52,916 bases of DNA, from assembly GCA_025062095.1 (NCBI GenBank), contig JANXAZ010000006.1, positions 1 to 52,916 of the forward strand, given 5' to 3'. The DNA is from Geminicoccaceae bacterium (GTDB lineage: Bacteria > Pseudomonadota > Alphaproteobacteria > Geminicoccales > Geminicoccaceae). The notes under the pieces are model-generated. The model saw nothing but the letters and a program-made list of their open reading frames with translations. It had not been told where the DNA came from and searched no databases. A program made the position numbers and the translations under genes. Below are positions 1 through 52,916 of the stretch, in pieces (the stretch's first letter is position 1; each line of letters begins with the position of its first letter).

Positions 1-864
1 CACCTCCTCCGACAAGCCCCAACCCCGCTCCGCGGCCAAATGCCGCTCGTAACGATAAAAGACATACCGCCGCCCCCCGCCCGTCGAAACAACGATCGCG
101 ACCGAGCACGCTCCCCGGCGCGGTCGGTGCCCGCTGCCGCTCCCCGCATCCCCCATTGCTCTCGCCTTTTCTCGCCCGAGACGCTCCCGGCCGAACGTCG
201 CGGCTTCCACCCCCTGCCGCCACCGCGACCGGCGGCCGTGCCGCTCCTTTCGCCACGAGCCCCGGAACGGCTCTCGAGCCCGACGGAACGCGCCTGCGGC
301 CCCGGACCGTGGTCACCCCGAGGGCTCCCCTCGGCGATCGAGGAGCGCGGTTTCCCCTAACCCTGCCGGCCCCTTCCCGTTCGCGACCGCACAACGGCGC
401 CACCGCTAGGCTTGCAGCCGATGTGAGCCCGACCGTTCTTCTCGCGGCACCGCGATTACGGTTCGCCGGCTGTCTCGGCAGTGGCCCCGAGCCTCGCGGC
501 CGCCGGTCGGGACTCGGATCCTCCTTCGAGAGCGGTCCCTCGTCTTTCGCACGAGCTCGGGCCGCCTGCCCGCAGCCGAGCGAGAGCCGGTCGCCGAGAC
601 GCGGAGGATCATCGATGTTCCGGCCTCCGCGGACCGGCGACCGGTCGTCCCCGCGAGCGAGCCACCGAGTCCCTCGACGGCGCCACGGGCCACCGGGGCG
701 GCCTGCGAAGCCGACAAGAGTATTCTCGTGAGCTCTGGACACCCTGGACGAGGGGGAACGGGGCGCGGCTGCGAGGCACGACCACGGGGTCACGAGTCGA
801 TACCACGGTCGGGAAGAATCACTATCGCGAACCTCGCTCGCACGGGCTTCGCGGGCTCGGCGCG
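1..864. other. gene-poor stretch, no convincing gene
   Basis: Open frames run through this stretch on both strands, but their translations are strings of Arg, Pro, Ser and Ala without recognisable domains, signal peptides or membrane segments. This is what chance stop-poor frames look like in very GC-rich DNA. I see no tRNA-like or repeat structure. It lies directly upstream of the PepSY remnant and could hold that gene's lost 5' part, but no signal peptide can be read in any frame. Confidence 0.5.
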
Positions 865-1323
865 CCAGCGGCGGCCGATCTCGAAAGCTGCTTGCGATCG
901 ACCCTGCGCCTGTTCGGCGGCGAGACCCGACACGTGGCGTTCGAATCGCGTGGCGGCCGTCCGACGTTCGAGTTCGTCGTCGACGAGGGAGACGAGCGCT
1001 TCTGTGTCGGCTGCGACGCCGCGACGGAGCGGGTCGCCGGGGTCGGCGCGATGGTCGTGTCCGACGATCCGCTCTGGCGGGCGGTCGCCGAGATCGACGC
1101 GGACGAAGCGATGGCCATCGCCATCGAGCGCGAAAGCGCCGAGGTCGGAGAGGTGAAGCGCCTTTCGCTCGGCAACAGCGGTGCCGATTACGAAGCGGAC
1201 GTGCGGGTGAAAGACGTCCGAGGTGGAAACAACGTCATCGTCGACACCGAGACCGGCCGGGTTCTGAACGTCTCCATCGAATATCGGAACATCGGCCGAG
1301 CCGGCCCCGAGGACGACGATCGA
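865..1323 (+). pseudogene. remnant of a tandem PepSY-domain protein
   Basis: The translation in this frame shows two consecutive PepSY-like units. The first runs from about base 868 (AADLESCLRS, then RPTFEFVVDEGDERF and VGCDAATERV). The second runs from about 1090 (DADEAMAIAIE, then YEADVRVKD and VIVDTETGRVLNV). PepSY domains are small, usually secreted domains with peptidase-inhibitor or sensory roles. The frame has no credible start: only TTG/GTG codons inside domain 1 and no signal peptide. It also has no stop until base 2088, running antisense through the flavin reductase gene. I therefore read it as a decayed gene that lost both ends. A real gene with an unusual start, or an assembly error, is possible. 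Confidence 0.5.
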
Positions 1324-1443
1324 CGGCCGACGACCGGAGCGGCGCCGCGCTCGCGTCCGACCCGCGCAGCCGCGTGCGGACGCTCCTTCGTCCTCGCCAC
1401 GGGTGGGCTCGCTGCGTCCGGGCGGGCCGCGGACCGCCGCCGC

Positions 1444-2001
1444 TCAGAGCATCTCGGGACGAAAAAGGGCGCGACGGTCGAGGATCTCGCCCGCCACCAT
1501 GAACCGGCCCTCGCCCAGATAGTGCACGGTCCGCGGATGTTCGGGCGTCGCGGCGACCCGGGCGCGCACGACCTCGAAGATGAAGAAGTTGTAGCGCTCG
1601 ACGAGGGCGTCGTCGAACAGCCGACACTCGAAATGGGCGTGGCACTCGGCGATCGCCGGGGCCTCGACGGCGAGCGCCGGCTCGGCCGTGAGGCCGAAGG
1701 TCGAAAACTTGTCGATCTCGGCTCCGCTCGTGTTGCCGACGCGCACGACCACGTCGAGCAGCTCGACCGTCGGCAGGTTGATCACGCACTGGCCGCTTCG
1801 ACGAACGAGCTCGAAACTGTAGTTCGAGGCGGCGATCACGCAACCCACGAGCGAGGGCGTGAACTCCATCACCGTGTGCCAGCCCAGCGTCATGACGTTG
1901 GACCGGCCGCGCCAATGCGAGGAGACGAGCACGACGGGACCGGGCTCGAGCCAACGGCGTACGCTGCCCACGGGGACTTCGCGCTTCTCGATCGCTCGCA
2001 T
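1444..2001 (-). CDS. flavin reductase-like FMN-binding domain protein
   Basis: A 185-residue protein of the flavin reductase-like (split-barrel FMN-binding) family. These proteins bind FMN, either as reductases supplying reduced flavin or as flavoproteins of unknown substrate. Recognisable stretches are the N-terminal PGPVVLVSS, then SNVMTLGWHTVMEFTPSLVG, CVIAASNYSFELVRRSGQCVINLP, and a C-terminal HYLGEGRFMVAGE. The start is ATG at 1999-2001, preceded by a GGGGAGAG ribosome site; longer in-frame extensions are Arg-rich and unlike the family. It stands alone, with the PepSY remnant ending upstream on the other strand. Substrate unknown. Confidence 0.85.
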   Translation of the reverse strand: MRAIEKREVPVGSVRRWLEPGPVVLVSSHWRGRSNVMTLGWHTVMEFTPSLVGCVIAASNYSFELVRRSGQCVINLPTVELLDVVVRVGNTSGAEIDKFSTFGLTAEPALAVEAPAIAECHAHFECRLFDDALVERYNFFIFEVVRARVAATPEHPRTVHYLGEGRFMVAGEILDRRALFRPEML

Positions 2002-3062
2002 CGTGCTCTCTCCCCGCCGCCCGCCGTCTGCTCGCCCGGAACGTGCCTCTGCCCGCGCCCGCTGCTTTTCAGTGGCGCGACACGATAAGCTTCGCGGGCA
2101 ACCGGCACAACTCCGGCAGAAGAAACTCGGGGGGATCATCCGACGGGGTGTCGCCGAGACCCGAAGCCGATGGCCGCCGTGGCGACGTCCCCGAAAACGC
2201 CTCGAAGAGCGCTCCGACGGGTTTTCGAGACGGCCGGACGGTCGGGAACGACGAACCCCTCCCCCGAGCGGTCCCGTCTCGAGCGATAGCGTGGCGAAAA
2301 TCTCGGGTGCGGCTCGCTTCTGGCGAACGCGGGCGGCGTCCGCGCGGGCAACGAGAAGGGTCAGGTCTCGAGGACCGAGGGTGGCCTTCGTCAGGCTCTC
2401 GGGCAAGGTCGAGGCACGGTTCGGAGAACCTTCTCCGCCCTCGCCTGCCGAGGGCCGTTTCCTCGCCTCGTTGTGCTCGACCGCGAGACCCGCCGAGGGC
2501 GGACCGCTCGGTCGGCACGCACGATCCGCGACATCGGCCGGCGAATGCTGGCCATCGAATGCGCACGGGCGAAACGACGCCGCCTCGGCCCGCCGAGCCC
2601 GTCCTTTGCGTCGGCCCCGGCTCCGCTCGCTCCCTCGGCGGATCGGATCGCTCGCACGCACGTCGGCCGTGCGAACCGCTCGACACGACCGCCCTCGGGT
2701 TCCGCCGTCGGATCACCTCGGGGCTTGCGAGGATGGGGGTCGGTCCGGTGTCCCGGATCGGATCCGACGACGGCACACCCGCTTTTCGCCTCGATCCGGT
2801 GCGCTGAAGCTTTCCCGACCGAGCCGCCGCGAAAGAAGCCGGGGTCGACGAGGGCGCCGCCCTCCGCCCGAAGCCGCATTTTCGGCTCGAGGAAGCAACG
2901 AAAGACCCCGCGCCACGACGCCACCCCTCGCGTTCCGGTGACACTCGCCCGGCTCGCGACCCGCGATGCCGGGGGTCTCCGCCCCTGCCAGGCTTCAGGG
3001 CGGCTGCTTCCCCCCGTGGTTCCCAGCCGCCGGTTCGCCCGGGACGACCGCGCGACGTCGCT
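2002..3062. other. about 1 kb without a recognised gene
   Basis: Several overlapping open frames exist on both strands, but all give low-complexity Arg/Pro/Ser-rich translations and none resembles a known family. There is no terminator-like hairpin with a T-run and no tRNA. The upstream region of the flavin reductase lies at its left edge. Confidence 0.45.
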
Positions 3063-4430
3063 TCACCCCCGCTCGAAGTAGCGCACGAGCTCCCAGTCGG
3101 TGACCGCGCGCTCGAAGCAGCCGAGCTCCCAGCGGGCGGCGTGGAGATAGTGCTCGATCACGTCCTCCCCGAACGCCTCGCGCAACACTTCCGAGCGCTC
3201 CAGCCGCGCGATCGCCTCGCCCAGGCTCCGCGGCACGGAGGGTACGGAGGGGTCCTTGTAAGCGTCGCCCACATAGGCCGGCGGCGGCTCGAGGCCGTTC
3301 TCGATGCCGTGCAGCGCCCCGGCGAGGAGCGCCGCATAGGCGAGATAGGGATTCACGTCCGCCCCCGGGATCCGACATTCGATGCGGGTCGCGGGTCCGT
3401 GGCCGAGGGCGCGGAAGCCCGCCGTGCGGTTGTCGCGGCTCCAGACGATGCGCGTCGGCGCGAAGGACGCGGCCTGGAACCGCTTGTAGCTGTTCACGTT
3501 GGGGGCGAGGAACAGGGTCGCTTCGGCCGCGGTCGCGAGCATACCGGCGAGCGCCCGCCGAAACAGGACGGAAACACCGTCCGGTGCGCTCTCGTCCGCG
3601 AACGCCGGCCGATCGTCGAGGGTCCACAGCGAAAGGTGGATATGACAAGAGGAGCCGGCGAGATCGGGTCTCCACTTGGCCATGAAGGTGACCGAGCGAC
3701 CCTGCAGGAAAGCGACCTCTTTGACCGCGTTCTTGAGAACGACGTGGCGATCGGCCATTTCCAGAGCTTCGGCGTAGAGAACGTTGAGCTCTTCTTGGCC
3801 GGGGCCCCATTCGCCTTTGCTTTCTTGGATCGGAATGCCGGCCGCCTCCAAGCCGTTCCTGAGCGCCCGCATCAAGGGCTCGCGCTTGGTCGTCTCCAAA
3901 ACGTGATAGTCTTCGATGTACCATCCGGCCGTGCGCAAATCCTGGTAACGTCGATCGCGGGCCGTTCGATAATCCTCGTCGAAGACGTAGAATTCGAGCT
4001 CCGAGGCCATCTTCGCGATCAGCCCGCGCGCTCGCAGCCGCTCCAATTGACGCTTGAGGACGGCCCGCGGGCTATGGGCCAGTTCGTGGCCGTGATGGTC
4101 GACGACGTCGCCGAGCACGAGCGCGGTTCCGGGCAGCCAGGGCGTGCGGCGCAGCGTCGCGAGATCGGGCTTGACGACGAAGTCGCCGTAGCCCCTTTCC
4201 CAAGACGCCGCTTTGAAACCGGGGACCGGCTCCATCTCCATGTCCACGGTGAGAAGATAGTCGCAAGCGTGCCATTCCGCGTGCGCCACCTCGAGGAAGT
4301 GCCGTGCCGTCACGCGCTTGCCGACGAGCCGTCCCTGCATGTCCGTGAAGGCGCAGACCACCGTGTCGATCCGGCCCTCCCGCGCTTCGACTGCGAGTTC
4401 TTCGAGCGTGAGCCTGCCCCCGGTCGCCAT
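3063..4430 (-). CDS. glutamine synthetase family protein (gamma-glutamylpolyamine synthetase-like)
   Basis: A 455-residue ATP-dependent ligase of the glutamine synthetase superfamily, full length for the PuuA-like branch. It has the beta-grasp N-terminal region (TDMQGRLVGKRV near residue 29), metal-site segments (ELEFYVF near 144; GPGQEELN near 208), the catalytic SSCHIHLS near 260, and NRTAGFR plus ATRIECRIPGADVNPYLA near 335-360. PuuA-like enzymes couple glutamate to putrescine or other amines; classical GlnA features are not obvious. It is divergent from the YdcF-like gene, about 95 bases apart, and sits alone, so substrate cannot be set from context. The ATG start at 4428-4430 gives the expected N-terminus. 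Confidence 0.88.
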   Translation of the reverse strand: MATGGRLTLEELAVEAREGRIDTVVCAFTDMQGRLVGKRVTARHFLEVAHAEWHACDYLLTVDMEMEPVPGFKAASWERGYGDFVVKPDLATLRRTPWLPGTALVLGDVVDHHGHELAHSPRAVLKRQLERLRARGLIAKMASELEFYVFDEDYRTARDRRYQDLRTAGWYIEDYHVLETTKREPLMRALRNGLEAAGIPIQESKGEWGPGQEELNVLYAEALEMADRHVVLKNAVKEVAFLQGRSVTFMAKWRPDLAGSSCHIHLSLWTLDDRPAFADESAPDGVSVLFRRALAGMLATAAEATLFLAPNVNSYKRFQAASFAPTRIVWSRDNRTAGFRALGHGPATRIECRIPGADVNPYLAYAALLAGALHGIENGLEPPPAYVGDAYKDPSVPSVPRSLGEAIARLERSEVLREAFGEDVIEHYLHAARWELGCFERAVTDWELVRYFERG

Positions 4431-4525
4431 GCCCTCGTTCTCCTCGCTTGCCTGAGCGGCGCGCGGCAGAGCATGCCGATGAGGATGGTCCCGGCCAAGA
4501 TGCCGAACCTCGGAGCGGTCGCACC

Positions 4526-5317
4526 TTGAGCTGGTATCTGGGCAAGATCGCGTTCCTTTTCCTCCGACCGAGCAACCTTCTGGTCCTCCTCGCCCTGGCC
4601 GGTTGTCTCGCAGCGTGGCGAGGACACCGGTTCGGGCTTCCGTTGGCGAGCATCGCGGTGGCCCTGATCGTCGCGGTCACCCTCTTGCCGGTCGGAGCGT
4701 GGCTCACGCGCCCGCTCGAGGCCCGGTTTTCCGCGCCCGCGCCCATGCCCGAAGAGGTGCACGGCTTCGTCGTCTTGGGCGGAGGAACCAATCCGCATCT
4801 CTTCGCCGCTCACGGCCGCCCCGATTTCGACGACGCCGCCGATCGGTATCTCGCGCTGATCGAGCTGGCGAAGCGCTACCCGCGGGCCCGCGCCGTTTTC
4901 ACCGGCGGATCCGGCCCCGAAACGGGAGCGATCGCCGAGGCGGACGTGATCGAAGCTCTGTGGCTGCGCCACGGCCTGCCGCGGGAGCGGCTCGTGCTCG
5001 ACCGCGACGCGCGCAACACCGTGGAAAACGCGCGCAACGCCTTCGCGCTCGCGCGACCGGGATCCGGCGAGGTCTGGCTCCTCGTGACCTCGGCCAAGCA
5101 CATGCCGCGATCGGTGGCCTGCTTTCGGGCGGTCGGCTTTCGCGTTCTGCCTTTTCCCGTCGACTACCGAGCGGGCGGGTCTTCCTTTCTCTTCGACGAT
5201 CTCCGCGTGTCCGAGCGTTTGTACGAACTGGACGAAGCCGCCTACGAATGGTTCGGTCTGTTCTACTACCGGCTCTTGGGCCACACGCGCGAGCTGTTTC
5301 CCGGCTCGGAGCCCTGA
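4526..5317 (+). CDS. YdcF/ElyC-like DUF218 membrane protein
   Basis: About 263 residues. Two N-terminal membrane segments (IAFLFLRPSNLLVLLALAG and LASIAVALIVAVTLLPVGA) precede a DUF218 domain. Family motifs are GFVVLGGG, AVFTGGSG, ADVIEALWLRHGLP and DARNTVENARNAF. DUF218 proteins such as ElyC and SanA are linked to cell-envelope homeostasis, with unsettled chemistry. I chose the TTG at 4526 because it follows a CGGAG sequence and directly precedes the first membrane helix; an upstream TTG at 4448 would add a polar, Arg-rich leader. The 3' end overlaps the start of the murein endopeptidase gene, suggesting a two-gene envelope operon. Confidence 0.82.
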   Translation: MSWYLGKIAFLFLRPSNLLVLLALAGCLAAWRGHRFGLPLASIAVALIVAVTLLPVGAWLTRPLEARFSAPAPMPEEVHGFVVLGGGTNPHLFAAHGRPDFDDAADRYLALIELAKRYPRARAVFTGGSGPETGAIAEADVIEALWLRHGLPRERLVLDRDARNTVENARNAFALARPGSGEVWLLVTSAKHMPRSVACFRAVGFRVLPFPVDYRAGGSSFLFDDLRVSERLYELDEAAYEWFGLFYYRLLGHTRELFPGSEP

Positions 5318-6369
5318 CGACCGTCGCTGCGGTGCTCGCGATCGGCGTCGTCGGCGCCTCCGGTGTGCGCGCGACCGAGGAGTCGACGCCGGCGAAAGAG
5401 CTCTTCGGGCGCGTGCACGCCCCGGCCCCGCCGATGCCCGGATCGATCCGGGCGATCGGCCTTCCCGCGCGCGGTTGTCTCGCCGGGGCCGTCGCTCTTC
5501 CCCCCGATGGTCCCTATTGGCAGGCGATGCGACCGTCGCGCAATCGGCGATTCGGTCATCCGCGCTTGATCGCGCTCATCGAGCGGCTCGCGCGCGAGGC
5601 TCGCGGCGACGGATGGCCGGGGCTGCTCGTGGGCGACCTCGCCCAGCCACGGGGCGGGCCCATGCTCAGCGGCCACGCCTCGCACCAGACCGGCCTCGAT
5701 GCGGACATCTGGCTCTCGCCGTCGCCCGAGCGACGTCTGAGCGAAGAAGAGCGCGAGACGCTGCCGGCCCCGTCGGTGCTCCGCGAGGGCACCCGGACGG
5801 TCGATCCGGAGCGCTTCGGTCCCGCCCACATCGCGCTGATCCGCCGCGCCGCGAGCTATCCCGAGGTCGCCCGCATCTTCGTGCATCCCGGGATCAAACA
5901 GGTCCTCTGCGCGGTCGCCGGTGCGGATCGCGCCTGGCTCTCCAAGATCCGCCCCTGGTGGGGCCACGACAGCCATTTCCACCTTCGGCTGCGCTGCCCG
6001 GAGAACGAGCCGCTGTGCCGCGATCAGGAGCCTCCACCCGAGGATGACGGCTGCGGAGCGGAACTCGCCTGGTGGTTGTCGGAGGAACCGTGGCGGCCGA
6101 AACCGCCGACGCCGCCTCCGCCCCCGCTCACCTTGCGCGAGCTACCACCGGAGTGCCGGTCCGTTCTGCGCGCTCCGCGCCGGCGCGAACGGAAAGCGGC
6201 GTCGGGTTCGCGCCCGCGCGTCGCCCACTCGGGCTCATCTCTGGTCGGTGCGCGGCTCGGTGAGCTTGCGGATCAAGACGAAGATGTTGACGACACCGAA
6301 CAGGAACAGGAGAAGCCCCGCCAGGTGCAGAGCGCCGTCCTTGGCGTGGGAGGCGATGAACAATCCTAG
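5248..6369 (+). CDS. mepA: penicillin-insensitive murein endopeptidase (MepA family)
   Basis: Periplasmic peptidoglycan endopeptidase of the LAS/M74 family, cleaving D-alanyl-meso-diaminopimelate cross-links. Diagnostic parts are LFGRVHAPAP at the mature N-terminus, SGHASHQTGLDADIWL (zinc His and Asp) and the C-terminal WWGHDSHFHLRLRCP. The start is uncertain. ATG 5248 gives a basic leader and an h-region LTTVAAVLAIGVVGASGVRA but overlaps the YdcF-like gene by 70 bases; GTG 5332 gives a very short signal. Homologues end near PPECRSVL (about base 6175); here the frame runs about 65 residues further in Arg-rich, then Glu/Asp-rich sequence and overlaps an opposite-strand small gene. The tail may reflect a lost stop. 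Confidence 0.85.
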   Translation: MVRSVLLPALGPHARAVSRLGALTTVAAVLAIGVVGASGVRATEESTPAKELFGRVHAPAPPMPGSIRAIGLPARGCLAGAVALPPDGPYWQAMRPSRNRRFGHPRLIALIERLAREARGDGWPGLLVGDLAQPRGGPMLSGHASHQTGLDADIWLSPSPERRLSEEERETLPAPSVLREGTRTVDPERFGPAHIALIRRAASYPEVARIFVHPGIKQVLCAVAGADRAWLSKIRPWWGHDSHFHLRLRCPENEPLCRDQEPPPEDDGCGAELAWWLSEEPWRPKPPTPPPPPLTLRELPPECRSVLRAPRRRERKAASGSRPRVAHSGSSLVGARLGELADQDEDVDDTEQEQEKPRQVQSAVLGVGGDEQS

Positions 6370-6414
6370 GAAAGCGAGCAATCCCATGAGGGTACCGAAG
6401 ATCGCGCTGCCCAT
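6235..6414 (-). CDS. 59-residue membrane protein, unknown function
   Basis: A short gene on the minus strand, ATG at 6412-6414 and TGA at 6235-6237. The product starts MGSAIFGTLMGLLAFLGLF, then has a second hydrophobic stretch (LHLAGLLLFLFGVVNIFVLI) and ends with the polar tail RKLTEPRTDQR: two membrane helices with a short loop (ASHAKDG) between. The clean amphipathic pattern and exact start and stop make it far more likely coding than the opposite-strand tail of the murein endopeptidase. It follows the DUF2189 gene on the same strand, 39 bases apart, so the two may be co-transcribed. I do not recognise a family. Confidence 0.7.
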   Translation of the reverse strand: MGSAIFGTLMGLLAFLGLFIASHAKDGALHLAGLLLFLFGVVNIFVLIRKLTEPRTDQR

Positions 6415-6453
6415 GTTCCCCCCTAGCGGCTCGAAGACGGGACGGGCCGGCTC

Positions 6454-7248
6454 TCAGCGGCCCTCGCGCTCGACGAGAGCGCTATAGGCGTGCCAGGACG
6501 CGAAGCCCAAAATCGGCAACACGAAGGCGAGGCCGATGAAGAGCGTGACCAGACCCGCCACCGTGAACACGACGATGAGCGCCGCCCAGAGCAGAAGCGG
6601 GAAGAAGTTCACCTGAACCGCTTCGAAGCTTTTGACGATCGCTTCGATGACGTTGACATCGGGCCGATCCAAGAGAAGGGGGATCGAGATCACGCTCATG
6701 GAAAAGGCGACGAAGGCGAGGATCCCGCCGACCCCGGTGCCGATCACGAGGAAGGGCAGCGCGTCGGGCTCGAGGAAGGTCTGCGCGAAGAGGTTCTCGA
6801 AGGACGGCGGATTGCCTCCGAAGTAGAGCATGAAGAGCAAAGCCGCGAGGCGGACCCAAGCGAACATCAACAACAAAAGCGCCACCCCCATGAGCGCGAT
6901 CTGGCTGGGGTTGCGGCGAAAGGCGGCGAGCGCTTCGAAGAAGGTGGTGCCTCGGCCCTCCTCCCGCCGGCGCGCGGCTTCGTAAAGACCCACCGTGAGG
7001 ATCGGCCCGACGATGAGAAAGCCGCCCAGGAGCGGGAGCACGAGGTAGAGCATCCCCGCCCACCAAAGGCCGAAAAGGATGAGGTAGCCGGTGAGCGCCG
7101 CGAGCGCGCCGTAGAAGAGCCCGAGCGCCGGATTGGCGCGGAAGTCGCGCCAGCCCTCGGCGAGCCAGTGCCAGGGTTGGTCCAGTTCGATCCGCCGGAT
7201 CCGGATCCCCCGGGACGCGTCTGCGCCGATCGTCCTCGCCTCGGCCAT
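6454..7248 (-). CDS. DUF2189 multi-pass membrane protein
   Basis: A 264-residue integral membrane protein resembling DUF2189. A cytoplasmic N-terminus has the family-like IRRIELDQPWHWLAEGWRDF, then about six membrane helices, with GLYEAARRREEG between helices 2 and 3 and a C-terminal ILGFASWHAYSALVE. DUF2189 proteins are sometimes labelled cytochrome c oxidase subunit I-like because they sit beside terminal oxidase genes, but no function is established. It is divergent from ccoN and shares a 199-base intergenic region whose FNR-type box lies midway, so oxygen control of this gene too is plausible (inference). Confidence 0.8.
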   Translation of the reverse strand: MAEARTIGADASRGIRIRRIELDQPWHWLAEGWRDFRANPALGLFYGALAALTGYLILFGLWWAGMLYLVLPLLGGFLIVGPILTVGLYEAARRREEGRGTTFFEALAAFRRNPSQIALMGVALLLLMFAWVRLAALLFMLYFGGNPPSFENLFAQTFLEPDALPFLVIGTGVGGILAFVAFSMSVISIPLLLDRPDVNVIEAIVKSFEAVQVNFFPLLLWAALIVVFTVAGLVTLFIGLAFVLPILGFASWHAYSALVEREGR

Positions 7249-7342
7249 CTCGCCCTCCCTATCCGCTGCGCGACCATCCTATCCGGGCGCGGCTGCGCCG
7301 CCCAGGCCGCGGCCTTCTTAGCGCGAATGGTCGCAGGGCCTT

Positions 7343-7356
7343 TTGATACAGATCAA
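7343..7356. promoter_or_regulatory. FNR/FixK/Anr-type operator between DUF2189 gene and ccoN
   Basis: The sequence TTGATACAGATCAA is a perfect TTGAT-N4-ATCAA palindrome, the consensus site of the FNR/FnrL/FixK activators that switch on cbb3 oxidase genes under low oxygen. It lies 91 bases before the chosen ccoN ATG and 94 bases before the divergent DUF2189 start. A TAACGA at 7378-7383 would be a weak -10 placing the operator near -41.5 for ccoN, the usual class II activator position (inference). Confidence 0.85.
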
Positions 7357-7447
7357 GGCGCGCCTACTCTCGGACGGTAACGAAATCGGCGCGCGCGGCC
7401 GTCCCCGGCTGCGACCGGCCGCCGCGGCAACTTTCGGGACAGCGTGC

Positions 7448-8932
7448 ATGGCCACCCTCGCCACGGCAATCTCCACCCCCCGCGAAACCGCGGTCGAAAC
7501 CTACAACGAAGACGTGGTCCGTTGGTTCGCGATCGCCACCGTTTTCTGGGGCGTGGTGGGCTTCATCGTCGGGACCTTCATCGCCTTTCAGCTCGCCTTC
7601 CCCGTTCTCAACTTCGACCTCGAATGGACCACATTCGGCAGGCTGCGGCCGGTGCATACCTCGGCCGTGATCTTCGCCTTCGGCGGCAACGCGCTGTTGA
7701 CCACCTCGCTCTACGTGGTCCAGCGCACCTGCCGCACGTCGCTGTTCGGCGGACCTTGGCTCGCGACGTTCCTGTTCTGGGGCTATCAGCTCTTCATCGT
7801 GATGGCGGCGACCGGGTACGTCGCCGGCATAACCCAGAGTCGCGAATACGCGGAGCCGGAATGGTACGTCGACCTCTGGCTCACGATCGTCTGGGTTGTC
7901 TACTTCATCGTCTTCTTCGGCACGATCCTGAAGCGAAAAGAACCGCATATCTATGTCGCGAACTGGTTCTACCTCGCCTTCATCGTTACGGTGGCGATGC
8001 TGCACATCGTCAACAACCTCGCCGTGCCGGTGTCGTGGCTGGGTGCCAAATCTTATTCGTTGTTCGCCGGCGTGCAGGACGCCCTCACGCAATGGTGGTA
8101 CGGACACAACGCGGTCGGCTTTTTCCTGACCGCCGGCTTCCTCGGCATCATGTATTACTTCGTGCCCAAGCAGGCGGAGCGGCCCGTCTACAGCTACCGC
8201 CTGTCCATCGTTCACTTCTGGGCCTTGATCTTCTTGTATATCTGGGCCGGCCCGCATCACCTGCATTTCACGGCGCTGCCCGACTGGGCCCAGGTGCTCG
8301 GCATGACCTTCTCGGTCATGCTGTGGATGCCGTCGTGGGGCGGCATGATCAACGGTCTCATGACGCTCTCGGGGGCGTGGGACAAGCTCAGGACCGATCC
8401 CGTCCTGCGCTTCCTCGTCGTCGCCGTGGCGTTCTACGGTATGAGCACCTTCGAAGGCCCGCTCATGTCCATCCGCCAAGTGAACGCGCTCTCGCACTAC
8501 ACCGACTGGACGGTCGGTCACGCCCATTCGGGCGCGCTCGGCTGGGTGGCCTTCGTCACCTTCGGCGCGCTCTACTACCTCTTCCCGAGGCTGTTCAAGG
8601 TGAAGCGGCTCTATTCGCTGCAACTCGTCGAGTGGCATTTCTGGATCGCCACCCTCGGCATCGTCCTCTACGTCACCTCGATGTGGGTGTCGGGGATCAT
8701 GCAGGGATTGATGTGGCGGTCGTACGACAGCCTCGGTTTCCTGCAGTTCTCGTTCGTCGAAACGGTCGAGGCCATGCACCCGTTCTACGTGATCCGCGCC
8801 TTCGGTGGCGTGCTGTTCACCTTGGGTGCGCTCGTCATGGTCTACAACCTCTATCGGACGGCGCGAGGCGACATCCGGGCCGAGGAGGCGATGCCGGTCG
8901 CCGCCGCGGTGCGCGTCGCGCCGGCCGAATGA
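7448..8932 (+). CDS. ccoN: cytochrome-c oxidase, cbb3-type, subunit I
   Basis: Catalytic subunit of the high-affinity cbb3 haem-copper oxidase: reduces O2 to water and pumps protons in the inner membrane. 494 residues with about twelve helices. Visible His-bearing segments include [18 protein letters not shown] (low-spin haem b ligand), [18 protein letters not shown] (Cu-B region), [13 protein letters not shown] and [19 protein letters not shown] (haem ligands). ATG 7448 gives a short cytoplasmic leader before helix 1; an upstream in-frame ATG at 7346 lies inside the FNR operator and would add an Arg-rich tail. First gene of ccoNOQP; 15 bases separate it from ccoO. Confidence 0.96.
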
Positions 8933-8947
8933 GCGGAGGCCCGTGCC

Positions 8948-9673
8948 GTGCTGATCCAGCATCACGAGCAGGTCGAGACGCGAGGTCTTCTCCTCGCCTT
9001 GCTGATCCTGGTCACGGTCTCGATCGGCGGCATCGTCCAGATCGCGCCGCTGTTCACGATCGAGAGCACGATCGAGCGGGTGCAGGGGGTGCGCCCCTAC
9101 AGCCCGCTCGAGCTGGCCGGCCGCAACATCTACATCCGTGAAGGCTGCTACGTCTGTCACAGCCAGATGATCCGGCCCTTCCGCGACGAGGTCGAACGCT
9201 ACGGGCACTACAGCTTAGCCGCCGAGAGCATGTACGATCACCCCTTCCAATGGGGGTCCAAGCGCACGGGGCCGGATCTCGCGCGCGTCGGCGGCAAGTA
9301 CTCCAACGAGTGGCACGTGGCACACATGGTCGATCCGCGCAGCGTCGTGCCGGAAAGCGTGATGCCGGGCTATCCGTTCTTGCTGCAGCGCGAGCTCCGC
9401 TTCGACGACGTCGCGGATCATCTCCGGGCGTTGCGTCTGGTCGGCGTGCCCTACACCGACGAGATGATCGAAAACGCCGCCGCCGATCTCGTCGCTCAAG
9501 CGGCACCCGAGGGCCACGAGGGCGTGCTCGCCCGTTACCCCAAGGCCGTGGTCGGGGATTTCGACGGACAACCCGACAAGCTCACGGAAATGGACGCGCT
9601 CATCGCCTACATGCAGATCCTCGGGCGCATGGTCGACTTCACGACCGTGCGCAAAGAGGATCTCCTCCAGTGA
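8948..9673 (+). CDS. ccoO: cytochrome-c oxidase, cbb3-type, subunit II (monohaem cytochrome c)
   Basis: 241 residues. An N-terminal anchor helix ([19 protein letters not shown]) is followed by a periplasmic monohaem c domain with the motif CYVCH near residue 66 and the downstream Met segment (SVMPGYPFL). CcoO passes electrons from CcoP to the CcoN active site. [23 protein letters not shown] and [39 protein letters not shown] are typical of the family. The GTG start at 8948 has GGAGG eight bases upstream (8935-8939). Downstream, ccoQ begins 10 bases after the stop. Confidence 0.96.
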
Positions 9674-9683
9674 GAGAGCCGCG

Positions 9684-9845
9684 GTGAGCACTCTTTTCCA
9701 AGTCCTGCATCAGTTCTGGATCGTCTGGCTCGTGGCGCTGTTCGTCGCCATCGTCGCTTGGACCTTCTGGCCGTCGCGCAAGCATCGCCTCGAGCGCCAC
9801 GCGCGGATCCCCTTCGAGGACGAGGATCGCCCCGATGCCCGCTAA
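9684..9845 (+). CDS. ccoQ: cbb3-type cytochrome oxidase subunit CcoQ/FixQ
   Basis: A 53-residue single-span membrane protein. The membrane helix is VLHQFWIVWLVALFVAIVAWTF, followed by the family-typical WPSRKH basic patch and a polar C-terminus (PFEDEDRPDAR). CcoQ is a small accessory subunit that stabilises the cbb3 complex. Starts at GTG 9684, ends TAA 9843-9845. Its last 11 bases overlap the start of ccoP, so the two are probably translationally coupled. Confidence 0.92.
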   Translation: MSTLFQVLHQFWIVWLVALFVAIVAWTFWPSRKHRLERHARIPFEDEDRPDAR

Positions 9846-10707
9846 GATCGAAAAAGACGAGCTCAGCGGTATGGAAACCACCGGTCACGAGTGGGACGGC
9901 ATCAAAGAGCTCAACACGCCGTTGCCCAAATGGTGGGTCTATCTCTTTTACGCCACCATTTTGTTTTCGATCGCCTGGTGGATTCTCTATCCCGCTTGGC
10001 CGAGCCTGACTGGCTACACCAAAGGGGTGTTGGGCTCGAACCAGCGCCTCGAGGTCGAGGAACGTCTCGCCGAAGGGCGCGCGCGCCAACAGAAGTGGCT
10101 CGAGCAGATCGCTGCCAAGAGCCCGGCCGAAATCCGTGCCGATCCCGAACTCCTGCGATTCGCCACGGTCGGGGGTCAGGCCGCCTTCGCCACGAACTGC
10201 GCTCCCTGCCACGCCGCGGGCGGCGCCGGTCAGGGTTTCTTCCCGGCCCTCGTGGACGACGAGTGGATCTGGGGCGGCACGCTCGAAGACATCGAGTATT
10301 CGATTCGTCACGGCATCCGGAACGTCGACGACCCGCAGGCGCGCGCATCCGTCATGCCCGCCTTCGGAGCGGACGGCATTCTCGACCGGGCGCAGATCCG
10401 CGACGTCACTCAATTCGTGCTCCAGTGGAGCGGACGCGCCACCGACCAGGCGGCGGTCGCACGCGGCGCGGCACTTTACGCCGAACACTGCGCGTCCTGC
10501 CACGGCGAGAACGGCGAAGGCATGACGGCGTTGGGCGCTCCGCGCCTGAGCGATGCGATCTGGCTCTACGGCGGCAAGGTCGAGCAGATCGAAGCCCAGA
10601 TCTGGCGCCCGCGGCACGGGGTCATGCCGCCCTGGCAGGGCCGCTTGAGCGACGAGACCATCAAGATGCTCACCGTCTACGTCCACGGGCTCGGGGGCGG
10701 CCAATAG
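9835..10707 (+). CDS. ccoP: cytochrome-c oxidase, cbb3-type, subunit III (dihaem cytochrome c)
   Basis: 290 residues. A cytoplasmic segment (TGHEWDGIKELNTPLPKWW), one membrane helix (WVYLFYATILFSIAWWILYPAWP) and two c-type haem domains with CAPCH and CASCH motifs. CcoP receives electrons from the bc1 complex or soluble cytochromes and hands them to CcoO. The conserved MPAFG and MPPWQGRL segments carry the axial Met ligands. This is the last gene of the operon; a hairpin terminator follows 25 bases after the stop. The maturation genes ccoGHIS that commonly follow are not in the window. Confidence 0.96.
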   Translation: MPAKIEKDELSGMETTGHEWDGIKELNTPLPKWWVYLFYATILFSIAWWILYPAWPSLTGYTKGVLGSNQRLEVEERLAEGRARQQKWLEQIAAKSPAEIRADPELLRFATVGGQAAFATNCAPCHAAGGAGQGFFPALVDDEWIWGGTLEDIEYSIRHGIRNVDDPQARASVMPAFGADGILDRAQIRDVTQFVLQWSGRATDQAAVARGAALYAEHCASCHGENGEGMTALGAPRLSDAIWLYGGKVEQIEAQIWRPRHGVMPPWQGRLSDETIKMLTVYVHGLGGGQ

Positions 10708-10732
10708 GTTCGCGCGATTCCTCCGCATCTCG

Positions 10733-10761
10733 GGGCGGGCCGCGGTCCGCCCTTTTCTTTT
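10733..10761 (+). terminator. rho-independent terminator after ccoP
   Basis: GGGCGG (10733-10738) pairs with CCGCCC (10747-10752) around an 8-base loop and is followed by TTTTCTTTT. It closes the ccoNOQP transcript. Confidence 0.75.
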
Positions 10762-10833
10762 CGCGTCTTCGGGATCACCGTTCCGTCGTCGCCCGGCGCG
10801 AAGAAGGATCCGGCGCAGCGTCGAAAGCCGGCC

Positions 10834-11799
10834 ATGCTCCCTCCCGTCGTGCACCACCCGCTCTACAGCGTCCCCCTGCCGGGGCCCCATCGCTTCCCCA
10901 TGGCCAAGTTCGCGGCGCTCGCGAGCGTGTTGCGGGCGCGCGGCCTTCTCGACGAGCACAATCTCTTCGTGCCGGAGCCGGCCGCGACCGATGTCCTCCT
11001 GCTCGGCCATTCCCCGAGCTGGGTGCGCGCGGTGCTCGAAGGCGGGGTCGATCGGATCGCCGAAAGGCGAGTCGGCTTGCCCGTGACCACGGCCGTCGCG
11101 CGCCGCGCCCGGGTTTCGGTGGGCGGTACCCTTCTGACCGGGCGGCTCGCCCTCGCCCACGGGCTCGCCTGCAACACCGCCGGTGGCAGCCACCACGCCT
11201 TTCGCGAGGGCGGCGCCGGGTTCTGCGTGTTCAACGACGTCGCCGTCGCGAGTCTCGCGCTTCTCGCCGAAGGGCACGTTCGCCGCGTTCTCGTCGTCGA
11301 CCTCGATGTCCACCAGGGCGACGGGACCGCGGCGATCTTGGCCGACGAACCTCGCGCGAGCACCTTTTCGATGCACTGTGCGTGCAACTACCCGGCGAAA
11401 AAACAGCAGAGCACGCTCGATGTCGCGCTCGATGCGGGGACCGAGGACCGCGCCTATCTCGAACTCCTCGAACGCCTTCTCCCCGAACTCCTCCGCCGCG
11501 TCCGGCCGGATCTCGTCTTCTACAACGCCGGGGTGGATCCGCATCGCGCCGATCGTCTGGGGCGCCTCGCCCTGAGCGATCGGGGCCTCGCCGAACGCGA
11601 TCGCTTCGTGCTCGAGACCTGTCTGGGGGCCGGTGTCCCGGTCGCGACGGTCCTCGGCGGCGGCTACGACCTCGACCTCTCCGCGCTCGCGCAGCGGCAC
11701 GCCATCCTCTTCGAGGTGGCGGCCGATCTCACGCGTCGGAAGCACGGCCGAAGATCTTGCCCGGATTCAGGATCCCGAGCGGGTCGAGAGCCTTTTTGA
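10834..11799 (+). CDS. histone deacetylase family protein (class IV-like)
   Basis: 321 residues of the arginase-deacetylase fold, a zinc-dependent amide hydrolase. Visible active-site parts: [10 protein letters not shown] (catalytic His pair near residue 123), [13 protein letters not shown] (zinc Asp and His), FYNAGVDPH (zinc Asp) and VLGGGYD (catalytic Tyr). The segment [19 protein letters not shown] resembles class IV (HDAC11-like) enzymes rather than acetoin-utilisation AcuC. Substrate unknown; could be acetyl-lysine or acetyl-polyamine. The last 71 bases, coding an atypical Arg-rich tail, overlap the end of the convergent FAD-linked oxidase gene. Confidence 0.87.
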
Positions 11800-13138
11800 T
11801 CGCCAGCATGACCTCCACCGCGGTGCCGTGTTCCGCGGCCAGGCTCTCGATCTTGCCCATACCGATCCCGTGCTCGCCGGTGCAGGTCCCGCCCATCGCC
11901 AGGGCCCGTCGTACGAGACGTTCGTTCACGGCCTTCGCGCGGGCGATCTCGTCCGGATCGTCCGGATCGACGAGCAACACGAGGTGGAAGTTCCCGTCGC
12001 CCACGTGACCCACGATGGGTGCCGTCACGCGCGCTCGCGCGAGATCGCGGCGCGTCTCTTCGATGCAATCCGCGAGACGCGAGATCGGAACGCAGACATC
12101 GGTCGCCCAGCCCTTGGCACCCGGCCTGAGCGCGAGGGCCGCGTAATAGGCGTCGTGCCGCGCCTGCCAGAGCCGATTGCGTTCTTCGGGCCGGAGCGCC
12201 CAGCGGAAGGACGAGCCCCCCTGCTCGCGCGCGATCGCGCCGACCGCCTCGGCCTGCTCGGCCACGGCACGTTCGCTGCCGTGGAATTCGAGGAAGAGGG
12301 TGGGCGCGGGCGCGAACCCTTCGAGCTTCGAGAAGCGGATGCAGGCCTCCATCTGGACCTCGTCGAGAAGCTCGATGCGGGCGACGGGAACGGCCGCCTG
12401 GATGGTCTCGATCACGGTCCGGACCGCCGCTTCCACGCTCGGGAAGGTGCACACCGCCGCCGAGATCGCCTCGGGCAACGGATGGACGCGCAGGCGCAAC
12501 TCGGTGATCACCCCGAGGGTCCCTTCCGATCCCACGAACAGCCGCGTGAGGTCGTAGCCGGCCGCCGATTTCCGCGCCCGTCCGCCGGTGCGGATCACGC
12601 GACCGTCGGCCAACACCACCGTCAGGCCCAGGACCGCCTCCCGCATCGTGCCGTAGCGCACGGCGTTGGTGCCCGAGGCGCGGGTGGCCGCCATGCCTCC
12701 GAGCGTCGCATCGGCACCGGGGTCGATCGGGAAGAAGAGCCCGAGATCGCGCAGATGAGCGTTGAGTTGCTTGCGCGTGACGCCCGCCTCGACCAGCACG
12801 TCCTGATCTTCGGCATTGGTCTCGAGGATCCGGTTCATGCGCGAAAGATCGAGCGAAAGCCCGCCCAGAGGGGCGGCGACGTGCCCTTCGAGCGAGGTCC
12901 CGACACCGAAGGGAACGACCGGGAGCCGATGCGCGTGACAGATCTCGAGAGCGAGTGCGACTTCGGCGGTGTCCTCGACGAACAGGACGGCATCCGGAGG
13001 AAGACAGGGCCGGAAGGCCTCGCCGCGACCGTGCTGCTCGCGCACCGCGGGTGCCGTCGAGAGGCGCTCCCCGAACCGTCGGCGCAGGGCCTCGACGGCC
13101 CTCTGGACCCGCTCTCGGTCCTCGCGCGTTCGCTCCAT
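11729..13138 (-). CDS. FAD-linked D-lactate/glycolate dehydrogenase (GlcD-like)
   Basis: 469 residues of the VAO/PCMH flavoprotein family. The FAD-binding half shows [47 protein letters not shown] and [13 protein letters not shown]; the C-terminal half shows [10 protein letters not shown] and [13 protein letters not shown]. Such enzymes oxidise D-lactate or glycolate and reduce cytochrome c or quinone. Start by ATG at 13136-13138. No glcE/glcF iron-sulfur partner is adjacent, which favours a single-subunit cytochrome-linked D-lactate dehydrogenase (inference). Confidence 0.88.
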
Positions 13139-13260
13139 CCCCTCCTCCCGCTCGGTCCTCGGCCCGCGCGCCGTCCACGGGCCTGTTCACATATAAGGCT
13201 CGCTTGGCGGCCGCGACACGCGTCTCGAGGCGGGAGCCGCGGCCGGGTCGGATCCGGACT

Positions 13261-14085
13261 TCACGCTCGAACGAAGCTCTCGACGAGGCTGCCGACCAGG
13301 AGATACCAGCCATCGACGAGGACGAAGAAAATCAACTTGAAAGGCAAAGAGATCATCACCGGTGGCAACATCATCATCCCCATGGCCATCAAAAGACACG
13401 CGATCACCATATCGATGATCAGAAACGGAACGAACACGATGAACCCGATCTCGAACGCTCGACGGAGCTCGCTGATCATGAACGCCGGAACGAGCACGCG
13501 CCAAGGAAGGTCCTCCGCTTTTTCGGGTGGCTGCAGTCCGGCGATGTCGAGGAAAAGAGCCACGTCCTTCTCGCGCACCTGCCGGCGCATGAACTCGTGA
13601 AAAGGACGAGCCGCGCGCTCGAGTGCCACCTCCTCTTCGATCTCTTCCTCGATCAGAGGAGCGATCCCTTCCCGCCAGGCGGTCTCGAACGTCGGCATCA
13701 TGACGAACAGCGTGAGAAAAAGAGCCAGGCTCACGAGGACCGGGTTGGGGGGCGACTGCTGGAGTCCGATCGCCGTGCGCAACAAGGACAGCACGATCAC
13801 GATGCGCACGAAGGAGGTCACCATGACCAGGATCGAGGGCGCCAGGCTGAGCACCGTCACGAGGAGGACGAGCTTGATCACCTGGCCCGTGAAGGTCCCT
13901 CCTCCGCCGAGATCGAGGTGCAAAGACTGAGCGCAAGCCGGTTGGGCGCAGACGAGCGCGGCGAACGGCACGAGGCCGAGAAGCGAAAGCCGGATCCGCG
14001 ACGGCGACACCCTCGCTCGGCCGCCCCCGCCGGGCTCGATCGTTTCCCGCCTTTTTCGTCGCGGAAGCGCGCGCGGGGGGTTCAC
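13261..14085 (-). CDS. fliP: flagellar biosynthesis protein FliP
   Basis: Core membrane protein of the flagellar type III export gate. 274 residues with the family segments TVLSLAPSILVMVTSFVRIVIVLSLLR, QSPPNPVLVSLALFLTLFVM, RDVALFL-like KDVALFLDIA, LVPAFMISELRRAFEIGFIVFVPFLIID and MMMLPPVMISLPFKLIFFVLVDGW. The GTG at 14083-14085 overlaps the fliO stop (GTGA) and has GGGAG seven bases upstream, so I prefer it. It gives a basic 40-residue leader before the cleavable signal (LLGLVPFAALVCAQPACA); a second GTG just before SPSRIRLS would give a normal-length signal. Last gene of the mini-operon. Confidence 0.93.
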   Translation of the reverse strand: MNPPRALPRRKRRETIEPGGGGRARVSPSRIRLSLLGLVPFAALVCAQPACAQSLHLDLGGGGTFTGQVIKLVLLVTVLSLAPSILVMVTSFVRIVIVLSLLRTAIGLQQSPPNPVLVSLALFLTLFVMMPTFETAWREGIAPLIEEEIEEEVALERAARPFHEFMRRQVREKDVALFLDIAGLQPPEKAEDLPWRVLVPAFMISELRRAFEIGFIVFVPFLIIDMVIACLLMAMGMMMLPPVMISLPFKLIFFVLVDGWYLLVGSLVESFVRA

Positions 14086-14381
14086 GAGCCGGCTCCCGAG
14101 CGATCGCGCTGCCCGCGCCCGGCGATCCTCCGTTCGAGCACCCGTGCGCCATCGTTGCCCAACAGGAGGAGGTGCTCGACCCCGTCGCAGCGGACGAGGA
14201 CGAGCCTCGTCCGCGCGTCCAGCCATCGCGATTCCACGACGGCGAGGCGACCCGCCGAAGGTCCCGCGAAGCGCTCGTGCAAGCCCAGGCGGCGCGCGAT
14301 CCAGGCCAAGAAGAGAACGGCCCCCAGGACAGCGAGAAGAGCCCCCGCCGCGCGCAAAAGAACCATCACCTCCGACGGCAT
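14082..14381 (-). CDS. fliO: flagellar biosynthetic protein FliO
   Basis: 99 residues: one N-terminal membrane helix (VLLRAAGALLAVLGAVLFLAWIARRLGL) and a small cytoplasmic domain with the FliO-like pattern LAVVESRWLDARTRLVLVRCDGVEHLLLLG. FliO helps FliP oligomerise during assembly of the export gate. The ATG at 14379-14381 directly abuts the stop of the preceding coiled-coil gene (TGAATG) and GGAGG lies just before it. The stop overlaps fliP by four bases. Confidence 0.85.
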   Translation of the reverse strand: MPSEVMVLLRAAGALLAVLGAVLFLAWIARRLGLHERFAGPSAGRLAVVESRWLDARTRLVLVRCDGVEHLLLLGNDGARVLERRIAGRGQRDRSGAGS

Positions 14382-14705
14382 TCACCCGTCCTCCGTGGCG
14401 GTCGGCTTCGCGCTTCTCGTCGCTCCGTAACCGCGCCGCGCCCGGAGCACCCGATCGAGGGTCTCGAGTTCCGCGCGCAGCCGATCGCGGTCGGCCGCGA
14501 GGTCTTCGGCGAGCGCAGCGAGCTCTTCGACGAGCGCGAGACGGGTCTTGTCGTCCGTGCTCGACCGCTCTTCGAGCCGAGCACGGATCTCCGCGAGATC
14601 CGCGGCCAGTCCCTCGAGAGCGGCGGGATCCTCGGCGCGCAGGCGGGCTCGGAGCCGGGTCATCGTCTCCACGAGACCTCCCGGAGCGTCGGGAGCGCAT
14701 TTCAT
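14382..14705 (-). CDS. small coiled-coil protein in flagellar operon, unknown
   Basis: 107 residues, almost entirely charged helix with heptad-like Leu/Ala spacing (LRARLRAEDPAALEGLAADLAEIRARLEE and LAALAEDLAADRDRLRAELETLDRVLRARRGYG). No membrane segment or signal. Its position between the FlhB-like gene and fliO, overlapping the former by four bases (ATGA), suggests a flagellar export accessory or FliT/FlgN-type chaperone, but no family motif is recognised, so this is inference from location. Confidence 0.75.
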   Translation of the reverse strand: MKCAPDAPGGLVETMTRLRARLRAEDPAALEGLAADLAEIRARLEERSSTDDKTRLALVEELAALAEDLAADRDRLRAELETLDRVLRARRGYGATRSAKPTATEDG

Positions 14706-14992
14706 CGCGTCGGACCTTGCGCCCGTCGCGCGGCCAGCCGCGCATCGAGCCGATAGAGGTGAACGAGGATCTCGGCGACGGCGGCGAAGGCGGCGGTGGG
14801 AATCGGGGCGCCGGGCCGCAAGCGCTCCAAGAGCCGAACGAGTGCGGGATCCTCGCGGACCGGCACCCCGTGCGCCCGAGCCGCCGCGAGGATCCGTTCG
14901 GCGAGACCGCCCCGGCCCTTGGCGGTGATCCGAGGGACGCCGCCCTCTTCCGGGGTCCAACGCAGGGCCACCGCGATCTTTTCTCGCTCCAT
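14702..14992 (-). CDS. free-standing FlhB C-terminal domain protein (FhlX-like)
   Basis: 96 residues matching the cytoplasmic domain of the FlhB/YscU export switch: IAVALRW, VPRITAKGRGGLAERILAAARAHGVPVREDPALVRLL and AAVAEILVHLYRLD. Full FlhB is about 350 residues with four membrane helices; here only the part after the autocleavage site exists and the NPTH motif itself is missing. Such stand-alone proteins occur beside flagellar genes and can partly replace the cleaved FlhB fragment. Starts ATG 14990-14992, first gene of the mini-operon, divergent from the ThiF-like gene. Confidence 0.82.
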   Translation of the reverse strand: MEREKIAVALRWTPEEGGVPRITAKGRGGLAERILAAARAHGVPVREDPALVRLLERLRPGAPIPTAAFAAVAEILVHLYRLDARLAARRAQGPTR

Positions 14993-15073
14993 CGCGCCCC
15001 TCCGTCTTGCGCGCCGCGCACTTTAACGGACATTTGGTTAACGAAACCTCGACGATCGGGAGCCCGTGCCCTC

Positions 15074-15901
15074 GTGCGCGAACTGACCGAGGACGAGATC
15101 CGTCGCTACGCCCGGCACATCGTCCTGCCCGAGATCGGAGGCGTCGGGCAGAGCCGGCTGCTCGCGGCGCGCGTGCTCGTGATCGGAGCCGGCGGCTTGG
15201 GCTCGCCCCTTCTTCTCTACCTCGCCGCCGCCGGGATCGGCACGCTCGGGGTCGTGGATTTCGACCGCGTCGATCCTTCCAATCTCCAGCGCCAGATCCT
15301 GTTCGACGAGGCCGACGCCGGAACCTGCAAGGTCGTGGCGGCGGCGCGGCGGATCACCGCGCTCAATCCGGCGGTCCGCGTGATCGCGCTCGCCGTGCGG
15401 CTCGACCGCGCCAATGCGCGCACGCTCGTGGAGGGCTGGGATCTCGTAGCGGACGGTTGCGACGATCCTCTGACCCGTCGCATCGTGCACGACGCCTGCA
15501 TGGCCGCGGGCAAGCCGCTCGTTTCGGCGAGCGTGCAGGGAACGGACGGTCAGATCACCACCTACAAGGCCTTTCTCGGGCCGCCGCATCCTTGCATGCG
15601 CTGCGTTTTCCGCGAGGTCCCCGAACGCGGAGCGCTTCCGTCCTGTGCCCAAGCCGGGGTGCTCGGGCCCGCGGCGGGCGTGGTCGGATGCCTGCAGGCG
15701 GTGGAGGTGGTCAAAGAGCTCCTGGGAGATGCCGGCTCGTCCGCGAGCGGCACCCTCTTGCTCTACGATGCGATGATCCCTCGGCTCGAGCGCGTGCGCA
15801 TTCATCGGCGACCCGAATGCGCGGACGGCTGCGTCCACGGCGACGATCCGCCCGACGCGGGTCGCCGCCCGGCGCCCCCTTCGCCGGCGATACCGGAGTG
15901 A
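15074..15901 (+). CDS. ThiF/MoeB family adenylyltransferase (HesA/MoeB/ThiF)
   Basis: 275 residues of the E1-like family that adenylates the C-terminal Gly-Gly of ThiS or MoaD for sulfur transfer in thiamin or molybdopterin synthesis. N-terminal ELTEDEIRRYARHIVLPEIGGVGQ, the ATP loop VLVIGAGGLGSPLLLYLAAAG, DFDRVDPSNLQRQILF, VADGCDDPLTR, and a CMRCVF pair that, with a later CADGC, may bind zinc. There is no C-terminal rhodanese domain. Start GTG 15074 with GGGAG upstream. Alone on the strand, so ThiF versus MoeB cannot be decided; the cluster's molybdenum enzyme lies 32 kb away. Confidence 0.88.
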   Translation: MRELTEDEIRRYARHIVLPEIGGVGQSRLLAARVLVIGAGGLGSPLLLYLAAAGIGTLGVVDFDRVDPSNLQRQILFDEADAGTCKVVAAARRITALNPAVRVIALAVRLDRANARTLVEGWDLVADGCDDPLTRRIVHDACMAAGKPLVSASVQGTDGQITTYKAFLGPPHPCMRCVFREVPERGALPSCAQAGVLGPAAGVVGCLQAVEVVKELLGDAGSSASGTLLLYDAMIPRLERVRIHRRPECADGCVHGDDPPDAGRRPAPPSPAIPE

Positions 15902-16023
15902 TCGGGAAGTGGCCTTGGCGCGGTTCCCGGTTGCCGGCCGCGGGGCGCCTGCGCTAAGGAGCCGCCGCCCGGCGACGAGGCGGGAGCGCGAGATCTCCCG
16001 GCCGGCTCCCGGCAGGAGGTCGG

Positions 16024-16437
16024 ATGGCGGACATCCTTCCCGACGACTATCGTCCTTCCGAGGACGAGCCCTACATGAACCCGCGCCAGCTCGCCTACTT
16101 CAAGCGCAAGCTCTTGAAGTGGCGGGAAGAGATCCTTTCGGGCTCCGGCTCGACCCTGAAATATCTGCAGGAAGAAGAAGGACGCGTGCCCGATCAGACG
16201 GACTGGGCCTCCATCGAGATGCAGCGGGCCTTCGAGCTCCGGACCCGCGACCGTGAGCGCAAGCTCTTGGCCAAGATCGACGCCGCACTGAAGCGGATCG
16301 AGGAAGGCACGTACGGCTACTGCGAGGAGACCAACGAGCCCATCGGCATCAAGCGCCTGGAGGCCCGGCCCATCGCCACCTTGAGCATCGAGGCCCAGGA
16401 GCGCCACGAGCGGCGGGAGCGCATCTACCGCGAGTGA
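16024..16437 (+). CDS. dksA: RNA polymerase-binding transcription factor DksA
   Basis: 137 residues. DksA enters the RNA polymerase secondary channel and, with ppGpp, tunes rRNA and amino acid promoters. The coiled-coil with the tip D-x-x-D-x-A-like DQTDWAS and the C-terminal YGYCEETNEPIGIKRLEARP are clear. E. coli DksA holds zinc with four Cys; here only the first remains (GYCEETN) and the last pair reads LSIEAQ. A zinc-poor DksA is known in alphaproteobacteria and in Pseudomonas DksA2. GGAGG-like sequence (CAGGAGGTCGG) precedes the ATG at 16024. Single gene. Confidence 0.95.
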   Translation: MADILPDDYRPSEDEPYMNPRQLAYFKRKLLKWREEILSGSGSTLKYLQEEEGRVPDQTDWASIEMQRAFELRTRDRERKLLAKIDAALKRIEEGTYGYCEETNEPIGIKRLEARPIATLSIEAQERHERRERIYRE

Positions 16438-16473
16438 TCGCGACACCCGCGGGCGCCGCGGCGACGCCGGACC

Positions 16474-17031
16474 TCAAGGCTCGAGTTCGACGTCCCAGTA
16501 AAGATAGTCGCGCCAGCTCTCGTGCAAATAATTGGGCGGAAACAACCGCCCGTTGCGCTGCAACTGCGCCATCGTCGGCGCATAGGGCTTGGTCGCGGGA
16601 TACATCCCGCACTCTTCGGGGAGCCGATCTCCCTTGGTCAGATTGCACTGGGTACAGGCGGTGACGATGTTGAGCCAGTGGGTTCGCCCTCCGCGCGAGC
16701 GCGGCACGATGTGATCGAACGTGAGCTCGTGCGCCGGGAACTGAACGAGACAATATTGGCAGGTGAAGCGATCGCGCAAAAACACGTTGAACCGCGTGAA
16801 AGGCGGCTTGCGGTTCTGCGGCACGTATTGCTTGAGCGCGACCACCGAGGGCAGGCGGAACTCGCGGCGCGCGGATCGAATGGTGCGGTCGTAATGCGAG
16901 ACCACGTCGACCCGCCCGAGGAAGATCGCCTTGATCGTCTCCTGCCAACTCCAGACCGATAGCGGATAATAGGACAGCGGCTGGTAATCCGCGTTCAGAA
17001 CCAGGGCGGGAAAGCCGTTCAGCGGGAGCAT
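16474..17031 (-). CDS. HNH endonuclease
   Basis: 185 residues with an HNH nuclease fold: a CQYC pair near residue 91, LTFDHIVPRSRGG (the first catalytic His), HWLNIVTACTQCNLTKGDR (Asn and second CxxC). The N-terminal MLPLNGFPALVLNADYQPLSYYPLSVWSWQ, minus its first residues, is typical of a widespread chromosomal HNH family in alphaproteobacteria that is not obviously mobile. Cellular role unknown. Convergent with dksA, 36 bases apart. Confidence 0.9.
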   Translation of the reverse strand: MLPLNGFPALVLNADYQPLSYYPLSVWSWQETIKAIFLGRVDVVSHYDRTIRSARREFRLPSVVALKQYVPQNRKPPFTRFNVFLRDRFTCQYCLVQFPAHELTFDHIVPRSRGGRTHWLNIVTACTQCNLTKGDRLPEECGMYPATKPYAPTMAQLQRNGRLFPPNYLHESWRDYLYWDVELEP

Positions 17032-17372
17032 GCGCCGCTCCTCCGCTCCCCCGAGCGTGGAACCGTACGAATCCTCTTCCGACCCGCCGTGTCGGTTTCC
17101 GAAGCCATCCGCTCGAAAGGTCCGGCCTCCGCGGTGCGCCCATTTTGTAGCCTAGTTCCGCAACAATTGCGAGGCAACCGTCGCCCCGGCCGACGACCGG
17201 CAGGGGCGAGCCCGGCCGCGAGCGATCTCGAACTGTTCGAAACAAAAAGTGATTTCCGGCGCGCCCCCGACGGCCCGGCGCTCTTGGTGAACCGGTGCGC
17301 GCGCATTACAAGCCCTTCCGCGAGAACGAGGGCGAACGCCGACACAGCTCGGGGAAACCGCGAACCGCGCCC
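17032..17372. other. intergenic region upstream of ferric-iron permease gene
   Basis: Divergent promoter region between the HNH gene and the iron permease gene. It includes an AT-richer patch (CGAAACAAAAAGTGATTTCC near 17240) that could hold a promoter. No convincing gene or consensus operator was recognised; an in-frame extension of the permease back to 17295 is possible. Confidence 0.4.
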
Positions 17373-19118
17373 ATGGCGATTTCGAGCCGCACCGCGCAGC
17401 TCGCCCCGCCTTCCCGGAGCGGGCTCGTCCGCCCGCTCTTCGAGGGCGCTCCGCGCCTTCTCGGCGCTCTGGCCTTGGCCCTTCTGATCGCCGCCCCGGT
17501 CCTCGTTCTCTTCGTCTATGTCGGTCGGCCGGACGAGGGCCTGTGGTCGCATTTCGTCCGCACCGTCCTCTTGGACCACCTCCGCGATACGACCCTTCTC
17601 GTCGCGGGCACGACGATCGGCACGCTGATCATCGGTGCCGGCACCGCCTGGATCGTCACGCTCTACCGCTTTCCCGGACGGCGGATCCTGAATTGGGCTC
17701 TGGTCCTGCCGCTGGCCATGCCGAGCTACGTGCTCGCCTACGCCTGGACCGATCTCCTCCAGGTGACGGGTCCGATCCAGACGACGCTTCGGGCGATGAC
17801 CGGCCTCGGGGTCCACGACCTCTGGTTCCCGGAGATCCGGTCGCTGGGCGGAGCGATCTTCGTTCTGACCCTCGCCCTCTACCCGTACGTCTATCTTCTG
17901 GCCAGAGCGGCCTTCCTCGAGCAGTCGCAGTGCGCTCTCGAAGTCAGCCGGACCTTGGGGTGCAGTTCCGGAGAAGCCTTCCGCAGGGTCGGACTACCGC
18001 TCGCGCGGCCGGCGATCGCGGCCGGCCTCGCCTTCGTGGTCATGGAGACCCTGGCCGACTTCGGCGCCGTCAAGCATTTCGAGGTGGCGACGCTGACCAC
18101 GGCGATCTACCGCGCCTGGTACGCCCTCGGCAGTCCCGTCGTCGCGGCCCAGCTCGCCCTTCTCTTGGTGGGTCTGGTCGCCGCGGTGCTCGCCATCGAG
18201 CGGCGCGCGCGCGGCCGTGCTCGGTACGCTACCGGGACGGTACACATCTTCCGCAAGCGACGCGAGCCCTTGCAGGGTGCCAAGGGTTGGGCGGCGACGG
18301 CCTTCTGCGCTCTGCCCGTGCTTCTGGGCTTCGTTCTGCCGGCGGCCGGGCTGATTCTCATGGCGCTCGAAGAGCAACACGAACTCTCCGGCGCGCGCCT
18401 GGTGCAGCTGACCGTCAACACGCTCCAGCTCGCGGCCTGGGCGAGCCTGATCGTGGTCGCAACCGCGCTTCTCGGAGTCCACATTGTCGGCCGCGACCGC
18501 ACCGGCCCCGCGGCTCGGCTCGTGCGGCTCGCCACCTTGGGCTACGCGGTTCCGGGTGCGGTCGTCGGCGTGGGCCTTCTGTTGTTCCTCGGTTGGCTCG
18601 ATCGGACCCTCGACGGACTGCTCCACGCGGTCGCCGGTCGCGGGCTGCCCTGGGTCCTCACCGGCTCGCTCGCCGCCGTGCTCTACGGCTATCTCGTCCG
18701 CTTCTACGCGATCGCGCACAATCCGCTCGACGCCGGCATGGCCAAGGTCTCCCCGGCTCTCGTCGACGTCGCGCGCGTGCTCGGCAGCCGACCGGTCCGG
18801 ATCTTGCGGCGCGTCCATTTGCCGTTGTTGCGCCCGAGCCTTCTCACCGCCCTTCTGCTCGTGTTCGTCGAGACGATGAAGGAGCTGCCGGCGACCTTGA
18901 TCCTGCGGCCGTTCGACTTCGATACGCTGGCGATCGAAGCCTATCATCTCGCCAGCACCGAGCGCCTCTACGCCGCGGGTCTGCCCTCGCTCGTGATCGT
19001 GGTCGCGGGTCTCGCTCCGGTGATCCTTCTGTGCCGGATGCTCGATCGCCGCCGCCCGAACATCGGTCGGGCGGCGGCCGAGGCTCTCACTTCCAGCCAC
19101 ATTGATCGACGAGCTTGA
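17373..19118 (+). CDS. ferric iron ABC transporter permease (FbpB/SfuB-like)
   Basis: 581 residues: two fused copies of the binding-protein-dependent permease domain, about twelve membrane helices. Both copies show the EAA-type loop: EVSRTLGCSSGEAFRRVGLPLARPAI near residue 190 and DVARVLGSRPVRILRRVHLPLLRPSL near 465. The order and length match FbpB/SfuB of periplasmic Fe(III) uptake. ATG 17373 is preferred over the upstream GTG/ATG codons because it gives a short polar leader before helix 1. The gene converges with the binding-protein gene and overlaps its end by 32 bases. No ATPase gene is beside it. Confidence 0.9.
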   Translation: MAISSRTAQLAPPSRSGLVRPLFEGAPRLLGALALALLIAAPVLVLFVYVGRPDEGLWSHFVRTVLLDHLRDTTLLVAGTTIGTLIIGAGTAWIVTLYRFPGRRILNWALVLPLAMPSYVLAYAWTDLLQVTGPIQTTLRAMTGLGVHDLWFPEIRSLGGAIFVLTLALYPYVYLLARAAFLEQSQCALEVSRTLGCSSGEAFRRVGLPLARPAIAAGLAFVVMETLADFGAVKHFEVATLTTAIYRAWYALGSPVVAAQLALLLVGLVAAVLAIERRARGRARYATGTVHIFRKRREPLQGAKGWAATAFCALPVLLGFVLPAAGLILMALEEQHELSGARLVQLTVNTLQLAAWASLIVVATALLGVHIVGRDRTGPAARLVRLATLGYAVPGAVVGVGLLLFLGWLDRTLDGLLHAVAGRGLPWVLTGSLAAVLYGYLVRFYAIAHNPLDAGMAKVSPALVDVARVLGSRPVRILRRVHLPLLRPSLLTALLLVFVETMKELPATLILRPFDFDTLAIEAYHLASTERLYAAGLPSLVIVVAGLAPVILLCRMLDRRRPNIGRAAAEALTSSHIDRRA

Positions 19119-20109
19119 GCGCTTCCGCGCTGCGCCGCGCGTAGACGGCGGCATTCATGGTATCCTGCTTGAAACTGCCCCAGGACGCCACGATCGCACC
19201 CGGCGGCACGGCCGGATTGGCCGGGTATTCGAAGTTGACGTCGGCGAGATAACGCTGGGCTTCGGGGGAGACGAGGTATTCGATGAGCTTGACCGCGTTC
19301 GCGCGGTTGGGCGCGTATTTGGCGAGACCCACCCCGCTCACGTTCACGTGCGTACCGCGATCACCCTGATTGGGAAAGAAAATCCCCACCTTCTCGGCGA
19401 CCTCTTTGTCTTCGGCTTTGCCCGAGCCGATAAGCCGGCCGAGATAATAGCTGTTCGAGATCGCCACGTCGCCCACGCCGGCCGCGACCGCCCGGATCTG
19501 ATCCGTGTCTCCGCCCTGCGGCGGCCGCGCCAAATTCTGGACGAAACCGCGACACCACGCGAGCGTCTTGTCGTAGCCGTTGGCCTCGATGAGCGAACCG
19601 ACCAGACCGAGATTGTAGATGTTGGTGCTCGACCGCGCGAGAATCCTGCCTCTCCACTTGGGATCGGCGAGCGCCTCGTAAGTCGAGAGCTCGTTCGGCT
19701 TCACGCGATCCGTGTTGTAGATGAGAACGCGCGCGCGCACCGTGAGCCCGACCCAACGATCCTCGGGGTCGCGCAGATGCGCCGGGATCGCCCGGCGGAC
19801 GAGCTCCGAACCGATCGGTTGCAACAGCCCCTTCTCGACCGCGACGTGCAGGCGTCCCGCGTCCACGGTGATGAAGAGATCGGCGGGCGAACGCGCCCCT
19901 TCCGATTCCAGACGTTGCAGGAGCGGGTCGTGGTCGCCCGAGACCACTCGGACTTCGATCCCGGTGGCGGCCTTGAAGCCGTCCCAGAGTTGTTGGTCGG
20001 TGCCGTAGTGTCTGGCGTTGTAGACGTTGACGACCTGCTGCGCCTCGCTCGGCATCGACCAAATCAAGGCCAAGCCGCAGATCGCGAGCAGACGACCTTT
20101 AGGTACCAT
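19087..20109 (-). CDS. ferric iron ABC transporter substrate-binding protein (FutA/FbpA-like)
   Basis: 340 residues, exported: signal peptide LLAICGLALIWSMPSEAQQ, then a type II periplasmic binding fold. Iron-site features include NVYNARHYGTDQQ near residue 28, the SSTNIYN segment and the Tyr pair ISNSYYLGRL near 220. It captures Fe(III) in the periplasm for the permease encoded on the facing strand. The ATG at 20107-20109 follows GGAGG. Although functional partners, the two genes are convergent and cannot form one operon. Confidence 0.9.
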   Translation of the reverse strand: MVPKGRLLAICGLALIWSMPSEAQQVVNVYNARHYGTDQQLWDGFKAATGIEVRVVSGDHDPLLQRLESEGARSPADLFITVDAGRLHVAVEKGLLQPIGSELVRRAIPAHLRDPEDRWVGLTVRARVLIYNTDRVKPNELSTYEALADPKWRGRILARSSTNIYNLGLVGSLIEANGYDKTLAWCRGFVQNLARPPQGGDTDQIRAVAAGVGDVAISNSYYLGRLIGSGKAEDKEVAEKVGIFFPNQGDRGTHVNVSGVGLAKYAPNRANAVKLIEYLVSPEAQRYLADVNFEYPANPAVPPGAIVASWGSFKQDTMNAAVYARRSAEALKLVDQCGWK

Positions 20110-20164
20110 GTCTTTTTTCCTCCGTGTCGAGCCGTCGGTCGGTCCCGACGAGCGGCACTCTTAG

Positions 20165-20170
20165 ATCATA
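20165..20170 (-). promoter_or_regulatory. possible -10 element of the iron-binding-protein gene
   Basis: On the minus strand TATGAT stands 55 bases before the ATG, five of six bases matching TATAAT. No good -35 is seen at 16-18 bases, so the call is tentative. No classical Fur or Irr box was recognised nearby. Confidence 0.3.
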
Positions 20171-20325
20171 CGGAGCGCGACACAAGCTGCTTTCTGAAAA
20201 GCGTGGACATTTTCGAATCGTTTTTTGTTCACTTCGGGTATGGGCCCGGATTTTCCCGCGGAGCCGCTTGATTCCGGAACGGTGTCGGTTCACCCTCGGT
20301 GCGCATGCGAGGGGGCGGCGGAGCG

Positions 20326-20658
20326 GTGCGACGGCATCACGACATGGGCGGGCTCGAAGCCGGGCCGATCGAGCGACACGAACACGAGCTCGAGCCGTGG
20401 GAAAAGAAGGTCGATGCGATCTTGCGCCTGTTGATGGCCAAGAAGGTCATGACGCTCGACGAGTTGCGTCGCGGTATCGAGGATCTCGGCCCCGGAGCCT
20501 ACGACGAGCTGTCGTATTTCGAGCGCTGGATCGCCTCGATCGCCAACATCCTGGTCGAAAAGGGCGTGGTGACCGTACAGGAACTGGGCGAGGCGATCGA
20601 AGCCGCCCGTGCCCGCCGCGCCGCGGCCGCGGCCTGCCGCGCGGAATCTTCGCCGTGA
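20326..20658 (+). CDS. nitrile hydratase/thiocyanate hydrolase-like, beta N-terminal half
   Basis: 110 residues matching the helical N-terminal half of nitrile hydratase beta: HDMGGLEAGPI at the start, then LDELRRGIEDLGPGAYDELSYFERWIASIANILVEKGVVT (compare the family pattern of FRHAIE and YYEHW). It lacks the SH3-like half, which is the next gene. Thiocyanate hydrolase and toyocamycin nitrile hydratase have beta split this way; the p14K-type activator is also a homologue, so a chaperone role is the main alternative. GTG 20326 is chosen because the family motif begins before Met 20344; ATG 20305 is possible. Overlaps the next gene by four bases (GTGA). Confidence 0.82.
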   Translation: MRRHHDMGGLEAGPIERHEHELEPWEKKVDAILRLLMAKKVMTLDELRRGIEDLGPGAYDELSYFERWIASIANILVEKGVVTVQELGEAIEAARARRAAAAACRAESSP

Positions 20659-20954
20659 GCACCTCGCCTTTCCGGCCCGGCCAGAGGGTACGGGTCAAGG
20701 CCCTGTTCCCTCCGGGGCATTGCCGGACGCCTCATTACACCCGTGGCAAGTGCGGGCGCATTCTCGATCTCCTCGACATCGAACCAGATCCTCAGGAACG
20801 CGCTTACGGTCGTCCGGGCCTTCCCCCGATTCCGGTCTGGCGGGTCGTCTTCGCGCAACGCGAGCTGTGGCCCGATTATCGCGGCCCGGCGCATGACGAA
20901 CTCGTCGTCGGCATCTTCGAGTCCTGGCTCGAACCCGTGGAGGACGACCCGTGA
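20655..20954 (+). CDS. nitrile hydratase/thiocyanate hydrolase-like, beta C-terminal half (SH3-like)
   Basis: 99 residues equal to the SH3-like C-terminal domain of nitrile hydratase beta. RPGQRVRVKALFPPGHCRTPHYTRGKCGRIL holds the conserved HxRxPxYxRGK-like segment whose Arg contacts the oxidised metal cysteines in known structures. VWRVVFAQRELWPDYRGPAHDELVVGIFESWLEP is the family ending. Starts at GTG 20655 inside the previous stop and ends overlapping the alpha gene by four bases, so all three subunits should be made together. Confidence 0.88.
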   Translation: MSTSPFRPGQRVRVKALFPPGHCRTPHYTRGKCGRILDLLDIEPDPQERAYGRPGLPPIPVWRVVFAQRELWPDYRGPAHDELVVGIFESWLEPVEDDP

Positions 20955-21610
20955 ATGGACCTCTCGACCACGATCACGATCACGAACACGGCGAACCGCA
21001 CCGTCACCCGCCGCGGCCCGATCTCGAGGACGGTCCGTACACCTGGCACATGGCGCTCACCGATGCCGTCGCCGACCTCCTCCTCGCCAAGGGGCTGATC
21101 ACGGCCGACGAGCTGCGGCGCACCGTGGAAGAGATCGACGCCAAGAGCCCGGCTCTCGGCGCGCGCCTGGTCGCCCGCGCCTGGGTCGATCCGGCCTTCA
21201 AGGCGCGCTTGCTCGCCGACGTCAACGCGGCCGCCGCCGAACTCGGCATCGATGCCGGCGGCATCCCGATCCGCGCGATCGAGTGCGGCCCGGGCGAGCA
21301 CCATGTCATCGTGTGCACGCTCTGCTCTTGCTATCCGCGCCTGCTGCTCGGGCCGCCACCCGATTGGTACAAGGCGCGGGCCTATCGGTCGCGCGTGGTC
21401 CGGGAGCCGCGCGCGGTCTTGGCGGAGTTCGGCTTGGAGCTGCCCGCAGACGTCCGCGTCGTCGTCCACGACAGCACAGCCGAACTCCGTTTCATGGTCC
21501 TGCCCCGGCGCCCCGAGGGCACCGAAGGATGGGACGAAGAGCGTCTGGCTTCCCTGGTGACCCGCGATTGTCTGATCGGGGTCGCCGTCCCGCGCGTGCC
21601 CGAAGGGTGA
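20951..21610 (+). CDS. nitrile hydratase/thiocyanate hydrolase-like, alpha (metal) subunit
   Basis: 219 residues. The metal-binding loop VCTLCSCY (Cys122, Cys125, Cys127) has Thr and Tyr at the positions typical of low-spin cobalt enzymes; iron types read VCSLCSCT. ADVNAAAAELGI and WYKARAYRSRVVREPRAVLAEFGLELP are typical of alpha. The N-terminus has a His/Asp-rich stretch (DHDHDHEHGEPHRHPP), perhaps a metal-acquisition tail. The usual Trp after CSCxP is Arg here (CSCYPRLLLG), inside the substrate pocket. Reaction is hydration of a nitrile, or thiocyanate to carbonyl sulfide and ammonia; the split-beta organisation favours the latter or a special nitrile (inference). Confidence 0.92.
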   Translation: MNGPLDHDHDHEHGEPHRHPPRPDLEDGPYTWHMALTDAVADLLLAKGLITADELRRTVEEIDAKSPALGARLVARAWVDPAFKARLLADVNAAAAELGIDAGGIPIRAIECGPGEHHVIVCTLCSCYPRLLLGPPPDWYKARAYRSRVVREPRAVLAEFGLELPADVRVVVHDSTAELRFMVLPRRPEGTEGWDEERLASLVTRDCLIGVAVPRVPEG

Positions 21611-22152
21611 GGATTGCCGCGCTCGCGAGTGTGCTCCTCGTCGCTTCGTGCTGGGCCGCGCAGGCGGATCAGCGGGATCCCCGGCTCGGATCGCTCTTCG
21701 CCCAACTCGAGAAAGCGGATGCGGTCGCGGCGCGGGCCATCGAAGCGCGGATCTGGGCGATCTGGGGCACGATCGACGATCCCGAGGCGCAGGACCTTCT
21801 GGAGCGCGGCAGCGTCGCCATGGCGAACCGCGACTATGCCGCGGCCATGACCGCGTTCGACGCGCTCACCGCCCGCTTTCCGGACTTCGCCGAGGGGTGG
21901 AACCGGCGCGCCACGCTTTTCTGGATCCTGGGAGACGACGAGGCCGCGCTGCGCGACATCCGCCGCACCCTCGCGCTCGAGCCGCGCCATTTCGGAGCGC
22001 TCGCGAGCCTCGGTCTCGTACTCTTGCGGCTCGGCCGCGAGGAGCAGGCCCTGCGGGCCTTCGAGGCGGCTCTTCGTATTCATCCGAACTCGGCGGTGGC
22101 TCGCTACCACGTGGCGAAGTTGCGGGAGCTCGCGCGAGAAGGCGCGCTTTGA
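21607..22152 (+). CDS. exported TPR protein at end of the hydratase operon
   Basis: 181 residues. Signal peptide RIAALASVLLVASCWAAQA with a possible lipobox (VASC), so it is either a lipoprotein or a periplasmic protein. Then a helical region (DPRLGSLFAQLEKADAVAARAIEARIWAIWG) and about three TPR units (GSVAMANRDYAAAMTAFDALTARFPDFAEGWNRRA; LGDDEAALRDIRRTLALEPRHFGALASLGL; LGREEQALRAFEAALRIHPNSAVARY). TPRs mediate protein contacts. Similar TPR proteins are widespread alone in alphaproteobacteria, so its place in this operon (GTG start overlapping the alpha stop) may be accidental. Its 3' end overlaps the convergent glycosyltransferase by 49 bases. Confidence 0.85.
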   Translation: MRIAALASVLLVASCWAAQADQRDPRLGSLFAQLEKADAVAARAIEARIWAIWGTIDDPEAQDLLERGSVAMANRDYAAAMTAFDALTARFPDFAEGWNRRATLFWILGDDEAALRDIRRTLALEPRHFGALASLGLVLLRLGREEQALRAFEAALRIHPNSAVARYHVAKLRELAREGAL

Positions 22153-23342
22153 TCGGTTCGTGCGAGTTCGGTCGACGGGGTGGCCGCGCCCGGCCGCGCG
22201 AACCTGTCCGGAAACAGCCGAGCCAACAACCGCGCGTGGTCGTCCGTGTCGACCGCGACCCGTTCCGGCAAATGCGCGATGTGGTCCACGACCGCGCGCC
22301 AACGCACCTCGTCGAGGGATTCGAGGAGCCGCTCGAGATTGTCGGCAACGGGTTCCCCGAGCACCCAGCCGGCGCCGTGGGTCGCGACGAACTCGGCGAT
22401 CGCCGTGCCCTCGAGCGCGAGCATCGGGCGATGGAAGCAGATCGCATCATACATGCGATTGGCGAAGGCGAACCTGGCGTTCAACCCCCCTTGGTAGTGG
22501 ACGATCCACACGAGGTCGGCGCTCGAACAGATCTCTCCGAGCTCGTCGGGATGTCGATACGGCCCACCATAAGTGACGTTCGGTAGGGCGCGAACGCGCG
22601 ATTCCAGTTCGCGAGCGACGGTTCCTTGCGGGATGCCGCGGATGACCACGGTGACGAGGTCCGGCCGCCGGGCCGCGAGGCCGGAGAGGATGTCGAAGCT
22701 TCGTTCGCACCGCAAGTAGCCGAGCCAGAGGATCCGCCACGGACGTCCCGGACGGCGGGGCGGCAGCCGTGCCGCCTTCGCGCGTTCGCGAGCGACCGCG
22801 ACGTCTTCCTCCGGAAGCTTGTTCTCGAGGAGGAACCAAGGGCCGCGATAGCCCATGCGCGGCCGGTAAAAACGTTCCACGTACCAAGGGGAGCTCACGA
22901 CGAGGAGAGCGGTTCGCGCCAACACGAGCCGCTCGACGGCGCGGAGGAGGGCCGAGATCGGGCCGGCGTCGGTTTGGAGGGGGTGGAGATCGAGGACCTC
23001 GTAGACGAAACGAGCGCGAACGCGCGCGAGGCACGCGACGGCGAGAGCGACGACCGCCTGCTCGAGGTTGCGCGCCATCAGGATGTCCGCGTCGCGCAGC
23101 GCTTCTCGGTTGCGCCAGAAGGCGAGGATGCCCGCGAGGATCGCGAAGACCCGATGCACGAAGGCGCGATCGGCGGCTCGCGCCAAGACGACCGGACGGA
23201 GCTCCGGATCGCCCTTCCCCCGCCCGCGATGGAAGCCGAAAAGCCGGAGCGAGCAGCCCAGTCTGAGGAGCTGGCGGCACCGGTTGCGGACCCGTCCGTC
23301 GGCGACGTCGTGGGCGACGTAGACGATCCGGATCGGCCGCAC
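22104..23342 (-). CDS. glycosyltransferase, GT4-like
   Basis: 412 residues of a GT-B fold transferase. N-terminal Rossmann segment IRIVYVAHDVADGRVRNRCRQLLRLG, donor half with ILWLGYLRCERSFDILSGLAARRPDLVTVVIRG, GGPYRHPDELGEICSSADLVWI and a C-terminal RMYDAICFHRPMLAL resembling the E-x7-E loop region, although the classical Glu pair is not clear. Probably acts on surface polysaccharide. GTG start at 23340-23342, 10 bases after the mmsA stop, so transcription may continue from mmsA. Donor and acceptor unknown; the C-terminal 25 residues are low-complexity. Confidence 0.8.
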   Translation of the reverse strand: MRPIRIVYVAHDVADGRVRNRCRQLLRLGCSLRLFGFHRGRGKGDPELRPVVLARAADRAFVHRVFAILAGILAFWRNREALRDADILMARNLEQAVVALAVACLARVRARFVYEVLDLHPLQTDAGPISALLRAVERLVLARTALLVVSSPWYVERFYRPRMGYRGPWFLLENKLPEEDVAVARERAKAARLPPRRPGRPWRILWLGYLRCERSFDILSGLAARRPDLVTVVIRGIPQGTVARELESRVRALPNVTYGGPYRHPDELGEICSSADLVWIVHYQGGLNARFAFANRMYDAICFHRPMLALEGTAIAEFVATHGAGWVLGEPVADNLERLLESLDEVRWRAVVDHIAHLPERVAVDTDDHARLLARLFPDRFARPGAATPSTELARTDQSAPSRASSRNFATW

Positions 23343-23352
23343 TCGTCACCCC

Positions 23353-24849
<1,497 letters not shown>

Positions 24850-25633
24850 GGTCCGGCCTCCACCTTCTTCGCGACACCCCGACCCCGGATAGGCCGCCCG
24901 CCGCGAGCCGTCCAGATGGCGGCCTCTCCTGCCCCCGATGTCGCTTGCCCGGGTTTTTCGCCACAGGCCGCGGCTGCGCAGCGATTTTCCCGCTTCCCGC
25001 CGGACAGGCGGCGAGACGTCCGTCGCGGCGGAGACTCCGAGGACGCGCACGGTGTCGGCGAGAAGCAGGAGCTCTGCTTCGATCTTCCCCGAGCCTGGTA
25101 CCGATCCGACGCGGAAGGCCGGTCCTTCGGCGTGCGAATCCGGAAGCTTCTCGAAAGAAAAAAGAACTTCCGTTCGCTCGGAGCATCGTGCTCGGAAAAA
25201 AGACGGTACGCGGCCGACCGAGCAGGGTGACGCGAATTCGCGCGCGGCAGGAGGGCCGAAAACGAAAAACGACGCAGCCCGTGGTCGGGGCCACGGAGCC
25301 CCGCGCCATCCGCCTATTGGCCAAGGAAGCGCCAGCCGAATCGTTTCGATGCACAGGACCGCCGGTCCTTCCCGCGCGCGTCGAGCACTCGCGACCGAAG
25401 CCGCGAGGGTCCCTGAGCGCTGCTCGGGGCCGCCAGCGCTTCGCGCGGCCCGGCTCCGCGGGCCGTAAGGTCCGTCGCACTTGCTCCATCCGAAAAGGTT
25501 CGCCGCGCGAAAAGGCGCCGGTGGCATCCGGGACGGCGCGACTTCCGGCTTTCGCGCTCGAAGAACGAGAGGATCGCGGCTCCGTCGCCGACCGGTCGCC
25601 GCGTCCCCGACGGTCCGGCGCTCCGCGCCGGGC
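24850..25633. other. about 0.8 kb without a recognised gene
   Basis: Region between the mmsA start and the pepN stop. Long open frames on both strands read as Arg/Ser/Ala-rich low complexity. It contains runs of A (for example near 25155-25205, CTCGAAAGAAAAAAGAAC) that may belong to the mmsA promoter. No hairpin with T-run was found for pepN. Confidence 0.45.
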
Positions 25634-28285
25634 TCACTCGGCGAGCGCCCGGCTCGCGATGTCCGCGCAGTCCTTGGACAGGCCGGGCGTCGCGGCGAGC
25701 CGCTCGAGCTCGGCCCGCATGAGCGCGCGGCGTGCGGGCTCGTAGCGTCGCCAGCGACCGAAGGCGGTCGCGAGCCGCGCCGCGACTTGGGGATTGATGC
25801 GATCGAGCGCGACGATCCGGTCCATGACCAGCCGATAACCGGCGCCGTCGGCGCGATGGAAACCGGGAAGGTTGCTCGCGGCGAAGGTCCCGAGCAGAGC
25901 GCGCACGCGGTTGGGGTTGCTCATGGTGAAAGCGGGATGGGCGAGCAGCCGCTCGACCCGCTCGACCGCTCGCTCGTCTTCGATTCCCGCCTGGAGCGCG
26001 AACCACTTGTCGACGACGAGGGCTTCTTCGCGGTAGAGCGTGTAGAAGTCTTCGAGCACCGCGTCGCGCTCGGAAGACGGGCTGTCGCAGAGAGCCCGCA
26101 GCGCCGCCATGCGATCGGTCATGTTGCCGGCGCGACGATACTGTTCGAGGGCGAGTTCCTCGGCCTCCCGGTCGAACGCCGCGACGAGATAGCTCAGGGC
26201 CGTGTTCTTGAGCGCCCGCCGGCCGATCGTCGCATTGTCGATAGCACGCGCGTCGATCGCCCCGTGCCGCGCATAGAGTTCCCGCCACAGCTCTCTCAGT
26301 GCAGTTCCCAGCCCTTCCCGCCAAGCGCGCAAGGAGGCGAACAAGGGATCGACCCGGATCTCGACCATCTGCTGGGCGAGGTAGGATCGCCCGGGCAGCT
26401 GAGCGTAACGCGCCCGGAAGGCGGGATCGAGGGATTCGTCGCCGACTGTCGCCCGCCAGGCCTCCACGAGCCGGGGATCGACCGCACACGATCGTTCGCC
26501 GAAGGCGGCGACGGCCGCGAGAAGAGATCGCGTGGCCAGCGTCTGGGCGGCGTCCCAGCGGCAGAAGGGATCGGGATCGCACGCGGAGAGCAGCGCCAGT
26601 TCGTCGGACGAGAGCGCGATCTCGAGGCGAACGGGAGCGGAGAAGTCGCGCAGCAGCGAAGGCACGGGCTCCTCCTCGAGCCCGATGAATACCCATCGGG
26701 CGCGTGCCGCGCACAGCTCGAGCACGCGTTCCGTTGCCGCCGGCTCGTTTTCGCCCTCCAAACGGACCGGGAGCGGTCTCCCGCTGGCCTTGCCGAGCAG
26801 ACCCAAGCGAATCGGGACGGGCATCGGCTCTTTGGTCGGCTGGCCGGGTGTGGGTGGCACCTCTTGGACGAGATCCAAGACGAGCGCGCCCCGCTGCGCG
26901 TCCCATTGTCGCTCGACTTTGAGGAGCGGGGTTCCCGCCTGACGGTACCAGATCAAGAACCGCGACAGATCCTCGCCCGCTCCGTCTCCGATCGCCGCTA
27001 CGAAGTCCTCGCACGTGACGGCCTCGCCGTCGTGGCGGGCGACATAGGTGTCCATGCCGCGGCGCCACCGCTCCGGCCCCACCGTCGTGTAGAGCATGCG
27101 GATGACTTCGGCTCCCTTGTTGTAGACAGTGGCCGTGTAGAAGTTGTTGATCTCGGCATAGGAGTCCGGTCGGATGGGATGAGCGAGCGGCCCCGCGTCC
27201 TCCGCGAATTGGACTTCGCGCAAATGGACCACGTCGCCGATGCGTTTGACGGCGGCCGAATGCATATCGGCGGCGAACTGCTGGTCGCGGAAAACCGTGA
27301 GGCCTTCTTTGAGGGTCAGTTGGAACCAGTCGCGGCAGGTGATGCGATTGCCGGTCCAGTTGTGGAAATACTCGTGAGCGATGATGCGCTCGACGTTCTG
27401 GAAGTCGGCATCCGTAGCCAGGTCGCGGCGCGCCAGTGCCGCCGAGGCGTTGAAGATGTTCAGCCCCTTGTTTTCCATCGCCCCGAAGTTGAAGTCGGAT
27501 ACGACGACAATCTGATAGAGATCGAGATCGTATTCAAGTCCGTAGACCTCCTCGTCCCATTTCATAGCCTTCTTGAGCGAGGCCATGGCGTGCTCGCATT
27601 GATCGATGTGTCGAGCATCCGCCCAAATCTTGAGCACGACCGGGCGGCCAGACTTGGTGACGAAGCGGTCTTCGAGACAGGCGAGGTCGCCGGCGACGAG
27701 GGCGAAGAGATAGGACGGTTTCGGGAAGGGATCGTCCCAGACGACATAATGTCGGCCGCCTTCGAGTTCGCCCGCTTCGATCGGGTTCCCGTTCGAGAGC
27801 AGAACCGGGTAGCGCGCGCGATCGGCTTCCAGCCGCACGCGGAAACGCGCCATCACGTCCGGTCGGTCCTGGTACCAGGTGATCCGCCGGAAACCCTCCG
27901 CCTCGCACTGAGTGCACAGGATCCCTTGCGTCTGATACAGCCCCATGAGCTTGGTGTTCGCGGCCGGGCGGATGCGCGTGACGACTTCGAGCGTGCAGGC
28001 CTCTCCGAGCCCCGGGACGCGCATCGTTCCCTCGAGGACGGAAAATTCGCTCGGGGCGAGTTCGCGGCCGTCCACGGCCAGCCGCAGCAGTTCGAGCTCG
28101 TCGCCGAACAACACGAGGTCGCGATCTTCGGGGACGGCCAGCGGGTTGCGTTCGAGCCATTGCCGGCTCGTCACGATCGTCGCTTCGGGGTCGAGCGCGA
28201 AGGAAAGTTCGACATTTTTCGTGAGAAAGGCGGGCGGGCGGTAGTCGGCGAGATAGACGCGACGCGGGCTCGCGAAGTCGCTCAT
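25634..28285 (-). CDS. pepN: aminopeptidase N (M1 family)
   Basis: 883 residues, full length for the PepN branch. Removes N-terminal amino acids from cytoplasmic peptides. The substrate-anchoring GAMEN is near residue 266-270 (NFGAMENKGLNIFN) and the zinc motif HEYFHNWTGNR near 302, with the distal zinc Glu in LKEGLTVFRDQQF. VYLADYRPPAFL at the N-terminus and ILCTQCEAEGFRRITWYQDRPDVM are typical. Single gene; ATG 28283-28285 with GAGGAG upstream. Confidence 0.96.
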   Translation of the reverse strand: MSDFASPRRVYLADYRPPAFLTKNVELSFALDPEATIVTSRQWLERNPLAVPEDRDLVLFGDELELLRLAVDGRELAPSEFSVLEGTMRVPGLGEACTLEVVTRIRPAANTKLMGLYQTQGILCTQCEAEGFRRITWYQDRPDVMARFRVRLEADRARYPVLLSNGNPIEAGELEGGRHYVVWDDPFPKPSYLFALVAGDLACLEDRFVTKSGRPVVLKIWADARHIDQCEHAMASLKKAMKWDEEVYGLEYDLDLYQIVVVSDFNFGAMENKGLNIFNASAALARRDLATDADFQNVERIIAHEYFHNWTGNRITCRDWFQLTLKEGLTVFRDQQFAADMHSAAVKRIGDVVHLREVQFAEDAGPLAHPIRPDSYAEINNFYTATVYNKGAEVIRMLYTTVGPERWRRGMDTYVARHDGEAVTCEDFVAAIGDGAGEDLSRFLIWYRQAGTPLLKVERQWDAQRGALVLDLVQEVPPTPGQPTKEPMPVPIRLGLLGKASGRPLPVRLEGENEPAATERVLELCAARARWVFIGLEEEPVPSLLRDFSAPVRLEIALSSDELALLSACDPDPFCRWDAAQTLATRSLLAAVAAFGERSCAVDPRLVEAWRATVGDESLDPAFRARYAQLPGRSYLAQQMVEIRVDPLFASLRAWREGLGTALRELWRELYARHGAIDARAIDNATIGRRALKNTALSYLVAAFDREAEELALEQYRRAGNMTDRMAALRALCDSPSSERDAVLEDFYTLYREEALVVDKWFALQAGIEDERAVERVERLLAHPAFTMSNPNRVRALLGTFAASNLPGFHRADGAGYRLVMDRIVALDRINPQVAARLATAFGRWRRYEPARRALMRAELERLAATPGLSKDCADIASRALAE

Positions 28286-28685
28286 CCGGCTCTCCTCGAC
28301 GCTGGTGCTCGCCCAACTAGCGCGCGGGCCCGGCCGCGGCCAGTCTCGGCCGACGAGAGGCGCCTCCGCGACCCGCGCGCCGACGGGTGTCGGCTCCGCC
28401 GGCGCGCCGGCGCGGCTCCGCGCGGGATCGTAAGCCGCGCCGGCACCGAAAGCAGGACTGCGGCGGTACGGCCCGCTCGCTGGACCGCTGCAGCTCGAGC
28501 GCCGGGCCCGGATCGCGACGACGAGCGTTTCGGCACTGCAAGCCTCGCTGCTCCGCCGCTTCGCGGTCCCGCGCGTCGTCGCGGCGCCCTCGATCAGCGG
28601 GGAGCGGATCGGAGCCGCGCGCCCGCGGCTTGTCGCCCGGCGGTGGCGCCACTAGCCTGCGCGCCCGGCTGAAGAGGAGGAGGCT
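28286..28685. other. divergent intergenic region pepN / dehydrogenase gene
   Basis: 400 bases of extremely GC-rich sequence. Open frames read as Arg/Ala low complexity. Both flanking genes start outward, so promoters for both should lie here, but no consensus elements stand out. Confidence 0.4.
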
Positions 28686-29555
28686 ATGGCGCGCACCGCA
28701 TTCGTCGGACTGGGGGTCATGGGCTATCCGATGGCCGGCCATCTCGCCCGGCACGGCCACGAGGTGAAGGTCTTCAACCGTACGCCGGCCAAAGCCGAAG
28801 CCTGGGTCGCCCAATACGGCGGCACCCTGGCGCACAGCCCGCGCGAAGCGGCACGAGAAGCCGAGATCGTGTTCTGCATGGTGGGCGACGATCCCGACGT
28901 GCGCGCCGTCGTCTACGGTGCCGACGGCATCCTCGCCGGCATGGCACCGGGTGCGATCCTCGTCGATCACACCACCGCTTCCGCCGATCTCGCGCGCGAG
29001 CTGTTCGCGGCCTGCAAAGCCCAGGGCAAGCACTTCATCGATGCCCCGGTCTCCGGCGGCCAGAGCGGTGCCGTCAACGGCATCCTCACCATCATGTGCG
29101 GCGGCGAGGAGGAGGCTTTCGCACGGGCCGAGCCGGTGATGCGCGCTTACGGCCGACAGATCACGCTCATCGGCGGACCCGGGGCCGGCCAGCTCACCAA
29201 GATGGTCAATCAGATCTGCATCGCCGGCCTCGTCCAAGCCCTCGCCGAAGCGATCAATTTCGCGATCAAGGCCGGCCTCGATACGGACAAGGTCCTCGCG
29301 ACCATCTCCAAGGGCGCCGCTCAATCTTGGCAGATGGAGAACCGTTGGAAGACCATGGTAGAGGGCAAATTCGACTTCGGCTTCGCGGTGGATTGGATGC
29401 GCAAGGACCTTCGCATCGCGATGGAAGAGGCGCGCCGCAACGGCGCGCCGTTGCCCGTTACCGCGCTGGTCGATCAGTTCTATCGGCTGGTGCAGATGAA
29501 GGGCGGAGGACGCTGGGACACTTCGAGCCTGATCCAGAACCTGCGCGACGGCTGA
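28686..29555 (+). CDS. 3-hydroxyisobutyrate dehydrogenase family NAD(P)-dependent oxidoreductase
   Basis: 289 residues of the beta-hydroxyacid dehydrogenase family. Rossmann loop FVGLGVMGYPMAGHLARHGHEV, the substrate-site DAPVSGGQSGAVNG near residue 120, the catalytic Lys in GAGQLTKMVNQ near 170, and the C-terminal FDFGFAVDWMRKDLRIA helix. Members oxidise 3-hydroxyisobutyrate (MmsB) or reduce tartronate or succinic semialdehyde; which applies here cannot be told. A strong AGGAGGAGG precedes ATG 28686. Confidence 0.9.
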   Translation: MARTAFVGLGVMGYPMAGHLARHGHEVKVFNRTPAKAEAWVAQYGGTLAHSPREAAREAEIVFCMVGDDPDVRAVVYGADGILAGMAPGAILVDHTTASADLARELFAACKAQGKHFIDAPVSGGQSGAVNGILTIMCGGEEEAFARAEPVMRAYGRQITLIGGPGAGQLTKMVNQICIAGLVQALAEAINFAIKAGLDTDKVLATISKGAAQSWQMENRWKTMVEGKFDFGFAVDWMRKDLRIAMEEARRNGAPLPVTALVDQFYRLVQMKGGGRWDTSSLIQNLRDG

Positions 29556-29664
29556 CCGCGCGTGCCGATCTGGAATCGCCGTCACGGAGAGGCCACATAG
29601 CCTCGGCGGGGAGAGCGCGGCGCCCGCCGCCGCGCCCGTCCGCTCGATTGCGAGGTCGTCGGCC

Positions 29665-30006
29665 ATGAACGACAAGATTCGTGTCCGCACAGCCAAATTC
29701 CCGATCGGCCAAGTGGTCCGGCATCGCCTGTTCCCGTTCCGCGGCGTGATCTTCGACGTCGATCCGGAGTTCGCCAACACCGAGGAATGGTACAACGCGA
29801 TCCCGGAGGAGGTGCGGCCGCGTAAAGACCAGCCGTTCTACCATCTCCTCGCCGAGAACGCCGATGCCTATTACGTCGCGTACGTTTCCGAGCAGAACCT
29901 GGTACCGGATCCTTACGGGGGACCGGTCGAACATCCCAAGGTCCCCGAACTGTTCGAGAAACTCCAGAACGGACGCTACCAACCGCGTCGCTTCTACAGG
30001 AATTGA
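29665..30006 (+). CDS. hspQ: heat shock protein HspQ
   Basis: 113 residues. HspQ binds hemimethylated DNA and modulates Lon-dependent proteolysis in E. coli. Family sequence is clear: KFPIGQVVRHRLFPFRGVIFDVDPEF, NTEEWYNAIP, RPRKDQPFYHLLAEN and YVAYVSEQNLVPD. The ATG at 29665 ties to the family N-terminus. Followed after 45 bases by fsa, with a strong hairpin in the gap. Confidence 0.95.
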   Translation: MNDKIRVRTAKFPIGQVVRHRLFPFRGVIFDVDPEFANTEEWYNAIPEEVRPRKDQPFYHLLAENADAYYVAYVSEQNLVPDPYGGPVEHPKVPELFEKLQNGRYQPRRFYRN

Positions 30007-30011
30007 CGCTC

Positions 30012-30033
30012 GGGCCGGTCGGACGACCGGCCC
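30012..30033. repeat. perfect inverted repeat between hspQ and fsa
   Basis: GGGCCGGTC (30012-30020) and GACCGGCCC (30025-30033) form a nine-base perfect stem with loop GGAC. No T-run follows, so it is not a classic terminator. It sits just after the hspQ stop and 19 bases before the fsa ATG, so it could shape mRNA stability or fsa translation. Confidence 0.6.
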
Positions 30034-30051
30034 CGGCGCGGGGGCCGTTCC

Positions 30052-30708
30052 ATGAAATTCTTCGTCGACAGCGCCGATGTCCACGAAATCGCCGACCTCG
30101 CCGCCACCGGGCTGGTCGACGGCGTGACCACCAACCCTTCGCTCGTCGCCAAGACGGGACGGCCCTTCTTCGAGGTGCTCGAAGAGATCTGTCGGCTCGT
30201 GTCCGGCCCGGTGAGCGCGGAAGTGACGGCCACCGACGTCGCCGGCATGTTGCGCGAGGCTTCGCGCCTGCTTGAGGTCGCCCCCAACGTCTGCATCAAG
30301 CTGCCCCTCACCCCGGCCGGCCTCCAAGCTTGCCGAGCCCTCGCCGACCGGGGAGCGAAGGTCAACGTCACGCTGTGTTTTTCGCCCGCGCAGGCGATCC
30401 TCGCCGCCAAAGCGGGCGCCGCCTTCGTTTCCCCCTTCGTCGGTCGGCTCGACGACGTCGGCCACGACGGCATGCGGTTGATCTCCGATATCCTTCAAAT
30501 CTACCGCAACTATCCGAACTTCCGCACCGAAGTCCTGGTCGCCTCCATCCGCCATCCTCTGCACGTCGTCGAAGCAGCGCGTTTGGGCGCTCACGTCGCC
30601 ACCATGCCGCCCGCGGTGCTGCGCCAGCTCGTTCGCCATCCCTTGACCGACAAGGGGCTCGAGGCTTTTCTCGCCGATTGGGCCAAGACGGGACAGCGGA
30701 TCGGATGA
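30052..30708 (+). CDS. fsa: fructose-6-phosphate aldolase / small transaldolase
   Basis: 218 residues of the short transaldolase branch, a TIM-barrel class I aldolase. [31 protein letters not shown], the Schiff-base Lys in [12 protein letters not shown] near residue 85, [12 protein letters not shown] and [11 protein letters not shown] match. These enzymes are annotated either as transaldolase (pentose phosphate pathway) or fructose-6-phosphate aldolase; a Tyr/Phe at a single site decides and I cannot settle it. Its stop overlaps the next gene start (ATGA). Confidence 0.92.
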
Positions 30709-31160
30709 TCGCGGCGGCCGCTCTCGGTTTCGCTTTCGCTGCGCTCGTCGGTACCGCCGATGCTCAGCCGCTCGATCGCTCGCTGGGCGGGTTGTTGCCT
30801 TTCGATCGGGCCGAGACGGCCTCGGTGCGCGTCGAAGCGTTCTTGGAAGACGAGGGGGGTCGACGCGCGCTCCTCGTCCGGCTGACACCGCTCGGACGAG
30901 CGAAGTTGGTGGCCGATCCCGGCATCCAGGCCGTGCCGCTTCCGGGTCCTCGGGGACCGTGGTCGGCCGTGCCGCGGGTCGAAATCGTCGATCCGGATCG
31001 CGGCTATTTTCAGAACCCGGTCGAGCTGCGGCTGCCGGTGCTCGCGGGCGCCACGGGCGAAGCCGCGGCCGAGGTGGCCTACGCCTGGTGCGGTCTCGAG
31101 CGGATCTGCTTGTTCGGGAGCACCACGGTCTCGGTCCTGCTTTCGGACCCGAGCAGCTGA
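30705..31160 (+). CDS. secreted protein, DsbD alpha domain-like
   Basis: 151 residues. Signal peptide [20 protein letters not shown], then a beta-rich domain with paired Cys near the end ([22 protein letters not shown]). The layout, a sandwich of strands ending in a Cys-x-x-x-x-x-Cys stretch and VSVLL, resembles the periplasmic DsbD/ScsB N-terminal domain, which relays reducing equivalents. This is a resemblance, not a firm assignment. Starts at ATG overlapping the fsa stop, so it is co-translated with fsa; gpsA begins 17 bases later. Confidence 0.7.
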
Positions 31161-31177
31161 GCGGAGCGCGTTCGCGC

Positions 31178-32158
31178 GTGGCTCGGATCGGTATCGTCGG
31201 CGCCGGCGCCTGGGGAACGGCGCTCGCCGTACACGCCGCTCGCCTCGGACACCGGGTGTGGCTCGTCGCTCGCGATCCGGGGCTCGCCGCGCGCATCCGC
31301 GAAGAGCGGGAGAACGCCCGTTACCTGCCCGGTGTGCCTCTGCCCGACGCGATCGCGGCGAGCTCGGATCCCGCCGTGCTGGCCGAGGTCGAACTCGCGC
31401 TCCTGGCGGTCCCGACCCAGGCGTTGCGGGCTGTCGTCGGCGCTCTGCCCCACCCCGCGGGCACGCTTCTGCTCTGCTGCAAAGGGCTCGAACTCGGCAC
31501 CGGATCGCGTCCGAGCGAGGTCGTTCGTTCGCTTCGCCCCGCGGCGGAGGTCGGTGCTCTTTCCGGTCCCTCCTTCGCGGCCGAAGTCGCCCGCGGCCTG
31601 CCGACCGCGGTCAGCGTCGCCTTTCCCGACCGTGCCCGCGCACGCGAGGTCGCGAGGCTGCTCGCCGGGCCGACCTTTCGCGCCTATCCGACCGACGATC
31701 TCCTGGGCGTCGAGCTCGGCGGGGCGATGAAGAACGTGGTGGCCATCGCCGCCGGCATCGTCATGGGCAAGAACCTCGGCGAGAACGCCCGCGCGGCGGT
31801 GATCACGCGGGGTCTGGCCGAAATCGCGCGGCTCGCGGAAGCCCTCGGCGCCCGGCGAGCCACGCTCATGGGTCTTTCCGGTCTGGGCGATCTCGTGCTC
31901 ACGGCCACGAGCCTGACCTCCCGCAACACTTCTCTCGGCTGGGCGATCGGCCGCGGCCGGCCTCCGGACGAGCTCCTCGGTGCCGGAAAGCTCCTCGCCG
32001 AGGGCGCCTTCACCGCCGAAGCCGCGTGCGTCCTGGCCGCCCGCCTCGGGCTCGAGCTTCCCATCACCGATGCTGTTCGCAAGGTCGTCCGCGGCGAGAC
32101 CTCGGTCGATGCGGCGATCGCGGCGCTGCTCGCCCGTCCGGCTCCCGAGCGGGAATAG
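31178..32158 (+). CDS. gpsA: NAD(P)H-dependent glycerol-3-phosphate dehydrogenase
   Basis: 326 residues. Reduces dihydroxyacetone phosphate to sn-glycerol 3-phosphate, the lipid backbone. N-terminal IGIVGAGAWGTALAVHAARLGH is the nucleotide loop; LLLCCKGLE, ALSGPSFAAEVARGLPTAV, the active-site Lys in GVELGGAMKNVVAIAAGIV and MGLSGLGDLVLTATSLTSRN follow in the family order. GTG start at 31178 with GCGGAGCG upstream. Probably last gene of the fsa operon. Confidence 0.95.
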   Translation: MARIGIVGAGAWGTALAVHAARLGHRVWLVARDPGLAARIREERENARYLPGVPLPDAIAASSDPAVLAEVELALLAVPTQALRAVVGALPHPAGTLLLCCKGLELGTGSRPSEVVRSLRPAAEVGALSGPSFAAEVARGLPTAVSVAFPDRARAREVARLLAGPTFRAYPTDDLLGVELGGAMKNVVAIAAGIVMGKNLGENARAAVITRGLAEIARLAEALGARRATLMGLSGLGDLVLTATSLTSRNTSLGWAIGRGRPPDELLGAGKLLAEGAFTAEAACVLAARLGLELPITDAVRKVVRGETSVDAAIAALLARPAPERE

Positions 32159-32187
32159 GGCTCGGCGCGGGTCGGCCCCGCGAGGTC

Positions 32188-33057
32188 TCAGCGGCCGCGG
32201 CGGGCCAGGATCTCCTTGGCCTGTTCTACCCAGCGCTCGCGTTCGACCCGGCCCGGGAATTCGATCGCCGCGTCGATCTCTTTCGCCCGTTCCGGGGTCA
32301 AAGCGGCGAGATCGGCGAAGGTGCGGATCCCGAGCTCGTTGAGGCGCCGCTCGAGAACCGGCCCGATCCCCTTGATCAACTTGAGGTCGTCGCGGGGCGG
32401 AGGACCCTCGGCGGGGGCCTTTCGTTCGGGCTCGACCGCCGGCAGCGGCTCCTCGCGAGCGACCACGGGATGCTCTTCGCGCGGCACCGGCGGGTGCGAT
32501 TCGACGAGGCGAGGTAAGCGGGCGAGCTCGGCTTTGAGCTCGGCACGCCGACGTTTGAGAGCCTCGGCGGCCGAGGAGCCCGCCGGCAACATCGCGAGCC
32601 TGGCCTCGAGCGTCCGCAACTCCGCGCGAAGCGCGGCCTCCCCGCTCGCGCTCGGCGGCGCCGCCGGTTCGGCCGGACCCGCGCTCGGAGGAGAAGGCGG
32701 CATCGGGCGCACCGCGGCTGCTTCGCGCTCGAGCCTGTCGATGGTCGCGCGCGCCTCGGCGAGTTCGCGCTCGAGAGCCTCTTGGCTCGCGAGGCGATGG
32801 CGCGCCGCCGACGCTTCCTCGCGCGCCCGCTCGAGCTCGGCTTGGAGGCTCTGCAGGCGTGTCTGCAGCGCGACCAGCTGGTGTTTGGTTTCCGCATGCG
32901 CCTCGTCGGCTTCCCGCGCCTCGGCGCGTGCGCGCGCGAGCTCTGCTGCGACCCGCTCTTCGGTCTCGAGCACCCGCCGATCGCATAGCCGTTGCAAGAC
33001 GAACCCGACACCGAGGGCGCCGACGACGAGCCCGATCAGGAACCACGCCACCTCCAT
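32188..33057 (-). CDS. membrane-anchored coiled-coil protein with C-terminal helix-hairpin-helix domain
   Basis: 289 residues. One N-terminal membrane helix ([22 protein letters not shown]), a long coiled coil rich in Glu/Arg/Ala heptads (residues about 30-120 and 140-180), a Pro-rich linker, then a helix-hairpin-helix unit near residues 230-265 ([34 protein letters not shown]). Such C-termini are often annotated as flap endonuclease-like or 50S L21-like, and bind DNA in other proteins. No catalytic residues are visible. A membrane-tethered DNA- or protein-contact role is inference. Convergent with gpsA. Confidence 0.8.
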
Positions 33058-33108
33058 GCGTCCACCTCCCCTGGGCCTTGCCGCGAGGATTCGCGCGCGT
33101 CCCGCCGA

Positions 33109-34782
33109 TCACGCCGCCATCTCCAGCGCGACTCCGCCGGTCGCCTCGCGCGCGTCCTCCCGGATCATGTCGGCGGCTTTCTCGGCGATCATGATCACCG
33201 GAGCGGCGGTGTTCCCCGAGGTGATCGTGGGCATGATCGAGGCGTCGACGACCCGGATCCCGGCGAGCCCGTGGACCCGCAAGCGGGCGTCGACGACCGC
33301 CGTGCGGTCGCTGCGCGGGCCCATCTTGCAGGTGCCCACGGGGTGGAAGATCGTCGTCGCGATATCCCCGGCCGCCCGCACCAAATCCTCGTCGCGCTGG
33401 ACGTCGGGACCGGGACGATATTCCTCCGGTCGATAGCGCGCCATCGCGCGCGCCGCCATGATCCGGCGCGTCAGGCGAATAGCCTGGACGGCCACCCGGC
33501 GGTCTTCCTCGGTCGAAAGGTAGCGCGGCTGGATCGCCGGCGGCGTGCGGGGATCCGGGCTCACGAGCCGCACGAAACCCCGGCTCGTCGGCCGCAGATT
33601 GCACACCGAAGCGGTGATCGCGGGGAAGCGATGGAGCGGCTCGCCGAATCGATCGAGCGAGAGCGGCTGCACGTGATACTCGAGATTGGCGGTGGCATAA
33701 GCCGGGTCGGATTTGGCGAAAGCGCCGAGCTGCGACGGCGCCATGGTCAAGGGCCCGCGCCGGAAGAGCACGTATTCCAGCCCCATCCACAGCTTCCAGA
33801 AGGGGCTGTGCGCCCGTTCGTTGAGCGTGGGAACTCCGTGCACCTTGTACACGGTGCGAATCTGCAGGTGATCTTGGAGGTTCTCGCCGACCCCGGGCAG
33901 CTCGTGCCGGACTTCGATGCCGTACTTGCGAAGGAGTTCTCCCGGTCCGATCCCGGAGAGTTGGAGAAGATGGGGAGAGGCGATGGCACCGGCGGCGAGG
34001 ATCACCTCTCGGCGGGCCAGCACCCGACGGATTTCACCCTGCCAATGGTACTCGAGGCCCGCCACCCGCCGCCCTTCGAGAACCAGGCGCAAGGCGAGAG
34101 CTCGTGTGCGGAGCTCGAGGTTGCGGCGATGGAGCACCGGGCGCAAGAAAGCCTTGGCCGCGCTCCAACGCACGCCTCGGCGCTGGTTGACTTGGAAATA
34201 TCCGCACCCCTCGTTGTCGCCGGTGTTGAAGTCGTCGCGCATCGGGATCCCGACTTCGGCCGCGGCGGCGCGGAAGGCGTCGAGGATCTCCCACGACAGG
34301 CGCTGGCGTTCGACACGCCATTCTCCGCCCGCGCCGTGGAAGGCGCTCTCCCCGTCGACGTGGTCCTCGGAGCGCTTGAAGTAAGGAAGAACCTCCTCCC
34401 ACGACCAACCGGGATTGCCGAGCTGGCGCCAGTGATCGTAATCGGCCGCCTGCCCGCGCATGTAGATCATACCGTTGATCGAGGAACAACCACCGACGAC
34501 TTTACCTCGCGGATAGTTGATCGCGCGCCCGTTCAAGCCCGGCTCCGGCTCCGTCTTGAAGCACCAATCGGCGCGCGGATTGCCCTGAGCGAAGAGATAA
34601 CCCACGGGGATGTGGAACCAGATCCAGTTCTCGGTGCCTCCCGCTTCGAGCACGAGCACGCGCGCTTCCGGGTCGGCCGAGAGACGGTTGGCGAGCACGC
34701 ATCCCGCCGTGCCGGCACCGACGATCACGTAATCGAAGCTTTCGCTTCCGGGGTCGCGCATGGACCGGTGCGCCTCCGCCAC
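33109..34782 (-). CDS. GMC family FAD oxidoreductase (choline dehydrogenase-like)
   Basis: 557 residues. FAD-binding loop [20 protein letters not shown], the GMC signature [20 protein letters not shown] near residue 95, the second signature [16 protein letters not shown] near 270, and the C-terminal catalytic segment [11 protein letters not shown] with [17 protein letters not shown]. Family members oxidise choline or medium-chain and polyethylene-glycol alcohols, passing electrons to the respiratory chain. No betaine aldehyde dehydrogenase is adjacent, so an alcohol other than choline is equally likely. Start GTG 34782 is preferred; ATG 34761 is a close alternative. Confidence 0.9.
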
Positions 34783-34938
34783 GTCGCACCTCCTCCTTTT
34801 CGGTTCTCATTTCGATTACGGATCGCACTCCGCTTCCGCAAGCGGGGCACGGGCGAGCGGGTCGCGCGCGCCCGACGAATGGCCGCGGGCACGAGAGCGG
34901 CTTATGGTCGGGCGCGAACATGACGAAACGGAGACGGA

Positions 34939-36759
34939 ATGGACGGGCGCGAACGAGATCGGACGCATCCGGGGTCGCGAGCGGATCTCACTCGGAGGCT
35001 GGTGCAGCTCGTGCTCCCCCATCTGTGGCCGCGCGAACCGGGGCTGCGGCTCATGGTCGTGGCGGCCGCGGCCTGCATGGTCGCCGGCAAGCTCGTGACG
35101 GTCGCCACCCCTTTCGCGCTCAAGGGCGTCGTCGACGCTCTGGCTCCGCCGGATGCGGTTCGGCCGGAGGCGATCCCGCTCGCCCTGTTGCTCGCCTATG
35201 GTGCGGCGCGGCTTTCTTCCACGCTCTTCAACGAGCTGCGCGACAGCCTGTTCGCGCGGGTGGCCGAGCGTGGCGGTCGAATCGTCGCCCGCCGCACCTA
35301 CGAGCACCTCTTCGCCTTGTCCTTGCGCTGGCATCTCGAGCGGCGCACGGGCGAAGTCGCGCGTTCGATCAGCCGCGGTCTGCAGGCCGTCGGGTTCATG
35401 TTGCACACCGCGCTTTTCACCATGGGCCCGGTGGTCCTGGAGCTCCTGCTCGTCTCGGGCGTGCTCGTCTGGAACTACCCGCCGAGTTTCGCCCTCGTGA
35501 CGCTCGCCACGGTCGCCGTGTACGCGGTGTTCACGATCGTCACCACCGATTGGCGGAACCGCTTCCGGCGCGAGATGAACGAGAAGGACAACGAAATCTC
35601 GGCCCGAGCGGTCGACGGCCTCATCAACTACGAGATCGTCAAAGCGTTCGCGAACGAGGCTTACGAGACCCGGCGTCTCGACGGGGCGCTCGCGGCTTAC
35701 GAGGACGCGGCGGTCAAGGCCCAGGCTTCGCTCTCCTTCCTCAACGCCGGACAGGCGGCGATCATCGCCGTCGGGGTCACGATCGTCATGGCGCTCGCCG
35801 CTCGAGGCGTCGTCGCGGGCGAGCTCACCGTGGGCGACGTGGTGCTCGTCAACGCCTTTCTCCTGCAACTCTACTTGCCCCTGAACTTCCTGGGCGTGCT
35901 CTACCGCGAGCTGCGCCAGTCGCTGACCGATCTCGAGCACGTCGGTGCCCTCCTCGAGTTGCGACCGGAAATCGAGGACGCTCCCGACGCGCGGCCGCTG
36001 CGGCTGAGCGAGGGAACGGTGGAGTTCCGGGGCGTGCGCTTCGCCTACGATCCCCGTCGCCCGGTCTTGGAGGACGTCTCGTTCCGCATTCCGGCCGGGC
36101 GCAAGGTCGCCATCGTCGGTGCCTCGGGCGCGGGCAAATCGACGATCGTGCGATTGTTGTTCCGCTTCTTCGACGTCACCGGGGGAGCCATCCTCGTCGA
36201 CGGGCAGGACATCCGCGGCGTCACCCAGTCCAGCCTGCGTTCGGCGATCGGCCTCGTGCCGCAGGATACGGTCCTGTTCAACGACACGATCGCGGCGAAC
36301 ATCGGCTACGGCCGCCCCGGAGCGACGCGCGCGGAGATCGAAGCGGCCGCCAAGGTCGCGCAGATCCACGACTTCGTGACGAGCCTGCCCGAAGGCTACG
36401 ACACGCTCGTGGGCGAGCGCGGCCTCAAGCTCAGCGGGGGCGAGAAACAGCGGGTCGCGATCGCGCGCGTGGTGCTCAAAAATCCGCCCATCCTCGTCCT
36501 CGACGAAGCGACCTCGGCTCTCGACAGCCTGACCGAGCGTTCGCTCCAGGCCGCTCTGGCCGAGGCCGCGCGCGGGCGCACCACGCTCGTGATCGCCCAT
36601 CGGCTCTCGACCGTGGTCGATGCCGACGAGATCCTGGTCCTCGACGGCGGCCGGATCGTCGAGCGCGGCACCCACGAGCAGCTCTTGGCCCGCCGCGGCC
36701 TCTACGCGGCGCTGTGGACGCGCCAGCACGAGCGCGCCCTCGCCGAAGCCACGCCGTGA
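34939..36759 (+). CDS. ABC exporter of the Atm1/HMT1 type
   Basis: 606 residues: six-helix exporter domain followed by an ATPase domain. The membrane part carries [31 protein letters not shown], characteristic of the Atm1/ABCB7 branch, which exports glutathione-bound sulfur or metal species. Walker A is GASGAGKST near residue 392, signature [14 protein letters not shown] near 496, Walker [13 protein letters not shown] near 518, H-loop VIAHRLST. Alphaproteobacterial homologues protect against heavy metals. It starts 156 bases from the divergent GMC gene. Confidence 0.94.
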
Positions 36760-36800
36760 AGCACGACGGATCGCGATCGCCCGTCGGAGCGCGCGATCGT

Positions 36801-37967
36801 TCAATAAGAACGCGGTAGCCCCAGCACGTGCTCGCCGAGATAGGCGAGGATCAGATTGGTCGAGATGGGCGCGATCTGGTACAGCCTGTTTTCCCTGTAC
36901 TTGCGCTCGATGTCGTATTCCTCGGCGAAGCCGAAGCCGCCGAAGGTCTGAAGACAAGCCTCGGCCGCCGCCCACGAGGCATCGGCCGCCAAGAGCTTGG
37001 CGATGTTCGCCTCGGCTCCGCAAGGCTTGTGCTCGTCGAACAGACGCGCCGCCTCGCGCACGACGAGTGCGGCCGCCCGCAACTGCGCATAGGCCCGGGC
37101 GAGGGGGAACTGGATCCCCTGGTTCTGACCGATCGGCCGGCCGAAGACGACCCGCTCCTTGGCGTATGCCGTCGCCTTTTCCAAGAACCAGCGGCCATCG
37201 CCCAGACACTCGGCGGCGATGAGGATCCGCTCGGCGTTCATCCCCGAGAGGATGTAGCGGAACCCCTGGCCCTCTTCGCCGATGAGCGCGTCCTCGGGCA
37301 AGACCAGCCCGTCGATGAAGATCTCGGTCGTCGCATGGTTGATCATGGTGCGGATCGGCCTGATCTCCAGACCTCTGCCGCGCGCCTCACGAAGATCGAC
37401 GAGAAACACGGAGAGCCCTTCGGTGCGCTTTTTCACCTCCTCCCTCGGTGTGGTGCGAGCGAGCAGGATCATCAGGTCCGAATATTCGGCGCGCGAGGTC
37501 CAAATCTTCTGGCCGTGCACGACCCACCCGCCTTCCGGTCGACGTCGCGCCGTGGTTCGGAGCGCGGTCGTATCCGTGCCGGAGGTCGGCTCGGTGACCC
37601 CGAAGGCCTGCAAGCGCAGACGACCCGCGGCGATTTCGGGCAGCCAGCGACGTTTCTGCTCCTCGCGACCATGCCGCAAAAGGGTGCCCATGGTGTACAT
37701 CTGCGCGTGACACGCGGCGGCGTTGCAGCCCGAGGCGTGGATTTCCTCGAGGATCGCACAGGCCGCCGACAGATCGAGCCCGGCCCCGCCGTATTCTTCG
37801 GGGATGAGCGCGGCGAGCCAGCCGGCTTCGGTGAGCGCGCGCACGAAGGCTTCGGGATAAGCCCGCTCGCGGTCCAAGGTTCGCCAGTAGCTGCCCGGAA
37901 AATCCGCACACAGTCGGCGAACCGCGTCGCGGATCTCGGGGTGGTCGAGTTCGCCCATCGGCAGCAT
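36801..37967 (-). CDS. acyl-CoA dehydrogenase
   Basis: 388 residues, the usual length. FAD enzyme that introduces the alpha-beta double bond in acyl-CoA and passes electrons to ETF. QAFGVTEPTSGTDTTALRTTA near 130 (family signature 1), IWTSRAEYSDLMILLARTT, the catalytic-region INHATTEIFIDGLVLP, QTFGGFGFAEEYDIERKYRENRLYQIAPISTNLIL near the end (signature 2). The chosen ATG at 37965-37967 follows GGGAG; the open frame continues upstream but with an Arg/Gly-rich leader. Divergent from the MFS gene. Acyl chain preference unknown. Confidence 0.93.
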   Translation of the reverse strand: MLPMGELDHPEIRDAVRRLCADFPGSYWRTLDRERAYPEAFVRALTEAGWLAALIPEEYGGAGLDLSAACAILEEIHASGCNAAACHAQMYTMGTLLRHGREEQKRRWLPEIAAGRLRLQAFGVTEPTSGTDTTALRTTARRRPEGGWVVHGQKIWTSRAEYSDLMILLARTTPREEVKKRTEGLSVFLVDLREARGRGLEIRPIRTMINHATTEIFIDGLVLPEDALIGEEGQGFRYILSGMNAERILIAAECLGDGRWFLEKATAYAKERVVFGRPIGQNQGIQFPLARAYAQLRAAALVVREAARLFDEHKPCGAEANIAKLLAADASWAAAEACLQTFGGFGFAEEYDIERKYRENRLYQIAPISTNLILAYLGEHVLGLPRSY

Positions 37968-38079
37968 CGCGGTGCTCCCGGATCGGAGGGCCTCGCGCAC
38001 GGGCGCCATGCCGCGACGGCCCTTGCCCCGCCCCCGCCGCGGGCGCAAGGGGTAGCGGGCGACGAGGGAGCTCGCGCCC

Positions 38080-39297
38080 ATGGCAACCACGGGCATCGGA
38101 CCGGCCCGGATCGCCGCCACCGGCGGCTTTCCGATCCTCTTGGCGGTGAGCGCCGGCCACCTCGTGAACGATACGCTGCAATCGGTACTTCTCTCCGTTT
38201 ATCCCCTCGTGAAGGATCCTCTGGGTCTGAGTTTCGCTCAGATCGGCCTCGTCACCCTGGTCTTTCAGCTCACCGCCTCGGTCTTCCAGCCTTTCGTCGG
38301 TGCCTGGACCGACCGACGGCCGATGCCCTTCTCCCTTCCCTTCGGAATGGCCGCTTCGACCCTCGGGATCGCCCTTCTCGCCGGGGCCGGAGGCTTCGCC
38401 TCGCTCTTGCTCGCGGCGGCGGCGATCGGGGTGGGATCCTCGATCTTCCATCCCGAAGCCTCGCGCGTCGCCCGGCTCGCCTCGGGCGGCCGCTTCGGCT
38501 TCGCCCAGTCGCTGTTCCAGGTCGGCGGGAATTCCGGCCAGGCGCTCGGACCGCTGCTCGTGGCGCTGATCGTCGCTCCGAACGGCCAGGCGCACGTCGC
38601 CTGGTTTGTCCTCTTGGCCCTGCTCGGGATCCTTTTGCTGTTCGGCGTCGGGCGTTGGTACGCGGCGCATCTCGAAGAGCAGCGCCGACGGGCTTCCCCG
38701 CCGGGTCGTCCTGCTCCTCCCCTCGGCAAGCGCGCGGTGGTCGCGGCGCTGATCGTCTTGTGCGCTCTCACCTTGTCGAAAAACGCCTACACGGCGTTTT
38801 TCCAGAGCTATTACACTTTCTACCTCATGCATCGTTTCGGGTTCGGCGTGAGTGACGCTCAGATCCAGCTGTTCGCGTTTCTCGCCGCCACCGCTGCCGG
38901 AACGTTCTTCGGTGGCCCCTTGGGCGACCGCATCGGCCGCAAAGCCGTTTTGTGGCTTTCGATCGCGGGCGTGCTTCCCTTTACGGTCGCGATGCCCTTT
39001 CTCGGCCCTTCGGCGACGGGCTTCCTCGCCGTGCTCGCGGGCTTCCTCATGGCCTCGTCTTTCCCGGCGATCGTCGTTTATGCCCAGGAGCTCTTACCCG
39101 GCCGGGTGGGCACGATCGCGGGGTTCTTCTTCGGCTTCGCGTTCGGCATGGGCGGGATCGCCGCCGCCGTCCTCGGTTTTCTCGCCGATCTCTTCTCCAT
39201 CGAAGCGGTGTTCGCCGGGGTCGCTCTGACCCCGGCGATCGGCTTGCTCGTCTGGTTCCTGCCCGATCTCGAGCGCACGCGAGCCGCCCCTGCCTGA
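38080..39297 (+). CDS. MFS transporter, fosmidomycin-resistance (Fsr) type
   Basis: 405 residues with twelve membrane helices. N-terminal GHLVNDTLQSVLLSVYPLVKDPLGLSFAQIGLVTLVFQLTASVFQP and GVGSSIFHPEASRVARLASGGRFGFAQSLFQVGGNSGQALGPLL are strongly typical of the Fsr subfamily of drug exporters. Substrate in this organism unknown. An inverted repeat with flanking A and T runs lies inside the coding region at 38778-38802. ATG 38080 follows GAGGGAG; it is divergent from the acyl-CoA dehydrogenase gene. Confidence 0.92.
   Translation: MATTGIGPARIAATGGFPILLAVSAGHLVNDTLQSVLLSVYPLVKDPLGLSFAQIGLVTLVFQLTASVFQPFVGAWTDRRPMPFSLPFGMAASTLGIALLAGAGGFASLLLAAAAIGVGSSIFHPEASRVARLASGGRFGFAQSLFQVGGNSGQALGPLLVALIVAPNGQAHVAWFVLLALLGILLLFGVGRWYAAHLEEQRRRASPPGRPAPPLGKRAVVAALIVLCALTLSKNAYTAFFQSYYTFYLMHRFGFGVSDAQIQLFAFLAATAAGTFFGGPLGDRIGRKAVLWLSIAGVLPFTVAMPFLGPSATGFLAVLAGFLMASSFPAIVVYAQELLPGRVGTIAGFFFGFAFGMGGIAAAVLGFLADLFSIEAVFAGVALTPAIGLLVWFLPDLERTRAAPA
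38778..38802. repeat. inverted repeat within the MFS gene
   Basis: GAAAAACGCC (38778-38787) and GGCGTTTTTC (38793-38802) are exact reverse complements around TACAC. It reads as KNAYTAFF in the protein. The A and T tracts inside the stem resemble a bidirectional terminator. Confidence 0.6.
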
Positions 39298-39334
39298 ACT
39301 CGCGACCGCCCGGTCCGCCGCCCGCGAGGCATTT

Positions 39335-39348
39335 GTGATCCGCATCAC
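39335..39348. promoter_or_regulatory. possible CRP/FNR-family operator
   Basis: GTGATCCGCATCAC is a 14-base palindrome with the TGAT-N4-ATCA core recognised by FNR-family regulators, but with G and C at the outer positions where T and A are preferred. It precedes a doubtful 88-residue open frame and follows the MFS gene. Confidence 0.35.
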
Positions 39349-39412
39349 CCCGAAGCCCGCGCACCCGTGCGAACGGGTGCTCGGCCCGAGTGCAGTTCCG
39401 GGGAACCGCTCC

Positions 39413-39679
39413 ATGAACCCGATGCGCGCCGATCGCCGCCGCGATCGCCTCTTCGAAGCTCTCGTTCGGCTCCGCGCGCTCGACCCGGATGCGGTCGCGC
39501 TCGCGCTCCGGCGAATGTCCGCACCACGCGCCGCCGCGTTCGCCCGGTCGATCGCGACGCTCGAGGCCCTCGTCGCGGCGCGCGACGTCCCGCCGCGGCC
39601 GCGCACACGAAAATTCAGCGCAGCCGGTCGAGGAGCGGACCGAGCGGCCGTTCGGCGCGCGCTCCGAACTGTTGAATGA
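39413..39679 (+). CDS. doubtful small protein, unknown
   Basis: An 88-residue frame starting ATG 39413 (MNPMRADRRRDRLFEALVRLRALDPDAVALALRRM). The first 60 residues could form amphipathic helices; the rest is Arg/Ala-rich and its last 65 bases lie antisense inside the kinase gene. There is no good ribosome site beyond CCGGGGAA. Kept only because a possible FNR-family palindrome lies in front. Confidence 0.25.
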   Translation: MNPMRADRRRDRLFEALVRLRALDPDAVALALRRMSAPRAAAFARSIATLEALVAARDVPPRPRTRKFSAAGRGADRAAVRRALRTVE

Positions 39680-40622
39680 TCTCCGCCGCGCACAGGGAGC
39701 CGAGCCGGCCGCAAGCGCCGAGATCGAGCCCGAGCGTGAGAGCTCTCAAGAACCCGGCCGCGTAAAGATCTCCGGCACCGGTGGTGTCGATCAACCGTGC
39801 GACGGGCGCGGCGTCGATAACGTGGACTTCTTCCCCGCGCACCACCACCGAGCCCTTCGCGCCGCGGGTCAGAGCCGCGAAGGGGACCTCGCGGCGTACC
39901 TGCTGCAGCGCTTCGTCGAAGCTCGTCGTCTCGTAGAGCGCGGTGATCTCGGCTTCGTTGGCGAAGAGGATGTCGACCTCGCGTTCGACCAGGGCGCGGA
40001 ACTCCTCGCGCCAGCGCCGGACACAAAAAGGATCCGAAAGAGTGAGCGCCACTTGGCGCCCGTGCGCGTGCGCGATCGCCGCCGCCTTGCGACACGCCGC
40101 CTTGGCTTCCGGCCGATCCCAGAGATAGCCTTCGAGATAAGTGATGGCCGCGGCCGCGACGAGCTCTTCTTCGACGTCCTGCGGTCCGAGTTCCACGCAG
40201 GCCCCGAGATAAGTCTGCATGGTGCGCTGAGCGTCGGGCGTCACGAACACGAGGCAGCGGGCGGTGGCCGGACCGTCGCTGGCCGGACGCGAGCGGAAGA
40301 GCACGCCCGCGTTCCGGATGTCGTGCGCGAACACCTTTCCCATTTCGTCGTCTTTGACCCGGCCGATGAAGGCGGCTCTGCCCCCGAGGCCGGCCAGCGC
40401 GGCGACGGTATTCGCGCACGATCCGCCGGATACCTCGCGCGCCGGCCCCATGCGCCGGTACAGGGCCTCGATGCGCTCCTCGTCGACGAGCGTCATCGCT
40501 CCTTTGACGAGGCCGAGTTCCTCGAGCAAGGCGTCTTCGGCATAGGCCAAGACGTCCACGATGGCGTTGCCGATACCGAGGACGTCCAAGGGTGTCTCGG
40601 GGCGGGTCGGAAGGCGCGACAA
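39615..40622 (-). CDS. PfkB family kinase (adenosine kinase-like)
   Basis: 335 residues of the ribokinase fold. LDVLGIGNAIVDVLAYAED at the N-terminus, the Gly-rich lid segment SGGSCANTVAALAGLGGRAAFIGRVKDD, FANEAEITALY, LTRGAKGSVV and the catalytic-base motif DTTGAGDLYAAGFL near 285. Alphaproteobacterial members of this subgroup are usually called adenosine kinase; sugar kinase is the alternative. Single gene. Start ATG 40620-40622. Confidence 0.9.
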   Translation of the reverse strand: MSRLPTRPETPLDVLGIGNAIVDVLAYAEDALLEELGLVKGAMTLVDEERIEALYRRMGPAREVSGGSCANTVAALAGLGGRAAFIGRVKDDEMGKVFAHDIRNAGVLFRSRPASDGPATARCLVFVTPDAQRTMQTYLGACVELGPQDVEEELVAAAAITYLEGYLWDRPEAKAACRKAAAIAHAHGRQVALTLSDPFCVRRWREEFRALVEREVDILFANEAEITALYETTSFDEALQQVRREVPFAALTRGAKGSVVVRGEEVHVIDAAPVARLIDTTGAGDLYAAGFLRALTLGLDLGACGRLGSLCAAEIIQQFGARAERPLGPLLDRLR

Positions 40623-40824
40623 GGATCGATCCCCTTCGATCGAAGCGCTCCGATCGGGCGATAGAGTTCGCGCGCGGCACGGGCAAGATGCCCGCTCGCC
40701 CCGCCCTTCGGCTCTTGCCTCGCCGGCCGGCGGGGATTAATCGTCGCGACGCGCAGGGCCGGACCTCACGGCCCGAGGCGAGGGATTGTCGTTCCGGTCT
40801 CCGCGAGCCAGAGGGGAGCGCGTC

Positions 40825-41352
40825 ATGTTCCGCAGGAAGGACACCGAGCTTGCCCGGCCACCGACCGGCGACCGAGGTCTCGAGCAGCCCTTCCCGCGTT
40901 CTGCGAGCGAGAATCTATCCGTGCAGCCCGAACTTCCCCGACGCACCGTCGATCTGCCCACCGGTCCCGCGGCTCCGAGCCCGAGTTCCGCCGCGGAGCC
41001 CGCGAAGAGCTCCGCGCCCGCCCAGAGCGAGGGCAAGCGCTTGATCGTCGGCCAAGGGATCAGTCTCTCGGGCGAGATCACGGCCTGCGATCGGCTGGTC
41101 GTCGAGGGCAGCGTGCAGGTCACGCTCAACGAGACCCGGGCGATCGAGATCACCGAGACCGGTCGGTTCACCAACGGCAAGGCCGAGGTCGAAGAGGCCG
41201 AGATCAGCGGGGTCTACGAAGGCGATCTCACGGTGCGCAAGCGCCTGTTGATCCGCTCGACCGGCCGCGTCCAGGGCAACGTCCGCTACGGGGAGCTCGA
41301 GATCGAGCGCGGCGGCCGCCTCTCCGGCAGCGTTTCGATGCTCGAGAGCTGA
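40825..41352 (+). CDS. bactofilin (polymer-forming cytoskeletal protein)
   Basis: 175 residues. A disordered Pro/Ser-rich N-terminal third, then the DUF583 beta-helix: RLIVGQGISLSGEITACDRLVVEGSVQVTL, then turns ending GVYEGDLTVRKRLLIRSTGRVQGNVRYGELEIERGGRLSGSV. Bactofilins polymerise without nucleotide and position cell-wall enzymes, stalks or polar structures. ATG 40825 has GAGGGGAG seven bases before it, better than the upstream ATG. No peptidase partner adjacent, though a murein endopeptidase lies elsewhere in the window. Confidence 0.93.
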   Translation: MFRRKDTELARPPTGDRGLEQPFPRSASENLSVQPELPRRTVDLPTGPAAPSPSSAAEPAKSSAPAQSEGKRLIVGQGISLSGEITACDRLVVEGSVQVTLNETRAIEITETGRFTNGKAEVEEAEISGVYEGDLTVRKRLLIRSTGRVQGNVRYGELEIERGGRLSGSVSMLES

Positions 41353-41382
41353 TCGGCTCTTCGAGACGATCGCTCTCTCTGA

Positions 41383-41388
41383 TATGAT
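41383..41388 (+). promoter_or_regulatory. possible -10 element before lipoprotein gene
   Basis: TATGAT lies 29 bases before the lipoprotein GTG in an unusually AT-containing patch (CTCTCTGATATGATCC). The matching -35 position reads TTCGAG, a poor match, so this is tentative. Confidence 0.35.
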
Positions 41389-41417
41389 CCGACCGGTTCG
41401 AGCGGTCGGGTGGGGTC

Positions 41418-41858
41418 GTGTTCACGATGGCGCTCCGGCAGGGGTGGCGCGAGAACGTTTGCGTGCTCGCAGCACTCGCGATAGGCGGATGTACGCTCGC
41501 ACCCGAACCCGGTCAGCCGGAGCGTCCCGGTTCCGTGCTCGCGGCGAAATTGCGTAGCCGTCCGACGCCTGTCCAGCTCGTGGGTATGCGCGCCGACGCC
41601 GTGGACGCCTTGCTCGGCGCGCCCGATCTGCAGCGCCAAGAGCGACAAGCCGTCTATCAGCGGCACGACATCGACGGCTGCGCCCTCGATCTCTACCTCT
41701 ACCCCGATCGCAAGAGCGGCGTACCCGAGGTCGTCTGGTTCGAGGTCCGGCCCATCGATCCCGGCCTCGCCCTCGACCCGGATGCGTGCGCCTGGCTCGA
41801 GGAGCGCTTGGGGCGCCGGCGGAACGAGGACCGTCGCGCCGATCTCAGGCCCTCCTGA
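41418..41858 (+). CDS. small outer-membrane-type lipoprotein, BamE/OmlA-like fold possible
   Basis: 146 residues. Type II signal peptide with lipobox AIGGC (Cys near residue 25), then a domain with LVGMRADAVDALLGAPDLQRQERQAVYQRHDIDGCALDLYLYPDRKSG. The pattern of a short helix ending LLGxP followed by strands with a YxxxDxxxCxLDLYLY core resembles SmpA/OmlA-type small beta-lactamase-inhibitor-like folds, but the match is general. GTG 41418 or ATG 41427 may be the start. Last 14 bases overlap the convergent methyltransferase gene. Confidence 0.7.
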   Translation: MFTMALRQGWRENVCVLAALAIGGCTLAPEPGQPERPGSVLAAKLRSRPTPVQLVGMRADAVDALLGAPDLQRQERQAVYQRHDIDGCALDLYLYPDRKSGVPEVVWFEVRPIDPGLALDPDACAWLEERLGRRRNEDRRADLRPS

Positions 41859-42678
41859 CGCTCCGCCCCTCGCGAGGCTCGGGCCGGCCGCCGAACCCGG
41901 CGAGGAAGACCAGGTCGAGCGTCGCCGGGTGGGTACCCTCGGGCCCGCGGAACCGTTCGCGGTAGAGTTCGAGCGCCCGCCGCACGACCGAGCCTCGCAG
42001 CGGGCGTCTGAGCTCGGAGGCGAAGGCCGCGCTCTCCCGCATCGCCCGCAGATCGGCGAGCAAGCGCGCCGGATCGCGGTAGGCGAGCGCGACGCGCTCG
42101 AGATCGGCCACGGGGGAAGAAAAGCCCGCGCGCTGGAGCAACGCCGCCGCGTCCGCGAGGTCGACCATCGGCGCCACGCGCGGGCTCGCCCCGCCGGTGA
42201 GCTCGAGTTCCGCCTCGACGAGACAGGTCCGCAGCTCGACGAGCGTCGCGCCGCCGGGAAAGCCGGCGAGGAAAAGCCCGTCGCGACCGAGCACGGCGCG
42301 AATCTGGACGAGGACCCCGGGAAGATCGTTGCACCAGTGGAGCCCGCCCGCGGCGATCACGAGATCGAAGCCGGCATCCGCGAACGGGAGGAATTCCGGA
42401 TCGGCGAGCACGCTCGGGCCCGCGACGGCCCGCGGGGCGGGCGCGGGGGCCGCTTTGACGTGGAAAGGAAAGGGCGGAAGCCCGGCGCGAGCCATCGCGC
42501 GCTCGAGCGCGTCGTCGACCGCCGCGAGTTCGAGCACCCGCTCGAACCGTCGCCGCATCGAGGCCAAGCGGTCGACGAGGCGCCATGCGATCTCATCGCG
42601 CAGCAGGGGATCGAAAGGCGGGACGCGCCGCTCCAAACGGCGGCGCAAGAGCCGAGCGTCGAACGGGCCCGCGGTCAT
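41845..42678 (-). CDS. NDUFAF5/BioC-like methyltransferase with eroded SAM motif
   Basis: 277 residues of the alphaproteobacterial family related to complex I assembly factor NDUFAF5. N-terminal TAGPFDARLLRRRLERRVPPFDPLL and the distal FADAGFDLVIAAGGLHWCNDLPGVLVQIRAVLGRDGLFLAGFPGGATLVELRTCLVEAE are clear. The expected Gly-rich SAM loop after strand 1 (normally like LDLGCGxG) reads RVLELAAVDDALERA, lacking every Gly, so SAM binding is doubtful. It may act as a hydroxylase or scaffold, as proposed for NDUFAF5 (inference). ATG 42676-42678; longer frame upstream is a shadow of the TRAP gene. Confidence 0.8.
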   Translation of the reverse strand: MTAGPFDARLLRRRLERRVPPFDPLLRDEIAWRLVDRLASMRRRFERVLELAAVDDALERAMARAGLPPFPFHVKAAPAPAPRAVAGPSVLADPEFLPFADAGFDLVIAAGGLHWCNDLPGVLVQIRAVLGRDGLFLAGFPGGATLVELRTCLVEAELELTGGASPRVAPMVDLADAAALLQRAGFSSPVADLERVALAYRDPARLLADLRAMRESAAFASELRRPLRGSVVRRALELYRERFRGPEGTHPATLDLVFLAGFGGRPEPREGRSVRRA

Positions 42679-42767
42679 CGTGGCGAGAAATAGCGCCGCG
42701 CGCGCCGGCCGACGAGCATCCGACAGCGCCGGCCTGTCGTGGGCGGAATGGAAATTCGGCGCGCGGT

Positions 42768-44072
42768 TCAGCTCGGGCCGCGCATCTGGGACGGAAGCCA
42801 GGTGGCGAGGCCGGGAAAGAGCAACAGAAGACCGACCATCGCCACCATCAGGAGAAAGAACGGTAGCGCGTGGCGGGCGATCCAGGTGATCTGACGACCC
42901 GTCATGCCCTGGAGTACGAACAAATTGAACCCCACCGGCGGGGTGATCTGCGCCATCTCGACGACCACGACCACGAAGATACCGAACCAGATCAAATCGA
43001 TCCCCGCGGCGCGGATCATCGGCTCGATGACCGCCATCGTCAGCACGATCGTGGAGATGCCGTCGAGAAAGCAGCCCAAGACGATGTAGAACACGGTGAG
43101 CGCGGCGATGAGCGCCACCGGCGAAAGCTCCAACCGGGCGATGGTTTCGGCGAGAGCGCGCGGGATTCCCGTGAACCCCATGGCCAGGGAGAGAAAAGCG
43201 GCGCCCATGAGGATGAGCGCGATCATGCAGGAGGTGCGCACCGCCCCCATGAGGCTCTCGGCGAAGCTCTCCCAGCTGAGCGCTCCTTGCGCCCAGGCGA
43301 TGAGCAAGGCGCCGCCCACGCCCAGCGCCGCCGCTTCGGTGGCGGTCGCCACGCCCGTGTAAATCGAGCCGAGCACGGCCAGGATCAGCCCCAGAACCGG
43401 GAGGAGCGAACGCGCGGCGGCGATCCGCTCGCGCAGCGGCAGAGCCGGTTCGGGGGGCAGTGTCTCTTTGCGCAAGATCGACCAGATCACGACGTAACCC
43501 ATGAACAATCCCGCCAAGACCAGCCCCGGCAGAATACCGGCCATGAACAGCTGAGCGATCGATTCGTTCACCGAGACACCATAGACGATCATGGTGAGCG
43601 AAGGCGGGATCATGAGCCCGAGCGTGCCCGCACCCGCGAGCGAGCCCACCGTCATGCCCTCGGGATAGCCGCGCTTGGCGAGCTCGGGGATCGTCATCTT
43701 GCCGATCGTGGCGCAGGTCGCGGCGGAGGAGCCCGACACCGCGGCGAAGATCGTGCAGCCGACGATGTTCGTGTGCAAAAGCCTGCCCGGCAGGCCCGCG
43801 ACCCAGGGTGCGAGCCCGCGGAACATGTCCTCGGACAGACGGGTGCGGAAGAGGATCTCGCCCATCCAGATGAACAACGGCAGAGCGGTGAGCGTCCAGG
43901 AAGAAGAGACGGTCCAGATCGTGGTGATCATGGCGTCGCCCGCCGGACGCGTGGTGAAGAGCCACATGCCGACCAGCGCCACGCCCAACAGCGCCAGCCC
44001 GATCCACACCCCCGAGCCCAGGAGCGAGAAGAGCACGAGCAAGAAAATCGCCGTCTCGATCAGCTGTTCCAC
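42768..44072 (-). CDS. TRAP transporter large permease (DctM-like)
   Basis: 434 residues, about twelve membrane helices. LPLFIWMGEILFRTRLSEDMFRGLAPWVAGLPGRLLHTNIVGCTIFAAVSGSSAATCATIGKMTIPEL is diagnostic of the large TRAP subunit, with later GTLGLMIPPSLTMIVYG and GCFLDGISTIVLTMAVIEPMIRAAGID. It moves carboxylates or related solutes with sodium, using a separate binding protein. GTG 44070-44072 with GGGGGTGG upstream is chosen; upstream frame is a shadow. The small permease and binding protein genes usually beside it are not in view; upstream is a 660-base gap. Confidence 0.92.
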   Translation of the reverse strand: MEQLIETAIFLLVLFSLLGSGVWIGLALLGVALVGMWLFTTRPAGDAMITTIWTVSSSWTLTALPLFIWMGEILFRTRLSEDMFRGLAPWVAGLPGRLLHTNIVGCTIFAAVSGSSAATCATIGKMTIPELAKRGYPEGMTVGSLAGAGTLGLMIPPSLTMIVYGVSVNESIAQLFMAGILPGLVLAGLFMGYVVIWSILRKETLPPEPALPLRERIAAARSLLPVLGLILAVLGSIYTGVATATEAAALGVGGALLIAWAQGALSWESFAESLMGAVRTSCMIALILMGAAFLSLAMGFTGIPRALAETIARLELSPVALIAALTVFYIVLGCFLDGISTIVLTMAVIEPMIRAAGIDLIWFGIFVVVVVEMAQITPPVGFNLFVLQGMTGRQITWIARHALPFFLLMVAMVGLLLLFPGLATWLPSQMRGPS

Positions 44073-44734
44073 GCCACCCCCCGACAACCCGTGCGGCGGG
44101 ATCGTAGGGGACGCCGCTGCGGCGCGAAAGCACGCGGCCGGCAGCCTCTTGGCGATTCCTTGCGCCCGGGAGCATTGGCGGCCGCGAGCAGAGGAGCGCT
44201 CGCTCGTCACGGCGCGCGTTCTGAAGCGAGAAGCCATTCTCGACGATCCGACGGACCGTGCCCTGCCGGCTCATCGATCGGCCGGCATGGAGCAACCCCG
44301 GTCGACGGCGGCCGCTCGCCCGCTGCCTCGATCGAGAAGGCTCCGCTGGCAGCTACGGATCCGGGCACGGTCCCGGCCTCGATCGCCCACTCTGGCCGAC
44401 GGCGCGGTCGCCCGACGACGACCGCAAGGGCGCGAACGGGTGGCCTTCCTCCTCGGCTCCTCGAACCGCCGTCTCTGCGGTAGCGCGAGAGCCGCCCGAG
44501 CGGCGCTCGTTCGTCGATCGTCGCGCCGAACGCCGAGAACGGGCCCCTGAAAGATGTCGCAGGAAGGTCGTGACCGCTTTTTGGCCGAACTCTGCCTCAC
44601 GAGACCTCGGTTTCCGACATCCCACCATTCGGACTTTCGGAGCGCCGCCTCTCGCCGGCCGCGGCTCGGCTCTTGCCGGCCGCCGGCCGAAGCTCCGCCT
44701 GCTGCCAGACGTGATGCGGACCGAGCCGATCGAA
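44073..44734. other. gap between TRAP permease and helicase pseudogene
   Basis: Nothing recognised as a gene. Frames on both strands give Arg/Ala-rich low complexity. If a small TRAP permease or binding protein once preceded the large subunit gene, no remnant of it is readable here. The right edge leads into the AT-richer helicase remnant. Confidence 0.45.
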
Positions 44735-46905
44735 CTACAGCACCGGTTTCAGAAAAACGCTCGGCTCTCCCGACCACGTGATCAGCAAGAGTTCGCGAGG
44801 GCGGGTCAGCGCGACGTACAGGAGGTTGCGTTCGCGCCTCAGTGCATCCTCCGTCTCCTTTGCGCGTTCGGCCTGCCGCATCGCAGAAATGAGCGGCACA
44901 TACTCTCGCGAGCACCCGACGACGGCAACCGCGCGAAATTCCATTCCTTTTGCGTCATGCATCGTCAAAAGAGATACCCTACCGCGATCATGTACATATT
45001 CGTCCACTTCATATGTGAATTGCAGACCAGCATAAGAAACAGCAGGCTCGCCGATCTGCCGAAGGATCGCTTTGGTCCGAGCCACAATTGCGATATGCTC
45101 TGGAAGAATTGCACGCTTCCGACAACATTCGAGCCACTTCGCTACGACCTCGATTTGCTCGGGTACGATCCGCGTGCCTTTCACGATCGGAACCGGCCCG
45201 TCGCACACGGCGAGGCCGTCTCTCGCGTTCTCCGGCTCGTTCGGTCCGTTCGCGAACCAAATTCGGTCCGCGAAGCGCAAGATCTGCCATGTCGTTCGAT
45301 AACATACCTTCAACCGAGTCGATCGCCCCCGCACATCGATACCGAGAGACATCCAGGAGAACCGAGGCTTGTAAATCTGCTGCCCCCAGTCGCCGAGGAG
45401 AAGAATGTCGTTTCGTCCCGGCGCCACGAGCAGGCGAACGACTCGCAGTTGCTGTGGTCCGAAGTCCTGAGCCTCGTCGACGATCACGTGATCGAACGGG
45501 TGCCATCCGCTGCGCTCCAGTGCGGCAGCCACCTTCGCGGCCAATCTCGACCAAGTATCGCAGCCCTGGTCGCGAAGTTCTTCTATCACTCGCGCGAACA
45601 CGGGCCACAGTCGGCGCCGCGCGGACGAAGAGAGCGGCACTGCACGCCCCTCGCGCGACGCCTCGACGTATTCATCCTCGGTGTCGATCCCCCAAAAATC
45701 GATGACTCGCTCCCACTCGGCCTGGATGAAAGCCGACTTCTCTTTGCCGAATCCTTCGCGTTCGGCTGATGCGCGCAGCATCTCCGATAGTCTATCTTGT
45801 TCGACAAAATTTAAATTACCTAAGTACTGGCAGGCCAGCTGCCTGAGCTTTTTGTCGATGTTAACGACTTCGATCCTTCGCTCGCTCTCTCTCCTACCAG
45901 AAGCTGCTCGACCAGCTGCGCCAGGCGTTTCGCCAGCTTCTTCGAGAACGTCGTTAAAAGGATCCGTGCCCTTTCCGACCGACGCGCCAGCCAGACGGCA
46001 CGGTGGACGGCGATCACGCTCTTGCCCGTGCCCGCCTCGCCGCTAACCAGTGCCGGGCCGCTGTACTCCGCCTCGACCACCGCTCGCTGGGAGGGATGGA
46101 GGAAGATTTGCCATCGTTGCCAACGATCCGAGAAAAGGCGGCGAATATCGACCTCGTCTTTGATCTTGACAAATCGCCGACGCGAATCCGGATGCTCAAA
46201 CGGATCAACCGTATGTAGAAGCAACCGTTGCGAGTGGGCAGGTGCTCGCTCGCCGTTCGCGAGATCGACGAGGCGTTCCCAAGCCTCGTCCGGAATCTTT
46301 CCGATCAGCTGGATGAGATCTTCGCTCGATCGCAGAGATTTGACCGTTTCGATCCAGACCCTCGGTACACCCAATGCCTCGAGATATTCGTCGCTTTCGT
46401 CGGCGAAAAGCCGCCGATCAGGTGCAGTCGGCTGGTTCTCGCTCTCGGCGGACGCCCTAATGATCGTCCCCGATCCTGCAGCGACGTCGCCGAGGGCCGC
46501 CTCGGAAACGACGGGACGGCCGACTTCCGCAGGAGGTTCCTCTCCCCGAGGAACCTGCGTTTCCGGCTGTCGCGTACCGGCGAGAGGCGGGACTTCGTAG
46601 ACCTGAGCTGCGCCTGTTACCGGGTGCGGCGTGAATTTGTGTCTTTCGGCCCAGCGATACGCATCGTCGTGCCGATCGACCCAGTGGAGGTGAACGGTGC
46701 AGCCGATGATACCGTAGATGACACGCCACTCGCGATCGACACGAAAGCTGTATCAACCGTTGTCCTTAGCAGGTCCACTGAGACGCTCGTTGTTGTATCC
46801 CCATGCGTCGGGGTTCATGGCAAACGGCGTGACCTTGCGTTCGACGAGCTTCTTCACCTCGTTGGGCAGACGGTGCACTTGCTCGACGAAGGTATCCGCG
46901 AACAC
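44735..46905 (-). pseudogene. broken UvrD-type helicase with N-terminal RelE-like domain
   Basis: About 720 residues if repaired. A RelE-like N-terminus (FADTFVEQVHRLPNEVKKLV, then EWRVIYG and LHWVDRHDDAYRWAERHKF) leads to a superfamily I helicase: Walker A SGEAGTGKSV, motif II VDEAQDFG, motif VI RRERNLLYVALTRPRELL. Two lesions break it. An in-frame TGA at 46753-46755 sits between PAKDNG and YSFRVD, where Trp would fit. A frame change lies near 45885-45894 in the repeat CTCTCTCTC: the frame before it continues to a stop at 45820, while the frame after it reads RRIEVVNIDKKLRQLACQYLG. GTG 46905 is a possible start. AT-richer codons suggest transfer. Similar RelE-UvrD proteins act in damage repair or phage defence. 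Confidence 0.85.
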
Positions 46906-47250
46906 GAGCTGGAACCGATGCCCGGGCGGCCGTTGCCTCCGCAGGTCGGCTCCGCGCTCCGGTTCGCTCGAAGTCTTCGCCCTGTCGGGCTCCCGGGCGG
47001 TTTTGTCCGGTCCGGATGGCAGAGACGCCCGAGGATCGGACCCTCCCGCTGAATTCTTTCTGTTCTGCCTCGACCGCCTCTCGCGATACGGCCATCGCCG
47101 GAGCGGCCGTTCCCTCACACCGTATAGCCTTCCAGAACACGCTCTCGGCTGCAACCCGATCCCTTTGTCGCGCAACCGAGCCCGAAGTGCGCGCTGCCGC
47201 GAGTTCGGTCGGCTCGGCTCGCCGCTGGCCCTGCGAGACCCGTCGGCACG
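46906..47250. other. upstream region of helicase remnant
   Basis: No gene recognised. The frames are Arg/Pro-rich. The likely original promoter of the helicase lies here; the terminator of the molybdenum hydroxylase gene closes the right edge. Confidence 0.4.
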
Positions 47251-47281
47251 AACGAAAGAGGCGCCGGGCGACCGGCGCCTC
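47251..47281 (-). terminator. rho-independent terminator of the oxidoreductase cluster
   Basis: GAGGCGCCGG (47258-47267) and CCGGCGCCTC (47272-47281) form a perfect ten-base stem with a four-base loop. Reading the minus strand, it is followed by TTTCGTT. It lies 25 bases past the stop of the molybdenum hydroxylase gene. Confidence 0.75.
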
Positions 47282-47305
47282 CACCGTCCCGAGCGGGAAC
47301 GGAAA

Positions 47306-49657
47306 TCAGGCCTCGCGCAACAGTCTCGTGTCGATCGGGAGCTCGCGGATGCGCTTGCCGGTGGCGGCGAAGATCGCATTCGCGATGGCCGGAGCGATCG
47401 GCGGCACGCCGGGCTCCCCCACCCCGGTCGCGGGCGTGGTGTAACGATGCGGCACGATATGGACCCGGACTTCGCGCGGGAAGTTGGTCATCCGCACCAT
47501 CTCGTAGTCGTGGTAGTTCGACTGCTCGGCGCGGCCGTTCTTGAAGGTCACGGCCGAATGGAAGCACAAGGTCATGCCCATGACCGCGGCCCCCTCGAAC
47601 TGCGCCGCGATCCGCTCCGGATTGGCGGGGAAGCCGCAATCCACCGCCGTGTCGATGCGCGGGATCCGCACCGTGCCGTCCTTCTCCACTACGACCTCGG
47701 CGACGCTCGCAACATAGGTCAAGAAGCTGCGGTGCACGGCGAGCCCCAAACCCGAGCGCGGCGGCATCCTCCGCCCCCAGCCCGCCTTCTCGCAGGCGAG
47801 TTCGACCACCGCCCGCAAGCGCCCGGTGTCGATCGGGAAGACTTCGTACGGATCGCCGTAGTTCCAGAGCTCCCCCTCGATCCCCATCTCCAGAGGATCG
47901 AGCTTGCGCGGCGGGCCGATCAGTTCGAGCAGGAACTCCTTGTGGTCGCGCCCGAGTGCGTGCGCGAGCTCGGCCACGAAGCACTGGACCGCGAAGGCGC
48001 GCGGGATGTTCGAGACCGAGCGGAACCAGCCGATCCGCACGTGGTTCTTGATGGGTCCGTTCTCGCACCGGATGTTGGGGATGTCGAAGGGGTTGTCCAC
48101 CAAACCCATCCCGAGCTCGATCGGGAACTGGTACTCGGCGGGAGCGAAGGTGGAGAGGATCGTGGGCGCCACGCTCCGGTGCCGCCAGGCGATCACCTTG
48201 CCCTTGTCGTCGATACCGGCCTCGATCCGCTCGACCGAGGTCGTGTGGTAATAGCCGTGGCGGATGTCGTCCTCGCGGGTCCACATCATCTGGACCGGGA
48301 CGCCGCCCAACACCTTGGAGAGATAGGCGGCCTCGATCGCGAAATCGCCCTTGGACTTTCGCCCGAACCCGCCACCGAGCAGGGTGACGTGGACCGTGAC
48401 GTCCTTGATGTCCAGACCCAGGAACTTCGCGAGGTCTTTACGCACCGCATAGGGTGACTGCGCCGGCGCCCAACACTCGCAGCGCCCGTTCTTGACAACC
48501 GCCGTCGCGTTCGGAACCTCCATCGTCGCGTGCGCCATGTGCGGCTGATAGTATTCGGCGGTGATCACCTTCGCGGCCGCGGCGAGCGCTTTTTCGACAT
48601 CGCCCTGGTTGCGCACGACCTTGCCCGGTCGAGCGGCGATCTCGCTCATCCGCTTGCGGTAGGCGTCGCTGTCGTAAGACGCGTTCGGCCCGTCGTCCCA
48701 TTCGACTTTCAGCTTCTCCCGCCCCTGCAACGCCGCCCAGGTCGTCTTGGCGACGACCGCCACACCGCCCATGGGCATGAAGGCCGCGGGCTCCGGTGTG
48801 CCCGGGATCTCGATCACGTCGACGACACCCGGAACCGCCTTGGCGGCGCGTGCATCGAACGACTTGACCTTGCCACCGTACACGGGCGGCCGGACCGCGA
48901 CCGCGAAGAGCATGCCCGGCAAGCGGACGTCGGTGCCGTAGATCGCCTTGCCGGTGACGATCGCCTTCATGTCGTAGAGCGGCACGCCCTTGCCGATGTA
49001 GCGGAAGGCGCTTTCGGGCTTGAGCACGATGTCCTTGATCGCCGGCACCGGGAGATCCATCGCCGCCTTGGCGAGTTCGCCGTAGCCCGCGCGGCGCGTA
49101 CCGCCCTTTTCGACCACCTCGTGGACGCGCGCCTCGACGCGCTCGACCGGCACGCCCCAGGCTCCGGCCGCCGCTCGCTCGAGCATCATCCGCACCGCCG
49201 CCCCCATCAGGCGCATGGATTGGATGTGATGCCGCATGCTGCGCGAGCCGTCGGTGTCCTGGTTGCCGTAAGTGGGCTCGTCGCCCGGGGCCTGGATGAT
49301 CTTCACCTTGGCCCAATCGGCGCCCATCTCGTCCGCCAACACCATGGGCAGGCTCGTACGCACGCCCGTCCCCATCTCCGAGCGATGGGCCGTGATCGTC
49401 ACCGTGCCGTCGGGTGCGATCGCGACGAAGACCTTCGGATCGATGACGAGCCCGTGGGGCATGGCGTCGCCACCGGTGGGCCAGGTTTCGGCCGCGCGCG
49501 CGGCCGATGCGGTGGCGAGCACGAAGGCACCGGAGAGCCCGAGCGCTTCCAGAAACGCACGCCGGCTCACGTTGAGGAAAGTCGGGGCCGCGGGCACCGC
49601 CGACGCCGGCATCGAGCCGCGGAGATCCCCGAGTTCGACGAAGCTCCGGAGCTGCAT
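47306..49657 (-). CDS. molybdopterin-dependent aldehyde/isoquinoline oxidoreductase, large subunit (IorB-like)
   Basis: 783 residues of the xanthine oxidase superfamily, the IorB-type that is exported folded. Twin-arginine signal NVSRRAFLEALGLSGAFVLATASAARA near residues 29-55. Then GTVTITAHRSEMGTGVRTSLPMVLADEMG, GDEPTYGNQDTDGSRSMR, TLLGGGFGRKSKGDFAIEAA near 430 (molybdopterin site), and the catalytic Glu in GVGEPGVPPIAPAIANAI near 755. It hydroxylates aldehydes or N-heterocycles using water. The 2Fe-2S partner gene ends four bases upstream, so the two are co-transcribed and likely co-exported. Substrate unknown. Confidence 0.93.
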   Translation of the reverse strand: MQLRSFVELGDLRGSMPASAVPAAPTFLNVSRRAFLEALGLSGAFVLATASAARAAETWPTGGDAMPHGLVIDPKVFVAIAPDGTVTITAHRSEMGTGVRTSLPMVLADEMGADWAKVKIIQAPGDEPTYGNQDTDGSRSMRHHIQSMRLMGAAVRMMLERAAAGAWGVPVERVEARVHEVVEKGGTRRAGYGELAKAAMDLPVPAIKDIVLKPESAFRYIGKGVPLYDMKAIVTGKAIYGTDVRLPGMLFAVAVRPPVYGGKVKSFDARAAKAVPGVVDVIEIPGTPEPAAFMPMGGVAVVAKTTWAALQGREKLKVEWDDGPNASYDSDAYRKRMSEIAARPGKVVRNQGDVEKALAAAAKVITAEYYQPHMAHATMEVPNATAVVKNGRCECWAPAQSPYAVRKDLAKFLGLDIKDVTVHVTLLGGGFGRKSKGDFAIEAAYLSKVLGGVPVQMMWTREDDIRHGYYHTTSVERIEAGIDDKGKVIAWRHRSVAPTILSTFAPAEYQFPIELGMGLVDNPFDIPNIRCENGPIKNHVRIGWFRSVSNIPRAFAVQCFVAELAHALGRDHKEFLLELIGPPRKLDPLEMGIEGELWNYGDPYEVFPIDTGRLRAVVELACEKAGWGRRMPPRSGLGLAVHRSFLTYVASVAEVVVEKDGTVRIPRIDTAVDCGFPANPERIAAQFEGAAVMGMTLCFHSAVTFKNGRAEQSNYHDYEMVRMTNFPREVRVHIVPHRYTTPATGVGEPGVPPIAPAIANAIFAATGKRIRELPIDTRLLREA

Positions 49658-49661
49658 CGTC

Positions 49662-50117
49662 TCACACTCCCGTGGCGGCGAGACGCACGGCCGCGTGAAT
49701 GCGCTGGTAGCAGCCGCAGCGACAGATGTTCACGGCCATCGCCTCGTCGATTTCGGCATCCGTGGGATTCTTCTTTTCCGCGAGAAGCGCGGCCGCGCGC
49801 ATGATCTGCCCGGTCTGGCAATAGCCGCATTGCGGCACGCCGAGCTGCGCCCAGGCCCGCTGGACGGGGTGGTTCCCGTCGGGATCGAGGCCTTCGATCG
49901 TCGTCACCTCGCGCCCGGCCACTTCCTGAAGGCGCACCACGCAGGCCAAGACCGCCTTGCCATCGAGGTGGATCGTGCACGCGCCGCACGCGCCGATCCC
50001 GCAGCCGTACTTGGTGCCGGTGAGGTTCAAGATGTCGCGCAGCGCCCAAAGGATGGGCATGTCTCCGGGCGCGTCGACGCGCACCTCCCGGCCGTTGAGC
50101 CGAAAACCGATCGCCAT
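49662..50117 (-). CDS. 2Fe-2S subunit of the molybdenum hydroxylase (IorA-like)
   Basis: 151 residues with two [2Fe-2S] clusters. A plant-type site ([24 protein letters not shown] near 40-60) and a four-helix site ([11 protein letters not shown] near 98 and CRCGCYQRI near 136). It carries electrons from the molybdenum site outwards. No signal peptide, so it probably rides through the Tat system with the large subunit (inference). ATG 50115-50117 with GGAGG. First gene of the pair; next gene upstream on the same strand is 148 bases away. Confidence 0.93.
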
Positions 50118-50265
50118 CCCGACGCCTCCTCTCGGCGGAGCCGTTCCGGGGCCGCGCCCAGCCCCGGTCCGTTCGGGGAGCACCGACCCCGCCGTTGCGC
50201 CGGCCTCCCCCCTTCTTCGTCGTTCGAACGCCCGGGCGGGCGGGGCGCGTCGCCCCCTCGGGCGG

Positions 50266-50703
50266 TTACTCCGTTCCCGTGACCGTGGCGACGAGCGGCA
50301 GCGAGACGTGCCGCAGATGCCAGGAATCGCCCTGGTCGGTGACGTAGCTCACGCGGAACACGCCGTTGATGGGATGCGCGCCGGGCCTGATCGGCGTGAC
50401 CTCGAGCCTGAATACGATCGAATCGCCTTCGATGCGGCCGCGGAAGACCCGCCGTGCGAAGCTCACGCCCCCATCGGCGGAAGACAATTCGATCACGCGA
50501 TTGCCGCGCGGTTGCGGCTCGATGAAGCGGTAGCCCTCTTTGATCGACAGCCTGGCCACGAGTTCGGCCGGCCGTCCCACCGGCCCCCGCGCGTCCTCGA
50601 CGCGCACGACGATGGGCGCGTTCTCCTCCGCCCCGAGTGGTCCGAAGACGAGAACCGGCATCAGGGCGAAGGAAGCTCCCAGCGAGATCGCGAGCTTGCG
50701 CAT
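50266..50703 (-). CDS. secreted protein, unknown, beside PQQ dehydrogenase
   Basis: 145 residues. Signal peptide [26 protein letters not shown], then an immunoglobulin-like beta domain ([43 protein letters not shown], then [37 protein letters not shown]). It has no Cys. Resembles the fold of small periplasmic DsbD-alpha or SoxZ-like partners, but I do not recognise a family. The start has GGAGAACGGGAGC before it. The 59-base gap to the PQQ dehydrogenase stop makes co-transcription likely, suggesting a partner or assembly role. Confidence 0.75.
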
Positions 50704-50762
50704 GCTCCCGTTCTCCCGACGCAGGGGATCGGGGCGGCTCGCCGCCGCCCCGATCGCACGGT

Positions 50763-52469
50763 TCACCGCTGCAAGGCGAAGACCCAGAGCACGCCGCCCT
50801 CGGTCGTGGCCTTGGGCCAGCCCGGGATCAAGTTGGCGAGCAGTCCCTGTTGGAACTGCGGGTCCACACCCCAGCCCGCCTGCACCGCGACGTATTGGAT
50901 CCCGTCGATCATGTAGGTAGCCGGCGGAGCGATGATCCCCGAGCTCGTCTTGAACTGCCAGAGAAGATCGCCGGTGACGGCGTCATAGGCCCGAAACATC
51001 CGGTCCTGAGTGCCGCCGTTGAATACCAGCCCGCCGGCGGTGGTCAGGATCGAGCCCCAGTTCATCGACTTCGGATACAGCACGGTCCAGACCTTCTCGC
51101 CGGTGTCGATGTTCCAGGCCTGGATCTCGCCGAACGACTTGGCGTCCTTCTTCACGGTGAAGCCGATGTCGGGGATGTCGATGCCGGTCCACCACTTGCC
51201 GGCGACGTACTCTTGGATCTTACCCTCGAGATAGCCGCAATGGTTGTCGTTGGCCGGGATGTAGACCATCCGCGTATGCGGATTGAAGGCCTCGAAGGGC
51301 CAGTCCTTGCCGCCCCACAGCGAGGGGCAGAACTCGGCTTTCTTGCCCGTGCCCGGGACTTTGTTGGGATGGTAGGTCGGCCGACCGGTCTTGGGATCGA
51401 TCGAGGCGAAGACGTCTTGATAGACGTAAGGTTTGGCGTGGACGAAGCCGATACCGCCGTTGGCCAGACGCTCGAGCCAATAGAGATAGCCGTTGCGCGA
51501 GACTTTGAACAACCCTTTGACCGGCCGACCCTGCCAGGTGTAGTCGACCAGCATGGGCGCGTTCATCTCGTCCCAGTCCCAACTGTCGTTCCAGTGGTAC
51601 TGGAAATAACCCTTGATCCTGCCCGTATCGCCGTCGAGGGCGAGGGTGGAGGCGGTATAGAGATTGTCACCCGGCCGCTGATCGCCGAACCAGGGCGAAG
51701 CGTTGCCGGTCCCCCAGTAGATCGTGTTCGTCTCCGGATCGTAGTTGCCGGTCATCCAGGCCGCGGCACCACCGCGCTTCCAGTCGTCCCCGCGCCAGGT
51801 CTCGCTTCCGGGCTCGCCCGGGGCCGGGATCGTGTAGGTCTTCCAGACCTCCTTGCCGGTCCGCGCATCGTAAGCGGCGATGAAGCCGCGGACGCCGAAC
51901 TCGCCGCCCGAGATCCCGACGACGATCTTGCCCTTCACGGTCAAGGGCGCCATCGTCATGTATTCGCCGACTTTCCAATTGGCGACCCTAGTCGTCCAGG
52001 CGACCTTGCCCGTCTTGGCTTCGAGGGCGACGAGGTCGCCGTAGAGCATCGCGACGTAGACCTTGTCCTCGTAGAGCGACACGCCGCGATTGGTGTTGTG
52101 CAGTGCGCTGAACTCTTCCGGCCCCTCGCCCTGGAAGCGCCAGATCTCCTCGCCCGTGCGCGCATCGAGCGCGATCACCTGATTGTCGGGCTGGGTGATG
52201 AACATGTAGCCGTCGTTGACGATCGGCGGCGATTGATGACCCGACCGCTTGCCCGTGGCGAAGGCCCACACGGGGACGAGATTCTTGACGTTGTTGCGGT
52301 TGATCTGATCGAGCGGGCTGTAGCTCCACCCCTTGTAGCTGCCGCGCGTCATGAGCCAGTTGTGCGGCTCGGGATTGCGCAGCCGCTCGTCGGTGACGAG
52401 CGTGTAAGCCTGCGCCGAGGCCGCGGTGCAGGCCACGATCGCCGCCAGCCACCATCGACAGCTTCTCAT
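50763..52469 (-). CDS. PQQ-dependent methanol/ethanol-type dehydrogenase
   Basis: 568 residues. Signal peptide (WWLAAIVACTAASAQA), then an eight-bladed propeller with PQQ repeats (VIALDARTGEEIWRF; VALEAKTGKVAWT; AAYDARTGKEVWK; FRAYDAVTGDLLWQF). The active-site stretch HWNDSWDWDEMNAPML carries the catalytic Asp298 and a second Asp at 300, the position that marks lanthanide-using enzymes (XoxF, ExaF, PedH); calcium MxaF has Ala. The usual vicinal Cys pair is absent (EEFSALHNTNRG near residue 120). No c domain is fused, so an outside electron acceptor is needed; the Rieske protein upstream is the nearest candidate. Confidence 0.93.
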   Translation of the reverse strand: MRSCRWWLAAIVACTAASAQAYTLVTDERLRNPEPHNWLMTRGSYKGWSYSPLDQINRNNVKNLVPVWAFATGKRSGHQSPPIVNDGYMFITQPDNQVIALDARTGEEIWRFQGEGPEEFSALHNTNRGVSLYEDKVYVAMLYGDLVALEAKTGKVAWTTRVANWKVGEYMTMAPLTVKGKIVVGISGGEFGVRGFIAAYDARTGKEVWKTYTIPAPGEPGSETWRGDDWKRGGAAAWMTGNYDPETNTIYWGTGNASPWFGDQRPGDNLYTASTLALDGDTGRIKGYFQYHWNDSWDWDEMNAPMLVDYTWQGRPVKGLFKVSRNGYLYWLERLANGGIGFVHAKPYVYQDVFASIDPKTGRPTYHPNKVPGTGKKAEFCPSLWGGKDWPFEAFNPHTRMVYIPANDNHCGYLEGKIQEYVAGKWWTGIDIPDIGFTVKKDAKSFGEIQAWNIDTGEKVWTVLYPKSMNWGSILTTAGGLVFNGGTQDRMFRAYDAVTGDLLWQFKTSSGIIAPPATYMIDGIQYVAVQAGWGVDPQFQQGLLANLIPGWPKATTEGGVLWVFALQR

Positions 52470-52550
52470 GTTTTCGACCCCCCTGTTCGGCGGATCCCCG
52501 CTTTTTTCGAGATCCGCTCGTTATGGTCGTCGTTCCGCCGCGAGCCGCCT

Positions 52551-52916
52551 TCAGCTCGCGCGTTGCGGGCCCAACCTGCCCTGGAACGGGCCCGCCACCA
52601 CGATCTTGCCCTCCTCGACCCTGATCGGCAGCTGCGCGAGTCGCCTCTGCGCCGGTCCGAACACGACGCGCGCGCGTGCACGCGGATCGAACATGCTGCC
52701 GTGACAGGAACAGACGAGCATCTTCTCGTAATCGTTCCACATGTTCACCGAGCAGGCCTCGTGCGTACAAATGGCCGAATAGACCACGATACCGTCGGCA
52801 GAGCCCGGTTTCGCTTCGGGGTCCAATTTCTCGGGTTCGACCCGCACGACGACGACCTCGTTGAAGCGCAGGCCGTCGAGCACGAGACCGCTCGGATCCA
52901 TCGGGAAGGCGAGCTG
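52551..52916 (-). CDS. Rieske 2Fe-2S protein, partial at window end
   Basis: 121 C-terminal residues; the N-terminus lies beyond the window. A bc1-type Rieske cluster site: CTHEAC with its Cys-x-His, and CSCHGSMFD with its Cys-x-x-His; the two extra Cys would form the usual stabilising disulfide. Then DPRARARVVFGPAQRRLAQLPIRVEEGKIVVAG, the normal C-terminal strands. It passes electrons at high potential. Without the N-terminal part I cannot say whether it belongs to a bc1 complex or is a stand-alone partner of the PQQ dehydrogenase, whose start is 81 bases downstream. Confidence 0.88.
   Translation of the reverse strand, partial: QLAFPMDPSGLVLDGLRFNEVVVVRVEPEKLDPEAKPGSADGIVVYSAICTHEACSVNMWNDYEKMLVCSCHGSMFDPRARARVVFGPAQRRLAQLPIRVEEGKIVVAGPFQGRLGPQRAS

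Follow-up and report, generated by a model that had tools for sequence, protein, structure and literature searches.

Described relatives of the split-beta hydratases

The closest described system is AnhDEA of Streptomyces canus CGMCC 13662, a three-subunit cobalt nitrile hydratase encoded in the order anhD-anhE-anhA. According to the available excerpts of its report (PMC7329996), the enzyme hydrates acetamiprid, thiacloprid, and benzonitrile, AnhD serves as a chaperone for cobalt loading via subunit swapping, no activator was found in the S. canus genome, and the alpha subunit alone or with one beta half is inactive or nearly so. The same excerpts report canonical nitrile hydratases that do not need an activator, and an alpha subunit, ToyJ of the three-subunit toyocamycin nitrile hydratase ToyJKL, that is active alone.

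Two further types serve for comparison. Thiocyanate hydrolase (SCNase), e.g., ScnBAC of Thiobacillus thioparus (PDB 2dd4), has a split beta encoded in the order scnB-scnA-scnC and Arg after the CTLCSCYP motif of its catalytic chain. The canonical two-subunit cobalt nitrile hydratases (e.g., PDB 1ire and 3qxe) are characterized by an intact beta gene, a separate activator, and Trp after CTLCSCYP.

Here, we analyze a candidate hydratase operon of a Geminicoccaceae bacterium, located in a window of 52,916 bp, i.e., the whole analyzed stretch of contig JANXAZ010000006.1 (assembly GCA_025062095.1). An earlier note on this DNA missed AnhDEA, an already described case of this gene order in a three-subunit nitrile hydratase that works without an activator. 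As judged from the excerpted description, the locus resembles AnhDEA in the order of betaN-like anhD, betaC-like anhE, and alpha-encoding anhA, in the lack of an activator in the genome, and in the cobalt-type enzyme; it differs in belonging to another phylum and in the TPR gene, which those excerpts do not report beside anhDEA. The likeness to ToyJKL is limited to the three subunits: the locus has no toyocamycin genes among its annotated neighbors, and ToyJ is the alpha described as active alone.

Organization of the operon

Four genes on the plus strand, encoding betaN, betaC, alpha, and a TPR protein, overlap head-to-tail at positions 20326–22152 (Table 1). The earlier note had described a three-gene hydratase with a split beta, an order like that of scnB-scnA-scnC, a cobalt-type motif (CTLCSCY in alpha), and identical 4-base GTGA overlaps at all three junctions; the domain matches and the sequence bear out this description, gene boundaries included. 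For betaN, GTG 20326 was chosen as the start codon, the frame being open from GTG 20299.

Table 1. Features of the hydratase operon (positions in the window)
Feature	Positions	Strand	Basis
betaN, beta subunit N-terminal half, 110 aa, GTG start	20326..20658	+	PF21006, TIGR03888, PDB 3qxe_B, SCNase beta 2dd4_B
betaN Leu47, column of SCNase betaArg90	20464..20466	+	residue counts
betaN Arg48, near-invariant beta arginine of the family	20467..20469	+	residue counts
betaN Arg67 in YFERW, common to SCNase	20524..20526	+	residue counts
GTGA overlap betaN/betaC	20655..20658	+	sequence; kept in genus
betaC, beta subunit C-terminal half, 99 aa	20655..20954	+	PF02211, TIGR03888, PDB beta chains, SCNase alpha 2dd4_A
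GTGA overlap betaC/alpha	20951..20954	+	sequence; kept in genus
alpha, cobalt-type catalytic subunit (putative), 219 aa, His-rich N-terminus	20951..21610	+	PF02979, AlphaFold2 model, PDB folds
CTLCSCYPR, metal claw and alpha Arg130 (position of SCNase gammaArg136; Trp in canonical enzymes)	21314..21340	+	sequence; residue counts; titles of PDB 3vyg and 3vyh
GTGA overlap alpha/TPR	21607..21610	+	sequence; kept in genus
TPR protein with signal peptide, 181 aa; in the operon in this genus	21607..22152	+	TPR repeats

All 15 corresponding junctions in five other species of the genus have A or G before the stop, which allows eight ATGA and seven GTGA overlaps. Translational coupling is thus conserved, and the occurrence of three identical GTGA overlaps at one locus is unremarkable. 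The recurrence of the betaN-betaC-alpha order in relatives (see below) shows that it is not a chance reading of frames.

The three enzyme chains match the respective Pfam domains: betaN matches NHase_beta_N (PF21006; E-value 1.2e-21, 77.4 bits at a cut-off of 21.5), betaC matches NHase_beta_C (PF02211; 1.1e-16, 61.5 bits at a cut-off of 27.7), and alpha matches NHase_alpha (PF02979; 1.3e-74). Hence the features of the nitrile hydratase superfamily are present, an alpha with the CTLCSC claw and the NHase_alpha fold along with both beta domains, the latter in two genes. On TIGR03888, betaN covers positions 2–106 of 226 (72.7 bits), and betaC covers positions 137–226.

The alpha subunit scores below the cut-offs of both NCBI equivalog models, TIGR01323 (239.9 vs. 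249.85 bits) and TIGR03887 (211.5 vs. 291.45). Two other split-beta alphas pass the former (257.0 and 267.5), and the latter is passed by two proteins named scnC by PGAP (356.8 and 359.2). The single-chain AlphaFold2 model of alpha has a mean pLDDT of 88.1, with residues 1–24 below 50. In the PDB fold search this model resembles alpha chains of nitrile hydratases and gamma chains of SCNase equally (Z 24.9–27.0), the lowest rmsd being that to SCNase gamma (1.7 over 190 residues).

Two minor observations concern these chains. The NHase_alpha profile hits betaN in two places, across some 40 residues, so that betaN and the helical N-terminal part of alpha resemble duplicates of a single hairpin. 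In addition, alpha weakly matches an MshE-type c-di-GMP motif, below the cut-off (19.9 bits of 38).

Phylogenetic position and key residues

Three unrooted trees were constructed: a quick alpha tree of 124 out of 164 rows, with redundant ones removed; a careful alpha tree of 72 hand-chosen rows, with the long-branched L065 left out; and a tree of beta halves with 64 hand-chosen rows. The frameshifted gene of L057 was excluded from all trees and residue counts. In both alpha trees, one branch (support 100 in the quick tree and 100/99 in the careful one) separates all canonical alphas and the nitrile hydratase references from all split-beta alphas, the fusions, and the SCNases, and the beta halves show the same division into canonical and split rows (99/99). 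By its sequence, the locus belongs to a large, little-described split-beta clade that lies on the SCNase side of the trees, with the canonical enzymes on the other. A grouping of alpha with two-subunit nitrile hydratases, which the earlier note had named as fatal to its reading, is seen neither in the alpha trees nor in the beta-half tree. The same clade includes the alpha encoded on a Streptomyces plasmid (L218), where the gene layout is the same. By the scores of the NCBI models, the clade is closer to nitrile hydratase alphas, yet it stands apart in the trees.

The SCNases fall among the split rows in all three trees, at differing places. Their position inside the split clade has a support of 98/96 in the careful alpha tree (bootstrap not settled), 81 in the quick tree, and 83/26 in the beta-half tree, and a tree with SCNase outside, as a sister to the split clade, is not rejected (p-AU 0.137).

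Residue counts were made over 127 split, 3 SCNase, and 22 canonical rows, the canonical group including two loci with a split beta. The residue following CTLCSCYP is Arg in 117 split rows, Lys in six, and another residue in four (Val, Gly, Trp, Ile); it is Arg in all three SCNases, and among canonical rows Trp (19), Phe (2), or Tyr (1). Judging by their titles, two solved mutant structures exchange the residues at this position, PDB 3vyg (SCNase R136W) and 3vyh (nitrile hydratase alphaW116R). Two further columns divide the groups in a similar way: Arg before the Trp of YYERW in betaN (118/127 split, 3/3 SCNase, 2/22 canonical), and Trp near the end of betaC (Trp91 at this locus; 127/127 split and 2/2 SCNase vs. 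Tyr 18, His 3, and one gap in canonical rows). The column of betaN Arg48 is occupied by Arg in nearly all rows (125/127 split, 3/3 SCNase, and 22/22 canonical). Finally, the column of SCNase betaArg90 has Arg in the three SCNases and Leu in 98 of 127 split rows as well as at this locus.

Distribution among genomes

NHase_alpha was found in 50 of 96 genomes of relatives, including 6/6 in the genus and 27/31 in the family. A scan of named genomes with the patterns CTLCSCYP and DSTA..R.. was used to take the best 80 loci. Of these, 75 have the betaN-betaC-alpha order; they come from Alpha-, Beta-, and Gammaproteobacteria, Rubrobacter, Streptomyces, Binatota, Rokuibacteriota, and Chloroflexota, and since the set was chosen by likeness to this locus, it gives no frequency. 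The remaining five comprise one betaN-alpha fusion, one betaC-alpha-betaN order, and three loci, all at contig edges, where no beta was found. Searches of alphaproteobacterial genomes and the named loci show the layout to be common in this class. According to the public annotation, the same three genes are carried by a Planktothrix agardhii plasmid. On the plasmid of Streptomyces sp. NBC_01176 (L218:3194-6966) they are followed by an aquaporin gene and, two genes further along, by a gene for a nickel/cobalt transporter, and in another Streptomyces locus (L198) betaN-betaC-alpha likewise precede aquaporin and nickel/cobalt transporter genes.

In the relatives, the tally covers 62 of 69 rows. 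It omits six short G063 matches and a G055 copy located at a contig edge, and it enters one broken gene as two stretches; the numbers are not independent events, as the genomes are related. Arg after CTLCSCYP or CSLCSCYP is found in 37 alpha stretches, of which 34 have a split beta, two are betaN-alpha fusions, one has no beta in reach, and none has an intact beta gene. By contrast, among the 22 stretches of the Trp, Phe, or Tyr type, 20 have an intact beta and two a split one. One more stretch has Val and a split beta, and two are unreadable by motif. Arg-type stretches are thus commoner here (37 vs. 22), and none of them has an intact beta; this contrast offers a natural experiment on the Trp/Arg position, where structures of both swap mutants have been solved. 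The split-beta hydratases reach beyond thiocyanate hydrolase, the toyocamycin enzyme, and one Streptomyces; our literature listings, which cover few subscription journals, contain no study of the whole clade.

Two unusual arrangements were observed. In two loci of G055 (L068 and L069) and in L168, betaN and alpha of the Arg type are fused in one open frame, and the profile finds no betaC nearby. A second kind of split beta occurs on the minus strand at L054:7361-8640 (G022) and at L009 (G057), where the order is alpha-betaN-betaC-activator, Trp follows CTLCSCYP, and the proteins fall within the canonical side of the trees. The two are not sisters in the beta-half tree, so that splitting of beta may have happened on more than one occasion.

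Activator genes and genomic neighborhood

The assembly (3.30 Mb in 143 contigs, 99.57% complete) contains one NHase_alpha and one NHase_beta_N over the cut-off. A search of the assembly with NHase_beta_N found no full-length beta gene elsewhere, the sole other row being alpha itself (11.1 bits), and a search with the activator model TIGR03889 found no separate activator, returning betaN alone (16.9 bits). The absence of a cobalt activator, noted earlier for the vicinity of the operon, thus extends to the whole assembly, and the full beta gene whose presence elsewhere would have told against the earlier reading did not turn up. The same TIGR03889 search identified an activator over the cut-off in 5/5 genomes with a canonical hydratase and in none of the six split-type genomes searched (G000, G001, G002, G005, G006, G017). 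The clade offers a set of cobalt enzymes that seemingly do not need an activator. The locus differs from the canonical two-subunit type in having no intact beta gene, no separate activator, and an alpha that does not group with the canonical references, while it shares with that type the fold, the claw motif, and the conserved beta residues. A separate activator is not strictly defining for the canonical type, as activator-independent canonical enzymes have been reported.

No recurrent partner gene that might hint at the substrate was observed around 98 loci, either by clustering of neighbors or when they were queried for an amidase, an aquaporin, an activator, or transporters of cobalt; as many loci are short contigs, missing neighbors are weak evidence. 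A nickel/cobalt transporter together with an aquaporin was found at one of the 98 loci (L198), and an amidase at three, one of them about 7 kb off. The activator queries match two loci (L173 and L177), in both cases exactly where betaN is encoded.

Upstream of the operon, a solute-binding protein gene on the minus strand lies beside a plus-strand gene for a fused two-part ABC permease (17295–20109). This pair adjoins the hydratase and is syntenic in the genus and in one neighbor genus. Among 24 loci of the family, eight have the solute-binding protein gene beside the operon (the six of the genus, L039, and L052), and in L044 it is 4 kb off. Two other minus-strand genes of the window encode a 412-aa glycosyltransferase-like protein with no Pfam or NCBIfam match at 1e-5 (22107–23342) and a protein with an HNH endonuclease domain, weakly similar to the HNH part of the IscB and Cas9d models at scores far below the cut-offs (16477–17031).

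Proposed enzyme and its substrate

We propose that betaN, betaC, and alpha are probably the subunits of a single cobalt hydratase belonging to the nitrile hydratase superfamily, with a split beta and activator-free maturation similar to that of AnhDEA. Alpha would bind Co(III) through the claw, with two claw cysteines oxidized; betaN and betaC would jointly act as a two-piece beta chain that closes the active site; and the C-N triple bond of the substrate would be hydrated to an amide. By analogy with the S. canus enzyme, betaN probably doubles as the cobalt-loading, subunit-swapping chaperone, so that no activator would be needed, and the stop-start overlaps would keep the chains in step. The locus shares with AnhDEA the betaN-betaC-alpha order and the lack of an activator, the latter in a nearly complete assembly. 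Its assignment to the AnhDEA type rests on these two features, and maturation most likely proceeds in the same way.

As for the substrate, the replacement of the pocket Trp by Arg hints at a small or polar nitrile, which is a guess. The large aromatic nitriles accepted by AnhDEA speak against it if AnhA has the same Arg. Indeed, the same three-subunit enzyme might hydrate ordinary organic nitriles in the manner of AnhDEA, the Arg being irrelevant to substrate choice. We give this reading a substantial chance, somewhat short of even: the range of AnhDEA (acetamiprid, thiacloprid, benzonitrile) is consistent with it, and so is the Streptomyces split alpha of L218, which also has CYPR, whereas the retention of Arg in the great majority of split rows, at the very site swapped in the SCNase and nitrile hydratase mutants, suggests that this residue is important.

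The TPR gene

The earlier note had also suggested that the hydratase has an exported TPR lipoprotein as its partner, and had asked whether the TPR gene stays beside the hydratase in relatives. It does so in the genus, where the gene overlaps alpha by 4 bases in 6/6 genomes and the other TPR proteins are 67–72% identical to the one considered here, but in other genera the two lie apart. TPR matches (E ≤ 1e-15) were found in 27 of 60 relatives and adjoin alpha in the six genomes of the genus only. Of the 25 other genomes of the family, 13 have an ortholog (12 at 45–61% identity, the remaining one at 37%), located either on a different contig or at a distance of about 10 kb or more, and two of the 13 sit in assemblies without an NHase_alpha match.

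The N-termini of all six TPR proteins of the genus have a hydrophobic signal followed by a common ADQ.DPRL motif, in agreement with export. An apparent lipobox Cys is present in only one of the six species, and we reject the lipoprotein assignment.

A dependence of the enzyme on the TPR protein as a partner in export, assembly, or cobalt supply seems unlikely. The overlap with alpha, kept throughout the genus, argues for it; against it are the distant orthologs, including those in genomes without NHase_alpha, and the contrast between the apparently exported TPR protein and the enzyme chains, on which no signal was noticed by eye. From the comparison of these genomes, the TPR protein is best seen as a separate exported protein whose gene rides along with the operon in this genus, although co-expression of its gene with the operon may matter.

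Comparison with thiocyanate hydrolase

The earlier note considered thiocyanate a possible substrate. An SCNase at this locus, converting SCN- to carbonyl sulfide and ammonia, would agree with the identical gene order, with alpha Arg130 at the place of gammaArg136, betaN Arg67, and betaC Trp91, all common to SCNase, with the position of SCNases on the split side of the alpha and beta-half trees, and with the lowest rmsd of the alpha model being to SCNase gamma. We nevertheless regard this function as very improbable, for several reasons. Firstly, alpha misses the TIGR03887 cut-off, which the two annotated scnC proteins pass. Secondly, only one of the two pocket arginines is present, that corresponding to gammaArg136, whereas the betaArg90 column is occupied by Leu; we take these two arginines to set the selectivity of SCNase jointly. 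Thirdly, SCNases form a tight group of their own on a long branch in the careful alpha tree (100/100). Lastly, betaN is shorter (110 aa vs. 157 aa in SCNase beta). The locus was therefore not assigned to the thiocyanate hydrolases, and this part of the earlier note did not hold.

A TIGR03887 search of 289 genomes of the class gave matches in 36 of them at E ≤ 1e-60, none over the cut-off. The same model gave no match in 398 genomes of the phylum at E ≤ 1e-75, a threshold at which no control matched either, so that this result does not demonstrate absence.

The weakest alternative, also foreseen in the earlier note, is that the 110-residue gene encodes only an activator and alpha works alone or with betaC, as reported for ToyJ; it is consistent with the relatedness of betaN to activators (17.9 bits on TIGR03889) and with the activity reported for ToyJ in the excerpts of PMC7329996, but the far better match of betaN to TIGR03888, the retained beta residues Arg48, Tyr64, and Trp68, and the near or full inactivity of the S. 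canus alpha without both halves, given in the same excerpts, make it highly improbable.

A broader scenario would join the hydratase proposed here with the SCNases in one old split-beta, Arg-pocket, activator-free lineage spread across phyla. SCNase would have arisen inside it by gaining the second pocket arginine, the lineage as a whole would be a resident function of the chromosome, acting on nitrile-like compounds that are small and polar or anionic, and betaN would be both a subunit and a cobalt chaperone. We put this forward tentatively and consider it possible, if rather doubtful as a whole; the clade nevertheless offers a possible route for the origin of thiocyanate hydrolase.

Finally, thiocyanate hydrolase genes over the TIGR03887 cut-off were observed on plasmids of Azospirillum ramasamyi (L212:3985-5627) and Roseomonas marmotae (L213:3978-5627). 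In both, the two beta halves are fused in one 283-aa protein annotated as "SH3-like domain-containing", and the neighboring genes include metal-transport genes (HupE or CbtAB) and a TauE/SafE gene.
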